A stretch of DNA of 64,000 bases from Bacillota bacterium (GTDB lineage Bacteria > Bacillota_I > Bacilli_A > Izemoplasmatales > Hujiaoplasmataceae): contig JAHIRM010000005.1 of the NCBI GenBank assembly GCA_018818595.1, positions 1 to 64,000 on the forward strand, given 5' to 3'. Shown in pieces: positions 1 through 64,000 of this stretch. Within the stretch, counting starts at the first letter, position 1, and each line of letters starts with the position of its first letter. Under the pieces are notes generated by a model that ran no database searches, was not told the origin of the DNA, and was given only the letters and a program-made list of their open reading frames with translations. The position numbers and the translations under genes are program-made.

Positions 1-45
1 GTTGTTCCTTTGGATGTTTATAATAAGAAAAAACACATAAAGTAA
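1..45 (+). CDS. 3' end of an unidentified plus-strand gene (partial)
   Basis: Frame 1 is open from the window edge to a TAA at 43-45 and encodes a basic tail ending NKKKHIK. A strong plus-strand terminator hairpin begins 20 bases later, which supports a plus-strand transcript ending here. Frame 2 is also open to a TAA at 38-40, so the frame is uncertain. Too little is visible to name the protein. Confidence 0.3.
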   Translation, partial: VVPLDVYNKKKHIK

Positions 46-65
46 TTTCTTAACTTCATCTTCTT

Positions 66-90
66 AAGCCTACTTCCTGTAGGCTTTTTT
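66..90 (+). terminator. Rho-independent terminator
   Basis: An 8-bp stem (AAGCCTAC/GTAGGCTT) with a 5-base loop is followed by a T run. It ends the plus-strand transcript entering from the left edge. Confidence 0.8.
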
Positions 91-133
91 GCTTTTGACT
101 CTTATCTGTTTTTAAAATACAATTTCCTATTAA

Positions 134-155
134 ATAAAAAAACCCTTTCGGGTTT
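134..155 (-). terminator. Rho-independent terminator after the thioredoxin-like gene
   Basis: Read on the minus strand, AAACCC-GAAA-GGGTTT is followed by a T run (the A-rich stretch at 134-140). It lies just downstream of the stop of the thioredoxin-like gene and faces the plus-strand terminator at 66-90. Confidence 0.75.
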
Positions 156-169
156 GGTTATTGAACAAA

Positions 170-697
170 TTAATTTGTAAAAGGAGTAAAATCTCCTGAT
201 TCAACTTCATTTAACAAAGCAAGTACATCATCCGTTCCGGTATAAGTGCCATAAAATACTCCGTCTGCTACAGCCACAATTAAAGGCGTTGGTACTTGTG
301 ATAAACCTAATTGAATATCGACAAGAAAAGAAACTTTGAAATCGTCTTCGTCTGTCATGTTTTCGGTATCAACGAAAAAGATAACTTGTCCATTTTTTTC
401 AATTTGTTTAGCTAATTTTAAGACATCGCTTTTTATAGAAGTACAATTAGTACATGATTCACTGTAAAAATACACTAAATAATCTGGAATTTGATCTTGA
501 TTTTCGTCTAGTTGAGTCAATATTTGTTCATACGAATCGATAACGGTGTAATCAGTATAATCGCCTACCTTCGTAGCCAAATCATAAATAAAGGCCACTC
601 CCACTATGCCAATTACAGAAAGAATAATTCCTACGATTACTTTTAAAATAACTTGTTCAGATGTTTGTTTCTTAAATCCTTTTTTATAAGTCGCCAT
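170..697 (-). CDS. Membrane-anchored thioredoxin-like protein
   Basis: A 175-residue protein with a basic N-terminus, one hydrophobic segment at about residues 17-40, then a thioredoxin-like fold presumably outside the membrane. The visible active-site motif is CTNC (in SESCTNC, about residues 82-85), and a likely cis-proline occurs in the downstream VPTPL segment. It resembles bacterial TlpA/thioredoxin-like proteins that handle disulfides or pass electrons at the cell surface, but the substrate is unknown. The ATG at 697 follows a GAGGTG ribosome site. The gene has its own promoter and terminator, so it is probably monocistronic. Confidence 0.75.
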   Translation of the reverse strand: MATYKKGFKKQTSEQVILKVIVGIILSVIGIVGVAFIYDLATKVGDYTDYTVIDSYEQILTQLDENQDQIPDYLVYFYSESCTNCTSIKSDVLKLAKQIEKNGQVIFFVDTENMTDEDDFKVSFLVDIQLGLSQVPTPLIVAVADGVFYGTYTGTDDVLALLNEVESGDFTPFTN

Positions 698-718
698 AAT
701 TTCACCTCAGCATGTATT

Positions 719-747
719 ATTTTACATAATTTTCTTTGATTTTGCAA
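719..747 (-). promoter_or_regulatory. Promoter of the thioredoxin-like gene
   Basis: On the minus strand, TTGCAA (742-747) is separated by 17 bases from TAAAAT (719-724). It lies 22 bases upstream of the ATG at 697. Confidence 0.55.
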
Positions 748-773
748 GTATTATTTCTCTTCTGAAAAAAACT

Positions 774-1121
774 TTACTCTTTTTGTTCTTCGATAACGCA
801 AAGGCCAATCGCGTAGGTAGACTCGTGAGAGATAGATAGCCAAATTTTTTCGCCTGATAATATTGGCCGGAACAAATATGGTTTTCCAAAACCATCATTT
901 AATACACAAAGTTCTGTCATCGAATAATGTGGGCTTTTAAGATTGAAAGCTTTTATTATCGCTTCTTTTATTGCAAATCTTCCTGCAAGAAATTCTTGTT
1001 TTCTTTTCTCAGAAGAAAAACTCATGTAAATCTTGGTTTCTTCTTCACTTAATATTTTATGATTAATTTTATCGGTTATCCTAGAAATCAATACAATATC
1101 GGTTCCAATTCCTATAATCAT
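774..1121 (-). CDS. acpS: Holo-[acyl-carrier-protein] synthase
   Basis: A 115-residue AcpS, the normal size for the family. It transfers the 4'-phosphopantetheine arm from CoA to apo-ACP in fatty acid synthesis. Visible signatures are the N-terminal GIGTD with the metal-binding Asp8, GRFAIKEA with Glu53, and SISHE with His99. The start overlaps the whiA stop by four bases (ATGA), so it is the last gene of the hprK-lgt-trxB-whiA operon. No terminator is evident between acpS and the next gene, but that gene has its own promoter. Confidence 0.95.
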   Translation of the reverse strand: MIIGIGTDIVLISRITDKINHKILSEEETKIYMSFSSEKRKQEFLAGRFAIKEAIIKAFNLKSPHYSMTELCVLNDGFGKPYLFRPILSGEKIWLSISHESTYAIGLCVIEEQKE

Positions 1122-2068
1122 TTCGTTTCCTCCTGAATTAAAAGAGAAAGAGCTAAATCCTTTATGGCTCTAAATCGATGATTTAAAGCGGATTTTGAAA
1201 TTTTATCTTCAAAATCTTCTTCCGACGCATAACTTAGTTCTAATAAACTTGATTCTGGGAATTTCTTTCTTAAAAAAATTGCTTCTTTCATGCTTTTAGA
1301 AATTTGATTTCCTAAATTATTTTCAATAATCTCGATATATTTAAGTTGCTTGTTTGCGGCATCCATTGCTTTTTTTTCATTTGCGATGTCGCAATTAATC
1401 ACCCGATTAATCGAGTTTCTAAAATCACGTTTAATTCGACTGTCTTCATATTCAAACAATGAATTTGTGGCCCCAATGACTCTCAAAAAATCCGCAAGTT
1501 TTTCTGCTTCTTTTAAGTAAGTGATATATCCTCTTTTGTTTGGAGCAACTTTTGCATTCAATTGAAATTCATTTGCAATGTATTTGATTGTATCGGCTTG
1601 TTTTTCAGAAAAAGCTTGAATTTCAAGATGATAAGATGCTGTTTCTGGACTATTCATTGATCCTCCAGCTAAGAAAGCGCCTCTTAAGTATGCTTTTTTA
1701 CAACACTCTTTTTCAACCAAATTTGCATCGACGTCTTGGAAAAAAATAGCGTTTTTATTAATTAATGATAAATCATTTAATATTAATTCTACTTTTTCCG
1801 TAATTCGAATGATAAATAAATCATGCTTTTGAAGTCTTGCTTGTTTTTTGCTAATAAGCGTCACATCAATTTTATATAATTCTTTGGTAAGCTTCATTAA
1901 TTTTCTCACGACTGCATTATTTGTGGTTTGAAACACAAGTTGAATACCTTCGCTATTTAATTGAATAGACCCTCCAATATGCAATAACGCAGATAACTCT
2001 GCTTTATTACAACACTCTGCGTGTTTAAGGTTAGCTAATTCTGTTTTTACTTCTGTTGAAAAAGACAT
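1118..2068 (-). CDS. whiA: DNA-binding protein WhiA
   Basis: A homologue of WhiA (Bacillus YvcL), which has a degenerate LAGLIDADG homing-endonuclease fold followed by a helix-turn-helix. The protein begins MSFSTEVKTEL, typical of the family, and the C-terminal HTH with KSALNHRFR is visible at about residues 285-300. WhiA affects cell division and chromosome segregation in Bacillus and sporulation septation in Streptomyces. I chose the ATG at 2068 rather than the in-frame GTG at 2077 because a GGAG site lies nine bases upstream and homologues start MSF. The usual neighbours yvcJ (rapZ) and yvcK are absent between trxB and whiA. Confidence 0.93.
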   Translation of the reverse strand: MSFSTEVKTELANLKHAECCNKAELSALLHIGGSIQLNSEGIQLVFQTTNNAVVRKLMKLTKELYKIDVTLISKKQARLQKHDLFIIRITEKVELILNDLSLINKNAIFFQDVDANLVEKECCKKAYLRGAFLAGGSMNSPETASYHLEIQAFSEKQADTIKYIANEFQLNAKVAPNKRGYITYLKEAEKLADFLRVIGATNSLFEYEDSRIKRDFRNSINRVINCDIANEKKAMDAANKQLKYIEIIENNLGNQISKSMKEAIFLRKKFPESSLLELSYASEEDFEDKISKSALNHRFRAIKDLALSLLIQEETK

Positions 2069-2073
2069 CGTTA

Positions 2074-3003
2074 TCACTCCAAATTTCTTGAATCATCTAA
2101 ATACTTAACAGCACTTAAAGCCGCTATAGCTCCATCGGATATCGCTGTTACAATATATCTAAAATCTTTCTTTGTTACATCTCCGCAGGCAAACAACCCC
2201 TTGACCTTGGTTTCCATAAACTGATTTACTGGAATAAATCCCGATTCATCTGTAATTAATAAGTTATTAATATAAGTTGTATCTGCTTGGTTACCTATAT
2301 AAATAAATGCGCCTTTTGCTTTAAAGTCATATGTAATATTATTGAAACAGTCTAGTAATGTAATCGCATCTAGTTCTTCGTTTCCAATAAATTCAATTAC
2401 TTTTGTCGATAATTTTACACTAATTTTATCGTGTTCTTGAATTCGTTTTATTAATCCTTTACTCGCAGTAAATTCTTTTAACTCATGTATAATTGTCACG
2501 CTTTTACAAATATGACTTAAATAAATACTTTCCTCTAATGCAGAGTCTCCTCCGCCAATGACTACAACATCTTCGTTCTCAAAAAACAATCCATCGCAAA
2601 CTGCACAATACGAAATCCCTTTTGAAAGTAATTCAAATTCATTTGGAACTTTTAGAGGTTTAGGACTCGTACCTGAAGCCACGATTACCGCTTTAGCGAA
2701 ATAAGTCTCTTTTTCTGTAGCAACGATAAAATAATCCTTTTCTTTCGTAATTTGATTGACAAATCCTTTTGTATCTTCAATTTCTAAATCTCGTAAGTGA
2801 TCAACCATTTTTTGGATTAACTCTTCTGCACTCACTTTACCAAAACCTAAATAATTATCTACTTGAAATGTTGAGTGAAGACTTCCTCCTGGAGAAGCTT
2901 TATCTAGTAATATAACTTCTTTATTTGCACGTTTTGCATAAATCGCACTCATCATCCCAGAAGGGCCAGCACCAATAATAATGATATCAGTTTGTTTCAT
3001 CAT
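2074..3003 (-). CDS. trxB: Thioredoxin reductase (FAD/NADPH)
   Basis: A pyridine nucleotide-disulfide oxidoreductase of the low-Mr thioredoxin reductase type. It shows the FAD-binding GAGPSG near the N-terminus, the redox pair CAVC at about residues 133-136, the NADPH-binding VIGGGDSALE, and a C-terminal FACGDV. It should reduce thioredoxin, possibly serving the membrane thioredoxin-like protein at 170-697. The likely start is one of two tandem ATGs (3003 or 3000) inside the end of lgt. A longer in-frame reading from 3054 adds residues that only translate lgt sequence. No strong ribosome site is visible, suggesting coupling to lgt. Confidence 0.92.
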   Translation of the reverse strand: MMKQTDIIIIGAGPSGMMSAIYAKRANKEVILLDKASPGGSLHSTFQVDNYLGFGKVSAEELIQKMVDHLRDLEIEDTKGFVNQITKEKDYFIVATEKETYFAKAVIVASGTSPKPLKVPNEFELLSKGISYCAVCDGLFFENEDVVVIGGGDSALEESIYLSHICKSVTIIHELKEFTASKGLIKRIQEHDKISVKLSTKVIEFIGNEELDAITLLDCFNNITYDFKAKGAFIYIGNQADTTYINNLLITDESGFIPVNQFMETKVKGLFACGDVTKKDFRYIVTAISDGAIAALSAVKYLDDSRNLE

Positions 3004-4243
3004 CAACCAAATTATCTGGTTTAATATACCCAAAATATCCTGGAACGGTATCATAAGTTTTTCCGGGTCTTTTCAAACGAATATATACAGAAAGTAATAT
3101 TCCGCCAAGTATCATTAAGACTGAAGTTACAATTGCAGATTTTAAAGTCAATCCAAATAATTCAAATGTAAGTGGATCAGTTCTCATAGTTTCAATAAAA
3201 ATCCTTACGCTACCATACCATATCAAATAAAAAGATAATAATTCTCCAAAGTGAACTTTTTTAACTCTTCTTAAAACAAGCATCATCCCAAATCCAAGAA
3301 TATTTAAACTTGATTCATACAAGAATGTTGGATGATAAAATCCAGTAACCGGCTCATGTAATCCTTCTAAAATATACATATTATTTACGATAAATTCTGG
3401 CAAATGAAGCGTATATCTCAAATAATTAAATTGTTGTTCAAGCGACAAATTCATAACACCGCCTGTCATTCCTCCAACTAATCCTCCATGAGCTTCTTGA
3501 TTAAAGAAATTGCCCCATCTTCCAAATGCTTGAGCGATAATAAATCCAATTGCAACAATATCCAATACTTTAAATATATCAATTTTTCTTTTTTTAGTAT
3601 AAAGGTAAGCACATACAATTGCGGTCACAAACGCACCATGAATTGCAAGCCCTGATAATCCAAAACTTGAAAAATCAAGTGTTCCGGTTGTGAAACCTAG
3701 AGTTCGTAATAGTGATTCAGTAAAAGTTCCATAAACAAATTGATCCCACTCAAAAACAACATACCATAATCGAGCTCCTAAAATTGCAACTGGTACAATC
3801 CATAAAAACCCATCAATTAAGTCGTCTTTTTTGAGGCCAGTTCTTGTTCCTTCTCTCAAACCCAAAGAAAGCGCAACGATAATTCCTGTCATAATAAAAA
3901 AGGAATAAAATACTACTGATCTTCCAAATAGTGTAATTACTCGATTGTCCAAAGTATAGATTGCTTTAATCGTTGTATCTTTTTGAATCGAAGAATATTG
4001 ACTTTCAAAAACATTCCAACGTGTAAAATACGTGTTTTCTTTATTGTCTGGTTCTTCTGGAGGAATAATTTCGCAAGGTGTTCCTACTTCACAAGTTATC
4101 GATTTTAAAACGGTAGCATCATAATCAACAAATTCTACGGTATAACTATCCCCAACATTTAAAACTGTCTCTTCGCAGCCAATTAATGTCAAAGTAAAAA
4201 CAAGAAATAAGAATATGCTAATAATCTTTAATGTGTTTTTCAT
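2987..4243 (-). CDS. lgt: Prolipoprotein diacylglyceryl transferase with an N-terminal lipoprotein/InlB-repeat-like extension
   Basis: The C-terminal ~310 residues are a clear Lgt, the membrane enzyme that moves diacylglycerol from phosphatidylglycerol to the lipobox Cys of prelipoproteins. The signature GRWGNFFNQE is at 241-250, a likely active-site His is at about 202, and RIFIETMRTD is near residue 350. Unusually, the protein starts with its own signal peptide and lipobox (LIGC, Cys23). Residues ~35-97 then resemble a single InlB B-repeat / Listeria-Bacteroides repeat (FVDYDATVL, a proline run, W76, then KDTTIKAIYT). The total of 418 residues compares with about 270-300 in the family. The start overlaps the hprK stop by four bases. 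Confidence 0.93.
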   Translation of the reverse strand: MKNTLKIISIFLFLVFTLTLIGCEETVLNVGDSYTVEFVDYDATVLKSITCEVGTPCEIIPPEEPDNKENTYFTRWNVFESQYSSIQKDTTIKAIYTLDNRVITLFGRSVVFYSFFIMTGIIVALSLGLREGTRTGLKKDDLIDGFLWIVPVAILGARLWYVVFEWDQFVYGTFTESLLRTLGFTTGTLDFSSFGLSGLAIHGAFVTAIVCAYLYTKKRKIDIFKVLDIVAIGFIIAQAFGRWGNFFNQEAHGGLVGGMTGGVMNLSLEQQFNYLRYTLHLPEFIVNNMYILEGLHEPVTGFYHPTFLYESSLNILGFGMMLVLRRVKKVHFGELLSFYLIWYGSVRIFIETMRTDPLTFELFGLTLKSAIVTSVLMILGGILLSVYIRLKRPGKTYDTVPGYFGYIKPDNLVDDETN

Positions 4244-5181
4244 TCTTCATCCTTCTCTTCCTTTTGATTTAAACGTATTTTTTCATTAAGTAAATCATTA
4301 AATTCAGTTGCAGAATGATATCCTAACGCTTTCGACTTATAATCATAAGCGGCGGCTTCAACCAAAGTTGCTGTATTTCTTGCTTCGGTAATCGGGAGTG
4401 TGAGGCTTGTTACTTCTGTATCAAATATTAATTTTTTCTCTTCAGTTAATCCTAGACGATCAAATTTAGATTCATCATCCCATTTTTCTAATTCTACAAA
4501 TAAAGAGATTCGTTTTGTTTCTCTATAAGCCTTAACACCAAATAAATATACGACATTTACAATTCCGATTCCTCTAATTTCCAAATATTTTTTTAGCAAA
4601 TCGGGAGCTTCTCCAATGATTATACCAATTTCTTTTTGATAAATTTCAATTACATCATCCGCGACTAGCATGTACCCTCTACGAATTAATTCTAAAGCTA
4701 CTTCACTTTTTCCAACTCCGCTTTTGCCTGTGATCATTACTCCAACTCCGTTTATATCCATTAATACGCCGTGAACAGATGTTCTTTCAGCTAGTTTTGC
4801 TTGCAAAAATGCAAAAAGCTCACTAAATAAAGAAGTTGTTTTATAAGAACTTTTTAAAACCGGGATCTTATAATAATTCCCGAATTTAATAAAAATTTCA
4901 GGAATAACCACATTTTTAGAAAAAATAAATGCAGGCGGTTGTTTTTCAAACAGCATTTTTACTCTAATTTCTTGGTCTGATTCATTTAACCAGTGGAAAA
5001 AAGTTCCTTCTTTAGAACCAATAATTTGAATTCGATCGAATTCATAAAAGTCAAATAATCCAGCTAATTCAAGTCCGGGTTTTGATAAATTCGGATTTTT
5101 AATTTCTCGATTGACGCCTGCTTCTCCAGCTGCAATTTCGAGCTTTAATCCTTCAATTACATGTTTAACGGTTATTGACAT
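4240..5181 (-). CDS. hprK: HPr kinase/phosphorylase
   Basis: Bifunctional HprK, which phosphorylates HPr on Ser46 and removes that phosphate by phosphorolysis, producing PPi. It links sugar uptake to carbon catabolite control. Visible features are the catalytic-region His137, the Walker A GKSGVGKS at about 152-159, the acidic pair DD just after, and the family signature EIRGIGIVNV. The ATG at 5181 (MSITVKH) is favoured over the GTG at 5193 because AAGGTG lies eight bases before it. The PPi-hydrolysing partner ppaX, often adjacent in Bacillus, is at 43334 in this window. Confidence 0.95.
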   Translation of the reverse strand: MSITVKHVIEGLKLEIAAGEAGVNREIKNPNLSKPGLELAGLFDFYEFDRIQIIGSKEGTFFHWLNESDQEIRVKMLFEKQPPAFIFSKNVVIPEIFIKFGNYYKIPVLKSSYKTTSLFSELFAFLQAKLAERTSVHGVLMDINGVGVMITGKSGVGKSEVALELIRRGYMLVADDVIEIYQKEIGIIIGEAPDLLKKYLEIRGIGIVNVVYLFGVKAYRETKRISLFVELEKWDDESKFDRLGLTEEKKLIFDTEVTSLTLPITEARNTATLVEAAAYDYKSKALGYHSATEFNDLLNEKIRLNQKEEKDEE

Positions 5182-5201
5182 ATTATATTTCACCTTACCT
5201 A

Positions 5202-5762
5202 CTATTTTTTTTGGTTTGTATTTCTTATAGAAGAAATTTTTACGGCGCCAACATAAGCTTTTTTGAAAAAAACACGCACAACTTGAAAAAGCAAAACAAA
5301 TAGAATGGGATAAAGATAATCAACGAATGAAAACATACTTGAAAACACAATTAAGTCAATAAAGTAAAAAAAGAGTACATTAAGCAAAAAGAAAATAAGG
5401 CCTGATGAATATAGCACGATTTTTAATTGCTTTTTTAACAAATACTCTTTATACAGTTCTTCGTACAATGTAAATAGAAGAGCAATTAAAATATAGAAAT
5501 AATCGTTTTTTGCTTCGGCAAATTTAAAAATAAGAATTAATCCATAAATCAATATGAAGTTCACCAAAAAACCCGCAATTAAATTAATGATTCGATTAGT
5601 TGAATATTTGGCAGCTAAATCAATTCGAATCACGTTTCCTTGCGGAGGTTTGTTTTCTTTATTTTGTTTTTTCTTTTCTTCTTTTTGTTGATTTTTGACT
5701 TGTTCAATCAATTTTTCTAAATCTTCAATGTTTTTTCGCAAGTCTTTGTCATTTTTGTCCAT
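5202..5762 (-). CDS. Hypothetical membrane protein with N-terminal coiled coil
   Basis: A protein of 186 residues when started at the ATG at 5762, which has a GAGAGG ribosome site. The first ~45 residues are highly charged and rich in Lys, Glu and Gln, likely a cytoplasmic coiled coil. Four hydrophobic segments follow, separated by short basic loops, and the C-terminus is basic. I do not recognise a family. It is the first gene of the hprK-lgt-trxB-whiA-acpS operon, where Bacillus has other small membrane proteins (yvoD-like position), but sequence similarity was not tested. Confidence 0.75.
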   Translation of the reverse strand: MDKNDKDLRKNIEDLEKLIEQVKNQQKEEKKKQNKENKPPQGNVIRIDLAAKYSTNRIINLIAGFLVNFILIYGLILIFKFAEAKNDYFYILIALLFTLYEELYKEYLLKKQLKIVLYSSGLIFFLLNVLFFYFIDLIVFSSMFSFVDYLYPILFVLLFQVVRVFFKKAYVGAVKISSIRNTNQKK

Positions 5763-5806
5763 GATAATACCTCTCATGCAAAATCCTACCACTAAATAAA
5801 AAGTCT

Positions 5807-5812
5807 ATTATA
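5807..5812 (-). promoter_or_regulatory. -10 element of the hprK-lgt operon promoter
   Basis: A minus-strand TATAAT lies about 45 bases upstream of the first gene of the operon, inside an AT-rich stretch. The -35 region is poorly conserved. Confidence 0.45.
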
Positions 5813-5861
5813 TAATATCATAAGTTCGTGTTTTTTTCGAGTTTTTTGCTAATCTAATATT

Positions 5862-5885
5862 GAAAAAAAGCAGCAAAAGCTACTT
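5862..5885 (-). terminator. Rho-independent terminator after uvrA
   Basis: On the minus strand, AGTAGC-TTTT-GCTGCT is followed by a run of seven T. The stem overlaps the uvrA stop codon. Confidence 0.75.
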
Positions 5886-8696
5886 TTTTTGTTCTAAAAT
5901 TGGTTTTAAATATTCTCCAGTAAAACTTCGTTTTTCTTTTACCACATCTTCGGGCGTGCCAACAGCTATAATTTCTCCGCCTCTATCTCCGCCTTCTGGT
6001 CCTAGATCAATGATATAATCTGCGACTTTAATGACATCTAAGTTATGTTCAATCACCACAACTGTTGCTCCTTTTTCTACGATATCTTGTAATACGCTCA
6101 ATAGATTAACGATATCGTGGCTATGAAGTCCGGTTGTTGGTTCATCTAATATATAAATCGATTTATCTGTGATTCTTTTGTATAATTCGCTAGCTAATTT
6201 AACTCTTTGTGCCTCTCCGCCCGACAGCGTAGTGGAGGATTGACCTAATTTTATATAACCTAAACCAACATCATTAATGGTTCTAAGTTTGTTATAAATT
6301 TTGGGAATATTGCGAAAGAATTCAACGGCTTCTTCCACGGTCATATTCAAAACATCAGAAATGTTCTTTCCTTTGTATTTAACTTGCAGCGTTTCTTGGT
6401 TATATCTTTTTCCATGACATTCTTCACATTCTACGAATATATCAGGCATAAAATGCATTTCAATTTTTATTAAACCATCCCCAGAACAATGTTCACAACG
6501 GCCTCCCTTTACATTAAAAGAAAATCTTCCTTTATCGTATCCTCTAATTTTAGCTTCTTTTGTTTTGCTATATAAATCTCTAATTTCATCAAACACTCCT
6601 GTGTATGTTGCAGGATTGCTTCGAGGAGTTCTACCAATAGCAGATTGATTGATATCAATAATTTTATCAAATTGATTATACCCTTCAATAGAATCACACT
6701 CGCCTGGGATTTCATTTCTCTTTGTCAACTGATTTACAAGGCCTTTGTATAAAACTTCATTTACAAGGCTTGATTTCCCAGATCCAGATACTCCTGTAAC
6801 CACTGTTAAACAACCGATTGGAAAATCAACATCAATATTTTTTAAATTGTTTTGTCTTGCACCTTTCACTGACAAATAACCTCTAGAATGATCTCTTCTT
6901 GAAGCGGGAATTGCTATTTGTAATTTCCCAGAAAGATATTTTCCTGTAATTGATTCTTCACAATGTATTATTTCATCTGGTGTACCCGCAAAAATAACTC
7001 TTCCTCCGTGTTCGCCAGCTCCAGGACCAATATCTACTACATAATCAGAACTTTGAATCATTTCCATGTCATGCTCAACAACGATCATGGTATTTCCTAA
7101 ATCTCTCATTCCTTTCAGAGTTCCAATCAATCTCTTGTTGTCTCTTTGATGTAATCCGATAGATGGTTCATCCAAAACATAGAGGACGCCTGTAAGTCTT
7201 GATCCAATTTGAGTTGCAAGTCTGATTCTTTGAGCCTCTCCTCCGGATAGAGTTCCCGACGCTCGAGAAAGTGTCAAGTAATCTAGTCCAACGTTAACCA
7301 AAAATAGTAAACGTTCTTTAACCTCTTTTAAAATAGGTCTAGCAATTTCGCTATCGCGACTTGATAGATTAAGTTCATCAAGGAAATCAAGTAAGTGTAA
7401 AATGCTTTTTTGTGTAAATTCATATATATTAATATTTCCAACTCTTACCGATAAAGATTCATCACTTAATCGCTTCCCGTGACATTTCTCACAAGTAATA
7501 TCATTCATCATTGTTTCAATCCAGTCGCGTACCATTCTCGATGTTGTTTCTAAGTATCGTCTTTCCATGCTTGTAATAATACCTTCATATGCACGTTTGG
7601 ATTGATGAATTTGGTCACTTGATTTAGATTTAAATTGAAAGGATATTTCCTTATCGGAACCATATAAAATTAAATCTTTTTCTTCTTGTTTCAAATCTTT
7701 AAAAGGCAAGGAAATGTCTATTTTATGGGCTTTGCACGCCTGAATTACTTGTTGGAGATAAATTGATTCAGTATTAGCGTATTTATCAAACACTCCTTCC
7801 AAAATTGATTTTTCAGGATGAGGTATAAGTAACGCTGGGTCTATTTTTCTTTTAAATCCTAATCCAGAACATTCTTCACAAGCGCCATAAGGCGAATTAA
7901 AGGAGAATAATCTTGGTTCTAAATGACTAACCGTAAATCCGCAAATCGGGCAACTAAATTGCTCGCTAAATAATACTTCTTCATCGTTAATTAACACCTT
8001 AACCAAGCCATCTGATAATTTTGTGGCCGTTTCTAATGAATCATATACCCTTGATCGGATTTCATCTTTAATAATGATTCGATCGATAACAACGTCAATA
8101 TCGTATCTTTTTGTTTTCTCCAAAATGATTTCTTCATCTAACTCGCGAAGTTCTCCATTAATACGAATTTTTGTATATCCTTCTTTTCGTAACTCTTCAA
8201 TTGATTTTTCATGCATACCTTTTTTTCCTCTAACAACCGGAGCTAAAATAATAACTTTCGCTTCATGATTCTCAAGAATTTTATTTGTCATCTCTTGGAT
8301 AGATTGTGCCGTAATTTCGATGTTGTGTTCCGGACAAAAAGGTTTTCCAATTCTAGCATATAGTAATCGAACGTAGTCATAAATTTCCGTCACAGTTCCT
8401 ACGGTTGATCTTGGATTATGAGAAGTAGTCTTTTGATCAATCGAAATCGATGGAGATAATCCTTCTATAGAATCTACATCTGGTTTTTCCATATTACCTA
8501 AGAATTGTCTAGCATACGAACTTAATGATTCTACATATCGCCTTCTGCCTTCTTCATAAATGGTATCAAATGCTAAACTGGTCTTTCCAGAACCAGAAAG
8601 ACCCGTCATAACGATTAACTTATTTTTAGGAAGAGTTAAATCAATTGATTTTAAATTATTTTCTCTTGCCCCTTTAATAATTATTTGATCATTCAT
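5880..8696 (-). CDS. uvrA: Excinuclease ABC subunit A
   Basis: UvrA, the damage-recognition ATPase of nucleotide excision repair. It has two ABC ATPase modules: Walker A GLSGSGKT near residue 32 and GVSGSGKS in the second half, each with LSGGEAQR signatures. Cys-pair zinc modules are visible (CPICGF...CEECSG, CEKCHG, and CEHCSG...CEECHG). The length of 938 residues is normal. uvrB is not adjacent, unlike the common uvrBA pair. The gene ends in TAG, showing that TAG is a true stop in this genome. Confidence 0.97.
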   Translation of the reverse strand: MNDQIIIKGARENNLKSIDLTLPKNKLIVMTGLSGSGKTSLAFDTIYEEGRRRYVESLSSYARQFLGNMEKPDVDSIEGLSPSISIDQKTTSHNPRSTVGTVTEIYDYVRLLYARIGKPFCPEHNIEITAQSIQEMTNKILENHEAKVIILAPVVRGKKGMHEKSIEELRKEGYTKIRINGELRELDEEIILEKTKRYDIDVVIDRIIIKDEIRSRVYDSLETATKLSDGLVKVLINDEEVLFSEQFSCPICGFTVSHLEPRLFSFNSPYGACEECSGLGFKRKIDPALLIPHPEKSILEGVFDKYANTESIYLQQVIQACKAHKIDISLPFKDLKQEEKDLILYGSDKEISFQFKSKSSDQIHQSKRAYEGIITSMERRYLETTSRMVRDWIETMMNDITCEKCHGKRLSDESLSVRVGNINIYEFTQKSILHLLDFLDELNLSSRDSEIARPILKEVKERLLFLVNVGLDYLTLSRASGTLSGGEAQRIRLATQIGSRLTGVLYVLDEPSIGLHQRDNKRLIGTLKGMRDLGNTMIVVEHDMEMIQSSDYVVDIGPGAGEHGGRVIFAGTPDEIIHCEESITGKYLSGKLQIAIPASRRDHSRGYLSVKGARQNNLKNIDVDFPIGCLTVVTGVSGSGKSSLVNEVLYKGLVNQLTKRNEIPGECDSIEGYNQFDKIIDINQSAIGRTPRSNPATYTGVFDEIRDLYSKTKEAKIRGYDKGRFSFNVKGGRCEHCSGDGLIKIEMHFMPDIFVECEECHGKRYNQETLQVKYKGKNISDVLNMTVEEAVEFFRNIPKIYNKLRTINDVGLGYIKLGQSSTTLSGGEAQRVKLASELYKRITDKSIYILDEPTTGLHSHDIVNLLSVLQDIVEKGATVVVIEHNLDVIKVADYIIDLGPEGGDRGGEIIAVGTPEDVVKEKRSFTGEYLKPILEQKK

Positions 8697-8717
8697 TGTT
8701 CATATCACCTGACTTAA

Positions 8718-8723
8718 ATTATA
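8718..8723 (-). promoter_or_regulatory. Extended -10 promoter element of uvrA
   Basis: A minus-strand TGTTATAAT lies about 20 bases before the uvrA ATG. No good -35 is seen. No terminator lies between ligA and uvrA, so uvrA may also be read from the pcrA promoter. Confidence 0.5.
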
Positions 8724-8765
8724 ACACAATTTCTTATTTACTATGAGAAAAAAGAACCGTACTAA

Positions 8766-12955
<4,190 letters not shown>

Positions 12956-12963
12956 CACCTATT

Positions 12964-12993
12964 AATATTATACCATATTATTGGTATAATATT
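12964..12993. promoter_or_regulatory. pcrA promoter with a 12-bp perfect inverted repeat
   Basis: AATATTATACCA (12964-12975) is exactly inverted at 12982-12993, with six bases between. The left arm contains the minus-strand TATAAT (12967-12972) that serves pcrA. The right arm contains a plus-strand TATAAT. The dyad could be an operator, or two back-to-back -10 boxes. Confidence 0.5.
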
Positions 12994-13006
12994 TCTCGAA
13001 ATGTAT

Positions 13007-13037
13007 GAAAAAAACCAACTCAAATTGAGTTGGTTTT
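13007..13037 (-). terminator. Terminator of the tsaE-glnS operon
   Basis: A perfect inverted repeat (AAAACCAACTCAA / TTGAGTTGGTTTT) is flanked on its left by an A run, which gives a T tail on the minus strand. It is four bases beyond the stop of the small membrane gene. Confidence 0.85.
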
Positions 13038-13041
13038 TATT

Positions 13042-13290
13042 TTATTTTGAGTCTTTATTAATTTTAATATCCGCAATAATTCTTCGGATTGATGAAAAAC
13101 TTAAGAATACAGAAAGACATAATAATAAGACAAAACATATTATAAAAACAATAAGTTGTGCAGTACTCCACCACTGTGCAGATGATTGATTCATTTCACT
13201 TGCCAAAGAGATGCTATTGGAAACAATTCCAAGAATACTCGCAAAAACGACTAAAATATAGATTCCCAAATATAAGAGTTTTTTTATCAT
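13042..13290 (-). CDS. Small two-helix membrane protein, unknown function
   Basis: An 82-residue protein with hydrophobic segments at about 4-27 and 44-66 and a basic C-terminal tail. The loop between them holds a WW pair. It starts one base after the glnS stop and is followed at once by a strong terminator, so it is cotranscribed with glnS. I do not recognise a family. A plus-strand reading frame overlapping it lacks any ribosome site and is a shadow. Confidence 0.6.
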   Translation of the reverse strand: MIKKLLYLGIYILVVFASILGIVSNSISLASEMNQSSAQWWSTAQLIVFIICFVLLLCLSVFLSFSSIRRIIADIKINKDSK

Positions 13291-13291
13291 T

Positions 13292-14926
13292 TTACTTATG
13301 ACTTGATTTCAATTCGACTGTTCGATTGAAAATCAATTTATCCAAACTCGAATCATAGTCTGTTGAAAAATAGCCGTTTCTAACAAATTGAAATTTTTCT
13401 CCTATGTAAGTCGTTTCAAGAGATTTTTCAACAAATCCATAAACAGTTCTCCACGACGAGGGATTCAGCCTGTCCATCATTGGTCTGTCAGAATCCGAAT
13501 CAACCATTAATGGCTCGAATAAATTAAATGCTGCAGCCCTTGCAGATGAAGCTTCTACAAAATGAATATTTCCATTTGGTTTTCGCTCGTTAAATCCTGA
13601 TCCTGATTTTGTTTTTTCATCATATGTACAATGAATTTCTTTGATAAATCCTAAGTCATCATAAATTACTTTGTTACATTTCACAAAATATGCATGCATC
13701 AATCTAACTTCTAACCCAAGTGACAATCGCTTCCAATGCTTGTCAGGAGCTTCCTCTAAAAAATCATCCCGCTCAATGTATACGGTCTTTCCAAAAGGAA
13801 GCACTCTTGAACCTAAATTAGGATTATCTTGATTGAATTCTAGTTCTAGTTCTTCGGTGGTATCTTCGGGATAGTTTGTAATCACTAATTTTAAAGGATT
13901 AAGAATCGCATTCACTCTTTTTGCTTTTGTTTTCAAATCATCTCGCAATGAATTTTCAAGCATTTCACTTGATACAGTGGAATTAATTCTTGATAATCCC
14001 GTGCTTAGCACAAAGTTTTTAATTGCTTCAGGGGTGTACCCTCTTCGTTTTAAACCAACCAAAGTTGGCATTCTAGGATCATCATACCCTCTTACAACTT
14101 GAGCTTCTACAAGTTGTTTTAAATATCTTTTAGACATAATAGTGTTTGTAATATTTAGTCTTCCAAATTCATATTGATGAGGAATTTTTTCCATTTCACA
14201 CTTTTCAACAAACCAATCATATAATACTCGATGATCTACGTATTCAAGCGAACATAGCGAGTGTGATATTCCTTCAATAGAATCTTGTAAAGGGTGAGCG
14301 TAATCATACATTGGGTAAATACACCATTTATTTCCAGTATTGTGATGGTTAATATGAATAATACGATAAATGACAGGATCTCTTAGATTAATATTTGGAC
14401 TTGACATACCAATTTTGGCTCTAAGGGTTTTTTCTCCGTCTTTATACACTCCGTTTTTCATTTCATGAAATAATTTTAAGTTTTCTTCAATGCTTCTATC
14501 GCGATTTGGAGATGCTTTTCCAGCCTCGGTTAATGTGCCTCGATAAAAGCTTATTTCTTCTGCCGATAAATCACAAACATACGCTAATCCTTTTTGAATT
14601 AATTTAATTGCAAGATTAAAAGTCTCTTCAAAGTAATCGGATCCAAAAAAGATATTTTCTGGTTCGTATCCCAACCATTTTATATCTTCGATAATTGCGT
14701 CAACAAAAGAACTATCTTCCTTTACTGGATTTGTATCATCAAATCTCAGATTAGTTTTTCCATGAAATATTTTTGCAAGTTCAAAGTTCGTAATAATAGC
14801 CCTTGCATGTCCAATATGTAAATATGCATTTGGTTCTGGAGGAAATCTTGTAATGATTTCTTTGACCTTCCCAGTTTTTAAATCATCTTCCATTATTGTT
14901 TTAATAAAATTAGATTGAATTTCCAA
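13292..14926 (-). CDS. glnS: Glutaminyl-tRNA synthetase
   Basis: A class I aminoacyl-tRNA synthetase of the GlnRS type. It has the PPEPNAYLHIGHA block with the HIGH motif near residue 35, the KMSKS-like IMSKR near residue 265, and the GlnRS-type C-terminal anticodon-binding beta barrels. It charges tRNA-Gln directly. Most Bacillota make Gln-tRNA by amidation through GatCAB, so this gene points to a lineage that acquired GlnRS. The TTG at 14926 fits an AAGGG site nine bases upstream; the GTG at 14935 lies too close to it. No T-box leader is seen. Confidence 0.93.
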   Translation of the reverse strand: MEIQSNFIKTIMEDDLKTGKVKEIITRFPPEPNAYLHIGHARAIITNFELAKIFHGKTNLRFDDTNPVKEDSSFVDAIIEDIKWLGYEPENIFFGSDYFEETFNLAIKLIQKGLAYVCDLSAEEISFYRGTLTEAGKASPNRDRSIEENLKLFHEMKNGVYKDGEKTLRAKIGMSSPNINLRDPVIYRIIHINHHNTGNKWCIYPMYDYAHPLQDSIEGISHSLCSLEYVDHRVLYDWFVEKCEMEKIPHQYEFGRLNITNTIMSKRYLKQLVEAQVVRGYDDPRMPTLVGLKRRGYTPEAIKNFVLSTGLSRINSTVSSEMLENSLRDDLKTKAKRVNAILNPLKLVITNYPEDTTEELELEFNQDNPNLGSRVLPFGKTVYIERDDFLEEAPDKHWKRLSLGLEVRLMHAYFVKCNKVIYDDLGFIKEIHCTYDEKTKSGSGFNERKPNGNIHFVEASSARAAAFNLFEPLMVDSDSDRPMMDRLNPSSWRTVYGFVEKSLETTYIGEKFQFVRNGYFSTDYDSSLDKLIFNRTVELKSSHK

Positions 14927-14941
14927 ATATACCACACCCTT

Positions 14942-15937
14942 CTATTTTAAATCTAATCTAGAGTATCCGTTTAACATAAAATCATCTGCAATTGGATCTT
15001 TTTGAAACTTAAAATATCCAGCTACTGCAATCATAGCTGCATTATCAGTACAATACTTTATTTGAGGAAAATAAACAGGTACTTCTGTAATTATCTCATA
15101 CATTTTTTGTCTTAAGCCCTTATTTGCGGCAACTCCACCAGCAACGATTATCTGCTTTACTTGATATTCTTGAATTGCTTTTTGGGTTTTTTTTACCAAA
15201 ATATCTGTTACTGCTTCTTGAAAACTACTACAAAAATCGATAATATCTATCGTTTCTTTCCTTTGCGTCAAATTATGATGAAAATTAATCACATGCGATT
15301 TTAACCCAGAAAAACTAAAATTATAATCTTCAGAATCAATCATAGGTCTTGGAAAATGAAATACATCTTTCCCAAATTGTGCTAATTTATCAACCTGAGG
15401 CCCTCCAGGATATGGCAGTCCAAGTATTCTTGCGATTTTATCATAGGCTTCGCCTACTGCGTCATCTAAGGTTTCTCCTAATTTTTCAAATGAATAGTGT
15501 TCTTTCATAATAATCAATTCTGTGTGTCCTCCAGACACAACTAATGCTAGAAGCGGAAATTCCATATCGCGTTCTATATTATTTGCATAAATATGCCCTG
15601 CAATATGATGAATTCCCACAATAGGAATATGATAATTTAAACTAACGACTTTTGCGGCATTAACGCCAATTAATAAAGACCCAATTAATCCAGGACCTTG
15701 CGTAACGGCAATTAAATCTATTTCATCATAATTAATTTTCGCCTTTTTTATTGCTTGATCAAAAACAAAAGTAATCCCTCTTACATGTTCTCTTGAGGCA
15801 ATTTCTGGGACAACTCCCCCATACTCTTTATGAATATCTATTTGGCTTAATACTTCGTTCGAAAGAACTGTTTTTCCATCTTTAACAATAGATACACTTG
15901 TTTCATCACAACTCGTTTCAACACCTAATACAATCAT
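14942..15937 (-). CDS. tsaD: tRNA threonylcarbamoyladenosine transferase subunit TsaD
   Basis: TsaD (Gcp/YgjD) transfers threonylcarbamoyl to A37 of ANN-decoding tRNAs, making t6A. Visible are ETSCDET at the N-terminus, the metal-binding HHIAGH near residue 110, [17 protein letters not shown], and a [10 protein letters not shown] block. The 331-residue length is normal. With tsaE, tsaB and rimI it forms the classical Bacillus ydiB-ydiC-ydiD-ydiE operon. Confidence 0.97.
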
Positions 15938-15948
15938 TTATCTTCACA

Positions 15949-16395
15949 TCACATTCTTTTTAACATTAAAAAAGCATCTTCTCCATTGTCGTAGTAATTT
16001 CTTCTTATGGCAACTTGAGTAAAACCATAATTTTTATAAAGAATAATTGCTCTTTCATTTGAAGGCCTTACTTCTAAAGTTAATTCTTTTACATTAAAGG
16101 ATTTCATATAGTCAATCGCAAATTCAATAAACTTTTTCCCAAATCCGTGTTCTTGGTATTTAGGTAATACATATAAATTTAAAATCTGAGCCATTGGGGA
16201 ATCAATCCAAATACTTAAATGACCTAGAAGTTCTTTTGATTCTTGATCTTCCATCAAAAAATAATGAGCAAAAGGATTAATTTCTAACTCATTTATCATC
16301 GTTTCTTTTCCAAGTGTGTGCCCTAGCACCAATCGATCAGCAAGAACAATTTGGTCTACATCTTCGACCTTCATATAGCGAATAACCGAGTTCAT
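15949..16395 (-). CDS. rimI: GNAT N-acetyltransferase, RimI family
   Basis: A 148-residue GNAT enzyme with the acetyl-CoA-binding segment LPKYQEHGFGKKF (about residues 77-89) and the family core LEVRPSNERAIILYKNYGF. RimI-type enzymes acetylate the N-terminal alanine of ribosomal protein S18, though related proteins have other substrates. The ATG at 16395 overlaps the tsaB stop (ATGA) and follows a GAGG site. Confidence 0.9.
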   Translation of the reverse strand: MNSVIRYMKVEDVDQIVLADRLVLGHTLGKETMINELEINPFAHYFLMEDQESKELLGHLSIWIDSPMAQILNLYVLPKYQEHGFGKKFIEFAIDYMKSFNVKELTLEVRPSNERAIILYKNYGFTQVAIRRNYYDNGEDAFLMLKRM

Positions 16396-17000
16396 TGTAA
16401 CCTCATATTTCGTTCCGCTTCTGTAATTTGCATATAATTTGGCACTAAGCTGTGAACGTCTTCAACTAAATTCAATAAATTACTTTTTATTATTTTTTCA
16501 ATTTGAGGTTTGCCTTCTTTTATAATTTCAAAAGGCTCTTCAATTCCGTTTGTGTAGGATTCAACATTTTCTAAAGCCTCATTCTTTATGCAAATTATTC
16601 CTTCGCTTGTTTGCTTGTAAAGTCCCATAAAAGCATTTTCTCTTCTTGCATCGATAAAAGGTAAAACATATTTTTCATCAGAACTAGACGCCATTAAAGC
16701 TAAAGATGAAACGGTAAATAATGGAATACGGTTAAGATACCCTATCATTTTTGCAACTGAGACTCCGATACGAACTCCCGTATAACTTCCAGGCCCTATG
16801 CCAACGATGATTTCATCTAAATCTCTTAATGTTAAGTTGGCCCTTTGAAGTACTTCATTTAACAAAGGAATGATGGTAACCGAATGATTATTAATTCCTT
16901 CTTGATATTTATAATCCACTTCAATGTTGTTAATAAGCAAACTCAAATACACATAATTTGTAGCGGTATCAATAACTAATTTCTTGGACAATTTTCGCAT
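16392..17000 (-). CDS. tsaB: t6A biosynthesis protein TsaB
   Basis: TsaB (YeaZ/YdiC) is the ASKHA-fold partner that holds TsaD and TsaE together. It shows LVIDTATNYVYL at the start, GIGPGSYTGVRIG near residue 70 and IDARRENAF in the middle. The start at 17000 (MRKLSKK) has a GGAAG site. The longer in-frame reading to 17048 only reads through the end of tsaE. Even so, tsaB overlaps tsaE by 32 bases, suggesting tight translational coupling. Confidence 0.95.
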   Translation of the reverse strand: MRKLSKKLVIDTATNYVYLSLLINNIEVDYKYQEGINNHSVTIIPLLNEVLQRANLTLRDLDEIIVGIGPGSYTGVRIGVSVAKMIGYLNRIPLFTVSSLALMASSSDEKYVLPFIDARRENAFMGLYKQTSEGIICIKNEALENVESYTNGIEEPFEIIKEGKPQIEKIIKSNLLNLVEDVHSLVPNYMQITEAERNMRLQ

Positions 17001-17418
17001 ATTTTCCACTTCCTTTAACAGTAATATCTCGTATAAATTCATCAACAAATTCTATATTAATTGCAAGGAAATCTTTAGGTAGCATTTGTTCGATATACGG
17101 ATACCATTCAATAATTGCGACTCCATCATCATATATAAATTCATCAAGTTCATAATCATAAGACGAGTTTTCTAACCGATAAGCGTCGATATGGTAAACA
17201 GGTAACTTGCCCTGATAAATTTTTAGTATGGTAAAAGTAGGTGAATTCACCGTTTCGTGAACACCTAAATAGAAAGCTAAATATTTTGTAAACGTTGTTT
17301 TTCCACTTCCTAAATCTCCCTTTAATCCTATGATAAAACCTTTTGAGATATAGAAACTTATTTTGTGTGCAAATTCATCCATTTCTAATAGAGAATTTAT
17401 TCTTAACTTGAAATCCAT
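16969..17418 (-). CDS. tsaE: t6A biosynthesis ATPase TsaE
   Basis: TsaE (YjeE/YdiB), the small P-loop ATPase needed for cycling of the TsaBD complex. Walker A GDLGSGKTT is near residue 36, and SPTFTI and the acidic IEWYPYI motif follow. The ATG at 17418 has AGGTG six bases upstream and is preferred to the GTG at 17427. It is the first gene of the tsaE-tsaB-rimI-tsaD-glnS operon, with its own promoter at 17449. Confidence 0.95.
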   Translation of the reverse strand: MDFKLRINSLLEMDEFAHKISFYISKGFIIGLKGDLGSGKTTFTKYLAFYLGVHETVNSPTFTILKIYQGKLPVYHIDAYRLENSSYDYELDEFIYDDGVAIIEWYPYIEQMLPKDFLAINIEFVDEFIRDITVKGSGKYAKIVQEISY

Positions 17419-17448
17419 ATCAATCACCTAATAACATATCTACCTCAA

Positions 17449-17454
17449 ATTATA
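17449..17454 (-). promoter_or_regulatory. Extended -10 promoter element of tsaE
   Basis: A minus-strand TGTTATAAT lies about 30 bases before the tsaE start, in a divergent region shared with the lipid kinase gene. Confidence 0.55.
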
Positions 17455-17556
17455 ACATATATTCAAAAAAATCCTCTAAAAAATCTAGAACCAAATGTAT
17501 ATTTTCGCTTGATGCGTCGACTTTTTTTTAGAACATCTCGATTTTGTTTCGCTTTA

Positions 17557-17565
17557 TGGTATAAT
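17557..17565 (+). promoter_or_regulatory. Extended -10 promoter of the lipid kinase gene
   Basis: Plus-strand TGGTATAAT is about 50 bases before the start codon. An AAGGAG at 17573-17578 has no start codon at usable spacing, so the leader carries an unused Shine-Dalgarno-like site. Confidence 0.55.
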
Positions 17566-17615
17566 GATTTCTAAGGAGTATAACATCTATACGAATTTTT
17601 TAATGGTGTTATAAA

Positions 17616-18497
17616 ATGATGCATATGTTTTTGATTATCCACAATCCATTATCAAACAATCGCAAATCAAAAAAAACAACAAATAAATGGGTGAAGTTTT
17701 TTAAAAAAAATCACATACCATTCAGCCTTCGTTCCACACTAAAAATTGAAAATCTAAATACCTACCTAGATAACAATAAAACAATAACTGATATCTTGTA
17801 TTTAGGTGGAGATGGTTCAATTAATTATCTTATCAATAATGTAGATGTTTCTAAAGTTTCTCAAAATATTTATCTATCAAAAAGTGGATCAGGAAATGAC
17901 TTCTTACGAAGTTTAAAACAAATTAAAGAAGGGCCCATAACTATAGGTGAAGCTAAAACCAATGTTTCTACAACTAAATTCATAAACGGTTGCGGAGTTG
18001 GAGTTGATGCTTCGGTCTGTTATTATGTTAATAATGATAAGAAAAAAAACAAATTGTCTTATTTTATTAATGTATTTAAAGCTGTTGTAAAATACAAAAG
18101 AATCGAAATGGATGTTACCGTAGATGGGACAAAGCATTCCTTTACAAAAGCCTATTTAGTCTCAATCCAAAACGGAAAATATTATGGTGGAGGAATGAAA
18201 GTGGCTCCTCAAGCAAATCCAACCAATGATACCTTCCAAATTTGTGTTGCTCACTCTTTAACAAACGCATTAATCTTCTTATTATTTTTAACCATTTATC
18301 CAGGGCTTCATATCTATATTAAAAAAAGAATTACCGTGCTTGAAGGAAAAGAAATCTCTGTTAAAACAAGCGAGAAACGCTATTTCCAAGCTGATGGCGA
18401 AGTGTTAGAAGATGTAAATGAATTAAGTGTAAAAAAAGTTGAAACCAGACAATTTATTGCTTTTAATAAAAAAGATATCAAGAAAAAATTTAATTAG
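17616..18497 (+). CDS. Diacylglycerol/lipid kinase family protein
   Basis: A 293-residue protein of the DagK/YegS lipid-kinase family. The nucleotide-binding motif GGDGSIN is at about residue 66, followed by KSGSGNDF and GVGVDAS and a C-terminal GGGMKVAPQA segment. These enzymes phosphorylate diacylglycerol or related lipids. The true substrate is unknown, and the window holds a second, better-matched DagK at 42289. The start region has several Met codons (1, 2 and 4) after a weak GGTG site. The gene is alone on the plus strand. Confidence 0.85.
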   Translation: MMHMFLIIHNPLSNNRKSKKTTNKWVKFFKKNHIPFSLRSTLKIENLNTYLDNNKTITDILYLGGDGSINYLINNVDVSKVSQNIYLSKSGSGNDFLRSLKQIKEGPITIGEAKTNVSTTKFINGCGVGVDASVCYYVNNDKKKNKLSYFINVFKAVVKYKRIEMDVTVDGTKHSFTKAYLVSIQNGKYYGGGMKVAPQANPTNDTFQICVAHSLTNALIFLLFLTIYPGLHIYIKKRITVLEGKEISVKTSEKRYFQADGEVLEDVNELSVKKVETRQFIAFNKKDIKKKFN

Positions 18498-18506
18498 AAC
18501 TATTAA

Positions 18507-18533
18507 AAAACGGATGAAAATTTCATCCGTTTT
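18507..18533. terminator. Bidirectional terminator
   Basis: A perfect 13-bp inverted repeat (AAAACGGATGAAA / TTTCATCCGTTTT) lies between two convergent genes, with T/A-rich flanks on both sides. Confidence 0.85.
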
Positions 18534-18535
18534 AT

Positions 18536-19870
18536 TTATAGTAATTTTTTTTCTAATTCTTTCCTTAATGTCTCATATCCTGGTTTGCCTAATAAAGCAA
18601 ACATATTTTTTTTATAGGTTTCAACTCCTGGTTGATTAAAAGGGTTTACTCCTAAAACATATCCGCTGACCCCACAAGCTAATTCAAAAAAGTATACTAA
18701 GTACCCAAAACTAAAAGCGTTAATTTCTGGAACATTGATAACAATATTAGGCGACTTTCCTTCCACATGGGCAAGAAGAGTGCCTTGAAACGCTTTTTTA
18801 TTTACTTCGTCAATTGTTTTATCAACTAAAAAATTCAGTCCATCTAGATCTTGTCCTTCTTCTTCAATCGATATGTTAATCTGTGGATGTTCGATATTGA
18901 TTACTGTTTCAAACAAAATTCTTCTTCCATCTTGGATGTATTGACCCAAAGAATGTAAATCCGTAGAAAAAGAAGCGCTTGTTACAAATAGTCCTTGATA
19001 ATCTTTTCCTTCTGATTCACTAAATAATTGTTTCCACCATTCAGAAAAACTAATTAAACTAGGTTCATAATTTATAAGCATTTCAATCGATTTATCATTT
19101 CGATATAGCAAATTTCGAATTGCTACATATAAATGTACATCATTGCTATAAATATCATACTTTTTATAGGCTTTTTTCGCCTCGTAAGCGCCTTTCATAA
19201 CTTCCTTAATGTTTATTCCTGCCGTTGCGATAGGAAGCAACCCAACGGGAGTTAATACGCTGAATCTACCACCAACATCATTTGGAACGGTAAATGTTTC
19301 ATAACCTTTTTGAGTCGCAAGCGTTTTTAATGCTCCTCTGGTTGCGTCTGTTGTCACATAAATTCTTTCTTTTGCTTCTTGAATTCCATATTTATTTTCA
19401 AGCGCCTTTTTAAACAAGCGAAAGGCAATTGCGGGTTCGGTTGTTGTACCCGATTTTGAAATGACATTGATAGAAAAATCTTTTCCTGAAACATAATTTA
19501 GAAGTTGACTTAAATACGTTGAAGACATATTTTGCCCTGCAAACACGATTTCCATTTTTTGTTTTTTTTCAAAATATGGCGTTAACATTTCAATGGCCGC
19601 TTTTGCACCAAGATAAGACCCTCCTATTCCAATAACAACTAAAATATGAGATTGCTTTCTGATTTTTTTTGCAGCTATTAAAATTCTTTTAAATTCTTCT
19701 TTATCATATTGATCTGGTAAATTAACCCATCCAAGAAATTCATTTCCTTTCCCGGTTTGATTATTTAATTCTTTTCTTGCTAAATTAATTTCTTTTTGTA
19801 TTGATTTTAAAGCACCCTCAGAAATAAAAGGTAATGCTTGATTGATATCAACGTTAATATATTTTTCCAT
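18536..19870 (-). CDS. pgi: Glucose-6-phosphate isomerase
   Basis: Pgi interconverts glucose 6-phosphate and fructose 6-phosphate. The protein has 444 residues from the ATG at 19870, which follows GGAGG; the reading from 19888 lacks a ribosome site. Visible family features are [11 protein letters not shown] near residue 78, [11 protein letters not shown], the [12 protein letters not shown] signature, and a C-terminal NPFNQPGVE. The size is that of the compact Bacillus-type enzyme. Confidence 0.97.
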
Positions 19871-19961
19871 GAAATATCCTCCATACATAAAACTAAAGAT
19901 TATTATACCATAATATCTTGTTTAGAAAAAGTGTGTAATTATGTTTTATTCTGAAGCAAAA

Positions 19962-19992
19962 GAAAAAGCGGCATAAATTATTTGCCGCTTTT
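19962..19992 (-). terminator. Terminator overlapping the end of the S1-domain gene
   Basis: AAAAGCGGCA and TGCCGCTTTT form a 10-bp stem. The stop codon of the S1-domain gene is in the loop, and a T-rich tail follows on the minus strand. Confidence 0.75.
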
Positions 19993-20310
19993 GTGGTATT
20001 TTTCAATCCACTCTGGTAACATAGTTTCAAATGGCTTAAATCCCATTTGCAATTCTACTTCCACGTATTTCTTTCGTCCTTTGTTGTTAACTTTTTTATA
20101 ACTTAAACTAAGTTTATTGTCTTCACTTACACTTAATACTTCTAAGTTTACTTCGTCACCAACGCTTACAAAGTCTTCAATACTTCTAACAAACCCATCG
20201 CTCATTTCAGAGATATGAACTAAGCCATCAATTTCATTTTCAATTTTAACAAAAGCCCCATATGGTTTGATTCCCGTAATCCGACCTTTGACGATGTCTC
20301 CTGTTTTCAT
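19978..20310 (-). CDS. S1 RNA-binding domain protein (CvfD/YugI-like)
   Basis: A 110-residue protein with a single S1 domain (about residues 3-70: GDIVKGRITGIKPYGAFVKI, then GLVHISEM) and a short basic and aromatic tail. It resembles Bacillus YugI / general stress protein 13 and CvfD, which bind ribosomes or RNA and modulate expression. The start at 20310 follows GAGGTG. It is transcribed alone. Confidence 0.85.
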   Translation of the reverse strand: MKTGDIVKGRITGIKPYGAFVKIENEIDGLVHISEMSDGFVRSIEDFVSVGDEVNLEVLSVSEDNKLSLSYKKVNNKGRKKYVEVELQMGFKPFETMLPEWIEKYHKSGK

Positions 20311-20383
20311 AACTAACACCTCACAAAGATTACTGTATGTATTATAACATAAAATCGTCTATTTTGCACTTAATAAGAAAGAA

Positions 20384-20412
20384 AATGACCCGGAAATGAT
20401 TCCCGAGTCATA
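20384..20412 (-). terminator. Probable terminator after the PgpA-family gene
   Basis: An imperfect hairpin (TGACTCGGG...CCGGGTCA on the minus strand) is followed by a T-rich stretch. One bulge and one mismatch lower the confidence. Confidence 0.55.
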
Positions 20413-20433
20413 AATAAGGTTTAAATTTTGAGT

Positions 20434-20928
20434 TTACTTTTCTGAGTTGTGAGCAACAGAACTAGCTGCCGCTGCGGCTATTGCGCCAATGATATCATCT
20501 AAAAATGTATGACATTTATTAGATAATTTTCCTTCTTGATCCAATTTTCCAATAATTCCGGGTTTTACCTTGTCAACATATCCAAAATTTGTAAGTCCAA
20601 TGGATCCATATACATTACAAATAGACAAAACCAAGATTTCATCAATCCCATACAAAGGATTATCTGAATCAATCAAACTTTGAAGCGGCTCAGATAACAT
20701 TTGCTTTTCCGCAAGCATATCAAGTTCGATTCCGGTTAAAACAGCATAATGAACTTCTCTTTTGCTCAACACTCTTAATACTGCATCTTCACATACTTCA
20801 AAAGATAAATCAGAAATATATTTCTTTTGTAAATCAAAGACAATATCCGTAATATCAGAAATCTCCACACCTCTATCATGAAGTAAATTAATACATATTT
20901 TTTTTAATTCTTCTGGTTTCATGCTCAT
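20434..20928 (-). CDS. Phosphatidylglycerophosphatase A family protein (YutG-like)
   Basis: A 164-residue PgpA-family protein. The block running from GIDEILVLSICNVYGSIGL to FLDDIIGAIAAAAAS closely follows Bacillus YutG. The family name refers to dephosphorylation of phosphatidylglycerol phosphate, but the role of the soluble YutG branch is less certain. Starts at 20928 after AGGAG. It lies with the Nfu-like and YutD genes, as in Bacillus yutG-yutI-yutD neighbourhoods. Confidence 0.88.
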   Translation of the reverse strand: MSMKPEELKKICINLLHDRGVEISDITDIVFDLQKKYISDLSFEVCEDAVLRVLSKREVHYAVLTGIELDMLAEKQMLSEPLQSLIDSDNPLYGIDEILVLSICNVYGSIGLTNFGYVDKVKPGIIGKLDQEGKLSNKCHTFLDDIIGAIAAAAASSVAHNSEK

Positions 20929-20938
20929 AATAGATCTC

Positions 20939-21175
20939 CTACCAAACGTGTTCTACTCCTATAACTCCCGGTACTCTTTCAAGTAATGTATCTTCAACTA
21001 ATTCTCGCAATGTTCCTTCAAACCCGCCACAACCAACACAAGCTCCAGACATTTTTACAAAAACAATGCCGTCTTCAAATTTAATAAATTCAATGTCTCC
21101 GCCATCTCGTTTTATATAGGGTCTAATCATATTAATAACTTCTTTTATTTCATGCAAAATATCTTCGTAAACCAT
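20939..21175 (-). CDS. NifU C-terminal domain (Nfu-type) Fe-S protein
   Basis: A short protein of 78-79 residues made almost only of the NifU C-terminal domain, with the cluster-binding motif CVGC in GACVGCGGF. It resembles Bacillus YutI and should carry or deliver Fe-S clusters. Two tandem ATGs (21178 and 21175) follow AGGAG; the second is better spaced. It is in the same operon as the YutD-like gene upstream and the PgpA-like gene downstream. Confidence 0.92.
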   Translation of the reverse strand: MVYEDILHEIKEVINMIRPYIKRDGGDIEFIKFEDGIVFVKMSGACVGCGGFEGTLRELVEDTLLERVPGVIGVEHVW

Positions 21176-21188
21176 CATTACACTCCTG

Positions 21189-21473
21189 TTATTCTTCTCT
21201 TTTTTTGTTAGGATTGTGATTGGGATTTTTTAGAATAAAATAGGAACAATTTAGCGGACAAGATTCCATTAAATAATCTGGAATCATTTTATAATTGTTT
21301 GTTTTACCGTTTTTTGAAAAACCTTTTAACCTTAACATTCCTGCAGAATAATCGCCAACAATATAAGGATAAATATCAAAAACATCTGTATATCGTTTGT
21401 TAAAATCATCTAAAACAAACGCTTCGCGATAGTTTTTAATAATCTCAAATTCTCCATGAATTGAATCTACCAT
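21189..21473 (-). CDS. yutD: YutD family protein
   Basis: A protein of 94 residues from the ATG at 21473 (AGGAG nine bases upstream; the ATG at 21482 abuts that site). The text FEIIKNYREAF near the start and YIVGDYSAGMLRLKGF in the middle match the YutD (DUF1027) family, whose function is not established. A CPLNC pair with further Cys is near the C-terminus. It is first in the yutD-nfu-pgpA set. Confidence 0.85.
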   Translation of the reverse strand: MVDSIHGEFEIIKNYREAFVLDDFNKRYTDVFDIYPYIVGDYSAGMLRLKGFSKNGKTNNYKMIPDYLMESCPLNCSYFILKNPNHNPNKKREE

Positions 21474-21556
21474 ATTACTCATCTCCTAGCACATAATATT
21501 GTAACACAAAAAGATGAAATTCAAGCATTTTATGCATCGAATTCCCTTTAGAAATA

Positions 21557-21580
21557 AAGCGGGCCATGGTAGCCCTCTTT
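21557..21580 (-). terminator. Terminator after ispF
   Basis: On the minus strand, GGGCTA-CCA-TGGCCC is extended by an AAAG/CTTT outer stem and followed by a T-rich tail. It overlaps the ispF stop. Confidence 0.65.
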
Positions 21581-22070
21581 ATAGCATTATAAATAAATCG
21601 TTTTGTAGTAACACTATTGCTTCACAAATAATTGCTTGTTCTTTTCCGACAATTCCTAATCCTTCAAATGTTGTTGCTTTAATTGATACTTTCCCAATTT
21701 CAACATCAAGAATATCAGCAATATGCTGTCTCATTTCATCGACATAAGGCCTTAGTCTTGGTTTCTCTAAAGAAACCATGCAATCGAGATTTGATATTTC
21801 ATATCCCTTTTTTCTTACAAATTCATACACTTCTTTTAAAATTAACCCAGAGTCATAATCTTTATACTTTGGTTCTGTTTCTGGAAAAAACTTTCCTAAA
21901 TCTCCAAGCGCAACTGCCCCAAGAATTGATTCTGCAATTGCGTGTAGCAAACAATCTGCATCAGAATGTCCAACCGGGCCATTGTGATGGTCGATTTTGA
22001 TACCGCCTAAAATAAATGTCTTTCCTTCAATCAAAGGATGAATATCTTTTGAAAAACCAATTCTTAGCAT
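21579..22070 (-). CDS. ispF: 2-C-methyl-D-erythritol 2,4-cyclodiphosphate synthase
   Basis: IspF makes the cyclic diphosphate intermediate of the MEP isoprenoid pathway. Visible are the metal-binding DIH at the N-terminus, LGGIKIDH, and the HSDADCLLHAIAESILGA signature; GDLGKFFPE follows. The 163-residue length is normal. The start at 22070 overlaps the end of ispD by seven bases. Together with ispD it shows that this organism makes isoprenoids by the MEP route. Confidence 0.96.
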   Translation of the reverse strand: MLRIGFSKDIHPLIEGKTFILGGIKIDHHNGPVGHSDADCLLHAIAESILGAVALGDLGKFFPETEPKYKDYDSGLILKEVYEFVRKKGYEISNLDCMVSLEKPRLRPYVDEMRQHIADILDVEIGKVSIKATTFEGLGIVGKEQAIICEAIVLLQNDLFIML

Positions 22071-22720
22071 AATAGCGCCTCCAAAATTATTAAATCTATT
22101 AAAGTTGTGCCCTTTAAATTATCTTCTCTTCCAGGCACAATAAAAACATCTTTATGTAATTCGCTTCTATAGACGGATGTATCATCTGAGTATGTATGTT
22201 TAGATTGATTTGCAAGTTCATGAGCTTTTATAATTTCTTGAGTAATAAATACTTGCGGTGTTTGCAGAGTGTAAACAGAGTTTCTATCAACATCTCCAAC
22301 AATTCTAAGGTTGGTTGTTTGTTTTAATGTATCTTTTACCCGTATTCCAAGCGTCAAAGCATTCTTTTTCTTTAAAGCTTCTTTCAACTGGTCGATTTGT
22401 TCTATTTTTATGTTTGGTCGAGCTCCATCATGAATAAAAACATATTTTGTTTTAACTTTGCTTAATCCCAAATATACACTTTCTTGTCTGGTTTCTCCGC
22501 CAATTACTATTTTAACATTTAAATCTAAAAAAAGATTTTTAATTTTTTCATAATCAATTTTATTAGTGACAACAATTATTTGTTCACAATCAATATCTTT
22601 AAGAAAAACCTCGACGCTGTAGCAAATCATTGATTTACCTTTCAGCAAATAAAACATTTTATTATACTCAAGTCCGGTACGCATACCAGAGCCTGCTCCA
22701 ACAATCACTGCAGAATACAT
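22064..22720 (-). CDS. ispD: 2-C-methyl-D-erythritol 4-phosphate cytidylyltransferase
   Basis: IspD attaches CMP to methylerythritol 4-phosphate. The nucleotide-binding start GAGSGMRTG, GGETRQESVYLGL, the HDGARP motif near residue 97 and TPQVF are all present. 218 residues. It sits between the formyl-THF cyclo-ligase gene, whose end it overlaps by 16 bases, and ispF. Confidence 0.95.
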   Translation of the reverse strand: MYSAVIVGAGSGMRTGLEYNKMFYLLKGKSMICYSVEVFLKDIDCEQIIVVTNKIDYEKIKNLFLDLNVKIVIGGETRQESVYLGLSKVKTKYVFIHDGARPNIKIEQIDQLKEALKKKNALTLGIRVKDTLKQTTNLRIVGDVDRNSVYTLQTPQVFITQEIIKAHELANQSKHTYSDDTSVYRSELHKDVFIVPGREDNLKGTTLIDLIILEALLC

Positions 22721-23253
22721 AATACCTCCCGATCTGTTAGAATCATGCTTAATCTAACATCCTGATAATTATGTTCAATTTCACTCGCAAGTTGAATTTG
22801 AAACCCAATTCCCATTGTATTTCCTTTAAAAGCTTTTAAATACAAATCATAATATCCTTTTCCATATCCAATTCGATATCCACCCCTTGAGAACACAAGC
22901 CCTGGAATTAAAATTAGGTCGATATCAGTTGCATTTATAGGGTTCCCTATTGGTTCAAACAAATCAAAGGGGCCCTTTTTAAAGTTTTTAGAATTTGGTA
23001 TAAATTCCATTATTGAATGTAATTGATCCGTTACTCTAGGAAAGCAAAATCTCTTTGAACCATCCTCTAAAAGATCCAATAAATCTACTTCAGTTTGAAT
23101 GGGATAAAATAATGCGATAGTCTTTGCGTTGATATAAACATCAGTTGATTTTATTTTATGAATAATAATTTCTGACAATCGCTTTCTTTTTTCAAATGAA
23201 AGTTGGTTTCTTTTTGATTTATATTTTTTTCTTAATTCTTCTTTTGATTCCAA
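22705..23253 (-). CDS. 5-formyltetrahydrofolate cyclo-ligase
   Basis: A 182-residue enzyme converting 5-formyl-THF to 5,10-methenyl-THF with ATP. The N-terminal KKYKSKRNQLS and the RIGYGKGYYD nucleotide loop near residue 128 are typical. The start is a TTG at 23253, two bases after the stop of the GGDEF-like gene, with GGTGAG upstream. It supports the one-carbon pathway that glyA feeds. Confidence 0.93.
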   Translation of the reverse strand: MESKEELRKKYKSKRNQLSFEKRKRLSEIIIHKIKSTDVYINAKTIALFYPIQTEVDLLDLLEDGSKRFCFPRVTDQLHSIMEFIPNSKNFKKGPFDLFEPIGNPINATDIDLILIPGLVFSRGGYRIGYGKGYYDLYLKAFKGNTMGIGFQIQLASEIEHNYQDVRLSMILTDREVLCILQ

Positions 23254-23255
23254 AA

Positions 23256-24428
23256 TTACTCACCGAATATAGCATAATTTTTCTTTTGATTTCGAATGGC
23301 TTCGTTCAAAGCTTTATTAGATAATCCTATAAATTCATTCATTGAGTAATTGGACCAAGGTTCATGCTTAATAATACCTAAGTTCGGATAAACTATTTGT
23401 TGAATTCCACCAATGTTTAGAGCTAAATTCACTAAATCTCCTCCGCTTTGGAGCGCTCGGAATAAGATATCATATTTTCTTTGTTCTTTAATGATTAATG
23501 CAAATTGAATTCCTGTCACTCTAAAAATGCTATTGACATCTTTCGCGAAATGGAATCGCATTTTTTTTATATATTCCGCAATCATCAAATTTCCAACTTC
23601 TCTACCAAATCGTTGGTTAAGATCCGGAATATTTGTAAGTTGAATCATAACTAAATAAAAAGGTTCTGTTTCTTTGCTAATTTGATTTAAATACTGAAAC
23701 ATGTGTTGTTCGGTTGGCAAAGAATCAATTTCATGAATCGATGTCTCAGGAAAAAGTTTTATGTCGACGCCTTTTACTGCGGAAATAATTTGAATTTTTT
23801 TTTCGAATTCAAATACTTTTCCTTTTTCTTCTATCCAAACAAAAATACCGTTTCGTTTAATCCGATATTTCATATCATAAGATGGATTCTTTTTATTTGC
23901 CTTTTTAATAGCTGCTAGATATGAGACTTGATCATCTTCATAAATTTGGTTAACATATTCTTCCATCGAAAATTTGTTTTTGCTCGTATTTGCGATTTGT
24001 AAGAATTGATCAGTAACAAATACTCCGCTTAAATCATCGTCATAAAACAACAACGCTTCTCCTAATAATCCAATGGTTGAAATAAATCTTAATCGAAGCA
24101 ACTCGGAAGACGATTTTGTTTCTTCTAATTCTTTTTCAAGTTCAAAGAAATCATAATCTGTTAAGTTTTGAGTAATTTTAATTTTATTTTTAAAGGTAAT
24201 CCCCAAGAGAATAACAGCTGCATACAATAGGTAGGAAAAATATAATTCGGCCAATTCCATTGATATAAAAGAAATCCAACTAGGTGAAAAGGTCAAAATT
24301 GCAAATACAGCAAAAAATAGAAATATTAGAATTAATTTCCACAATCGAAATTTATGATAAATTATTGAACTGAGTGTCATCAGCAAAACAAGAAGTCCTA
24401 AAGAGCAATAAATTAAGTTGTCGTTCAT
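23256..24428 (-). CDS. Membrane protein with PAS-like and degenerate GGDEF domains
   Basis: A 390-residue protein. Three hydrophobic segments fill residues ~5-95, followed by a short coiled coil and a PAS-like segment (about 130-210). The C-terminal ~150 residues look like a diguanylate-cyclase fold, but the catalytic GGDEF position reads TGIQF (in FRVTGIQFALI). It is therefore probably catalytically dead and may bind a ligand or partner. It lies between the desaturase fusion and the cyclo-ligase on the same strand. The function is unknown. Confidence 0.75.
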   Translation of the reverse strand: MNDNLIYCSLGLLVLLMTLSSIIYHKFRLWKLILIFLFFAVFAILTFSPSWISFISMELAELYFSYLLYAAVILLGITFKNKIKITQNLTDYDFFELEKELEETKSSSELLRLRFISTIGLLGEALLFYDDDLSGVFVTDQFLQIANTSKNKFSMEEYVNQIYEDDQVSYLAAIKKANKKNPSYDMKYRIKRNGIFVWIEEKGKVFEFEKKIQIISAVKGVDIKLFPETSIHEIDSLPTEQHMFQYLNQISKETEPFYLVMIQLTNIPDLNQRFGREVGNLMIAEYIKKMRFHFAKDVNSIFRVTGIQFALIIKEQRKYDILFRALQSGGDLVNLALNIGGIQQIVYPNLGIIKHEPWSNYSMNEFIGLSNKALNEAIRNQKKNYAIFGE

Positions 24429-24452
24429 AAATTCAGCCCTTTCTCACTAAAG

Positions 24453-26801
24453 TTATTTTTTTATGTTCGTCTTTATATACATAATTGGATAATAATATGT
24501 TAAAAAAATGCCTAGAAAAACAAGATTATATAAAACTGATACATATCTTTCTCCGGTTACATAAGTTCCGCCTAAAATTCCTAGAAAGATTAGGGCCCAA
24601 ACCAAAGTTAACCCATTATTGATTACTTTAAATAGAACCGTGTTAGCATAATCTTTACGATAATCAAATTGATGGAAGTCATAGACGATTGGTTTACTTA
24701 TCATTCCAGAAATTAAAAAAACAAATCCAATAATCCCAAGAAAAGGATCGTCGCTTTTCAATTGATTAAATGCTGGCCAGAATATTGCCATAAACAATGT
24801 TGTTAAATATATAAAATTCATTAAATATTCAAACCACGAAATTTTGTGAAAAATGCGAAATTTTAATAAAGTAATTAAAATAGATAATCCAAAAGCAAAA
24901 GGAATTAACCAAATCATATTTAGATAATTACTTAGAAAAGCGACTATCGAAAAAACAAGTAAATGAGCAAATAAAAATTTTACACCTAAATACTTGATTT
25001 TGTTTTGTGCTTGATACGAATTATCATACTCTTCATAATCATCTAAGTTAAACGCAGGAATTGCTTGATACAATAATTCTGTGCTTCCAGTATATTTTAG
25101 ACCACCTTGTTTAAGCACTTCTTCAAATGTTGTTTTCTTTAATAACAAATTTGATAATTTATCATTTGTAGTGTAAATAGACAAATCTGGGTTGCTGTAA
25201 ACTCCATGATGAAGTGTAATGTTTTTGCCTTTTGTTCGCACAAAATAATTACTTTTACCTACGTGAAAATTAACATGAATTTCCGAATTTCCTAATAAAA
25301 TTTTTCCGTAATTATGACGAATCATCATCATAATTTCGTCGTTTGTCAAATAATAGAACGAATCATCATCTTCTCCATAATATAATCTTTCTTCTATTTT
25401 ATCTCCCATAACAATACCTGAATGAATAACGCCAAATATTCCAGCTTCAGGTCTTAACCATTTTCCGGTAACATATAGATTATCCACAATTTGAATATGC
25501 TCAGCTGCCTCTATAGCTATTTGCTCATTAATGGAAAGTCCTTTTCGAACCGACATTTCGCTTAACATTGATAGATATTGTCTTGGTTTTCCTTCACGAA
25601 TACCAACAATCGTTTTTTTCATTTTAGGAAAAACTTTGTAAAGACGCTTAAGTAACTCGTCTTGTGTAGTGGGGTTTTCGTTATCGTATGTATAATCCAA
25701 ACAAATTGTCCCAGACTTCGCTGAAGAGGAATCTTTGCCAAATAATTTGTAATTATAAAGACGAATAATTTTTCCTTTTGATTGGCTGTCATTTTTGAAA
25801 AAGTACGATTTTTCAATCATGCCAATGTTTTGTGGCTTTTGATTAAGAGCGATATAAAGTGTATTCACCATTTGAGTACTGTCTAGATTAGGATAGAACT
25901 TACTAATGGTATCAATTTCTTCCGTAAAGTCAGAAAAATAGGTTTGATAAAACTGTTTTGGATTTTGATTAATTACAAAATATTTTGCGGTAACTTCTTT
26001 GTTTTCTGAATCGATAAGATGTGTTACTTTTTTAGATTCGTCGTAGATATAGTGTTTAATTTTTCGCTTTTGAAAAATATTAGGATTAATAATTAATAGT
26101 TTAGAAATCAATAGTTTTCTGATTTCATCAATACTTTGATTTAAATAATAAAACCCGTGTTTCAGTCCTAAAAAATAATTCATAAAAAAATTATAACTAT
26201 TTATGGATTCAGGCTCTAATCCGTTTACTTGGTTATTTAATATAAACTCATTCACTAATTCTAAATCCGTAAAATATTTTTCTAATAAATCATTTAAGCT
26301 ATAGTCTCCCCATTCAATCATAAGAGACGTTAATGTATAATCCGTGTTAACAAGCATGCTTTCTTGTTGAGTAACAAAATTCAAATAGTGACGTTCTAAA
26401 TCTTTAAAAAATCGATGGATATTATCCCTTTGCTTTGGATAATATCTTACCAAATAGACTCGAAATTGTTCGAAAGAATGAAATCTCTTGCGAACGGAAT
26501 CGTCCAATTCAATTATCATTTCATATTCGGATTTTATTCCTTTTAAATCATTATTCAATCCAAGAACTTCTAAATATTTATAAAGCAACCCAGATTCTAA
26601 AGAAGTAATTATATTATCTCTTTGGTATTTAAAGTGATACTTATTATTTTCCGGATCAGTAATGTTCGTGATTTCAAAGCCGTCTTGTTCTTGTTTCTCA
26701 TCTAATATTATGGACACATTTCTCATTTTTCTCGCTAAAAAAAGTGCCGCAATTAAAGAAGTGATGTCTCCACCAATTACAAGCACATCGAATTGTTCCA
26801 A
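24453..26801 (-). CDS. Fusion: flavin-dependent desaturase-like / SCP2-like / membrane domain
   Basis: A 782-residue protein in three parts. Residues 1 to ~480 resemble phytoene desaturase / retinol saturase type FAD oxidoreductases, with a C-terminal block LRPEAGIFGVIHSG. The dinucleotide motif is degenerate, GGDITS instead of GxGxxG. Residues ~490-600 look like an SCP2 sterol-carrier domain (FHVGKSNYFVRTKGKNITLHH, then PDLSIYTTNDKLSNLL). The last ~160 residues contain five or so membrane segments. It starts with TTG at 26801 after GAGGTG. A lipid or isoprenoid substrate is inferred only from the domains. Confidence 0.7.
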   Translation of the reverse strand: MEQFDVLVIGGDITSLIAALFLARKMRNVSIILDEKQEQDGFEITNITDPENNKYHFKYQRDNIITSLESGLLYKYLEVLGLNNDLKGIKSEYEMIIELDDSVRKRFHSFEQFRVYLVRYYPKQRDNIHRFFKDLERHYLNFVTQQESMLVNTDYTLTSLMIEWGDYSLNDLLEKYFTDLELVNEFILNNQVNGLEPESINSYNFFMNYFLGLKHGFYYLNQSIDEIRKLLISKLLIINPNIFQKRKIKHYIYDESKKVTHLIDSENKEVTAKYFVINQNPKQFYQTYFSDFTEEIDTISKFYPNLDSTQMVNTLYIALNQKPQNIGMIEKSYFFKNDSQSKGKIIRLYNYKLFGKDSSSAKSGTICLDYTYDNENPTTQDELLKRLYKVFPKMKKTIVGIREGKPRQYLSMLSEMSVRKGLSINEQIAIEAAEHIQIVDNLYVTGKWLRPEAGIFGVIHSGIVMGDKIEERLYYGEDDDSFYYLTNDEIMMMIRHNYGKILLGNSEIHVNFHVGKSNYFVRTKGKNITLHHGVYSNPDLSIYTTNDKLSNLLLKKTTFEEVLKQGGLKYTGSTELLYQAIPAFNLDDYEEYDNSYQAQNKIKYLGVKFLFAHLLVFSIVAFLSNYLNMIWLIPFAFGLSILITLLKFRIFHKISWFEYLMNFIYLTTLFMAIFWPAFNQLKSDDPFLGIIGFVFLISGMISKPIVYDFHQFDYRKDYANTVLFKVINNGLTLVWALIFLGILGGTYVTGERYVSVLYNLVFLGIFLTYYYPIMYIKTNIKK

Positions 26802-26864
26802 AATATCACCTCAAATCAAGATCTTTCTCATCAAATTATATCATACTATCAAAAAAATTACTAT

Positions 26865-26896
26865 GTGAGAAAAAAAGAAAAGTGCTTGCGCACTTT
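26865..26896 (-). terminator. Terminator of cdaA
   Basis: AAAGTGC-TTGC-GCACTTT overlaps the cdaA stop codon and is followed on the minus strand by a long T-rich run. Confidence 0.75.
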
Positions 26897-27641
26897 ACAA
26901 TATTTTTAAATATTTTTCAAAATAGAGATTGAGTGTTTCCCTGCTAACATTATAATCAATTTGTCTATTTATAGTAACGCTTATGTATCCCGTTTCTTCA
27001 GAAACCACGATTGTTAACGCGTCGCTTTGTTCGCTTATTCCGATTGCTGCGCGATGTCTTGTTCCCAAATGCAACGGAAGATCGGTTCTTTCAGTAGAAG
27101 GATAATAAGCTTTAGCACATAAGATTGAATTTCCTCTTATTATAACCGCTCCATCATGAAGAGGTGTTGTTGGAATAAAAATGGATGCAAGCAATTCGCT
27201 TGTGACTGGAGCATTTACCATTAACGCTTTGCTAATAAAAGCAGATAAGTTAATTCCTCTTTCAATCGTAATTAAAGCGCCTATTTTGCGATTTGAAAGA
27301 AACTCTACTGTTTCTAACAATTTATCCGCTAAATCATTATTGATTTTAGATGATCTTTGGCTTTTAACTTTCGTTAACTTTAACTTTTTAAAAAGAAAAG
27401 TAAGCTCATTAAAATAAAGCATTGCTAGCAAATAAGGAATTGGTAATAAAATGACAATTTGAGTTATTAATGTAAAAGAATCTCCAAGATTCACAATAAA
27501 TAAAGTAAAGTCTAACCCTATAAGAAAAATAAAAAGTATTTTAAAAGGGCGTATGGTAATATGGCTTATTTTTACTCTTAATGTCAGTAAAAAAATGGCG
27601 TAAAGGTAAGTAATAGTTACCGCTAAACTAAAGTTTTCCAT
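26895..27641 (-). CDS. cdaA: Diadenylate cyclase (c-di-AMP synthase), CdaA type
   Basis: A 248-residue protein with three N-terminal membrane helices and a DisA_N domain. Both catalytic motifs are intact: DGAVII near residue 168 and RHRAA near residue 200. It makes c-di-AMP from two ATP, the signal that controls K+ and osmolyte transport in Gram-positives. In Bacillus the gene is followed by cdaR and glmM; here neither follows, and a terminator closes the transcript at once. Confidence 0.95.
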   Translation of the reverse strand: MENFSLAVTITYLYAIFLLTLRVKISHITIRPFKILFIFLIGLDFTLFIVNLGDSFTLITQIVILLPIPYLLAMLYFNELTFLFKKLKLTKVKSQRSSKINNDLADKLLETVEFLSNRKIGALITIERGINLSAFISKALMVNAPVTSELLASIFIPTTPLHDGAVIIRGNSILCAKAYYPSTERTDLPLHLGTRHRAAIGISEQSDALTIVVSEETGYISVTINRQIDYNVSRETLNLYFEKYLKIL

Positions 27642-27714
27642 AATATCCCTTCTTTCAATGAATCTTAATTCTATTTTAACCGATTATTTGTTATTTGAAA
27701 AGGTAAGATTGGTA

Positions 27715-28173
27715 TTATTTATTTTTTTTTATATCCGTCTTCTTAAAAACATAATCTAACGTAAAATACGCTACCGGAATTAATAATGCAGATCCAAAAA
27801 ATGGTGCAATATACGTTGCAAGTGGATAAAGAATATAATCAATATGAAACACATTAATGATAATTAAATCAAAGCCTACAGTTAAGCCACTGCCAAGAAG
27901 CCATCTAATTAAAAAAACTAGCATTACCACAGAAAATTGCATTGTAGATTTGTTTTTTGGCTTAAAAGTAAAAATTGCATTTGCAAAATAGGAAAAAATT
28001 GAAGCCGATACAAATGCAACCGAAAAAGACCAAAACGCTCCTGCAGATAGTTTATTATAAAATACTCCATAAATTAACAAATGAATTACGGTGTTTATAA
28101 CACCGATAATACCAAATGTTAAGAATTTTTTAGTTAAAAATTTCTCTTTAATAAATAAAATCAATTTCCTCAA
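27715..28173 (-). CDS. GtrA family membrane protein (probable lipid-linked sugar flippase)
   Basis: A 152-residue protein with four hydrophobic segments and the GtrA-family layout (FGIIGVINTVIHLLIY near the start, SYFANAIFTF in the loop). GtrA/GtcA proteins are thought to flip undecaprenyl-phosphate-linked sugars. It starts four bases after the GT2 gene, which itself overlaps the YfhO-like gene, so the three form one operon. Confidence 0.9.
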   Translation of the reverse strand: MRKLILFIKEKFLTKKFLTFGIIGVINTVIHLLIYGVFYNKLSAGAFWSFSVAFVSASIFSYFANAIFTFKPKNKSTMQFSVVMLVFLIRWLLGSGLTVGFDLIIINVFHIDYILYPLATYIAPFFGSALLIPVAYFTLDYVFKKTDIKKNK

Positions 28174-28177
28174 TTTC

Positions 28178-29092
28178 TTATTCCTCCGAAGTTTCTTCCA
28201 CCAAATAAATAGGTCTGTTTAATAATTGTCTTCTCATTTGATATAACAAATAGAAAACACCATAACTAACAAGCCCAAATACAAGCAATATAAACCCGCT
28301 TAATAATCCTAAAATAAACTCTGACGTGGAAAAAACAGAGAAAGCATAAAGCAAGGCAACTCCAATCAATACTATCACGCTAGCAAATAAAACAAAAACA
28401 GGCAAAATGATTAAAATAGTAGAAAATTGGTTCATACCATTAAAAGCATATTTAAATAATGATTTAAAACTCCAACTACTTGATCCGTTCACTCTCGGAA
28501 TAAAATCATACTCTAAACATTTTCTTGGATACCCAACCCAAGAAAATATTCCTTTGACAAAACGATAGTTATCGTTTAACTTTAAAAATGCTTCCACTAC
28601 CACTTTATCTAATAATTGAAAATCCTTGGCTCCGTTATCAAGTGGCATTTCTGTATGCGAATTATAGATTCGGTAAAACCAATTGGCAAAGAATGTTCTT
28701 AATTTAGGCTCTCCTTTGCGTGTTTTTCCTTTTGTATAAACTATTTTGTATCCTTCTTCATAAAAAGAAAGCATTTCTGGAATTAAAGCCGGAGGTTGTT
28801 GAAGATCACAATCAATAATGATGACTGCGTCACTTGATTTAGAATGTTCTAATCCAGCGTGCATTGCAGACTCTTTTCCAAAGTTTCTAGAAAAACTGAT
28901 GAATTTTATATTTTCATCTTTTGCTCTTAATTTTTTAATTTCAGAAAGGGTGTTATCTTTAGAACCATCATTAATATAAAGAATTTCAAATTGATATTTT
29001 GAATAATCTAAATATTTGTTAATTTCTTCATAGAAAGGTAAAACATTTTTCTCTTCATTATATGAGGGAACTATAATCGTTATTCGCTTCAT
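28178..29092 (-). CDS. GT2 glycosyltransferase (GtrB/CsbB-like)
   Basis: A 304-residue membrane-anchored GT2 enzyme. The N-terminal catalytic part has VPSYNEEKNV, DGSKDNT, and DCDLQQPP near residue 94, and two hydrophobic helices follow at about 225-285. This is the layout of GtrB, CsbB and dolichol-phosphate-mannose synthase relatives, which put a sugar on undecaprenyl phosphate. Starts inside the end of the YfhO-like gene after GGAG. Confidence 0.92.
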   Translation of the reverse strand: MKRITIIVPSYNEEKNVLPFYEEINKYLDYSKYQFEILYINDGSKDNTLSEIKKLRAKDENIKFISFSRNFGKESAMHAGLEHSKSSDAVIIIDCDLQQPPALIPEMLSFYEEGYKIVYTKGKTRKGEPKLRTFFANWFYRIYNSHTEMPLDNGAKDFQLLDKVVVEAFLKLNDNYRFVKGIFSWVGYPRKCLEYDFIPRVNGSSSWSFKSLFKYAFNGMNQFSTILIILPVFVLFASVIVLIGVALLYAFSVFSTSEFILGLLSGFILLVFGLVSYGVFYLLYQMRRQLLNRPIYLVEETSEE

Positions 29093-32000
29093 CTTTATTC
29101 ATCTCCAAAATCGTTTTAGATTTCTTTTTGTTTCTTTCAATTAAGCAAGTAGGAATAAATATTGCTCCATAGATTAAAATTCCTGCAAGAGAACCTAATG
29201 CACCAAGTTTTAGCCCTTTTGGTACAAACTTTAATTGAATATCTATACTGTTTACTCCTTCAGGAATAATAATCCCTAAGAATCCTCCGCTTGCGCTTAG
29301 TGTTTCGTACTTCGTTTCGGAAGTGAAAACCCATTCTTCAGAATAAGCAACTGGGATAACGATAAGTTGATCATAAGTTGATACGCTGATTCGGTCATAA
29401 CTTAGATTAATTTTACTATGAGCTATCGTTAATGATTCGTTTTCACTCAATGACGATGCTATCATATCTCTATAATCACTTAAATCATCAAAAGAATAAT
29501 CTAGAGATAAATTAAATAAATCTGGTTGTGAGTACATATCGCCTGTCTTAAAAACATACAATACATTTGGTGCAGATTCAAAATAATAATATCCTGGATA
29601 ACTTTCTATTTCGTTTCCAAAATCATCTACCGCAAACACTCGATCAAACGCTAGAAAAGTTTTATGTAAATTATTATTTCGATTTCTAATTTGATAATTC
29701 AATAATCCACTATCTGATATTAATGCATCTGAAAAATCATATACTAAATAAGCGGCTCCATCTATGGCTCGTTCAGAACGATAGATTAGCGTTTTCGAAG
29801 AATTAAAATCTTCCGTAGCTTCAAAATAGATGTAAGCGGGTTCTTCCCAAAATTCACATTTAACTTGATGAGCTTGGTCTGGTTGTATCTCACAAGCTTT
29901 TCTATCTCCATCAGCAAATTCCATAAATACTTCACCATAAGAATTAATATTTAAACCACTTACTTTAATATAGATTGCTCCTTGGTCAAAATTAACTCCC
30001 ATTTCTTCGTTGTCATATTGGTAAAATATTCTTTCGATATCGCTCGCAATTCCTTCTGTAACGATTGCTTCAGCCGAGTCTATTGTGCTGTATGCCGTTA
30101 TAGCTCGTTGTGCAACCTTTCCATCCAATTCATAATTGTTTAAATTTAAAAGCTCAGTATCGTAAGTTTCTGCATCAATTAGAGCGCTTACTAATAATAT
30201 CTTTTGAGACTGCAAATCATTGTAATATTTTTCAGTATACTCACTGTTTACAGCATACGATTCATAAACTTGAAATGGTTTCGAATTAAGAATTTCATAT
30301 AATTGATATTCCGTATTTGCATATTTTAATTGATAGAACTCGCTATCAAAGTAGTATGGAGTGTTCGAGTTAACTAGAATATATTTATATCCTAAGAATT
30401 GATTTAAATAAATTGCTTGAATTTCTAATTTCTCTTTTGTTTGATATTCCCAAGTGTTAAACAAAAGATAACCTATAAGATTTGTTTCTTTGTCAGACCA
30501 AGAATGAAATATTTCAGTGTTTGTTGGAAAAGATGTCATACGATTAAAATTAAACTTTTCAACATCAAACCTTTCAAGATCCACATAAACTCGATAAAAT
30601 TCGTCTTGATCTAAAACTTCATTTAAATATTCATCAATAGAGTTCATGGTTTGAAAAGAATCAATTTTATTGGGAATGGAAAAAGGTCCAGAATAGATAT
30701 ACACTATTCCTATTGCAAACTCCATCCAAAACAACCATTTAATATACTTATGTTTTTTCATCCATCCAAAAATTAGAATTAAAATCATTACAATTCCGGC
30801 TACTCCCATTAAAATGGTATCCGCCGTTAATACGTCTCTTGAAATATAAGTAACGTCTAAGCTAAGTTTTTTGATGTAATAGATAATTAATAAAGCGTCG
30901 GCTATAAACATGCAGGCAAGAGAAATCGTAAAATATTTCATTTTTACTTTTTCAAATCCAAATTCATCAAATACATGCGCTAAAATCATAATCATAACTA
31001 TTGGGAACATATTTATCCATCGAGTGTAAGGAAAATCGGGAGTTCCTGAGAATATTCGAGAAAAAATAGGGAAAATCATAAAGACTAATCCAACGACAAG
31101 CGTGGTTTTATAAACTTTGCTAATTCTTCCTCTCATAAAAAAGATATAGGACATATAAGCAAACCCAATAATAGAAATATACAATGAAACGTGTTCTATT
31201 TTATAATCATCTGTAAATCCATAAAATCCAATTGGTTTTTGCTCAGTAAAAATCTTGGCTAACATACGTATATAAATCTCTGGCTGAAATAATTCAATTT
31301 CAATTGGGCCAAAATTAAACAAAACTGGATCAAAAGTTCCTTCCGGTCTATAAGTGTCTTGAAGAATGTATAGAACAGAAGGATATAAAATCACCAAAGA
31401 CATCGCTACTCCCAGCAACAATAATCCTAAAAACAAGATTCCTTCTTTGATAAAATTAAGCAGCCTAAAATTAGGTCTTTTAAAATATTCAACCAAGAAC
31501 ATAACACTAATAAAAGCCAAAACAGTGTAGCCGAGGTAAAAATCATAAAAGATTAGTGCCATAGTAAAGAGCGGGACAATCCATCTTTTTTTGTGGAAAA
31601 AGAAGTGAATGACGACCAAACTTAATGGTAAATAGAAAACCATTGATAAAAAGACAGGGAACGCCATAAAACTTACTGTTCCACCGCTAATAAAATAAAT
31701 CATACTCATCCAAAAAATGGTTCTATTTTTCATTCCTTGTAAAGAAAAATAATAGGCGAAAATTAGAACTCCTGCTAATATTTTTATCAATTCAGTTGTT
31801 GAATAGGCAATTTCAGTAGGCATCACATAGCTAAAAATAAAGGTAATGAATGTGAAAATATCTAACGGAACATAATATACATCCGAGAAAATAGATGCTC
31901 CTAAATAATTATTTAGATTAAACCATGAAATCGTCCCATCTTTTACTTGAGCAATAAAGTCACACATAATACTATAATATTGGATAACATCATCAGAAAA

Positions 32001-32186
32001 ATTGTTATAGAAACTATTGTTAATTAAAATAATTAAGATGTCAATGACAAACAAAACAGTAAAAACAAGAAAAGCAATAAGTAAAAAAGTTTTTTTCTTA
32101 CTCGAAAACGTTTCTTCAATATAAGCGTGAAACTTATTAGAAAAATTTTTCATTCTCTCTTTGCGTCTATTTTTTTTGTCTTCCAT
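29058..32186 (-). CDS. YfhO family membrane protein (probable GT-C sugar transferase)
   Basis: A very large integral membrane protein (1042 residues) with a dozen or so helices in the first ~520 residues, an extracellular C-terminal portion rich in aromatic and acidic residues, and a final helix near residue 1010. An early loop has NFSDDVIQYY, reminiscent of the acidic catalytic loop of GT-C enzymes. In Bacillus, CsbB and YfhO together with a GtcA-type flippase glycosylate lipoteichoic acid. The same three families are adjacent and overlapping here. The acceptor polymer in this organism is unknown. Confidence 0.88.
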   Translation of the reverse strand: MEDKKNRRKERMKNFSNKFHAYIEETFSSKKKTFLLIAFLVFTVLFVIDILIILINNSFYNNFSDDVIQYYSIMCDFIAQVKDGTISWFNLNNYLGASIFSDVYYVPLDIFTFITFIFSYVMPTEIAYSTTELIKILAGVLIFAYYFSLQGMKNRTIFWMSMIYFISGGTVSFMAFPVFLSMVFYLPLSLVVIHFFFHKKRWIVPLFTMALIFYDFYLGYTVLAFISVMFLVEYFKRPNFRLLNFIKEGILFLGLLLLGVAMSLVILYPSVLYILQDTYRPEGTFDPVLFNFGPIEIELFQPEIYIRMLAKIFTEQKPIGFYGFTDDYKIEHVSLYISIIGFAYMSYIFFMRGRISKVYKTTLVVGLVFMIFPIFSRIFSGTPDFPYTRWINMFPIVMIMILAHVFDEFGFEKVKMKYFTISLACMFIADALLIIYYIKKLSLDVTYISRDVLTADTILMGVAGIVMILILIFGWMKKHKYIKWLFWMEFAIGIVYIYSGPFSIPNKIDSFQTMNSIDEYLNEVLDQDEFYRVYVDLERFDVEKFNFNRMTSFPTNTEIFHSWSDKETNLIGYLLFNTWEYQTKEKLEIQAIYLNQFLGYKYILVNSNTPYYFDSEFYQLKYANTEYQLYEILNSKPFQVYESYAVNSEYTEKYYNDLQSQKILLVSALIDAETYDTELLNLNNYELDGKVAQRAITAYSTIDSAEAIVTEGIASDIERIFYQYDNEEMGVNFDQGAIYIKVSGLNINSYGEVFMEFADGDRKACEIQPDQAHQVKCEFWEEPAYIYFEATEDFNSSKTLIYRSERAIDGAAYLVYDFSDALISDSGLLNYQIRNRNNNLHKTFLAFDRVFAVDDFGNEIESYPGYYYFESAPNVLYVFKTGDMYSQPDLFNLSLDYSFDDLSDYRDMIASSLSENESLTIAHSKINLSYDRISVSTYDQLIVIPVAYSEEWVFTSETKYETLSASGGFLGIIIPEGVNSIDIQLKFVPKGLKLGALGSLAGILIYGAIFIPTCLIERNKKKSKTILEMNKDEANNDYSSLI

Positions 32187-32219
32187 TTGAGTACCTCATT
32201 TTTCCTAAATGGTTGATTT

Positions 32220-32225
32220 ATTATA
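32220..32225 (-). promoter_or_regulatory. -10 element of the yfhO-gtrB-gtrA operon
   Basis: Minus-strand TGATATAAT, an extended -10, lies about 35 bases before the YfhO start. Confidence 0.5.
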
Positions 32226-32291
32226 TCATATTTGAAGTTTTTTTTATAGATTATTTTTTTTGATTTGTTAGGTATATCTAATAGTTTGATA

Positions 32292-32297
32292 TATAAT
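32292..32297 (+). promoter_or_regulatory. -10 element of hflX
   Basis: Plus-strand TATAAT lies 18 bases before the hflX ATG, overlapping the region of the AAGGTG site; the -35 is poor. Confidence 0.4.
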
Positions 32298-32314
32298 ATG
32301 GATAAGGTGATAAT

Positions 32315-33556
32315 ATGGAAAAAGCAATTTTAGTAGGTTTAGATATCGGGTTTCGCCAAGAGTTTCAAGATTCAATGGAAGAATTAAAGAATTTAGCTGA
32401 AGCATGTAACATTGAAGTATTGTCTATTTTAACTCAAAAAGCAGATTCTCCAACTGCTAATTTTTATATTGGAAAAGGCAAAGTTGAAGAACTAAAACAA
32501 TTAATAACCACTTTAGATGCAAATGTAGTGGTTTTTGATGACGAATTAAGCCCTAGCCATATTCGAAATCTAGAAAAGGCTTTGGAAATTAAAGTAATTG
32601 ATCGAACAATTCTAATCTTAGATATTTTTGCTAGTAGAGCTAAAACAAAAGAAGCAATGTTGCAAGTCGAATTAGCCCAATCCATGTATATGTTACCAAG
32701 AGTTATTGGTTTATACAAATCATTATCAAGGCAAAAAAGTGGAACAGGATCTAAAGGACCCGGAGAACAACAATTAGAATTGGATCGAAGATTATTGAGA
32801 GATAATATTACAAGATTAAAACACGAATTAAAAGAAGCGGTTGTTATTAGAAGAACTCAAAGAGAAAAACGGAAGAAAACCGATATCCCAACCGTTGCAT
32901 TGACAGGATATACTAATTCAGGAAAATCTACTTTAATGAACACTCTTCTTTCGTTTTCAATTGTAAATCAAGAGAAATACGTGTTTGAAAAAGATATGTT
33001 ATTTGCTACTTTAGAAACACAAACAAGAAACATAACGCTTGAAAATAATCACTCTTTTTTAATAACAGATACCGTGGGTTTTATCTCAAAATTGCCACAT
33101 CATTTAATAGAAGCTTTTAAATCTACTTTAGAAGAAATTAAAGAAGCGTCTCTAATTCTTCACGTCATTGACTTATCTAACCCGCATTTTTTAAAACAAA
33201 TTGAAGTAGTCAAATTCGTTTTAAAAGAAATGGGGATTGAAAACATTCCGTTGATTTATGTTTATAATAAAATTGACTTATGTCAAGACTTACCTATTAT
33301 AGAAACTCAACCTTCAATTTATGTTAGTGCTTTAAAAAACATATATCTTGATCGATTGCTTGAACTAATGAATAAAACATTATTTCCTAATATTCATAAG
33401 GTACATATGCTTCTACCATTTGACAAAGGTCAAATTTATAATTTTTTGAAAGAAAATGCAAATATACTAGAAACAGAATATCTAAATGAAGGAATTTTTT
33501 TCACAGTTGAATTAAACGAATCTCAATACTTGAAGTACTCAGAATATATCAAATAA
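32315..33556 (+). CDS. hflX: Ribosome-dissociating GTPase HflX
   Basis: A 413-residue HflX. The N-terminal HflX domain ends in the conserved SGTGSKGPGEQQLE block with RRLLRDNI, followed by a coiled coil and the G domain: GYTNSGKST at about residue 201, DTVGFI, and the NKID motif near residue 320. It splits stalled or hibernating ribosomes under stress. The ATG follows AAGGTGATAAT. Monocistronic on the plus strand, with a terminator at 33597. Confidence 0.96.
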   Translation: MEKAILVGLDIGFRQEFQDSMEELKNLAEACNIEVLSILTQKADSPTANFYIGKGKVEELKQLITTLDANVVVFDDELSPSHIRNLEKALEIKVIDRTILILDIFASRAKTKEAMLQVELAQSMYMLPRVIGLYKSLSRQKSGTGSKGPGEQQLELDRRLLRDNITRLKHELKEAVVIRRTQREKRKKTDIPTVALTGYTNSGKSTLMNTLLSFSIVNQEKYVFEKDMLFATLETQTRNITLENNHSFLITDTVGFISKLPHHLIEAFKSTLEEIKEASLILHVIDLSNPHFLKQIEVVKFVLKEMGIENIPLIYVYNKIDLCQDLPIIETQPSIYVSALKNIYLDRLLELMNKTLFPNIHKVHMLLPFDKGQIYNFLKENANILETEYLNEGIFFTVELNESQYLKYSEYIK

Positions 33557-33596
33557 CTCTATTTATGTAAACCAAAAACGTTCCTTTTTTATTGGT

Positions 33597-33628
33597 AAAG
33601 CTCATTAGCGTCTGCTAATGAGCTTTTT
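33597..33628. terminator. Bidirectional terminator between hflX and dusB
   Basis: A perfect 13-bp stem (AAAGCTCATTAGC / GCTAATGAGCTTT) with loop GTCT and a short T run. The genes are convergent. Confidence 0.85.
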
Positions 33629-33631
33629 AAT

Positions 33632-34606
33632 TTAAGTTAATTCGGAAAAAAATTCATTTAGTATTTTTCGTAATTCTTTTTCTGTTTTTGCATTTGCAAT
33701 TTTATTTTTTGTAAGCGAGGCGTTCTTAAGCCCTTTTAAATACCAAGGCCCATGACTTCTCATTTCTAAAACCGCTATTTTTTCCCCTTTTAGTTGAATT
33801 AGTTTTTCGAAATGTTTAAATAACCATTCTTTTTTCTCTTCGACTAAAATCGTTTCATTAAATACTCCGGTTTCTAAATAATCGACTGTTTGTTTAATAA
33901 TCCATGGGTTACCTAGAATTCCTCTTCCAATCATAACTGCATCACATTTTGTTTCTTCTAACATTTTCAAAGCATCGTATGGAGTTAAAATGTCTCCATT
34001 CCCAATTACGGGAATGTTAACCGCTTCTTTTACTTGTCTAATAATATCCCAGTTTGCTTCTCCTGAATACATTTGACTTTTGGTTCTTCCATGAATTGCG
34101 ATTGCACTAGCTCCTGCTCTTTCAATTTGCTTAGCAACTTCTACTGCATTCACGTTTGATAAATCCCATCCACTTCTTATTTTTACGGTGACCGGTTTTG
34201 ATACCGAAGCAACAATAGAAGATACGATTTCATATACTTTTAAAGGTTCTAACAACAACTTTGATCCCGAATCTGATTTAATAACTTTTGTGACAGGACA
34301 TCCCATATTAATATCAATAATATCTGCATTGGTTTCTATATCAATTCTTTTAGCGGCTTCTACCAAACTAGATACGTCACTTCCAAAAATTTGTAAAGAA
34401 ATGGGTTTTTCTTCATCGGTTATTGAAAGCATTCCAAGTGTTTTTTGATTATTATATCCTAACCCTTTATCTGAAATCATTTCAGTGTAAATTAATCCTG
34501 CACCAAATTCTTTAACAATTAATCGAAACGCTTGATTTGTTACTCCAGCCATTGGAGCAACCACAACTTGATTTGCAATCTCAACGTTTCCAATTTTCCA
34601 TTTCAT
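33632..34606 (-). CDS. dusB: tRNA-dihydrouridine synthase
   Basis: A DusB-type flavoenzyme that reduces uridines in tRNA. From the ATG at 34606 it has 324 residues, starting MKWKIGNVEI then VVAPMAGVTNQAFR. NMGCPVTKV near residue 100 includes the catalytic Cys, and IAIHGRT and GNGDI follow. A longer in-frame reading to 34717 crosses the promoter and has no family similarity. The ATG at 34624 would be almost leaderless relative to the -10 at 34629. Confidence 0.95.
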   Translation of the reverse strand: MKWKIGNVEIANQVVVAPMAGVTNQAFRLIVKEFGAGLIYTEMISDKGLGYNNQKTLGMLSITDEEKPISLQIFGSDVSSLVEAAKRIDIETNADIIDINMGCPVTKVIKSDSGSKLLLEPLKVYEIVSSIVASVSKPVTVKIRSGWDLSNVNAVEVAKQIERAGASAIAIHGRTKSQMYSGEANWDIIRQVKEAVNIPVIGNGDILTPYDALKMLEETKCDAVMIGRGILGNPWIIKQTVDYLETGVFNETILVEEKKEWLFKHFEKLIQLKGEKIAVLEMRSHGPWYLKGLKNASLTKNKIANAKTEKELRKILNEFFSELT

Positions 34607-34628
34607 ACCATCAACTACTTTCATTATG

Positions 34629-34634
34629 ATTATA
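34629..34634 (-). promoter_or_regulatory. -10 element of dusB
   Basis: Minus-strand TATAAT is 22 bases before the chosen dusB start, giving a very short leader. Confidence 0.5.
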
Positions 34635-34663
34635 TAATAGGCTCTCATAAAAAACAAAACAAT

Positions 34664-34690
34664 TTGAATATTATAGGAATATGATATAAT
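34664..34690 (+). promoter_or_regulatory. Promoter of hslO
   Basis: TTGAAT (34664-34669) and extended TGATATAAT (34682-34690) precede the AGGAAGTG ribosome site. The promoter appears intact although the gene is interrupted. Confidence 0.55.
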
Positions 34691-34711
34691 ACTTTTCAGG
34701 AAGTGATGATT

Positions 34712-35578
34712 ATGCAAGACTATTTAGTAAAGGCGATTGCTTTTGATGGAATGGCGAGAATTTACGTTGCAAAAACAACTGATTTAGTTGAAAAAGCGAG
34801 AAAAATTCACGATTCATAGCCAGCTGCTACAGCGGCATTTGGCAGAGTTTTAACTGCTTCAGTTATCATGGGAGCAATGTCTAAAGAAAATCAAACGCTA
34901 TTGATTCAAATTGATGGCAGTGGTCCGGTTGGAAAAATCATCACTAAAGCAAATGCTCAAGGAGAAGTTAAAGGTTTCATTACAAACCCTCATGTACATG
35001 CATCAACTAAAGAAGACAAATTGGCCGTTGGTTATGTAGTTGGTACTAATGGGTTTATTCGCATAACTAAAGATTTAAAAGTCAAAGAACTATTTACATC
35101 TAGTGCTAAATTACAAACCGGAGAAATAGGAGATGATTTTACCTATTATTTTATGGTGAGCGAACAAATTCCATCTTCAGTCGGCCTTGGAGTATTGGTA
35201 AATGATGATAACTCCGTTCTAGCAAGTGGAGGCTTTATTCTTCAGGTCTTACCTGGTGCAACCGATGAAATTATCCAAACGATAGAAACTAATATTTTAT
35301 CTATGAAATCAATCAGCAGTTTAATTCAATCAGGATTTACTCCGGAGGAAATCGTAAAGGAAATCACGAAAGGAAATCACGAATTTATGGAAACTATGAA
35401 TCTTCAGTACATTTGTGATTGCAACCAAGAACGATTTGCTAAAGGGATTTTTTCGCTCGGAAAATCCGAGATAGAAGACATGATTAAGCAAAACGAACCA
35501 ATTGAAATTACCTGTGAATTTTGCAAAAAAAATTACTTTTTTACTGTAGAAGATTTAAAAAAGTTTATTTCTTTATAA
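34712..35578 (+). pseudogene. hslO: Hsp33 redox chaperone gene interrupted by an in-frame TAG
   Basis: Reading from the ATG at 34712 (AGGAAGTG upstream) gives MQDYLVKAIAFDGMARIYVA, the normal start of Hsp33. Codon 36 at 34817-34819 is TAG. In Hsp33 homologues the residues here read HDTWP or HGTWP; here they read HDS-stop-P, so a TGG Trp codon appears changed to TAG by one base. The frame then stays open to 35578 with all other features kept, including GDDFTYYF and the zinc-binding CDC...CEFC. It may be a recent nonsense mutation, readthrough, or a sequence error. A shorter product from ATG 34868 would lack the first 52 residues. Confidence 0.9.
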
Positions 35579-35597
35579 AAATAAAAATTATCTATTA

Positions 35598-35631
35598 AAA
35601 AAAGCGAAAAGACTTTAATTTTCGCTTTTTT
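35598..35631. terminator. Bidirectional terminator between hslO and the YerC-like gene
   Basis: A 13-bp perfect stem (AAAAAAGCGAAAA / TTTTCGCTTTTTT) serves both convergent genes. Confidence 0.85.
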
Positions 35632-35637
35632 ATATAA

Positions 35638-35934
35638 CTATTTGGTTTCTAATTTTTTTAAGATGTAATGATAGCCATCTGCTCCATACAATAAAGATTT
35701 ATTTACTCGGCTAATCGTTGCAGAAGATGCGTGGGTTTCAGATTCAATCATTTGATAAGGGATTTTTGCATGCAACATTTTTGCGACTTTAATTCTTTGC
35801 CCCATTTCTTGAAGCTCGTTTATCGTACATAAATCCTCAAAAAAACGATAACATTCGTCTTTTTCTTTTAACAGTAAAATGGCATCAAATAGTAAATCAA
35901 TATCTGCATTCGCAAACTTCGATTTATAAGTCAT
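35638..35934 (-). CDS. TrpR/YerC/YecD family DNA-binding protein
   Basis: A 98-residue all-helical protein of the TrpR-like YerC/YecD family. The segment TINELQEMGQRIKVAKML and then ESETHASSATISRVNKSL form the helix-turn-helix. The family is common in Bacillota, with no firmly known target. It starts at 35934 after AGGGGTG and is transcribed alone, downstream of glnA but separated from it by 85 bases. Confidence 0.9.
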   Translation of the reverse strand: MTYKSKFANADIDLLFDAILLLKEKDECYRFFEDLCTINELQEMGQRIKVAKMLHAKIPYQMIESETHASSATISRVNKSLLYGADGYHYILKKLETK

Positions 35935-36019
35935 TATATCACCCCTATTGAATCATTATATCATGAATATGATAAAGTAAAAAAGATGCTTTTCAAAAAA
36001 TGAAGAGCATCTTATATTT

Positions 36020-37360
36020 TTAGATTACTTTTATGTATCTTTTAATTTCCCACTCTGTAACCGCGCTTCTAAATTCGTCCCATTCTCTCGTTTTTAATTC
36101 AACAAATTTTTCAAAAATATGGTTGCCTAAAGCTTCTTTAATCAAATCGTCTTCTTTTAAAACATCTAGTGCTTCCTTTAAATTATCTGGTAAATTTTTA
36201 ACACCAAGTGCTTTTCTTTCTTCTGCCGTCTTTTCGAATAGGTTTTCATTTACAGGCCCAATAAGTGGAAGATTGTTTTCAATTCCATCTAATCCAGCTG
36301 CTAAAATAACTGCCATAGCTAAATAAGGATTCGAAGAAGTATCAACACTTCTAATTTCAGTTCTGGTTGTTAAACCTCTTGTGGCAGGAATTCGTACCAT
36401 TACACTCCTATTGTGTTCAGACCAAGACACATAACAAGGAGCTTCATATCCTGGAACCAATCGTTTGTAAGAATTAACTGTAGGATTGGTTATAGCACAA
36501 AAACTTCTAGAATGTGTTAAAATTCCAGTTAACCATTGACGACAAATAAGACTTAGCCCCATTGGATCTTTAGAATCATAAAATGCATTGTTTCCATCTA
36601 AATCAGCTAAAGAACAATTTGTATGCATTCCAGATCCGTTTATTTTAGCAATCGGTTTTGGCATAAACGTCGCATGAAGACCATGTCTTCTTGCGATGTT
36701 TTTTACAACCAACTTAAATGTTTGTACATTATCACACGCTTCAACAATATTTGAAAATTGAAAGTTAATTTCGTTTTGTCCTGGGGCCACTTCATGATGA
36801 GAAGCCTCCATTGTAAATCCAATTCGTTCTAATTCCAAAACAATATCTCTTCTGCAGTCTCCAGCACCATCCATTGGTGATAAATCAAAATATCCACCAT
36901 TATCAGTAACATCCATTGTAATTTCGCCTTTTTCATCTAGTTTAAAAAGGAAAAATTCTGGTTCAAATCCGATGTTCAATGTAGAAAAACCTAATTTTTT
37001 CATTTTTAAAGCTACTCGTTTTAAATTTGATCTTGGATCTGCATCAGATGCTTTTCCATTTGGAGTATAAACATCACAAATAAGTCTAGCAACTTTTCCA
37101 TATGTCGTTTCTTCCCAGTTAAGAATTAACCACGTATTATAATCTGGGCGCAAATACATGTCCGCTTCCATAATTCTAACAAAACCCTCTATAGAAGATC
37201 CATCAAACATTACTTTTCCATCTAGTGCTGTTTCCAATCTTCCTACAGGTACTTCAACGCTTTTAATGGTTCCATTAATGTCAGTAAACATTAATCGAAT
37301 GTATCTAACGTTTTCTTCTAAAGCATTTCTTAAAATTTCTTCTTTTGTCCTTTTAATCAT
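36020..37360 (-). CDS. glnA: Glutamine synthetase, type I
   Basis: A 446-residue GSI of the Bacillus (alpha) size class, joining ammonia to glutamate. Visible are DGSSIEGFVRI, the beta-Asp/Glu metal site EVAPGQNEINF, NGSGMHTN near residue 235, NPTVNSYKRLVPG and the NRSVMVRIP block. The feedback-type loop with Arg in GFVRI matches enzymes controlled by glutamine. The ribosome site (AAGAAAAG) is weak. There is no glnR upstream. Instead a structured leader and an ANTAR regulator gene precede it, suggesting RNA-level control. Confidence 0.97.
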   Translation of the reverse strand: MIKRTKEEILRNALEENVRYIRLMFTDINGTIKSVEVPVGRLETALDGKVMFDGSSIEGFVRIMEADMYLRPDYNTWLILNWEETTYGKVARLICDVYTPNGKASDADPRSNLKRVALKMKKLGFSTLNIGFEPEFFLFKLDEKGEITMDVTDNGGYFDLSPMDGAGDCRRDIVLELERIGFTMEASHHEVAPGQNEINFQFSNIVEACDNVQTFKLVVKNIARRHGLHATFMPKPIAKINGSGMHTNCSLADLDGNNAFYDSKDPMGLSLICRQWLTGILTHSRSFCAITNPTVNSYKRLVPGYEAPCYVSWSEHNRSVMVRIPATRGLTTRTEIRSVDTSSNPYLAMAVILAAGLDGIENNLPLIGPVNENLFEKTAEERKALGVKNLPDNLKEALDVLKEDDLIKEALGNHIFEKFVELKTREWDEFRSAVTEWEIKRYIKVI

Positions 37361-37460
37361 TTTTCTTTTCTTATAACGCCTGAAGACAATGCAAACGCAC
37401 TCTTAAGCCCGTTACAACCTTTCGTTTTTAAAAGACGCCATTGTCTTTTATATTTAGGGT
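37361..37460 (-). promoter_or_regulatory. Structured glnA leader with an ANTAR-type hexaloop hairpin
   Basis: The leader transcript starts near 37456. Its first element is a perfect 8-bp stem, UAAAAGAC / GUCUUUUA (37443-37450 and 37429-37436), closing the hexaloop AAUGGC: A at position 1, G at position 4. A rival 9-bp pairing joins AAGACAAUG (37439-37447) with CAUUGUCUU (37383-37391) and cannot coexist with it. A second hexaloop is only weakly supported (candidates with 3-4 bp stems). I see no U-run terminator before the start codon, so control might act on translation or by another route. It matches no riboswitch I know. Confidence 0.6.
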
Positions 37461-37462
37461 TC

Positions 37463-37490
37463 ATTATACTCGGTTTCTAATATTAATCAA
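37463..37490 (-). promoter_or_regulatory. glnA promoter
   Basis: Minus-strand TTGATT (37485-37490), 16 bases, then TATAAT (37463-37468). The -35 overlaps the stop of the ANTAR gene. This gives glnA its own transcript with a leader of about 95 bases. Confidence 0.7.
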
Positions 37491-38049
37491 TATCTTTTAT
37501 CTTTTTTTCTTTTAAAATAAAGCCACAAGCATCATACTTACTTATTTGGTTATTCATAGCAATCTGAATAATTTTTTGATGGGATTCATTCTCTGAAAGC
37601 CCTAAACTCATAAGGTATTTCTTACATTTACTCATAATCTTTTCTGTTAAAAGTTGTGAAGACAATTTTTTGTTTTCTTGAATCAGTTTTTCGGTTTCGT
37701 TCAATCTCTTCGAAAAAAGAGAAAGAACTAGTGGCAGTTCAATATCCATTTTTAATTCTTCGATTTGCATAAAATTAGGGTGATTCATAAATTTGTGAAA
37801 ATTTCCCGATCCTGAATTCATAGAAATATATATAATTGGAATCACATTTAAAATTAATAGATTTTCAATAAATGGATGAAGTCCTATCAATCTGTAGGAA
37901 GAATGAACTACTAAAGTACTATATCTCATCAAATCTTCTTTTTTGATTGGATGCTTTACCAAATCAAATGAAATTCTTTTATCTGTCAGTAATCGGTTTA
38001 TTCGAATGCTAAGCAATCCATCTTCAATGCAAACAAGAATTTTATTCAT
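37483..38049 (-). CDS. ANTAR-domain RNA-binding regulator with pseudo-receiver
   Basis: A 188-residue protein of the size of EutV and AmiR. The last ~60 residues fit the ANTAR three-helix domain: after a coiled coil ([12 protein letters not shown]) come [17 protein letters not shown] and [12 protein letters not shown]. The N-terminal ~115 residues look like a receiver fold, but the usual phospho-Asp is not evident where expected (VVHSSY), so it is probably not phosphorylated. It overlaps the end of glyA by eight bases and lies directly upstream of the glnA leader. ANTAR proteins bind paired hexaloop hairpins; glnA-linked ANTAR regulators (NitR) are known in clostridia. Confidence 0.8.
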
Positions 38050-39292
38050 TTTGATATGGTAATGGGTGGTTATCAGTAAGTATTTTTACTCGTCTTATCA
38101 CGTCTGTTAAAATCTCGATATTTGTTGGATTGCTTAATGCATTATCAATCAAAATTGCGACCTCTTCAAAGTCAGTTTCGTTAAAGCCTCTTGTAGTCAT
38201 CGCCGGGGTTCCAAGTCTAATTCCGCTAGCAATAAATGGTTTTTGAGTGTCATAAGGAATCGTATTCTTATTACAAGTTATATTGACACTATCCAGTAAA
38301 TTTTCAGCCTTTTTACCTGTTAAATTCGTTTTTGATAAAACATCTAATAATAATAAGTGATTATCGGTACCTTGAGACACCACGTGGTATCCTAATTCCA
38401 TAAATTTATTTGCAAATGCTTTAGCATTTTTAACTACTTGTCTTTGATATTCATTAAATTCTTCGGTCAACGCTTCTTTAAAAGCGACTGCTTTTGCTGC
38501 AATAATATGCATTAAAGGTCCGCCTTGAATTCCGGGAAATATCACTTTATCAACTTTTTTTGCAATCTCTTCGTTATTCGTAAGAATAATTCCACCTCGA
38601 GGCCCTCGTAATGTTTTATGTGTTGTGGAAGTAACAATATCCGCAACTTCACAAGGATTTGGATGAAGCTTAGCTGCAACAAGCCCTGCAATATGGGCCA
38701 TATCAACCATCAATAATGCTCCAACAGAATCTGCGATTTCTCTAAAGCGTTTGAAATCTAATGTTCTTGGGTATGCACTTGCGCCTGCGACAATTAATTT
38801 TGGTTTTATTTCTAATGCTTGTCTTGCTAGATCATCATAATCTATCATTTCGGTGTTCTTATTCACAAAATAAGGATGAAATTCATAATCAATTCCACTA
38901 AAATTAAGGGGATGTCCATGTGTTAAATGTCCCCCCTGATCAAGAGCCATTCCCATAACTATGTCTCCTGCCTCTAATACAGCTCGATAAGCCGCCATAT
39001 TTGCAGTTGATCCAGAATGCGCTTGAACATTTGCGAATTTTACTTTAAATAATTCTTTTACCCTATCTCTAGCGAGTGTTTCAACTTCATCAACAAATTC
39101 ACAACCTCCATAATATCTTTTGCCGGGATATCCTTCAGCGTATTTATTTGTCAACACACTTCCATCTGCACTCAAAACTGCTTCAGAAACAAAGTTTTCT
39201 GATGCGATTAATTCGATATGAGATTGTTGTCTTTCTAGCTCTTTGTGAATTAGTAATGCAATTTCATTGTCTACTTCAATCAATTTTTTCAT
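38042..39292 (-). CDS. glyA: Serine hydroxymethyltransferase
   Basis: A 416-residue PLP enzyme that makes glycine and 5,10-methylene-THF from serine. Typical blocks are [23 protein letters not shown], the aldimine lysine in [13 protein letters not shown] near residue 228, and the C-terminal [12 protein letters not shown]. It starts at 39292 after AGGAG, with a TATAAT at 39349-39354. The ANTAR gene follows with an overlap and no ribosome site of its own, so the two are coupled. Confidence 0.98.
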
Positions 39293-39348
39293 ATGCGTTC
39301 TCCTACTTTTTCGATCTAGTATTACTTCCTTGTCTTACTACAAACACA

Positions 39349-39354
39349 ATTATA
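39349..39354 (-). promoter_or_regulatory. -10 element of the glyA-ANTAR operon
   Basis: Minus-strand TGATATAAT, an extended -10, is about 57 bases before the glyA start. The 240-base gap between glyA and the GH16 gene holds this promoter and the GH16 terminator, and nothing else that I can identify. Confidence 0.5.
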
Positions 39355-39445
39355 TCATGAGTACTAAATTAATGAGTAATCATTTTTTTGCCCCAATATT
39401 ATATTTTAAAATTTATAAACAACTATTCAATCTTCTTTAAATAAA

Positions 39446-39483
39446 AGATGTAGCGAAAAATACAATCGCTACATCTAAAAAGT
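39446..39483 (-). terminator. Terminator of the GH16 lipoprotein gene
   Basis: A perfect 10-bp stem (AGATGTAGCG / CGCTACATCT) with an 11-base loop. On the minus strand it is followed by TTTTATTT. Confidence 0.7.
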
Positions 39484-39531
39484 ATTAAGTTTTCATGGTC
39501 AACAGAAAAGATTTTTACTTAAAGAAATTAT

Positions 39532-40791
39532 TTACGTTGTAATAACGGTTTCAAAAATATCAGAAAACTTACCGGAGTAATCCATAGCAATAATCTTTAT
39601 ATAATTATCTGAATCTTCTATTAAATTTGTAAATAAAACTCCTGGAACAGAGGTTTTATCAAACAAGACGTTGTTCACATACACTTCATACAATTTAATA
39701 TTTTTATCGTCTTGTGCTTCGTCCCATATTAAATACGCGTGTTTTCCACTAACATTAAATACTTGAGGATTTGAGATAACGCCCGGGGAAGAAGTGTCTC
39801 CTGTTATATAATCCTGTTGATATACTCTAACATAATCTATGGTATAGGTCGCAGGAAATATCAAGGCATCTACTCCTTCAACTCCGCCCCAATTTCCACC
39901 AATTGCTAAGTTTAATATCAAGTAAAAAGATTGATCAAAAGGCCAGTCAACTGTTGTATCGTACGAAGTAGTCCCTGTCAAATATGGATTGTATCCTACG
40001 CTTGCAAATTCATAACCATCATAGTACCAAGTAATGCTTGTTTCATCCCAAATGATTCCATAGGTATGAAATTCGTTTGCAACATCGATCGAAGTAATTG
40101 TTCCATCAGTTATTAGTGATGTTGTACTTCCTCCTCTACCATTTGAACCCGCAAAACGTTCAGTATGAATGGTACCATGGACAACATTCATATCATATCC
40201 TACGTGTTCCATGATATCAATTTCTCCACTATCTGGCCACCCGCCATATTTAAAAGTGCTAGGCATCATCCAAAAAGCAGGCCAAGTACCGGTCCCATAA
40301 GGAATCATAGCTCTCATCTCAAATTTACCGTATTTCCAACTTTCAGTATTAACAGTCCAAATCTTTGCCGAAGTATATTCATAGTATTCATAGTCTTCAT
40401 ATAGAGCTTTAATAAGCAAATTATTCCCATCTACATATAAATTTTCTTCTCGATCTGTGTAATATTGTAATTCATTATTTCCATAACCTCCACCACCGGT
40501 TTGGTAACTCCATTTTGTCAAATCAATTCCTCCCGTATAACTAAATTCGTCACACCAAACAGGAACCCAACCATCAGTTATTTCTAACTGTTGACATTCT
40601 GTAGGAATTAAGTCAATCAAACTTGTAGTAACTCCCGAGGATACTGTTGTAGATGAAGTTGAAGTTAACGAAGACGACGTTGTTGTTGTAGTTATATCCG
40701 ATGAAGTTGTTGTTGTAGTTGTTTGATCACACCCTATAAGTGCGATTGTGGCACTAAACATCATCATAAGTATGATAATTTTTTTATACAT
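39532..40791 (-). CDS. Secreted GH16 beta-glucanase-like lipoprotein
   Basis: A surface lipoprotein of 419 residues: signal peptide with lipobox IALIGC, a Thr/Ser-rich linker of about 45 residues, a GH16 jelly-roll domain, then a C-terminal fibronectin-III-like domain (about 335-419). The GH16 catalytic motif GEIDIMEHVG is intact, as are WPAFWMMP and NLAIGGNWGG. Laminarinase or related beta-1,3-glucanase activity is likely, but the substrate is not proven. The ATG at 40791 follows AGGAG; the upstream reading to 40827 lacks a site. It is transcribed alone, with no transporter or sugar regulator nearby. Confidence 0.92.
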   Translation of the reverse strand: MYKKIIILMMMFSATIALIGCDQTTTTTTSSDITTTTTSSSLTSTSSTTVSSGVTTSLIDLIPTECQQLEITDGWVPVWCDEFSYTGGIDLTKWSYQTGGGGYGNNELQYYTDREENLYVDGNNLLIKALYEDYEYYEYTSAKIWTVNTESWKYGKFEMRAMIPYGTGTWPAFWMMPSTFKYGGWPDSGEIDIMEHVGYDMNVVHGTIHTERFAGSNGRGGSTTSLITDGTITSIDVANEFHTYGIIWDETSITWYYDGYEFASVGYNPYLTGTTSYDTTVDWPFDQSFYLILNLAIGGNWGGVEGVDALIFPATYTIDYVRVYQQDYITGDTSSPGVISNPQVFNVSGKHAYLIWDEAQDDKNIKLYEVYVNNVLFDKTSVPGVLFTNLIEDSDNYIKIIAMDYSGKFSDIFETVITT

Positions 40792-40855
40792 TAGAACAAT
40801 CTCCTTTTTATGTAAACTGTTACACACTAAATAATATCATAGGAAAGATAAAAAA

Positions 40856-40892
40856 AGAAGAAAAAAAGCTCAATAGCATTTTTTTTCTTCTA
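40856..40892 (-). terminator. Probable terminator after rsmA
   Basis: A short GCT/AGC stem extended by A-T pairs (AAGAAAAAAA / TTTTTTTTCTT), with T runs in both directions. Confidence 0.5.
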
Positions 40893-40896
40893 CTAA

Positions 40897-41766
40897 TTAT
40901 TTTTCATCTAATTGAAGAGCGTTTGCAAGCTCAAGCAATTGCTCTAAAGAGAGAGCTTCTGCCCGAACGGTTAAATTTAGTTTTTGGTTTGTCAGCAATG
41001 CTTCAAAATAAATTCTGTTTTGATTTGGATAACCTTGAAGCAAATTATTGATAAGTGTTTTTCTTCTTTGCGCAAAAGCAAAATGAACAAAAGCAAAAAA
41101 GAAAGATTCATCTATTTTGAATTTTTCTTCATCATTCTTTAATTCTACTAAAATTACAGCCGAATCAACGTTTGGAGCTGGAATAAATACCGTTTTTGGA
41201 ACTTTAAACAAAATCGAAGTATGAGCGCGATACTGTATGACAACACTAAGCGCGTTGTAATCTTTTGTATTTGGAGCTGAAGTGATTCTTTTTGCGACCT
41301 CATACTGCATCATTAATACCAATTTTTTTACTCTTTTTGATGTTTCAAGAAACTTCATTAAGATTGGCGTCGTAATGTAGTAAGGAAGATTGCTAATTAC
41401 AACAATATCTTCTTCGTTTTTTATGTATTTTTCAATATCTTTATCGATATCTATTTTTAAGATATCCTCATTAACTAGAATTAAGTTATCAACATCACAA
41501 AAATTGTCATTCAAAATAGGAATTAAATCTCGATCTATTTCATATGCTAATACTTGACTTGCGGTTTTGACGAGTTTTTCAGTTAAAGACCCAAACCCAG
41601 GACCGATTTCAATAACAAATGTTTCTTTAGTGATTTTTGATCTTTTAATAATGTTCTCAAGAATGTTTTGATCAACTAAAAAATTTTGTCCATAATGTTT
41701 TTTGATTCTAAACTCGTTATCTCTTACTGTTTGTGCTACTTCAGACTGTGTTCCTATTTTCTTCAT
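40897..41766 (-). CDS. rsmA: 16S rRNA dimethyladenosine transferase
   Basis: RsmA/KsgA dimethylates two adenosines near the 3' end of 16S rRNA (A1518/A1519). The YGQNFL start block, SAM-binding EIGPGFGSLTE and the catalytic NLPYYITTP are visible. 289 residues. It overlaps the rnmV stop by four bases (ATGA), the conserved Bacillus rnmV-ksgA pair. Confidence 0.97.
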   Translation of the reverse strand: MKKIGTQSEVAQTVRDNEFRIKKHYGQNFLVDQNILENIIKRSKITKETFVIEIGPGFGSLTEKLVKTASQVLAYEIDRDLIPILNDNFCDVDNLILVNEDILKIDIDKDIEKYIKNEEDIVVISNLPYYITTPILMKFLETSKRVKKLVLMMQYEVAKRITSAPNTKDYNALSVVIQYRAHTSILFKVPKTVFIPAPNVDSAVILVELKNDEEKFKIDESFFFAFVHFAFAQRRKTLINNLLQGYPNQNRIYFEALLTNQKLNLTVRAEALSLEQLLELANALQLDEK

Positions 41767-42296
41767 TTTATCACTTCATCTATCTGAGATATTGAAATAT
41801 TTAGCATCTTTGTTAATTTTAAAAACGTTTTTCCATTGCAAATAGGCAGATTTAACACATTGCAAATCATTTGTCTTTTCATAGCGGATTCTGGATAATT
41901 TACAAGCTTTCTTTGCATTAAATCTTCAAGAGTAACTGTATTTTCGATTTGGTACTGAATAGAAAATAAATGGTCTAAGCTTTCCTTAATATCTGCAGTA
42001 CTTGCATGTTCAATCCCAACCTTTTTTTTGTTTTTACTAATCGCTTTGGCTTGAGCTAAAAACGCAATCTTATAATTTCCTTTGCGAGCTACTATTTTGT
42101 TAGTTATTTGTTTTCCTGGAAAATCAGGATCTAAAAATAAAATAACTCCTCGATTTAAGCTAACTTTTTGAATAATATCCAGACTGTTATTACTTATTTC
42201 GCTTCCTCCAGTGATAATACATTCTATCTCTGGGTAGATGCTTTGAAGACGTTGCATATCGTGTATGCCTTCAACTACGATAACTTCTTTAAACAC
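41763..42296 (-). CDS. rnmV: Ribonuclease M5
   Basis: A 177-residue Toprim-domain nuclease that finishes 5S rRNA maturation. VVEGIHDMQRL carries the Toprim Glu, and LDPDFPGKQI the DxD. The C-terminal part is the RNase M5 extension. The start is a GTG at 42296 within the end of the lipid kinase gene (eight-base overlap). Confidence 0.92.
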   Translation of the reverse strand: MFKEVIVVEGIHDMQRLQSIYPEIECIITGGSEISNNSLDIIQKVSLNRGVILFLDPDFPGKQITNKIVARKGNYKIAFLAQAKAISKNKKKVGIEHASTADIKESLDHLFSIQYQIENTVTLEDLMQRKLVNYPESAMKRQMICNVLNLPICNGKTFLKLTKMLNISISQIDEVIK

Positions 42297-43218
42297 TTAC
42301 TTCACTTTTCCTTTGGTTTTTAAAATATTTTTTTCGAACCTTATCTGGAATAATAATCGATACGGCTTGTTTACACACTTTAATATCTTGATTGCCTACT
42401 CCGCCAGATTCTCCATCAACGTTCCATCTAGATTTTGTATTTGTTACTATTTTTAATGAACTTGTTTTAAATCGTTTCACAAGTGGTGTTGACCAAAACG
42501 GTAATAAAAATGAAACAAAATAAATAATTGAGTTTAAAGGAAATAAATGACGATATAAAACGACATCAACGAGTCCGTCATCTAAACTTGGCTTATAAAT
42601 CATATTTACTCCAGCAACTCTTTTGGAATTAATGATTAACATCAAGGAGAATATTCCTTTAAATTCTCCGTTATCATGAATGACTCTAGTACGAATCCTT
42701 GGAATTGTAAAAAGTTCTTCTGCCCCTTTAATTAAGTAAGCAAAATAACCTATTTTTCTTTTTAATTTTGAATCAGTAACATAACTTATATCAATAAAAG
42801 CTCCATTGCCCGACACATAACAAAAATATCTGTCATTTGATTTAACAACATCCATTTTTACTGTTTTATTGGTTAATATATTTGTTAATGCTTTTTCAAC
42901 GTTCCTAGATATTCCTAAAGTAGTTCCTATATCGCAACAAGTTCCTGCTGGAATATATCCGATAAATGGTTTTTCATCAAAATCCATAAGCCCATTGACA
43001 CATTCGTTAAAGGTCCCATCTCCTCCAACGATAATTAATACTTCATAAAGTTCTTTACAAGCAATTTGAGATAATTCAGTAGCTTGTCCTGGGTATTTTG
43101 TCTCAAAGACAACAACGTCATAGTCGTTGTCTTTCAAACGATTAATGACGTAGTCTAATTTGGATTTGAAATTTTGTTTACCGCTTTTTGGATTAAAAAT
43201 CATCATTGTTTTTTTCAC
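42289..43218 (-). CDS. Diacylglycerol kinase family protein
   Basis: A 309-residue DagK/YegS-family lipid kinase. FNPKSGKQNF at the start, GGDGTFNE near residue 65, PAGTCCDIG and VSGNGAFIDIS are visible, and the C-terminal DGESGG motif is kept. It most likely recycles diacylglycerol to phosphatidic acid. The start is a GTG at 43218 after AGGTG. It heads the dagK-rnmV-rsmA operon. It is a paralogue of the protein at 17616-18497 with the more canonical motifs. Confidence 0.88.
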   Translation of the reverse strand: MKKTMMIFNPKSGKQNFKSKLDYVINRLKDNDYDVVVFETKYPGQATELSQIACKELYEVLIIVGGDGTFNECVNGLMDFDEKPFIGYIPAGTCCDIGTTLGISRNVEKALTNILTNKTVKMDVVKSNDRYFCYVSGNGAFIDISYVTDSKLKRKIGYFAYLIKGAEELFTIPRIRTRVIHDNGEFKGIFSLMLIINSKRVAGVNMIYKPSLDDGLVDVVLYRHLFPLNSIIYFVSFLLPFWSTPLVKRFKTSSLKIVTNTKSRWNVDGESGGVGNQDIKVCKQAVSIIIPDKVRKKYFKNQRKSEVSV

Positions 43219-43233
43219 AAAATCACCTAGTTC

Positions 43234-43239
43234 ATTATA
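43234..43239 (-). promoter_or_regulatory. Extended -10 of the dagK-rnmV-rsmA operon
   Basis: Minus-strand TGATATAAT, about 16 bases before the GTG start. Confidence 0.5.
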
Positions 43240-43287
43240 TCATACTAAGAAACAGAACGCTATTCATTCAAGCGTCTAATGAAATAC

Positions 43288-43318
43288 TTTACAAAAAAAC
43301 CACAATTTCTGTTATAAT
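43288..43318 (+). promoter_or_regulatory. Promoter of ppaX-hit
   Basis: TTTACA at 43288-43293 and extended TGTTATAAT ending at 43318. The 19-base spacing is long, but the extended -10 compensates. Confidence 0.5.
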
Positions 43319-43333
43319 TAATTTGGTGATATT

Positions 43334-43993
43334 ATGGCGAAAATAGATACATTACTCTTTGATTTAGACGGTACTTTAATTGATTCAAATGATTTGATTA
43401 TTGAAACATTTCGTTTAACGTTACAAACTTATCTTCCTAAAAGGGTATTTTCAAAAGAAGAATTAATTGCCTTAGTAGGCCCTCCTCTTTTTGAAACCTT
43501 TCAAATGATTTCGAAAGATCAATTCATCATTCAAAATGCAATTGAAACGTATCGTCAAATATACACTGATTTAGAATTTAAATATATTGATATTTACCCG
43601 AGTGTCCTTTTTATGCTAGAATATTTTAAAAAAAAGGGCTTCCACATCGGAATTGTAACCACAAAATTCCGTGTTTCAGCTCTTCCATCTTTGAAACATT
43701 TTAAAATTGATGAATGGATTGATGTATTGATTGGTTTAGATGATGTAACTCATCATAAGCCTCATCCAGAATCCATCTATAAAGCATTAAGTTGTTTTAA
43801 TCACCAAGAAGCTATAATGATTGGAGACAGCTCTTCTGATATTCTTGCAGGATTTAATGCTGGAATTTTAACTTGCGGCTTAGACTGGTCAATTAAAAGA
43901 GAAGAACTATTGGCTTTACATCCAAATTTTTGGATTAAAAATTATATAGACTTAATATTACTCGTAGAAGAGTATAACAAGGAGGAAACGTAA
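43334..43993 (+). CDS. ppaX: HAD-family pyrophosphatase PpaX-like
   Basis: A 219-residue HAD hydrolase with the nucleophile motif FDLDGTLIDS near residue 10, IVTTKFR near residue 107 and GDSSSDILAG near residue 173. The order VGPPLFETF, VTTK and LDDV closely follows Bacillus PpaX. PpaX hydrolyses the PPi released when HprK dephosphorylates P-Ser-HPr. A phosphoglycolate phosphatase is the alternative. It shares the TAATG junction with the HIT gene. Confidence 0.85.
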   Translation: MAKIDTLLFDLDGTLIDSNDLIIETFRLTLQTYLPKRVFSKEELIALVGPPLFETFQMISKDQFIIQNAIETYRQIYTDLEFKYIDIYPSVLFMLEYFKKKGFHIGIVTTKFRVSALPSLKHFKIDEWIDVLIGLDDVTHHKPHPESIYKALSCFNHQEAIMIGDSSSDILAGFNAGILTCGLDWSIKREELLALHPNFWIKNYIDLILLVEEYNKEET

Positions 43994-44406
43994 TGGAATG
44001 TGTTTTTTGTCGAATTTTAAACGGAGAAATTCCAACTTACAAAATTTATGAGGATGATAAAATCATTGCGATTTTAGATATATCTCAAGCAACAAAAGGT
44101 CACACCTTAATTATTTCAAAAGAACATTACAAAAATCTGTATGATATTAACGAAGATGTTGCTGCAAATGTATTTAGAGTGGTTCCAAAAATTGCAAATG
44201 CAATAAAAAATGCTTTTAATCCTATCGGGCTTAATGTATTAATTAATACTGAAAAACCATTACAAACTGTTTTTCACTTTCATTTGCATTTGATTCCAAG
44301 ATATCATAATGATGGTGTTGAAATTGATTTCATTAATAATGCTGGAAATACTTCAAAAGAAACCTACCTCCAAATATTAAAAAAGATTCAAGATAATTTA
44401 AAATAA
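43993..44406 (+). CDS. HIT family nucleotide-binding protein
   Basis: A 137-residue HIT protein with the zinc-like CVFCRIL start, a GHTLIISKEH block and the triad HFHLHLIPR near residue 97. It resembles Bacillus Hit and HinT phosphoramidases. The ATG overlaps the ppaX stop by one base and follows GGAGG. Confidence 0.94.
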   Translation: MECVFCRILNGEIPTYKIYEDDKIIAILDISQATKGHTLIISKEHYKNLYDINEDVAANVFRVVPKIANAIKNAFNPIGLNVLINTEKPLQTVFHFHLHLIPRYHNDGVEIDFINNAGNTSKETYLQILKKIQDNLK

Positions 44407-44438
44407 AAACAAGAGGCTTAAATTAGCCTCTTGTTTTT
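44405..44438. terminator. Bidirectional terminator between hit and serS
   Basis: A perfect 14-bp stem (AAAAACAAGAGGCT / AGCCTCTTGTTTTT) closes both convergent transcripts. Confidence 0.87.
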
Positions 44439-45711
44439 ATTTAATAACGTCAATTCCCATATAACTTTGTAGTATTTTTGGAACGAGAATTGTCCCATCT
44501 TTTTGTTGGTAATTTTCCATAATAGCAATTACGGTTCTTCCTACTGCTAACCCTGACCCATTTAGAGTGTGTACATATTCAAGTTTAGCGTCGTTTTCTC
44601 TTCTAAACTTGATGTTTGCTCTTCTAGCTTGATAATCTTCTGCATTAGAAATAGAACCGATTTCTCGATATTTATTTTCTGAGGGTAACCATACTTCAAT
44701 ATCATATGTCTTTCGCATCGAAAAGCCTAAATCTCCAGTACACAGTTCCATGACTCGATAAGGAATTTCAAGTAATTTCAATACTTTTTCTGAGTTTTCA
44801 AGCATTTTTTCTAGTTCAATAGCTGATTCCTCTGGTTTGGTAAATTTAATCAATTCAACTTTATTAAATTGATGTTGCCTCAATATTCCCCTTGTATCTC
44901 GTCCGGCAGAACCTGCCTCTTGACGAAAAGCTGTAGTATATGAAACATATTTAATTGGCAGTAAATTTGCATTCAAAATTTCATCTCTATGTAAATTAAT
45001 TGTTGGAACTTCTGCGGTTGGATTTAGATATAAATTGCGATCATCATATAATTTAAAAGCATCATCTTTAAATTTTGGAAATTGTCCTGTTGCATACATT
45101 GAAGCTTCATTGACAATGTAGGGTGGCATTACTTCAGTATATCCGTGTTCATTTGAATGCAAATCCATCATCATTTGAATTAAGCAACGCTCTAATCTAG
45201 CTCCCATTCCTTTATAAATAACGAATCGGGCTCCAGATATTTTGCTTGCTCTATTGAAGTCTAGTATGTCTAAGCTTTCTCCCAGTTCATAGTGACTTTT
45301 AATTGGAAAATCAAACCTTTTTGGCTCGAATACTTTTTTTAATTCTTTGTTCATGGAGTCATCTTTTCCAATTGGAATAAACTCATCTGGAATGTTTGGT
45401 GTTAAAAGTAATGTTTGTTTGATTTCTTCATCGTATAAAGTAATCATTTCATCAAGAGCTTTTATCTCCAAAGAACAATTTTCAACTTCTTGTAAGATGG
45501 GTTCAATATCTAACCCTTCTCTTTTATACTTTCCAACATTGCGAGATACTTCATTTTTCTTCGCTTTTAATATTTCGACATTTTGAATGGCAACTCTTCG
45601 TTTTTGATCTTTTTCAAGAAGATCATAAAGATACGAAAAATCGCCTCCGCGTCTACTAAGTAATTGTATTATTTTTTTAGTATCATCTTTAATTGTTTTT
45701 AAATCTAACAT
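44437..45711 (-). CDS. serS: Seryl-tRNA synthetase
   Basis: A 424-residue class II synthetase. An N-terminal antiparallel coiled coil (about 30-105) contacts tRNA-Ser. The catalytic core has TAEVP near residue 235, [21 protein letters not shown] and the motif 3 GSGLAVGRT. It starts 13 bases after gyrA, with GAGGCG upstream. No T-box leader is present. It ends the yaaA-recF-gyrB-gyrA-serS series. Confidence 0.98.
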
Positions 45712-45724
45712 AATATCGCCTCGA

Positions 45725-48373
45725 TTAATAGCTATCGCTTAAAATATCATCAAGCGGATCTGAATCATCATTTTCTTCTTCGTTGTCTTCATCTTCTAAT
45801 TTAAGATCTGCGAATTGTTTGTATCCTTTTGCCACTTCATCAATGTTAATTTGAACCGGTTGTTCCTTTGGTTCTTCTTGAACGCACGGAATATCTTCTG
45901 TGCTTTCATCAAATTCATCACATAATTCTTCTTTAGGAACAATTGCAATTGTTGCTACTTTATGCGTATCTAATAAGTTGATAATGCGAACCCCCTGAGT
46001 AGATCTTTTTGTTTGAGCAATTTGATCTATCGGAACTCGAATAATCATTCCTTTGTCTGTAACGACAAGTAAATCTTCATCACCAACAACACTAATCAAT
46101 TTTTTTAGAGGTCCGTTTTTTTCAGTAACGTTAATGGTTTTAACGCCTTTACCTCCTCGTCCTTGAAGACGATATTCATCCACAATTGTTCTTTTTCCAT
46201 AACCAAATTCGGTTATAGCTAATACTTCATTTCGTTCATCTGTTACGGTTGTTACACCAATCACTTCTTCGTTATTTGATAACCAAATTCCTTTCACTCC
46301 TGCTGCATTTCTTCCCATATATCTTACATCCGTTTCGTTAAAACGAATGGCTTTTCCATTAGAAGCTCCTATGATGATATCTCTATGACCGTCTGTTAAT
46401 TTAACGTTATGTAATGCATCATCATCTTTAAGGGAAATCGCGCGAATACCGTTTGTCCTGATGTTTTGGAAATCTGATACTTTCGTTCTTTTCACGATAC
46501 CTTTTGCAGTTGTGAAGAAAAGATATCCTTCATCAAAATTCTTAATACTCATAATTGCTGCAAGGTTTTCTCCTTCAACAAGATTAAGCAAATTAACGAT
46601 AGGTAATCCTTTAGAACTTCGTCCGTAATTTGGAACTTTATACCCTTTAATTTTGTATACTCTTCCAAGAGTTGTAAAGAATAATAAATAGTCATGAGTG
46701 GAGGTTGAGATGATCGAATCAATGACATCATCTTCGTTCATCTTCATTCCTGTTTTTCCTCTTCCGCCTCGGTTTTGTGATTTATAAACATCGATATTCA
46801 TTCGTTTTACGTAGCCGTTGGTCGTAACAGCAATGATAACTTCCTCTACAGGGATTAAGTCTTCGTCTTCGATATCATAATCACCAAACGGATCAATCTC
46901 GCTTCTTCTTTCGTCTCCAAATTTTTGATTAATTTCCGTTGCTTCATCAATCAAAATTTGATGTTGTAATTCTACGTTAGATAATACTTGATTATAGTAA
47001 GTTATGGCTTTTTCAATTTCTTCAAGTTCTAAATGAATTTTATCTCTTTCTAAGCCTGACAATCTTCGAAGTTGCATAGCTAAAATAGCTTTTACTTGAA
47101 CTTCGCTTAATTCAAAGATTGTCATTAATCTTTGTTCAGTATCATCATAGGAATCTCGAATGATTTTGATAACTTCTTCTATGTTATCTAACGCTTTAAT
47201 AAATCCATTTAATAAATGTTCTCTTTGGACGGCTTTATTTAAATCGAAATTTGTTTTACGAATTAGCACTTCGGTTTGATGATTGAAATAGTGTCTAATG
47301 ATATCTTTTAGTGGTAGTGTTTCTGGCTTGTCATTAACTAATGCAAGCATATTAATTCCAAATGAAACTTGAAGTTGAGAGTTTTTATATAAGTTATTTA
47401 AGAATACTTCGTGATTAACATCTCTTCTTAACTCCATCACTACCCTCATTCCGTTTCGATTTGATTCGTCACGCAAATCAGTAATTCCATCAATTTTTTT
47501 ATCTTTCGCTAATTCAGCGATTCTTTCAATTAAAGTTGTTTTATTGACTTGATATGGAATTTCTTTAATAATAATTTGTTTTTTCCCAGATGCCATTTCG
47601 ATGATATCTGTTTTTGCTTTTACTCGAATAATTCCTCTTCCGGTTTCATAAGCTTCTCGAATACCAGAAACTCCTAAAATGATTCCTCCTGTTGGAAAAT
47701 CAGGGCCTTTTATATATTCCATTAACTCTTCCGTTGTGATTTCGGGATTTTTAATATAAGCAATATACCCTCCAATAACTTCTGTTAAATTGTGTGGAGG
47801 AATATTTGTGGCCATACCTACAGCAATTCCTGTAGCCCCATTCACAAGGATATTAGGTATTTTTGATGGCAAAACCTTTGGTTCTCTTTCAGAACCATCA
47901 TAATTATCAATAAAATCTACTGTATCTTTTTTTAAATCTTTTAACATTTCAATGGTAATTTTTTCCATTCTTGCTTCGGTGTACCGCATTGCTGCAGCTC
48001 CATCACCATCAATAGAACCAAAATTCCCGTGTCCATTTACAAGAGGATACCTATAACTAAAATCTTGGGCCATTCTTACCATTGAATCATAAATCGCTGT
48101 ATCACCATGAGGATGATACTTACCCATAACATCTCCGACAATTCTTGCCGATTTTTTAAATTGTTTATCTGGTGTAACTCCTAATTCTTCCATACCAAAC
48201 AAAATTCGTCTATGAACGGGTTTCAATCCATCTCTAACATCTGGCAAGGCTCTTGACACGATAACGCTCATTGCATAACTTAAAAAAGAGTTCTTCATTT
48301 CGTTGTTAATATTAATTTCAATAACTTTATTTGCTTGATTCATTGCTTTTTCTACACTAATATTGTCTTCCAT
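45725..48373 (-). CDS. gyrA: DNA gyrase subunit A
   Basis: An 882-residue GyrA. The catalytic Tyr131 is in AAMRYTE. The quinolone region reads [10 protein letters not shown], with Thr where E. coli has Ser83 and an Asp at position 87. The C-terminal pinwheel carries a GyrA box variant, QNRGGRG. The last ~60 residues are acidic. It starts at 48373 after AAGGAGG, ten bases after gyrB. Confidence 0.98.
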
Positions 48374-48383
48374 GCCGGCCTCC

Positions 48384-50294
48384 TTATATATCTAAATTAC
48401 GCACATATTCTGCGTTTTCTTGTATAAATTCTCTTCTACTTAATACGTCATCACCCATTAACATAGAAAAAATACGATCTGCTTCTATTGCGTCTTCTAA
48501 CCGCACTTGAAGCAAGGTTCTAGTTTGTGGATCCATTGTTGTTTCCCAAAGTTGCTCTGGATTCATTTCCCCTAGTCCTTTATATCTTTGAAGCGTGGGC
48601 TTCCCGCTCATTTTGGAAAGAATTAATTCTAATTCTTTTTCTTCATAAGCGTATTCTATTGTTTTTCCTTGTTGTATTTTGTATAAAGGTGGTTGAGCTA
48701 TATATACATACCCTTTTTCAATTAATTGACGCATGTATCTAAAGAAGAAGGTTAAAAGCAATGTTCTAATGTGCGCTCCATCGACATCAGCATCGGTCAT
48801 GATGATTATTTTATGATATCTAGCTTGCTCAATTTGAAATTCTTCTGCGATTCCAGTACCAAAAGCTTGAATCATAGATAATATTTCTTTGTTTTGTAAC
48901 GCTTTATCTAACCTTGCTTTTTCAACATTTAACACTTTTCCTCTTAAAGGTAAAATTGCTTGATTTTCAGAGTCTCTGCCTTGTTTTGCTGAACCTCCAG
49001 CAGAATCACCTTCCACAATGTATATTTCTGCTCTTGTTGCGTCTTTAGTTCTGCAATCAGCTAGTTTTGAAGCAAAGCCCAAAGAGTCTAAAGGGGATTT
49101 TCTTCTAGTGGCTTCTCTGGCTTTTTTTGCAGCAATTCTTGCCCTTTGAGCCATTAAAGCTTTTTCTAAAATTATTCTTGCGGCACTTGGATTTTCAAGC
49201 AAAAAGCGTTCTAATCCTTCTGACATAATATTTGAAACAACTCGTCTTGCATCACTTGATCCAAGTTTTGATTTGGTTTGTCCTTCAAATTGAGGATCGG
49301 GATGTTTAACTGATACTATGGCAACTAAGCCCTCTCTAGTATCTTCGCCCAACAAGGATTCATCTTTTTTGTATATATTATTGCTTTTTCCATAGTTGTT
49401 TAAAATTCTAGTTAACGTCATTTTAAACCCTTCTTCGTGAGTACCGCCCTCAGGGTTTGTAATGTTATTAGTAAACGGATAGATATTAGCAGAATATCCA
49501 TCATTATATTGCATAGCAATTTCAACGGTAATTCCTTCTTGTTCTCCTTCAAAATAAGCTACATTAGCATGTAATTTATCTTTCCCTACGTTTAGAAATT
49601 CGACATATTCTTTCACTCCCCCTTCATAACGATAATCTTTATGAATTATATTTTCTGGATTTCTAGAATCTGTAATTGTAAACTGAATTCCTTTGTTTAA
49701 AAAAGCAAGTTGTTGAATTCTTGTTCTCAATATTTCATATTCATATACATTTGACTCTTGAAACACAACTGGATCTGCTAAAAACGTGACTATTGTCCCG
49801 GATTTATCTGTGTCTCCAATACATTCCAATTCATTTTTTACAAATCCGTGATCAAATCCAATGGTATATATTTTTCCATCTTTATGGATTTCTAAATTCA
49901 TATACTCGCTAAGAGCGTTAACAACCGATGCTCCTACGCCATGTAATCCACCCGATACTTTGTATGAATTGTGATCAAATTTTCCACCGGCGTGAAGTAC
50001 GGTATATACTGTTTCCACTGTTGGCCTTTTGGATTTTGGATGAATATCTACCGGAATTCCTCGACCATTGTCATTGACAGAAATCACATTTCCTGGAAGA
50101 ATTTCAACATTAATCGAATTTGCATAGCCGGCTAGTGCTTCGTCTACGGCATTATCAACAATTTCCCATACCAAATGATGCAATCCTCTTGGCCCGGTTG
50201 TACCAATATACATTCCCGGTCTTTTTTTAACAGCTTCTAATCCTTCGAGTATTTGAATGTTACTCGCATCATATTTTGAGTTGTTATTTACCAT
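48384..50294 (-). CDS. gyrB: DNA gyrase subunit B
   Basis: A 636-residue GyrB. The GHKL ATPase motif [23 protein letters not shown], and [14 protein letters not shown] are present. The Toprim part has [26 protein letters not shown] and [12 protein letters not shown], and [17 protein letters not shown] is near the end. The start overlaps the recF end by 11 bases. Confidence 0.98.
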
Positions 50295-51384
50295 TTTGTC
50301 TTTCCTCCTTGATGTAACCCTGTGTTACTTTAAATATTTTAGCTTGTTTTAAGATGTTTTCTTTAATTTCATTAATTGACGTTGTGGTAATAATGGTTTG
50401 TTCATTTGATTGTAATAAATAATCTATTAATTTATTTTGCCTTTTTGCATCTAATTCGGAAAAGACATCATCTAATAAAAAAATAGGACGCTCTTTTTTT
50501 AACAGAAACACCATTTCTCCAAGAGCCATATTTAATGCTAAAACAATCATCCTTTGTTCGCCTTGAGACGCATGATTTTTTGCGAGATATTCTCCTAAAG
50601 AAAAATCATAATCATCTCTATGTGGGCCGAAATTTGTCATTTTCGAGTAAATATCTGTTTTATACTTTGATTTTAAAAACGAGTTAATCTTCTCTCCTTG
50701 AATTGAAGGTTGATATTGAATCTCAAATAATTCTTCTTTTTCAGATAATTTATAGTACATTTTTTTTGCTAATTCATTTATCTCTTGAATAAATTGGACT
50801 CTGCGTTCCATAATAAGATACGCTGATTCTGCCAATTGTTCTGTGAGAACATCTAACAATACTTCGTCTTTTTTCTCAGCTTCGGCTATCTTTTTAAGTA
50901 GTTCATTTCTTTGTCTTAAAATATACTTATATTTTGTTAGATTATTTAAGTAGTTTTTGTCAATTTGACCAAGAAATAAATCTATAAAATATCTTCTTTC
51001 TCTTGGAGACCCTTTTACTAAATTCATATCTTCTGGCAAAAAAGAAACGACATTTAATTTTCCAATGTATTCGCTTAATCGTTTCATTTCTTGTTGGTTG
51101 ATCAATGCTTTTTTCCCCATTTCAGAAACAATCATTGTCAATTCAACTAATCGATCATTCGTTTCAATGGATGCTTGAATTTTTGCAAAATCTTCCCCGT
51201 ATTTAAGTGTGTCAATATCGTTGACTTTATATGATTTTGCTAAGGCGAGAAAATAAATTGCTTCTAAAAAATTAGTTTTTCCTTCACCGTTCGCTCCAAT
51301 TATAAAATTAATACCCGAACCAAGCTCTATCGTTTGCTTTTGATAATTTCGAAAATTGGTTAGGGTTATTTTTTTGATTTTCAT
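50284..51384 (-). CDS. recF: DNA replication and repair protein RecF
   Basis: A 366-residue SMC-like ATPase: [17 protein letters not shown] (Walker A) near residue 33, a coiled-coil middle, the [15 protein letters not shown] signature and [10 protein letters not shown] (Walker B). It loads RecA at gaps together with RecO and RecR. It overlaps the yaaA stop by four bases. Confidence 0.97.
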
Positions 51385-51602
51385 AATTTTGACTCGATTT
51401 TTAAAGTAATATCGGGTTTAATTTTTACAATATCTCCTGGATAAATTTTCTTACCTCTTCTGACGTCTAAAACACCGTTAATAAACACGTCGTTTTCCAT
51501 TAAATAGAATTTAACTTCTCCTCCATTTTGAATTATATTTGTGTATTTTAAAAGTTGTCCCAAAGTAATGAAAGGACTGTTAATTTTGATAATTTTCATC
51601 AT
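51381..51602 (-). CDS. yaaA: S4-domain protein YaaA
   Basis: A 73-residue S4-like RNA-binding protein with the family pattern ITLGQLLKY...GGEVKFYL...VFINGVLDVRRGKKIYPGD. It sits directly before recF, as in Bacillus dnaN-yaaA-recF, but here dnaN is about 11 kb away. Start at 51602 after GAGG. Confidence 0.93.
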   Translation of the reverse strand: MMKIIKINSPFITLGQLLKYTNIIQNGGEVKFYLMENDVFINGVLDVRRGKKIYPGDIVKIKPDITLKIESKL

Positions 51603-51652
51603 ATTGTCTCAACCTCTTTAGGAGCTAAATTACTCACTTATATATATATACT

Positions 51653-51681
51653 ATTATATAATATAATTATATAATTATCAA
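51653..51681 (-). promoter_or_regulatory. Promoter of yaaA-recF-gyrB-gyrA-serS
   Basis: TTGATA (51676-51681), 17 bases, then TATAAT (51653-51658) on the minus strand, inside a strongly AT-rich stretch (51640-51690). It gives this block its own promoter now that it is detached from dnaA-dnaN. Confidence 0.75.
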
Positions 51682-51740
51682 TGCTTATTTTGGATTTTGG
51701 TTTAAAACAATTTGGATATTTTTCTTTTTAATTTATAACA

Positions 51741-51764
51741 AAAGCGCAGTATTTTCTGCGCTTT
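51741..51764. terminator. Terminator after mfd
   Basis: AAAGCGCAG-TATTTT-CTGCGCTTT. The T run is better on the plus strand than on the minus, but the position just after the mfd stop suggests that it ends mfd. Confidence 0.65.
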
Positions 51765-51775
51765 ATTTTTTTTGC

Positions 51776-54700
51776 TTATTCGTTGTAAAATGTCATAATT
51801 TTCTCAAGGAAATTTACCATTGTATATAGCCAATGTTTTTCCAAACTAATTTTGTCTAATATAATATGAATTCGATCTTTTTTGTACGCAAATCGAATAA
51901 ATTTTGAAACTTCCATACCCGAAGAAAATAGCCGATCTCCAGCAAGTAATTTCGTCCCTTCTTCTGACACAATTAATGTTACGTTTGTTTTACCATCTAT
52001 AATTTTTTCAATTTTTATGGCTGATGTCAAATGTTCAAATAATTTTTCATACATGTATATTTCAAGTTCGTTGTCGTATTTACCAAATCGATCTGAAAAT
52101 TCATTAAGCAATTCTTTTATATCCTTTGATGATTTAATATTATTGATTTTTCTGTGCATTTCAATCTTAATAAAATCATCTTCTATGTATTCTTCATCAA
52201 TAAATTTTGATACCTTTGCTTTAACTCCTTGTACCGTAATCTTATCTTCTGGAAGCCCTTGCTTAATTTGAATTTCTTCTTCAAGAATTTTCATATATAA
52301 ATCAATTCCAACCGAATCAATAAACCCTGATTGTTCGCTTCCAAGAACATCTCCAGCTCCTCGAATAGATAAATCTCTTATAGCAATCTTAAATCCACTA
52401 CCTAATTCTGTAAATTCCTTAATAACTTTTAAACGTTTTTCAGCTTCTTCGGTTAAAACTTTACTTTTTTGATACATTAGATATGCATAAGCTATTCGAT
52501 TACTTCTTCCAACTCTGCCTCTAATTTGATATAATTGCGAAAGCCCTAATCGATCTGCGTCGTGAATAATTAATGTATTTGCATTTGGAATATCAATTCC
52601 AGTTTCAATGATGGTTGTGGATATTAATACATCTATTTCTTGACTAATGAAATCGTCTATCACGCGCTCTAAATTCAATTTGTGCATTTGACCATGGGCT
52701 ATTTGAATTCTGGCTTCAGGAACTAATTTTTGAACTCTGGCGGCCACTCTTTCAATGTCTTCAATTCGATTGTAGATATAAAACACTTGTCCCTTTCTTG
52801 ATAATTCTCTTTCTATTGCGTCTTTAATGATTGTATCGTTTCGTTCTAAAACGTAAGTTTGAATTGGATATCTATTTTCTGGAGCCGTTTCCAATAAAGA
52901 CATGTTTTTTACACCCATTATGGCCATTTGAAGTGTTCTTGGTATGGGGGTGGCAGACAGAGATAACACGTCTACGTTTACTTTCATTTCTTTAACTATT
53001 TCTTTGTGTTCTACGCCGAAACGTTGTTCTTCATCGATGATTAATAATCCTAAATCTTTAAATAGTATGTCTTTGCTCAAAATTCGATGAGTCCCTATTA
53101 AAACATCTACTGATCCTAGTTTTAGTCTATTTAAAATATCTTTTTGATGTTTTTTTGTTATAAATCTATTTAATAATTCAACGTTAACTCCATATTTTTC
53201 CATTCGATCCACAAATGTGTGAAAGTGTTGTTTTGATAATACGGTAGTAGGCGCAAGGTATGCGACTTGTTTATTATTTAACACCGCTCGAAAAGCTGCC
53301 CTTAAAGCAACTTCTGTTTTTCCAAAGCCTACATCTCCACAAAGCAATCTGTCCATGGGCTTAATTGAGGACATATCATTTAAAACTTCTTCAATAGCTG
53401 TAGTTTGATCTTTTGTCTCTTCAAATGGGAAGTCGTTTTCAAAATCATCTTCTAAATTGTCGTTTGGAAGAAATGCAAAGCCTTTAGCTTGTTCTCTTAA
53501 GGCGTACAATTTAATTAATTTATCTGCAATATCTTTTGCTTTGGATCTAACTCTTTGTTTTGTCTTGGCCCAATCTGTACCGCCTAATTTACTTAATCTC
53601 GGAACAAACCCTTCGCTTCCTGCATATTTTTGAATTTGTTGAAAAGATTCTATTGGGATATAGAGTTTGTCTCCATCTCGGTATTCGATATGAATGTAAT
53701 CGTTTTTTGTATTTCCTAATTCCATCGTTTTTATTTCCAAAAATTTTCCAATTCCATAATCATAATGAACGATATAATCGCCTAATTTTAAATCACTAAT
53801 TGATGACAGTCTTTTACTATTTTCATAAACAGAAATATAACTTCCTTTTTTCTTTGAAGTTTGCCTCTTTTGTATGGTTTGTTCTGTAATAATAACAAGT
53901 TCAAATGTATCTGAATACAAATCAAAATATTCATCAGATACCAAAAGATTAATTTCATTTGAAAAAAGATAATCTTCCTTGCCAATTAATTGAAAGTGAA
54001 TATTGTTTTCATCTAGCAAATCTTGAAAATTTTGTCTTGCTTTAAGTGTCTGAAAAGAAATAATAGTTGTTTTTTTATTTATATATCCTTTCAAATCTTG
54101 AAATAATAAAGTTAAATTCCCATCATACTTAAAAGAATCTCTATCGTGAAGGATAAAAGCTTTATCAAAGTTTTCAGAATATTTGTATTCAAGAAAATCG
54201 AAAAAAACTCCTTGATCGTAATGAATGCAATCAAAATTATAAAGCATAGAAAAATCCATTTTAACATAATCATCGGTTGTCATATACCAATCAGTAACAT
54301 CGTCAATCATAGTGGAATATTGCTCTTTTATGCGATTGTAATCAAAAAAGAAAACCGACTTATCCTGAACAAAATCTAAAATTGTTTCGTGAGTATCGGT
54401 CAAAAAGGGGATATACCTTGTCAAACGATCTAACTCTCTATGTTCTCTTAATGATTCTAAATCACTAAATATTTTTGATTTTGCTTCATCCGAAAAAGAT
54501 ACTGATTCTAGTTTAGAAGAAATAATATTTTGTAATTTTAAAAAACCGGATTCCCCGTAAAAGAATTCAACCATTGGAATGATTGTAATTTCATTTACAA
54601 CACTAATTGACCTTTGTGATTCAATATCAAACACTTTAATTTTTTCGATTTGATCTCCAAAGAAATCAATCCGAAAAGGCTGTTTTTCTCCAAAAGGAAA

Positions 54701-55249
54701 TATATCAACGATTCCGCCTCTTACGCTAAAATCCCCTGGCTTTTCAACGGTGTATTCTTTTATATATCCATATTCTATTAGTGTTTCTGATAACCTAGAT
54801 ATAGAATGTTGCTCTTTTGTTACAAGCCTAAATATGGCGGTTTTCCAATCTTCTAATCTCATTTGTGGTTTTAGCAATCCCGGAAGATGAGTAACGATAA
54901 TTCTTTTGTTTTTTGTTAAAATATCTTTGATGGTATTAATTCTTTCAACTTTAAATTCAACCGACGAAACCAACATTTCGCTTGTAATAAATTCGTCTTG
55001 AGGAAAAAAATCAACTTGCTTGTTTCCAAGAGTTTGATATAATTTATCGTAAATAATTTGAGCTCTGTATAAGTTTGGTGCAACCACAAATATGGAAGAT
55101 GATTCTTGTAAAAATTTTGAAATCACAAAAAGTAAACTAGATTCTTCCGTAGTATTTTGAATATGAATCTTGTTTGTTTTTAAATGTAATTCTTTTTGAA
55201 TTGCCTGATAAGTTAAATTCTTTGAAATGAATTCTATTGCTTTTTTCAC
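51776..55249 (-). CDS. mfd: Transcription-repair coupling factor
   Basis: Mfd, 1157 residues, frees RNA polymerase stalled at damage and recruits UvrA. A UvrB-like N-terminal region, the RNA-polymerase-interacting domain (near residues 480-560, GDYIVHYDYGIGKFL) and a RecG-type translocase follow in order. Walker A GDVGFGKTEVA is near residue 645, DEEQRFGV is the DExx box, and QIRGRVGRS is motif VI. It starts with a GTG at 55249 after GAGGTG. Confidence 0.98.
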   Translation of the reverse strand: MKKAIEFISKNLTYQAIQKELHLKTNKIHIQNTTEESSLLFVISKFLQESSSIFVVAPNLYRAQIIYDKLYQTLGNKQVDFFPQDEFITSEMLVSSVEFKVERINTIKDILTKNKRIIVTHLPGLLKPQMRLEDWKTAIFRLVTKEQHSISRLSETLIEYGYIKEYTVEKPGDFSVRGGIVDIFPFGEKQPFRIDFFGDQIEKIKVFDIESQRSISVVNEITIIPMVEFFYGESGFLKLQNIISSKLESVSFSDEAKSKIFSDLESLREHRELDRLTRYIPFLTDTHETILDFVQDKSVFFFDYNRIKEQYSTMIDDVTDWYMTTDDYVKMDFSMLYNFDCIHYDQGVFFDFLEYKYSENFDKAFILHDRDSFKYDGNLTLLFQDLKGYINKKTTIISFQTLKARQNFQDLLDENNIHFQLIGKEDYLFSNEINLLVSDEYFDLYSDTFELVIITEQTIQKRQTSKKKGSYISVYENSKRLSSISDLKLGDYIVHYDYGIGKFLEIKTMELGNTKNDYIHIEYRDGDKLYIPIESFQQIQKYAGSEGFVPRLSKLGGTDWAKTKQRVRSKAKDIADKLIKLYALREQAKGFAFLPNDNLEDDFENDFPFEETKDQTTAIEEVLNDMSSIKPMDRLLCGDVGFGKTEVALRAAFRAVLNNKQVAYLAPTTVLSKQHFHTFVDRMEKYGVNVELLNRFITKKHQKDILNRLKLGSVDVLIGTHRILSKDILFKDLGLLIIDEEQRFGVEHKEIVKEMKVNVDVLSLSATPIPRTLQMAIMGVKNMSLLETAPENRYPIQTYVLERNDTIIKDAIERELSRKGQVFYIYNRIEDIERVAARVQKLVPEARIQIAHGQMHKLNLERVIDDFISQEIDVLISTTIIETGIDIPNANTLIIHDADRLGLSQLYQIRGRVGRSNRIAYAYLMYQKSKVLTEEAEKRLKVIKEFTELGSGFKIAIRDLSIRGAGDVLGSEQSGFIDSVGIDLYMKILEEEIQIKQGLPEDKITVQGVKAKVSKFIDEEYIEDDFIKIEMHRKINNIKSSKDIKELLNEFSDRFGKYDNELEIYMYEKLFEHLTSAIKIEKIIDGKTNVTLIVSEEGTKLLAGDRLFSSGMEVSKFIRFAYKKDRIHIILDKISLEKHWLYTMVNFLEKIMTFYNE

Positions 55250-55271
55250 TCTATCACCTCACGCACTTTTA

Positions 55272-55289
55272 GCGAGTTCAAGAACTCGC
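55272..55289. repeat. 18-bp palindrome upstream of mfd
   Basis: GCGAGTTC-AA-GAACTCGC, perfectly symmetric. In RNA it would form a six-pair hairpin with a six-base loop, 23 bases before the mfd start. It has no T run on the minus strand. The arms face the wrong way for a Bacillus LexA box (CGAAC-N4-GTTCG). Confidence 0.6.
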
Positions 55290-55332
55290 CAGGGTATCAT
55301 TATTTATTGCTTAACTCTATTACAAACTTAAT

Positions 55333-56091
55333 CTATTTCATTTTTTTTTGGTTTTGTATTCTATAGGAAATCGCTAAAATTAAGGATGTTGGAATGATTT
55401 TAACTAGAAAATGTATTAATTTCATTTGAGCTCCAGGAATAATAATTCGTTTCTTTTTGAAGATGCCTTTTACTGCAATGCTTGCGCATCTTTTTGCGGT
55501 CATTCCCTTAAGCGACATCGTAGCTTCTGCAACTTTTCCAAACTCTGTTGCAACGGGTCCTGGGCAAAGCGTTAAAACTCTTACGTCTTTGTTTTGTTTT
55601 TTTAGTTCATAATTTACTGCTTCGCTAAGGTGAAGCACATATGCTTTAGTAGCTGCATAAGTCGATAAAAATGGTGTCGATAAAAAAGCCGCCATACTGC
55701 TTACGTTTAAGATGATTCCTTTTTCCATTGTTTGAGAATACAATTTAGTTAATATATGTACCGCCTGAATATTTAAATCTATCATTGATAATTCTATTTC
55801 TAAGGGAACATCACTGAAAAACCCAACCTTCCCAAACCCTGCATTATTTATAAATATTTCAGGATAATACTGAAGTGTTTCTTTATGCAAAAGAAAGCAA
55901 TTTTCTTTATTGCTTAGATCCAAACTTTTAACAACAACTTTTACTTGATAGGTTGATTCAATTTCTTTTTTTAGTTGTTCCAACAAATCGGTTCTTCTGG
56001 CAACCAATACTAAATTAATTTCTCTCTTAGCTAATTCAAAAGCTATTTCTTTTCCTATTCCACTTGATGCTCCGGTTATAATTGCATACAT
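55333..56091 (-). CDS. Short-chain dehydrogenase/reductase
   Basis: A 252-residue SDR. The cofactor loop TGASSGIGKE is at the start, NNAGFG near residue 87, the catalytic Ser in NVSSMAAF and the YAATK pair near residue 150. VARR after the second strand suggests NADP preference. C-terminal residues are hydrophobic and basic, so membrane association is possible. Substrate unknown. Confidence 0.92.
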   Translation of the reverse strand: MYAIITGASSGIGKEIAFELAKREINLVLVARRTDLLEQLKKEIESTYQVKVVVKSLDLSNKENCFLLHKETLQYYPEIFINNAGFGKVGFFSDVPLEIELSMIDLNIQAVHILTKLYSQTMEKGIILNVSSMAAFLSTPFLSTYAATKAYVLHLSEAVNYELKKQNKDVRVLTLCPGPVATEFGKVAEATMSLKGMTAKRCASIAVKGIFKKKRIIIPGAQMKLIHFLVKIIPTSLILAISYRIQNQKKMK

Positions 56092-56251
56092 AATTTATGT
56101 TCCTTTCTATTTTAACGCTTTGTATTGTGCTTTAATTTTTCTAATAAATGTATTATCTTATATTATACATTATTTTCGGTAAAAAAGGCGAATAAAACTC
56201 TGCAATTCAGTATAATAAACCCTTAATGATTAAAGTATTAAATACGCATAT

Positions 56252-56279
56252 TGAAATTATATAAAAACGTGGTACAATA
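56252..56279 (+). promoter_or_regulatory. Promoter of the GH13 gene
   Basis: TTGAAA, 16 bases, TACAAT, then AAGGGAG before the ATG at 56310. The rest of the ~220-base gap shows nothing else that I can identify. Confidence 0.65.
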
Positions 56280-56309
56280 TATACAACGAATATAAGGGAG
56301 ATTATACCT

Positions 56310-58127
56310 ATGATTTTTGAAGCAATTTTGCATCTACCAAAAAGCCAAATGGCCTATGCAATCGATGAAACTCATTTACATATTTATCTGCGCACCGCAA
56401 AAAACGATATTTCAAAGGTCGAGCTAATTATTGGAGACCCTTTTGAATGGTATCAAAAAGATGGAGTATACACTTGGGGTGGAAGGTCGTTTTCTTTCAA
56501 AGAAATGCAACCTTCCTACTCCACAGAATTTTTTGACTATTATTTTCTAGAGGTTTGCGTCCCTACCAAGAGAAGCAAATATGCTTTTTTAATTTACAAT
56601 AATAATGATGTGTATTTTTATGGTTGTAGAAGCATAGAAAAAATCGATTTAATGAAAGATCAAGAGTTCATCTATGATTTGTTTGGTTACTTTAATTATC
56701 CGTACATAAATAAAGAGGATTTGATTGATTCCCCGACATGGACAAAAGATACTGTTTGGTATCAAATTTTTCTTGATCGCTTTAATAAAAGTGATAACTC
56801 TTCTGATAATTATATTCCTTTTGGTTCAATTAAAGATGGAATTCAAAACAATATGTTCTTTGGAGGAAATTTACTTGGTGTCATAGAAAAGATCCCTTAT
56901 TTAAAAAATCTAGGAATCTCAGGAATCTATTTCACTCCAATTTTCAAAGCATATACCGCTCATAAATATGATACAGAAGATTACTTCTTAATAGATCCTT
57001 CTTTTGGCACGAATGACGACTTTTATCTTTTGGTTAAAGAATGTCATAAGGCCGGTATTAAAGTTATGTTAGACGCTGTATTTAACCACTGTGGCTTTGG
57101 ACATCCATTCTTTCAAGATGTAATAAAGAACAAACGTAATTCTCCTTACTGGGATTGCTTTTTCATAGAAGATGAAAATTTTATTGACTTTGCGCTTAAC
57201 GAATTTGGTCGACCTCTTCTTCATAATTTTAAACCAAAATATAGAACCTTTGGTTTTACTCCAAATATGCCAAAATTAAATACGTCTAATCCATTAATGG
57301 AAGAGTATTTATTAAAGGTAGCCTCTTATTGGATAAAAGAGTTTGATATTGACGGTTGGAGATTAGATGTTTCAAATGAAGTAAGTCACTCTTTTTGGAG
57401 AAAATTCAGAACTACTGTGAAGGCTATTAAACCTTCTATCTACATTCTTGGAGAAAATTGGGACGATTCAACCCCTTGGCTAAGAGGGGATCAATTAGAT
57501 GCGGTTATGAATTACGAAATCAGTTATCCTATTTGGCAATTTTTTGGAAAACAAAAGATTTCAAAAGTCATTGATGCCAAAACATTTAAATATCAAATAA
57601 ATAATTTGTTACTTCGATATCCAAAGAACGTATCAATAAATATGTTTAATCTTGTTGATTCACACGATACAATGAGAATATTTACTCGTTGTAACAACGA
57701 TCAAGAACTAGTTAAATTATGTTATCTATTTATCTTTAGTTTTTGCGGTTCTCCATCTATTTATTATGGAGATGAGATTGGTTTAGAAGGTAAAGATGAC
57801 CCAGATTCAAGAAGATGTATGATATGGGATAGTTCTCTTCAAAACAAAGACTTGTTTTCTTTCTTTAAAAGAATTATTGTGCTGAGAAACCAATATCCAG
57901 ATATGAAACTAGTTGATGTAACTTGGCATTATACTGAAGATAATATTTTAATTTATCAAAAAAATAAATTGTATTTTATTATAAATAATAACCAAGAAAA
58001 TAAAACCGTTGCTCTCCCTTTTCCTTTAAAACAATCTGCTGTTTTTGATGTATTCAATCAGGTTGAAATGAATTTAGATAAATCCATTACTCTTCCACCT
58101 TATGGATTTATAATTCTTCAAAAATAA
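56310..58127 (+). CDS. GH13 alpha-glycosidase (neopullulanase/cyclomaltodextrinase-like)
   Basis: A 605-residue intracellular enzyme (no signal peptide): an N-terminal CBM34-like beta domain, a TIM barrel from about residue 145, and a C-terminal beta domain. Conserved regions are DAVFNH, GWRLDVSNEVS (nucleophile Asp), LGENWDD (acid/base Glu) and VDSHDTMR. It probably cleaves maltodextrins or cyclodextrins. It is a single gene facing opposite to its neighbours, against the leading-strand direction left of the origin. Confidence 0.92.
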   Translation: MIFEAILHLPKSQMAYAIDETHLHIYLRTAKNDISKVELIIGDPFEWYQKDGVYTWGGRSFSFKEMQPSYSTEFFDYYFLEVCVPTKRSKYAFLIYNNNDVYFYGCRSIEKIDLMKDQEFIYDLFGYFNYPYINKEDLIDSPTWTKDTVWYQIFLDRFNKSDNSSDNYIPFGSIKDGIQNNMFFGGNLLGVIEKIPYLKNLGISGIYFTPIFKAYTAHKYDTEDYFLIDPSFGTNDDFYLLVKECHKAGIKVMLDAVFNHCGFGHPFFQDVIKNKRNSPYWDCFFIEDENFIDFALNEFGRPLLHNFKPKYRTFGFTPNMPKLNTSNPLMEEYLLKVASYWIKEFDIDGWRLDVSNEVSHSFWRKFRTTVKAIKPSIYILGENWDDSTPWLRGDQLDAVMNYEISYPIWQFFGKQKISKVIDAKTFKYQINNLLLRYPKNVSINMFNLVDSHDTMRIFTRCNNDQELVKLCYLFIFSFCGSPSIYYGDEIGLEGKDDPDSRRCMIWDSSLQNKDLFSFFKRIIVLRNQYPDMKLVDVTWHYTEDNILIYQKNKLYFIINNNQENKTVALPFPLKQSAVFDVFNQVEMNLDKSITLPPYGFIILQK

Positions 58128-58143
58128 GAAATAAATTAAAAAT

Positions 58144-58167
58144 AAAGCCGCTCTTTCGAGCGGCTTT
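58144..58167. terminator. Bidirectional terminator between GH13 gene and pth
   Basis: A perfect 10-bp stem (AAAGCCGCTC / GAGCGGCTTT) with loop TTTC, between convergent genes. Confidence 0.82.
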
Positions 58168-58169
58168 CA

Positions 58170-58727
58170 CTATTTAATATTATATTTGTTCATTAATACA
58201 TCAAAAGATTGTTCTAGTACAAAGTCTTCAATTAATTGTGATGTTGTTAGCTGTAAATCAACCATTGCTTTCATTTCGGCTTTAGAAAATAGACTTAAAA
58301 CGTGTTCTTTGGTTTCCACAGAATCATCTCGATCAATACCGATTCTACATCTTTTAAAGTTTTCGGTACCCAGTTGAGAAATAATAGATTTTAATCCATT
58401 ATGTCCTCCTGATCCTCCTGTTTCTCGTAGTCTAATCTTAGCAAGAGGTAAATCAACATCATCAGAAATTATCAAAATATTTTCTGATGGTATTTTATAA
58501 TAATCTGCAACCAATTTTACTGCATTTCCAGATAAATTCATAAACGTTTTTGGTTTCAATAAAATTGTTTGGTTTTTTTGAGTAATTTCAGCTTGAAACT
58601 TACCTTCTTTTGTAAATTTAAGATGACTTATTTTGGCATAGGTATCCAAACACATAAACCCGACATTGTGTTTTGATTTTTCATATTTTTTCCCCGGATT
58701 TCCTAATCCAACAATTAATTGTAACAT
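58170..58727 (-). CDS. pth: Peptidyl-tRNA hydrolase
   Basis: A 185-residue Pth that frees tRNA from dropped-off peptidyl-tRNA. GLGNPGKKYEKSKHNVGF includes the catalytic His20. PKTFMNLSG, DDVDLPLAKIRLR and GGSGGHNGLKSI are intact. It starts one base after the jag stop, with no clear ribosome site. Confidence 0.97.
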   Translation of the reverse strand: MLQLIVGLGNPGKKYEKSKHNVGFMCLDTYAKISHLKFTKEGKFQAEITQKNQTILLKPKTFMNLSGNAVKLVADYYKIPSENILIISDDVDLPLAKIRLRETGGSGGHNGLKSIISQLGTENFKRCRIGIDRDDSVETKEHVLSLFSKAEMKAMVDLQLTTSQLIEDFVLEQSFDVLMNKYNIK

Positions 58728-58728
58728 T

Positions 58729-59349
58729 TTACTTGTGTCTAGGTTTTATCACAACGTAACGATTTGGTTCTTCGCCTTCAGATTCCGTTGCGACATCACG
58801 CCAATCTGCTAATTTTGTATGAATTACTCTTCTTTCATAGGCGTTCATTTTGCCTAATCTAGCCGAAATTCTTGTTCTAGCAACTTCTTTCGCTGTCTTA
58901 GTTGCTAAAATTTCTAATTGTTTTTTTCGTTGTTCTTTGTATCCACCAACATCAACCAAAACCATATAGTATTCATCTGTATAGATATTGATATAATTCT
59001 TTAGCAACGTTTGAATGGCATCTAATGTTTTTCCATTTTTACCAATTAAAATTGGGTTTTCATTTGCGTCAATTAGAAAAGTAATTTGTTTTTCTTCTCC
59101 TGGTTTTGCTTCAACAATTGCTTCAATTTCCATGTCCTTAAGAATCGATTTGATGTAATTTATTGAATCTTTGACTACATCAAATTTAACAATTGCTTCA
59201 ACAATGTATGTTGTATTTAAACGTAAAATTCCACGTTTTTCTTCAACAATTTGGAGGTCAATATAATCTTTGTTTACTCTTAGCTCGTTTGCTGCAAACT
59301 TGACAGTTGCATCATTGACGGCTTTTGTTTCAAATCGAAGTGATTTCAT
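58729..59349 (-). CDS. jag: Jag/KhpB (EloR) RNA-binding protein
   Basis: A 206-residue protein with Jag_N (1-50), a KH domain with the loop GKNG (about residue 104) and an R3H domain (ARTRISARLGKMNAYERRVIH). KhpB binds RNA and affects cell elongation and division in Gram-positives. The arrangement rpmH-rnpA-yidC-jag is the usual one next to oriC. Confidence 0.95.
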   Translation of the reverse strand: MKSLRFETKAVNDATVKFAANELRVNKDYIDLQIVEEKRGILRLNTTYIVEAIVKFDVVKDSINYIKSILKDMEIEAIVEAKPGEEKQITFLIDANENPILIGKNGKTLDAIQTLLKNYINIYTDEYYMVLVDVGGYKEQRKKQLEILATKTAKEVARTRISARLGKMNAYERRVIHTKLADWRDVATESEGEEPNRYVVIKPRHK

Positions 59350-59363
59350 ATCTGTTCTCCTCT

Positions 59364-60470
59364 TTAAAATTGTTTGCGAAGTTGTTCTTGTCTTTTACCA
59401 GATTTTCGGTGAGAAATATAACTTTGGAATAATTGATATGAGTTACCAATGACCCAGTAAAAAGCGATTCCTGCATTACCAATCGAAATGTAAGCCATCA
59501 TTATGACCATAAAATACATCATATATTTCATCGTTTTTTGACTTTGTTGAGCTTTAGCGTCTTGATATTGATTTGGTTTTTGGTTTGCTTTGGTTCTTTT
59601 TTGAATTAGCCATTGACTTAAAAACATCGTTACCGCAACAACAATTGCAAGAGGTAAATTTAGTAACCATTCCGTGTTTCCTAAATTTGTCCATAAAAAG
59701 TTTGTATTCATTACCACAGATGCGTCTCCAAATACAGATGTACTTGTAAGTGGAAATCTTTGAACAACTTGATACATTGCAATAAAGATTGGCATTTGCA
59801 ATAGAGGCATTAAACATCCCCATACATTTATTTTATACTTCTTGTATAACTCCATGGTTTCCATTTGCATTCTTTGTTGAGAAGCTTGATCCGTTTTTCC
59901 GCGATATTTTTCTTGAACTTTACTTAATTCCGGTTGTGCCATTTGCATTTTCAAAGTCATATCGTTGCTTTTAGCATAAACCGGCCACCCTAAAGTACGA
60001 ATAACTAATGTCATGATAAGCAACCCTATCCAATACAAATAAGTATCTCCCAACAACCCAAATAGATTGCTTGCATGGAAAGTAAAAATTCCAAGTTGAG
60101 TAATCACCCATTCCCAAGCTCCTGTTTTTTCACCTATTGGAGTTGTATATGCGCTTTTATATAATCCGGTTTGTTCTTTTTCGATAGCTTGTGAATTTTC
60201 AAATACAACTTTTACATAAGCATCTTCTGTATTCCATTCAGCATATCCATCTCCTGCATCACTTACATTATCTGTGATATAAGGCACTCCACCTAGTAAT
60301 GAAATAACTCCATTATAAGTTGATGCTGGTTGAGATTCTGTTGCCTCGGAGACTAAAACAATACTTGTGTAGTTGTTATAAGAAACTTCTCCTTCTTTCG
60401 ATCCACATCCGGTAAGACCAACTAGTAGTAATAATGCAAAAATTACAGCAATAAACTTTGTTTTTTTCAT
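59364..60470 (-). CDS. yidC: Membrane protein insertase YidC/Oxa1 (lipoprotein form)
   Basis: A 368-residue insertase. The signal peptide ends in a lipobox (LTGC, about residues 20-23). An extracytoplasmic segment of about 110 residues follows, then five or so membrane helices (about 125-345) with the Oxa1 core and a basic tail. The extracytoplasmic part is longer than in Bacillus SpoIIIJ. Starts at 60470 after AAGGATAGG. Confidence 0.96.
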   Translation of the reverse strand: MKKTKFIAVIFALLLLVGLTGCGSKEGEVSYNNYTSIVLVSEATESQPASTYNGVISLLGGVPYITDNVSDAGDGYAEWNTEDAYVKVVFENSQAIEKEQTGLYKSAYTTPIGEKTGAWEWVITQLGIFTFHASNLFGLLGDTYLYWIGLLIMTLVIRTLGWPVYAKSNDMTLKMQMAQPELSKVQEKYRGKTDQASQQRMQMETMELYKKYKINVWGCLMPLLQMPIFIAMYQVVQRFPLTSTSVFGDASVVMNTNFLWTNLGNTEWLLNLPLAIVVAVTMFLSQWLIQKRTKANQKPNQYQDAKAQQSQKTMKYMMYFMVIMMAYISIGNAGIAFYWVIGNSYQLFQSYISHRKSGKRQEQLRKQF

Positions 60471-60476
60471 AATGTC

Positions 60477-60812
60477 CTATCCTTCTATTATTTTCGCTCT
60501 AGCGAATAATTTTTCCAAAGTTTGATTTATCTCTTGAAAAGACAATTCTTTGGCTTTTGATTTTGAAACAATAAAAAAATCCATTTGTTTCAAAAAAGAA
60601 TGATTTTTTATAATTTCTCTAATTCTTCTTTTTATCAAATTTCGTTGTACTGCGTTTCCATATTTTTTGGGAACGCTAATTGCATACCTAAAATGTTCGT
60701 TTTCATGGTTTTGCTTTTGATAAATTACAAAATAGCCATCGCCAACGCTTGATTTGTTTTTCATAATCATTTCTATTTCAGCGCTCTTTTTTACACGATA
60801 TGCCTTTTTCAA
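60477..60812 (-). CDS. rnpA: Ribonuclease P protein component
   Basis: A 111-residue RnpA starting at the TTG at 60812, which has an ideal AAGGAGG site eight bases upstream. A longer reading to an ATG at 60848 crosses the terminator and lacks a site. The RNA-binding block NAVQRNLIKRRIREI is near residue 55. It helps RNase P RNA mature tRNA 5' ends. Confidence 0.95.
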   Translation of the reverse strand: MKKAYRVKKSAEIEMIMKNKSSVGDGYFVIYQKQNHENEHFRYAISVPKKYGNAVQRNLIKRRIREIIKNHSFLKQMDFFIVSKSKAKELSFQEINQTLEKLFARAKIIEG

Positions 60813-60835
60813 TAATATTGCCTCCTTAAAAAACA

Positions 60836-60866
60836 AAAAAACCACCAAAAATATATTATTCTGGTG
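60836..60866 (-). terminator. Terminator or attenuator between rpmH and rnpA
   Basis: On the minus strand, CACCA...TGGTG encloses an AT-rich loop and is followed by TTTTTTTGTTTTTT directly before the rnpA ribosome site. It should lower rnpA expression relative to rpmH. Confidence 0.65.
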
Positions 60867-60910
60867 ATTACGGGTTCTAATATATATTAGGTGTTTGCTC
60901 TATTTTGTTT

Positions 60911-61054
60911 TTAACGATCCGAAACAGTTAAGGACTTGCGGCCTCTTGCTCTTCTACGAGCTAATACTTTACGGCCGTTTGCAGTTTCCATTCTAGCTCT
61001 AAAACCGTGTGTTCTAACTCTTTTTATTTTACTAGGTTGATATGTTCTACTCAT
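60911..61054 (-). CDS. rpmH: 50S ribosomal protein L34
   Basis: A 47-residue L34 ([12 protein letters not shown], then [21 protein letters not shown]). The start at 61054 has GGGAGGTG. A longer in-frame reading to 61207 runs through the promoter and DnaA boxes and is not real. Confidence 0.98.
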
Positions 61055-61096
61055 ATTCAACACCTCCCTATAGTTATCCAAAAACCATGCTACATC

Positions 61097-61125
61097 ATTA
61101 TAAGTGATTTTCAATATTATGTCAA
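61097..61125 (-). promoter_or_regulatory. Promoter of rpmH-rnpA-yidC-jag
   Basis: A full consensus sigma-A promoter on the minus strand: TTGACA (61120-61125), 17 bases, TATAAT (61097-61102). A DnaA-box-like sequence (61074) lies in the leader. Confidence 0.85.
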
Positions 61126-61375
61126 CAATTTTTGTTTTGTCTAAATTACCAAAAACTATCCACACTCTTTTTTCGCACAAATTTGAGCTGGATATCGGTT
61201 TTACCAACCATCCACAATCGTGTAGATAAGTCTGTTTTTATAATTTGTGGAAAACCCTTTTTCACGCCTATATTATGCCATATTTTGTCCACAATTACCG
61301 TGTTGACGATGAAAATTTTAAAAAAGTTATCCACAAATTTTGTGGAAAATTAATTGGTGTAATTTTTTAAATCTG

Positions 61376-61384
61376 TGATATATT
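61376..61384 (+). promoter_or_regulatory. Extended -10 of dnaA
   Basis: TGATATATT, about 25 bases before the dnaA ATG and downstream of the DnaA boxes at 61327 and 61341, which could allow autoregulation. Confidence 0.4.
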
Positions 61385-61409
61385 TGATTTAAGATATGAG
61401 GTATTGCGA

Positions 61410-62786
61410 ATGGAAGACTTTGGAAAGATTTGGGAGAAAATTAAATACCAGCTTCAAATCACATTAGATGAAGATGTTTATTCCGAACATTTTGCAAATA
61501 TTTCTAATGTATTTAAAGTCGTTAATAACTATATTTACCTTATTTCACCTAACTCTTTCATAAAGAGTAAAATCGAATCTTTTTATTTAAATCGACTAAA
61601 TGCGATGTTAAATGAATATGTTTTAGAAAAACATATGTTTAAAATTATTACAAAAGAACAAGCCGCAGAAGAATTGGCCAAATCAGCTAATTATGAAATA
61701 AATACTCCTGAACTAGGGCTTGAAAATAAATATAAAACTGGACTAAATAATTCATATACTTTTGATAATTTTGTTGTTGGAGCGAGCAATCGTTTTGCAT
61801 ATACTTCCGCTATGAAAGTTGCTGATCAACCGGGAGCATTTGTAAACCCTTTGTATGTTTTTGGAGATGTAGGGTTGGGTAAAACCCACTTAATGCAATG
61901 TGTTGGTAATTACATTTTAGAAAATGACGTAAACAAAATTGTCTTATATGCAAAAACAGATCAATTTATTGAAGATTATGCAAAAGCAGCTCAAAAAAAA
62001 GCTTTTGACGATTTTTCAAAAAAATATGAAAATGTTGACATCTTATTAGTTGATGATATTCAATTTCTTTCAGGAAAAAACCAATCTCAACTTGAGTTTT
62101 TTAAAATTTTTGAAAAATTAAAAGAAAATAATAAGCAAATTGTTATTACATCAGACCGTCCTGCTTCTGAATTATATGAAATCATGTCTCGATTAACTTC
62201 AAGATTTGAATGGGGACTTTCTGTTGATATCAATCGACCAAATTTAGAACATCGAATCTTAATCTTGAAAAAGAAATTACAAGCAGAAACAGCAAATCCT
62301 GATTTAATTCCAGATGAAATTTTAGAATACATTGCAAGCGTGTTTGATAATAACGTTCGCGAACTTGAAGGAGCTTTAAAAAGAGTTTTATTTTATTGTA
62401 CTGCCTTTGATTACAAATTTACCATCGCAAACGCAGAAGAAGCTTTAAAAAATTTAATAAATTCTAAGAAAATTTCTAATAGTTCCATTGAAAAAAGCAA
62501 TTATAATAATATTTTAGATATTGTTAGCTCTTATTATACGATTTCAACAACAGATTTGTTATCTAAAAAAAGAAAAAAACAATATGTATTCCCAAGGCAA
62601 GTTGCAATGTATATTTTGAAAGATTTATATGATTTAACCTATAAAAAAATAGGACAAATATTTAATAATAGAGATCATTCAACTGTTATTTATAGTATTG
62701 AGCAAATTTCAAACGATGTTCAGACAGATAATGCAAAGAAAAACGATATTGATAAATTGTTAATCAAATGTGGAAAAAAAACGTAA
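61410..62786 (+). CDS. dnaA: Chromosomal replication initiator protein DnaA
   Basis: A 458-residue DnaA. Domain I is at 1-90. The AAA+ ATPase has GDVGLGKTHLMQ near residue 152, LLVDDIQFL (Walker B) and SRFEWGLSVDI. The C-terminal domain has the DNA-binding signature RDHSTVIYSI near residue 428. The ATG at 61410 follows GAGG at good spacing; the TTG at 61404 is too close. Confidence 0.98.
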   Translation: MEDFGKIWEKIKYQLQITLDEDVYSEHFANISNVFKVVNNYIYLISPNSFIKSKIESFYLNRLNAMLNEYVLEKHMFKIITKEQAAEELAKSANYEINTPELGLENKYKTGLNNSYTFDNFVVGASNRFAYTSAMKVADQPGAFVNPLYVFGDVGLGKTHLMQCVGNYILENDVNKIVLYAKTDQFIEDYAKAAQKKAFDDFSKKYENVDILLVDDIQFLSGKNQSQLEFFKIFEKLKENNKQIVITSDRPASELYEIMSRLTSRFEWGLSVDINRPNLEHRILILKKKLQAETANPDLIPDEILEYIASVFDNNVRELEGALKRVLFYCTAFDYKFTIANAEEALKNLINSKKISNSSIEKSNYNNILDIVSSYYTISTTDLLSKKRKKQYVFPRQVAMYILKDLYDLTYKKIGQIFNNRDHSTVIYSIEQISNDVQTDNAKKNDIDKLLIKCGKKT

Positions 62787-62942
62787 AAACATGCCTTTTC
62801 CACATTAAATATCCTATACTTATAGCGCGAAATGTGGTATAATATAAGGAGTTAAGTGTAAAAGTTTTACCTCTTTTCAACACTTATAATAACAATAATA
62901 ATAAAAACTTTAAATAATAATTAAATAAACAGGAGGTCGTTT
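62787..62942 (+). other. dnaA-dnaN intergenic: second DnaA-box group and AT-rich candidate unwinding element
   Basis: Box-like sequences TGTGGAAAA 62769 (inside dnaA), TTTTCCACA 62796 and TGTGGTATA 62833 are followed by an AT-only stretch with AATAATAATAA-type triplets (62884-62931). In Bacillus the duplex-unwinding element and DnaA-trios lie in this gap. An inverted repeat (TAAGTGT / ACACTTA, 62853-62886) precedes it. Confidence 0.6.
62838..62843 (+). promoter_or_regulatory. -10 element of dnaN
   Basis: TATAAT overlaps the DnaA-box-like TGTGGTATA at 62833-62841, so DnaA could affect dnaN transcription. The leader is about 95 bases. Confidence 0.5.
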
Positions 62943-64000
62943 ATGGATTTTACAATTTTGACTGATGTAATGCTTAACAATTTACTAATTGCTCAAAAAG
63001 CTTTATCTACAAAAACACCAGCTCCTTATCTTCAAGGTATAAAACTCGAAGTTTACCAAAAAGAAATCATTATGATAACAAGTAACTCTGACATTTCAAT
63101 TAAATTATCAATCAAAGATGAAAGTTTACAAGTTGAATCGATTGGAGATGTTTTAATTCCAGGAAAGTTCTTTGTAGATATTATTAGAAAATTAGATGGA
63201 GATAAAATACATCTATCTGTTGTAGATAATAATATTTTAAGAATTGTCGCAGGAAATTCTGATGTTACTTTAAATTTGTTAAACGTTGAAGATTATCCTG
63301 AATTAGATTTTGTGATGAATGATACTCCAATTAAAATTGATTCAAAAGTAATGAAATCAATTATTAGACAAACCACCTTTGCAACTTCTGCAATTGAAAA
63401 CAGACCGATATTAACTGGTGTAAATATCCGAGTTGAAGGAGAAAAATTAGTTGCAATTGCCACAGACTCTTTTAGATTAAGTCAAAAAATGATTGATATT
63501 CCTAAAAACTTTGAGAATATGAATGTCGTTATTCCTGGAAAAAGTTTAGATGAATTATTTAAAATTTTAGAATTAAATTTAGAAGAAATATTAATTCATT
63601 TAGATCACAAATCTATTTTGTTTGAATATGGAAATGTATTATTTCAATCTAGATTATTAGATGGTAATTTTCCTGAAACTTCTCGACTAATACCTTTAGA
63701 ATTTCCAATTATTGTTAAATTTAATAAAAATGATCTATTCGTCGCTATTGATAGAGCATCTTTGTTATCGCAAAAAGATGGCGCAAGCAGTATTGTTAAA
63801 TTGCATTTAAGAAACGATAATGTTGTTGAAATTACATCAAATTCTCCAGAAATTGGTAAAGTAGTAGAGGAAGTTTTTCCTCTTGAAAAAGCAATTGGCA
63901 TACCAATTAAAATTGCATTCAGTTCTAAATATTTTTTAGATGCTTTAAAAACATTTAATTCTGATGAAATTTATGTTAAATTTACAGGGGAAATCCGTCC
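62943..64000 (+). CDS. dnaN: DNA polymerase III beta subunit (sliding clamp), 3' end cut by the window
   Basis: Starts at ATG 62943 after AGGAGG and stays open to the window edge, giving about 352 residues of a family near 375. The three-fold clamp pattern and FKVPGK-like segments (VLIPGKFFVDI near residue 73; NVVIPGKSLDEL near residue 195) are present, and NRPILTGV near residue 155 is typical. Only the last ~25 residues are missing. Confidence 0.97.
   Translation, partial: MDFTILTDVMLNNLLIAQKALSTKTPAPYLQGIKLEVYQKEIIMITSNSDISIKLSIKDESLQVESIGDVLIPGKFFVDIIRKLDGDKIHLSVVDNNILRIVAGNSDVTLNLLNVEDYPELDFVMNDTPIKIDSKVMKSIIRQTTFATSAIENRPILTGVNIRVEGEKLVAIATDSFRLSQKMIDIPKNFENMNVVIPGKSLDELFKILELNLEEILIHLDHKSILFEYGNVLFQSRLLDGNFPETSRLIPLEFPIIVKFNKNDLFVAIDRASLLSQKDGASSIVKLHLRNDNVVEITSNSPEIGKVVEEVFPLEKAIGIPIKIAFSSKYFLDALKTFNSDEIYVKFTGEIR

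Follow-up and report, generated by a model that had tools for sequence, protein, structure and literature searches.

A desaturase-type flavoprotein fold joined to an SCP2-like pocket and membrane helices in wall-less Bacilli, a possible binder of a hydrophobic membrane ligand

The window, a 64,000-nucleotide stretch of contig JAHIRM010000005.1, belongs to a 1.87-Mb draft genome of an Izemoplasmatales-like, wall-less member of the Bacilli. The draft is 95% complete, so genes not found in it may be absent from the assembly only. The features discussed here are listed in Table 1. An earlier note, made from the letters alone, had pointed to a 782-residue polypeptide at 24453-26801, and the frame was indeed found there, on the minus strand. 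It occurs as a single copy in 31 of the 34 genomes of the window's family, nearly always at full length and at 39 to 66% identity, and it is present in 61 of the 90 genomes of the order. Since the homologues align free of stop codons across all these genomes, the comparison indicates a real gene and not a chance frame. Profile searches were extended to the class (395 genomes) and the phylum (392 genomes), and they detected no full-length copy beyond the order, only shorter matches. The nearest outside relative that we looked at, the CrtISO/CrtD-like enzyme L092, has 485 residues and intact motifs; it matches the NCBIfam model carot_isom at 4.9e-49 and does not carry the other two domains. Judged by these searches, the fusion is specific to this order, in most of which it is a fixed single-copy protein whose domains point to the handling of membrane lipids.

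Table 1. Features of the locus, in window positions
Feature	Coordinates	Strand	Basis or remark
cdaA, diadenylate cyclase	26895..27641	-	constant upstream neighbor; separate predicted transcription unit
Intrinsic terminator at the cdaA stop codon	26879..26896	-	perfect 7-bp stem plus T run
Extended -10 promoter element TGATATAAT of the fusion gene	26835..26843	-	
Three-part fusion protein, 782 aa, TTG start	24453..26801	-	
Residues 1-476, CrtI/CrtD/phytoene-desaturase-type fold	25374..26801	-	pLDDT, Foldseek, VIA-align
Residues 10-15, GGDITS, altered dinucleotide motif, Asp for the second Gly	26757..26774	-	family alignment
Residues 101-215, helical (substrate/membrane-side) domain with YLVRxYPKQR and WG motifs	26157..26501	-	
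Residues 487-588, SCP2-superfamily domain	25038..25343	-	profiles, separate fold, structure matches
Residues 605-780, about six transmembrane helices	24462..24989	-	AlphaFold2 and hydropathy peaks
PAS plus degenerate GGDEF signaling protein (TGIQF for GGDEF)	23256..24428	-	second gene of the unit, 24 bp downstream of the fusion gene
5-Formyltetrahydrofolate (5-FTHF) cyclo-ligase	22705..23253	-	predicted unit of the fusion gene
ispD	22064..22720	-	frame seen; name from the earlier note; gene order conserved; predicted unit of the fusion gene
ispF	21579..22070	-	frame seen; name from the earlier note; gene order conserved; predicted unit of the fusion gene
Terminator-like hairpin closing the predicted unit	21561..21575	-	terminator scan

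The full-length protein was modeled with AlphaFold2 on 12 sequences. The mean pLDDT was 75.7, with residues 1-476 well predicted, residues from about 477 to 600 poorly predicted, and helices at 605-780. Three parts are joined in this one protein, as had been proposed: a CrtI/CrtD/phytoene-desaturase-type fold and an SCP2-superfamily domain, both backed by fold matches, and membrane helices, backed by the model and by hydropathy. Majority identity within the window's family was highest in the SCP2 domain (0.72), followed by the helical and C-terminal parts (0.66) and the FAD beta-alpha-beta unit (0.62), so that conservation differs little between the domains. In the papers searched, we found no report of such a desaturase-like/SCP2/membrane fusion.

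The body of the protein, residues 1-476, was predicted with a pLDDT of about 85 to 90 over most of its length. Foldseek matched it to the gamma-carotenoid desaturase 4rep with an E value of 1.9e-13, CrtI and phytoene desaturase being among the structures matched, and VIA-align yielded Z scores of 24.0 to 24.2 to 3ka7, 5mog, and 4rep; the alignment to 4rep (Z 24.0) covered 432 residues at an rmsd of 3.9. These data confirmed, for the fold, the CrtI/retinol-saturase-type part that had been recognized in the sequence. In profile searches, PF01593 had no match at an E value of 0.01 anywhere in the genome, and the fusion protein scored 11.9 bits with TIGR02734 (cutoff, 238.1) and missed every curated CrtI-type cutoff. 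The helical domain at residues 101-215 is among the best-conserved segments and contains invariant columns.

For the middle part, the best profile match was to Alkyl_sulf_C (PF14864; 1.1e-5, 26.1 bits versus a cutoff of 27), which was also matched by 8 of 10 family members, and SCP2 itself (PF02036) scored 0.047 and 14.5 bits against a cutoff of 21.3. Residues 478-600 were then modeled separately, which gave a pLDDT of 83.9. The best 43 Foldseek matches in the PDB were all SCP2 proteins or C-terminal domains of alkylsulfatases (E value, 6e-7), and Z scores to structures of the SCP2 superfamily ranged from 11 to 13 (12.7 to 3bdq and 13.1 to 2yhe). The earlier note had let its SCP2-like assignment depend on whether residues 490-600 resemble SCP2 in profile or structure comparison; SCP2-superfamily structures came first among the matches and the profile scores fell below the Pfam cutoffs, and the assignment holds as one of fold. 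The same note had counted about five membrane helices. Their C-terminal position was right, but the number is six by model and hydropathy, the AlphaFold2 helices spanning residues 605-623, 629-651, 656-674, 685-700, 722-749, and 755-780.

The flavin site was compared with those of four CrtI-type reference proteins. The replacement of GxGxxG by GGDITS had been pointed out before, and it proved to be family-wide, the second Gly being Asp (25 rows) or Asn (3 rows) in 28 of 28 family rows. In 26 of these 28 rows, no acid occupies the aligned strand-2 (ribose) position, and 24 of the 28 have one at the next residue; the PG of the C-terminal motif has become PE in all 28. Likewise, the Gly-Gly motif after strand 2 (LGGK / AGGYAT), present in 4 of 4 references, was absent from all family rows aligned, that of the window included. 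The remaining Rossmann fold is intact. We dropped a missing C-terminal "GD" as evidence against FAD, as GS stands at this position in the order's true CrtI proteins. In the sister group (family f2), GGGLGS and the strand-2 Glu are kept in 6 of 6 members, and six divergent f2 members show a mixed state of the flavin-site residues. Because the sister group has kept both the second Gly and the acid, the alignments identify the loss of the canonical FAD site as a lineage property of the window's family; the ancestor probably bound FAD, and the GGGLGS group, with its acid, might still be enzymatic. Since the Asp/Asn at the second Gly is conserved and does not drift, it may reflect an unusual cofactor geometry rather than loss. 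A flavin site lost in one family and partly kept in its sister family thus offers a natural comparison of how a redox enzyme could become a binder.

At the 3' end of cdaA, a terminator is followed by a promoter element of the fusion gene. Both are conserved: a terminator hairpin was found in 29 of 36 cdaA-fusion gaps of the order (shuffle mean, 0.01), and TGnTATAAT was found in 29 of 36 as well (shuffle mean, 0.19). In the terminator scan of the minus strand, the next sites after 26879-26896 were at 21728-21716, within ispF and lacking a T run, and at 21575-21561. With a terminator and a promoter 3' of cdaA and no terminator-like site until ispF, the fusion gene most likely heads a predicted unit of its own, which continues with the genes for the PAS/pseudo-GGDEF protein and 5-FTHF cyclo-ligase, ispD, and ispF. 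The closeness of ispD and ispF on the same strand, noticed earlier, is therefore borne out, as they lie about 1.7 to 2.4 kb downstream in the same predicted transcription unit. Further along, 3' of ispF, most of the compared loci of the order encode a small protein that is conserved and about 97 aa long (21192-21482). On the other side, genes for GtrA-like, family 2 glycosyltransferase, and YfhO proteins occupy 27715-32186, upstream of cdaA, in the window's family, and a ribonucleotide reductase of about 843 aa takes their place in the f2 loci examined.

The constant position of cdaA upstream raised the possibility that the fusion takes over the role of CdaR as regulator of the diadenylate cyclase CdaA. 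No YbbR/CdaR was found in any of the 90 genomes of the order, 78 of which have cdaA, and in the seven genomes of family f3 neither cdaA nor the fusion was found. However, the conserved terminator and the new promoter separate cdaA from the fusion gene, several genera hold cdaA with neither fusion nor CdaR, the fusion protein itself has no YbbR domain, and gene order is conserved throughout the region anyway. We consider such a role very improbable. Replacement of CdaR was set aside on account of the terminator and promoter after cdaA and the genera with cdaA but no fusion, and a c-di-AMP module formed by a cdaA-fusion-PAS/GGDEF operon is disfavored by the same observations.

Gene order from cdaA through the fusion gene to the PAS/GGDEF gene is identical wherever all three are readable, and the latter two are separated by -4 to 30 bp in the complete loci examined. 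Whether or not the fusion is there, nearly every locus compared in the order has the PAS/degenerate-GGDEF gene next to cdaA or close by. In four genera (g12, g21, g25, and g26) the fusion is cleanly absent, leaving cdaA and the PAS/GGDEF gene 21 to 31 bp apart, and no terminator or promoter was seen in the gap sequences inspected. Among outgroups, families f5 and f12 have a related PAS/GGDEF gene, 5-FTHF cyclo-ligase, and IspF near cdaA, with IspD in one f5 locus, and they have no fusion. Because the surrounding genes occur there without it, the fusion gene was probably inserted between cdaA and the PAS/GGDEF gene.

This arrangement could also suit a lipid-state sensor, in which the fusion would bind a lipid and the neighboring PAS/pseudo-GGDEF membrane protein would relay the signal. 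The two genes are directly adjacent in one predicted unit, and every PAS/GGDEF row aligned has a degenerate GGDEF motif, which makes it unlikely that the PAS protein acts as a cyclase. On the other hand, this protein persists where the fusion has been lost and has relatives near cdaA in fusion-less outgroups, which argues that it is independent of the fusion. We rate such a sensor as quite unlikely.

We then considered which lipid the protein might encounter. Phytoene/squalene synthase (PF00494) was not found in any of the 34 family genomes, so carotenoids made by the cell are an unlikely substrate in this family, and an identity as carotenoid desaturase was rejected there. The genome of the window has one UppS-type cis-prenyltransferase (C19:13508-14170), and no trans-polyprenyl synthase (PF00348) was found in this 95% complete draft. 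Should the ligand be an isoprenoid of the cell's own making, the leading candidate is therefore a cis-polyprenol or the corresponding phosphate. SCP2 domains bind many lipids, and for this reason a glycerolipid or a fatty acid is possible as well. Across the order, phytoene synthase was found in 0 of 52 genomes of the groups with a well-conserved fusion (34 of the window's family, in three of which no fusion was found, and 18 of g16, g18, g20, g27, and g28) versus 16 of 18 genomes of the fusion-less genera g12, g21, g25, and g26. In the carotenoid-making clade, the fusion is divergent or lost, and its well-conserved form and phytoene/squalene synthase are almost mutually exclusive. The anti-correlation is suggestive only, because the tree holds just two losses of the fusion, both inside this one clade, and genus g17 has both the fusion and phytoene synthase.

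These findings bear on whether the protein is an active membrane flavoenzyme, in which the SCP2-like pocket would supply the CrtI/RetSat-like domain with a hydrophobic substrate, such as a polyprenyl lipid, for saturation, desaturation, or isomerization with FAD held in an atypical site. The fold of the body belongs to a known redox family, sister-group members retain GGGLGS and the strand-2 Glu, L092 has its motifs intact, and a predicted unit is shared with ispD and ispF. Yet the FAD hallmarks are missing in the window's family, a carotenoid precursor synthase was found in 0 of its 34 genomes, and the window's genome gives no PF01593 match. Such an enzyme is possible, and we lean against it.

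The reading that we prefer, with a probability of roughly 0.45, is that the fusion binds a hydrophobic membrane ligand and passes it on, or reports it, without canonical FAD chemistry. In this reading, a CrtI/retinol-saturase-type flavoprotein fold has been joined with an SCP2-like lipid pocket and with six helices that anchor it in the membrane. In the window's family, where the canonical FAD-binding residues have been lost from the fold, the protein would most likely dispense with flavin turnover. The CrtI-like cavity and the SCP2-like pocket may bind the lipid at the membrane and then pass it on or report it, and the ligand would be hydrophobic, probably polyprenyl. Computation supplies the three domains, how well they are conserved, the missing FAD hallmarks, and the predicted unit with the PAS/pseudo-GGDEF gene, ispD, and ispF; ligand binding, the absence of FAD, the cytosolic side, and a polyprenyl lipid as the ligand are inferred. 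The earlier note had suggested capture of a hydrophobic isoprenoid or lipid followed by its oxidation or reduction. Capture agrees with the presence of an SCP2-like pocket and with the conservation of the helical domain, but redox chemistry is doubtful in this branch, given the missing FAD hallmarks and the lack of a PF01593 match.

Compared with known systems, the fusion shares its fold with CrtI/CrtD/CrtISO/retinol-saturase-type flavoenzymes (TIGR02734, TIGR02730, and PF01593; 4rep, 5mog, and 3ka7) at a Z score of about 24 and keeps remnants of their N- and C-terminal FAD motifs. Unlike them, it has the second Gly replaced, the strand-2 acid lost or shifted, no Gly-Gly, and PE for PG, it carries the SCP2 and membrane domains in addition, and it resides in a genome in which no carotenoid precursor synthase was found. 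Residues 487-588 share their fold with the C-terminal domain of SdsA1-type alkylsulfatases (PF14864) and with SCP2-like 2 (PF02036). In alkylsulfatases, the SCP2-type domain stands beside a metallo-beta-lactamase domain, whereas in the fusion it stands beside a flavoprotein fold and membrane helices. A more distant parallel is offered by Rab GDI and REP, which are not known to carry out flavin chemistry. These eukaryotic proteins bind prenylated GTPases. Neither was among the structure matches listed, and such a listing is no test of absence. In SCOP, both REP and GDI are classed under the FAD/NAD(P)-binding fold (PMC1994686). By analogy, the fusion could be their bacterial counterpart in principle, a membrane-anchored, flavin-less desaturase-type carrier or sensor of polyprenyl lipids paired with the PAS/pseudo-GGDEF protein; we regard this as unlikely, and the likeness is one of idea, that of a flavoprotein fold turned carrier of prenyl-bearing cargo.
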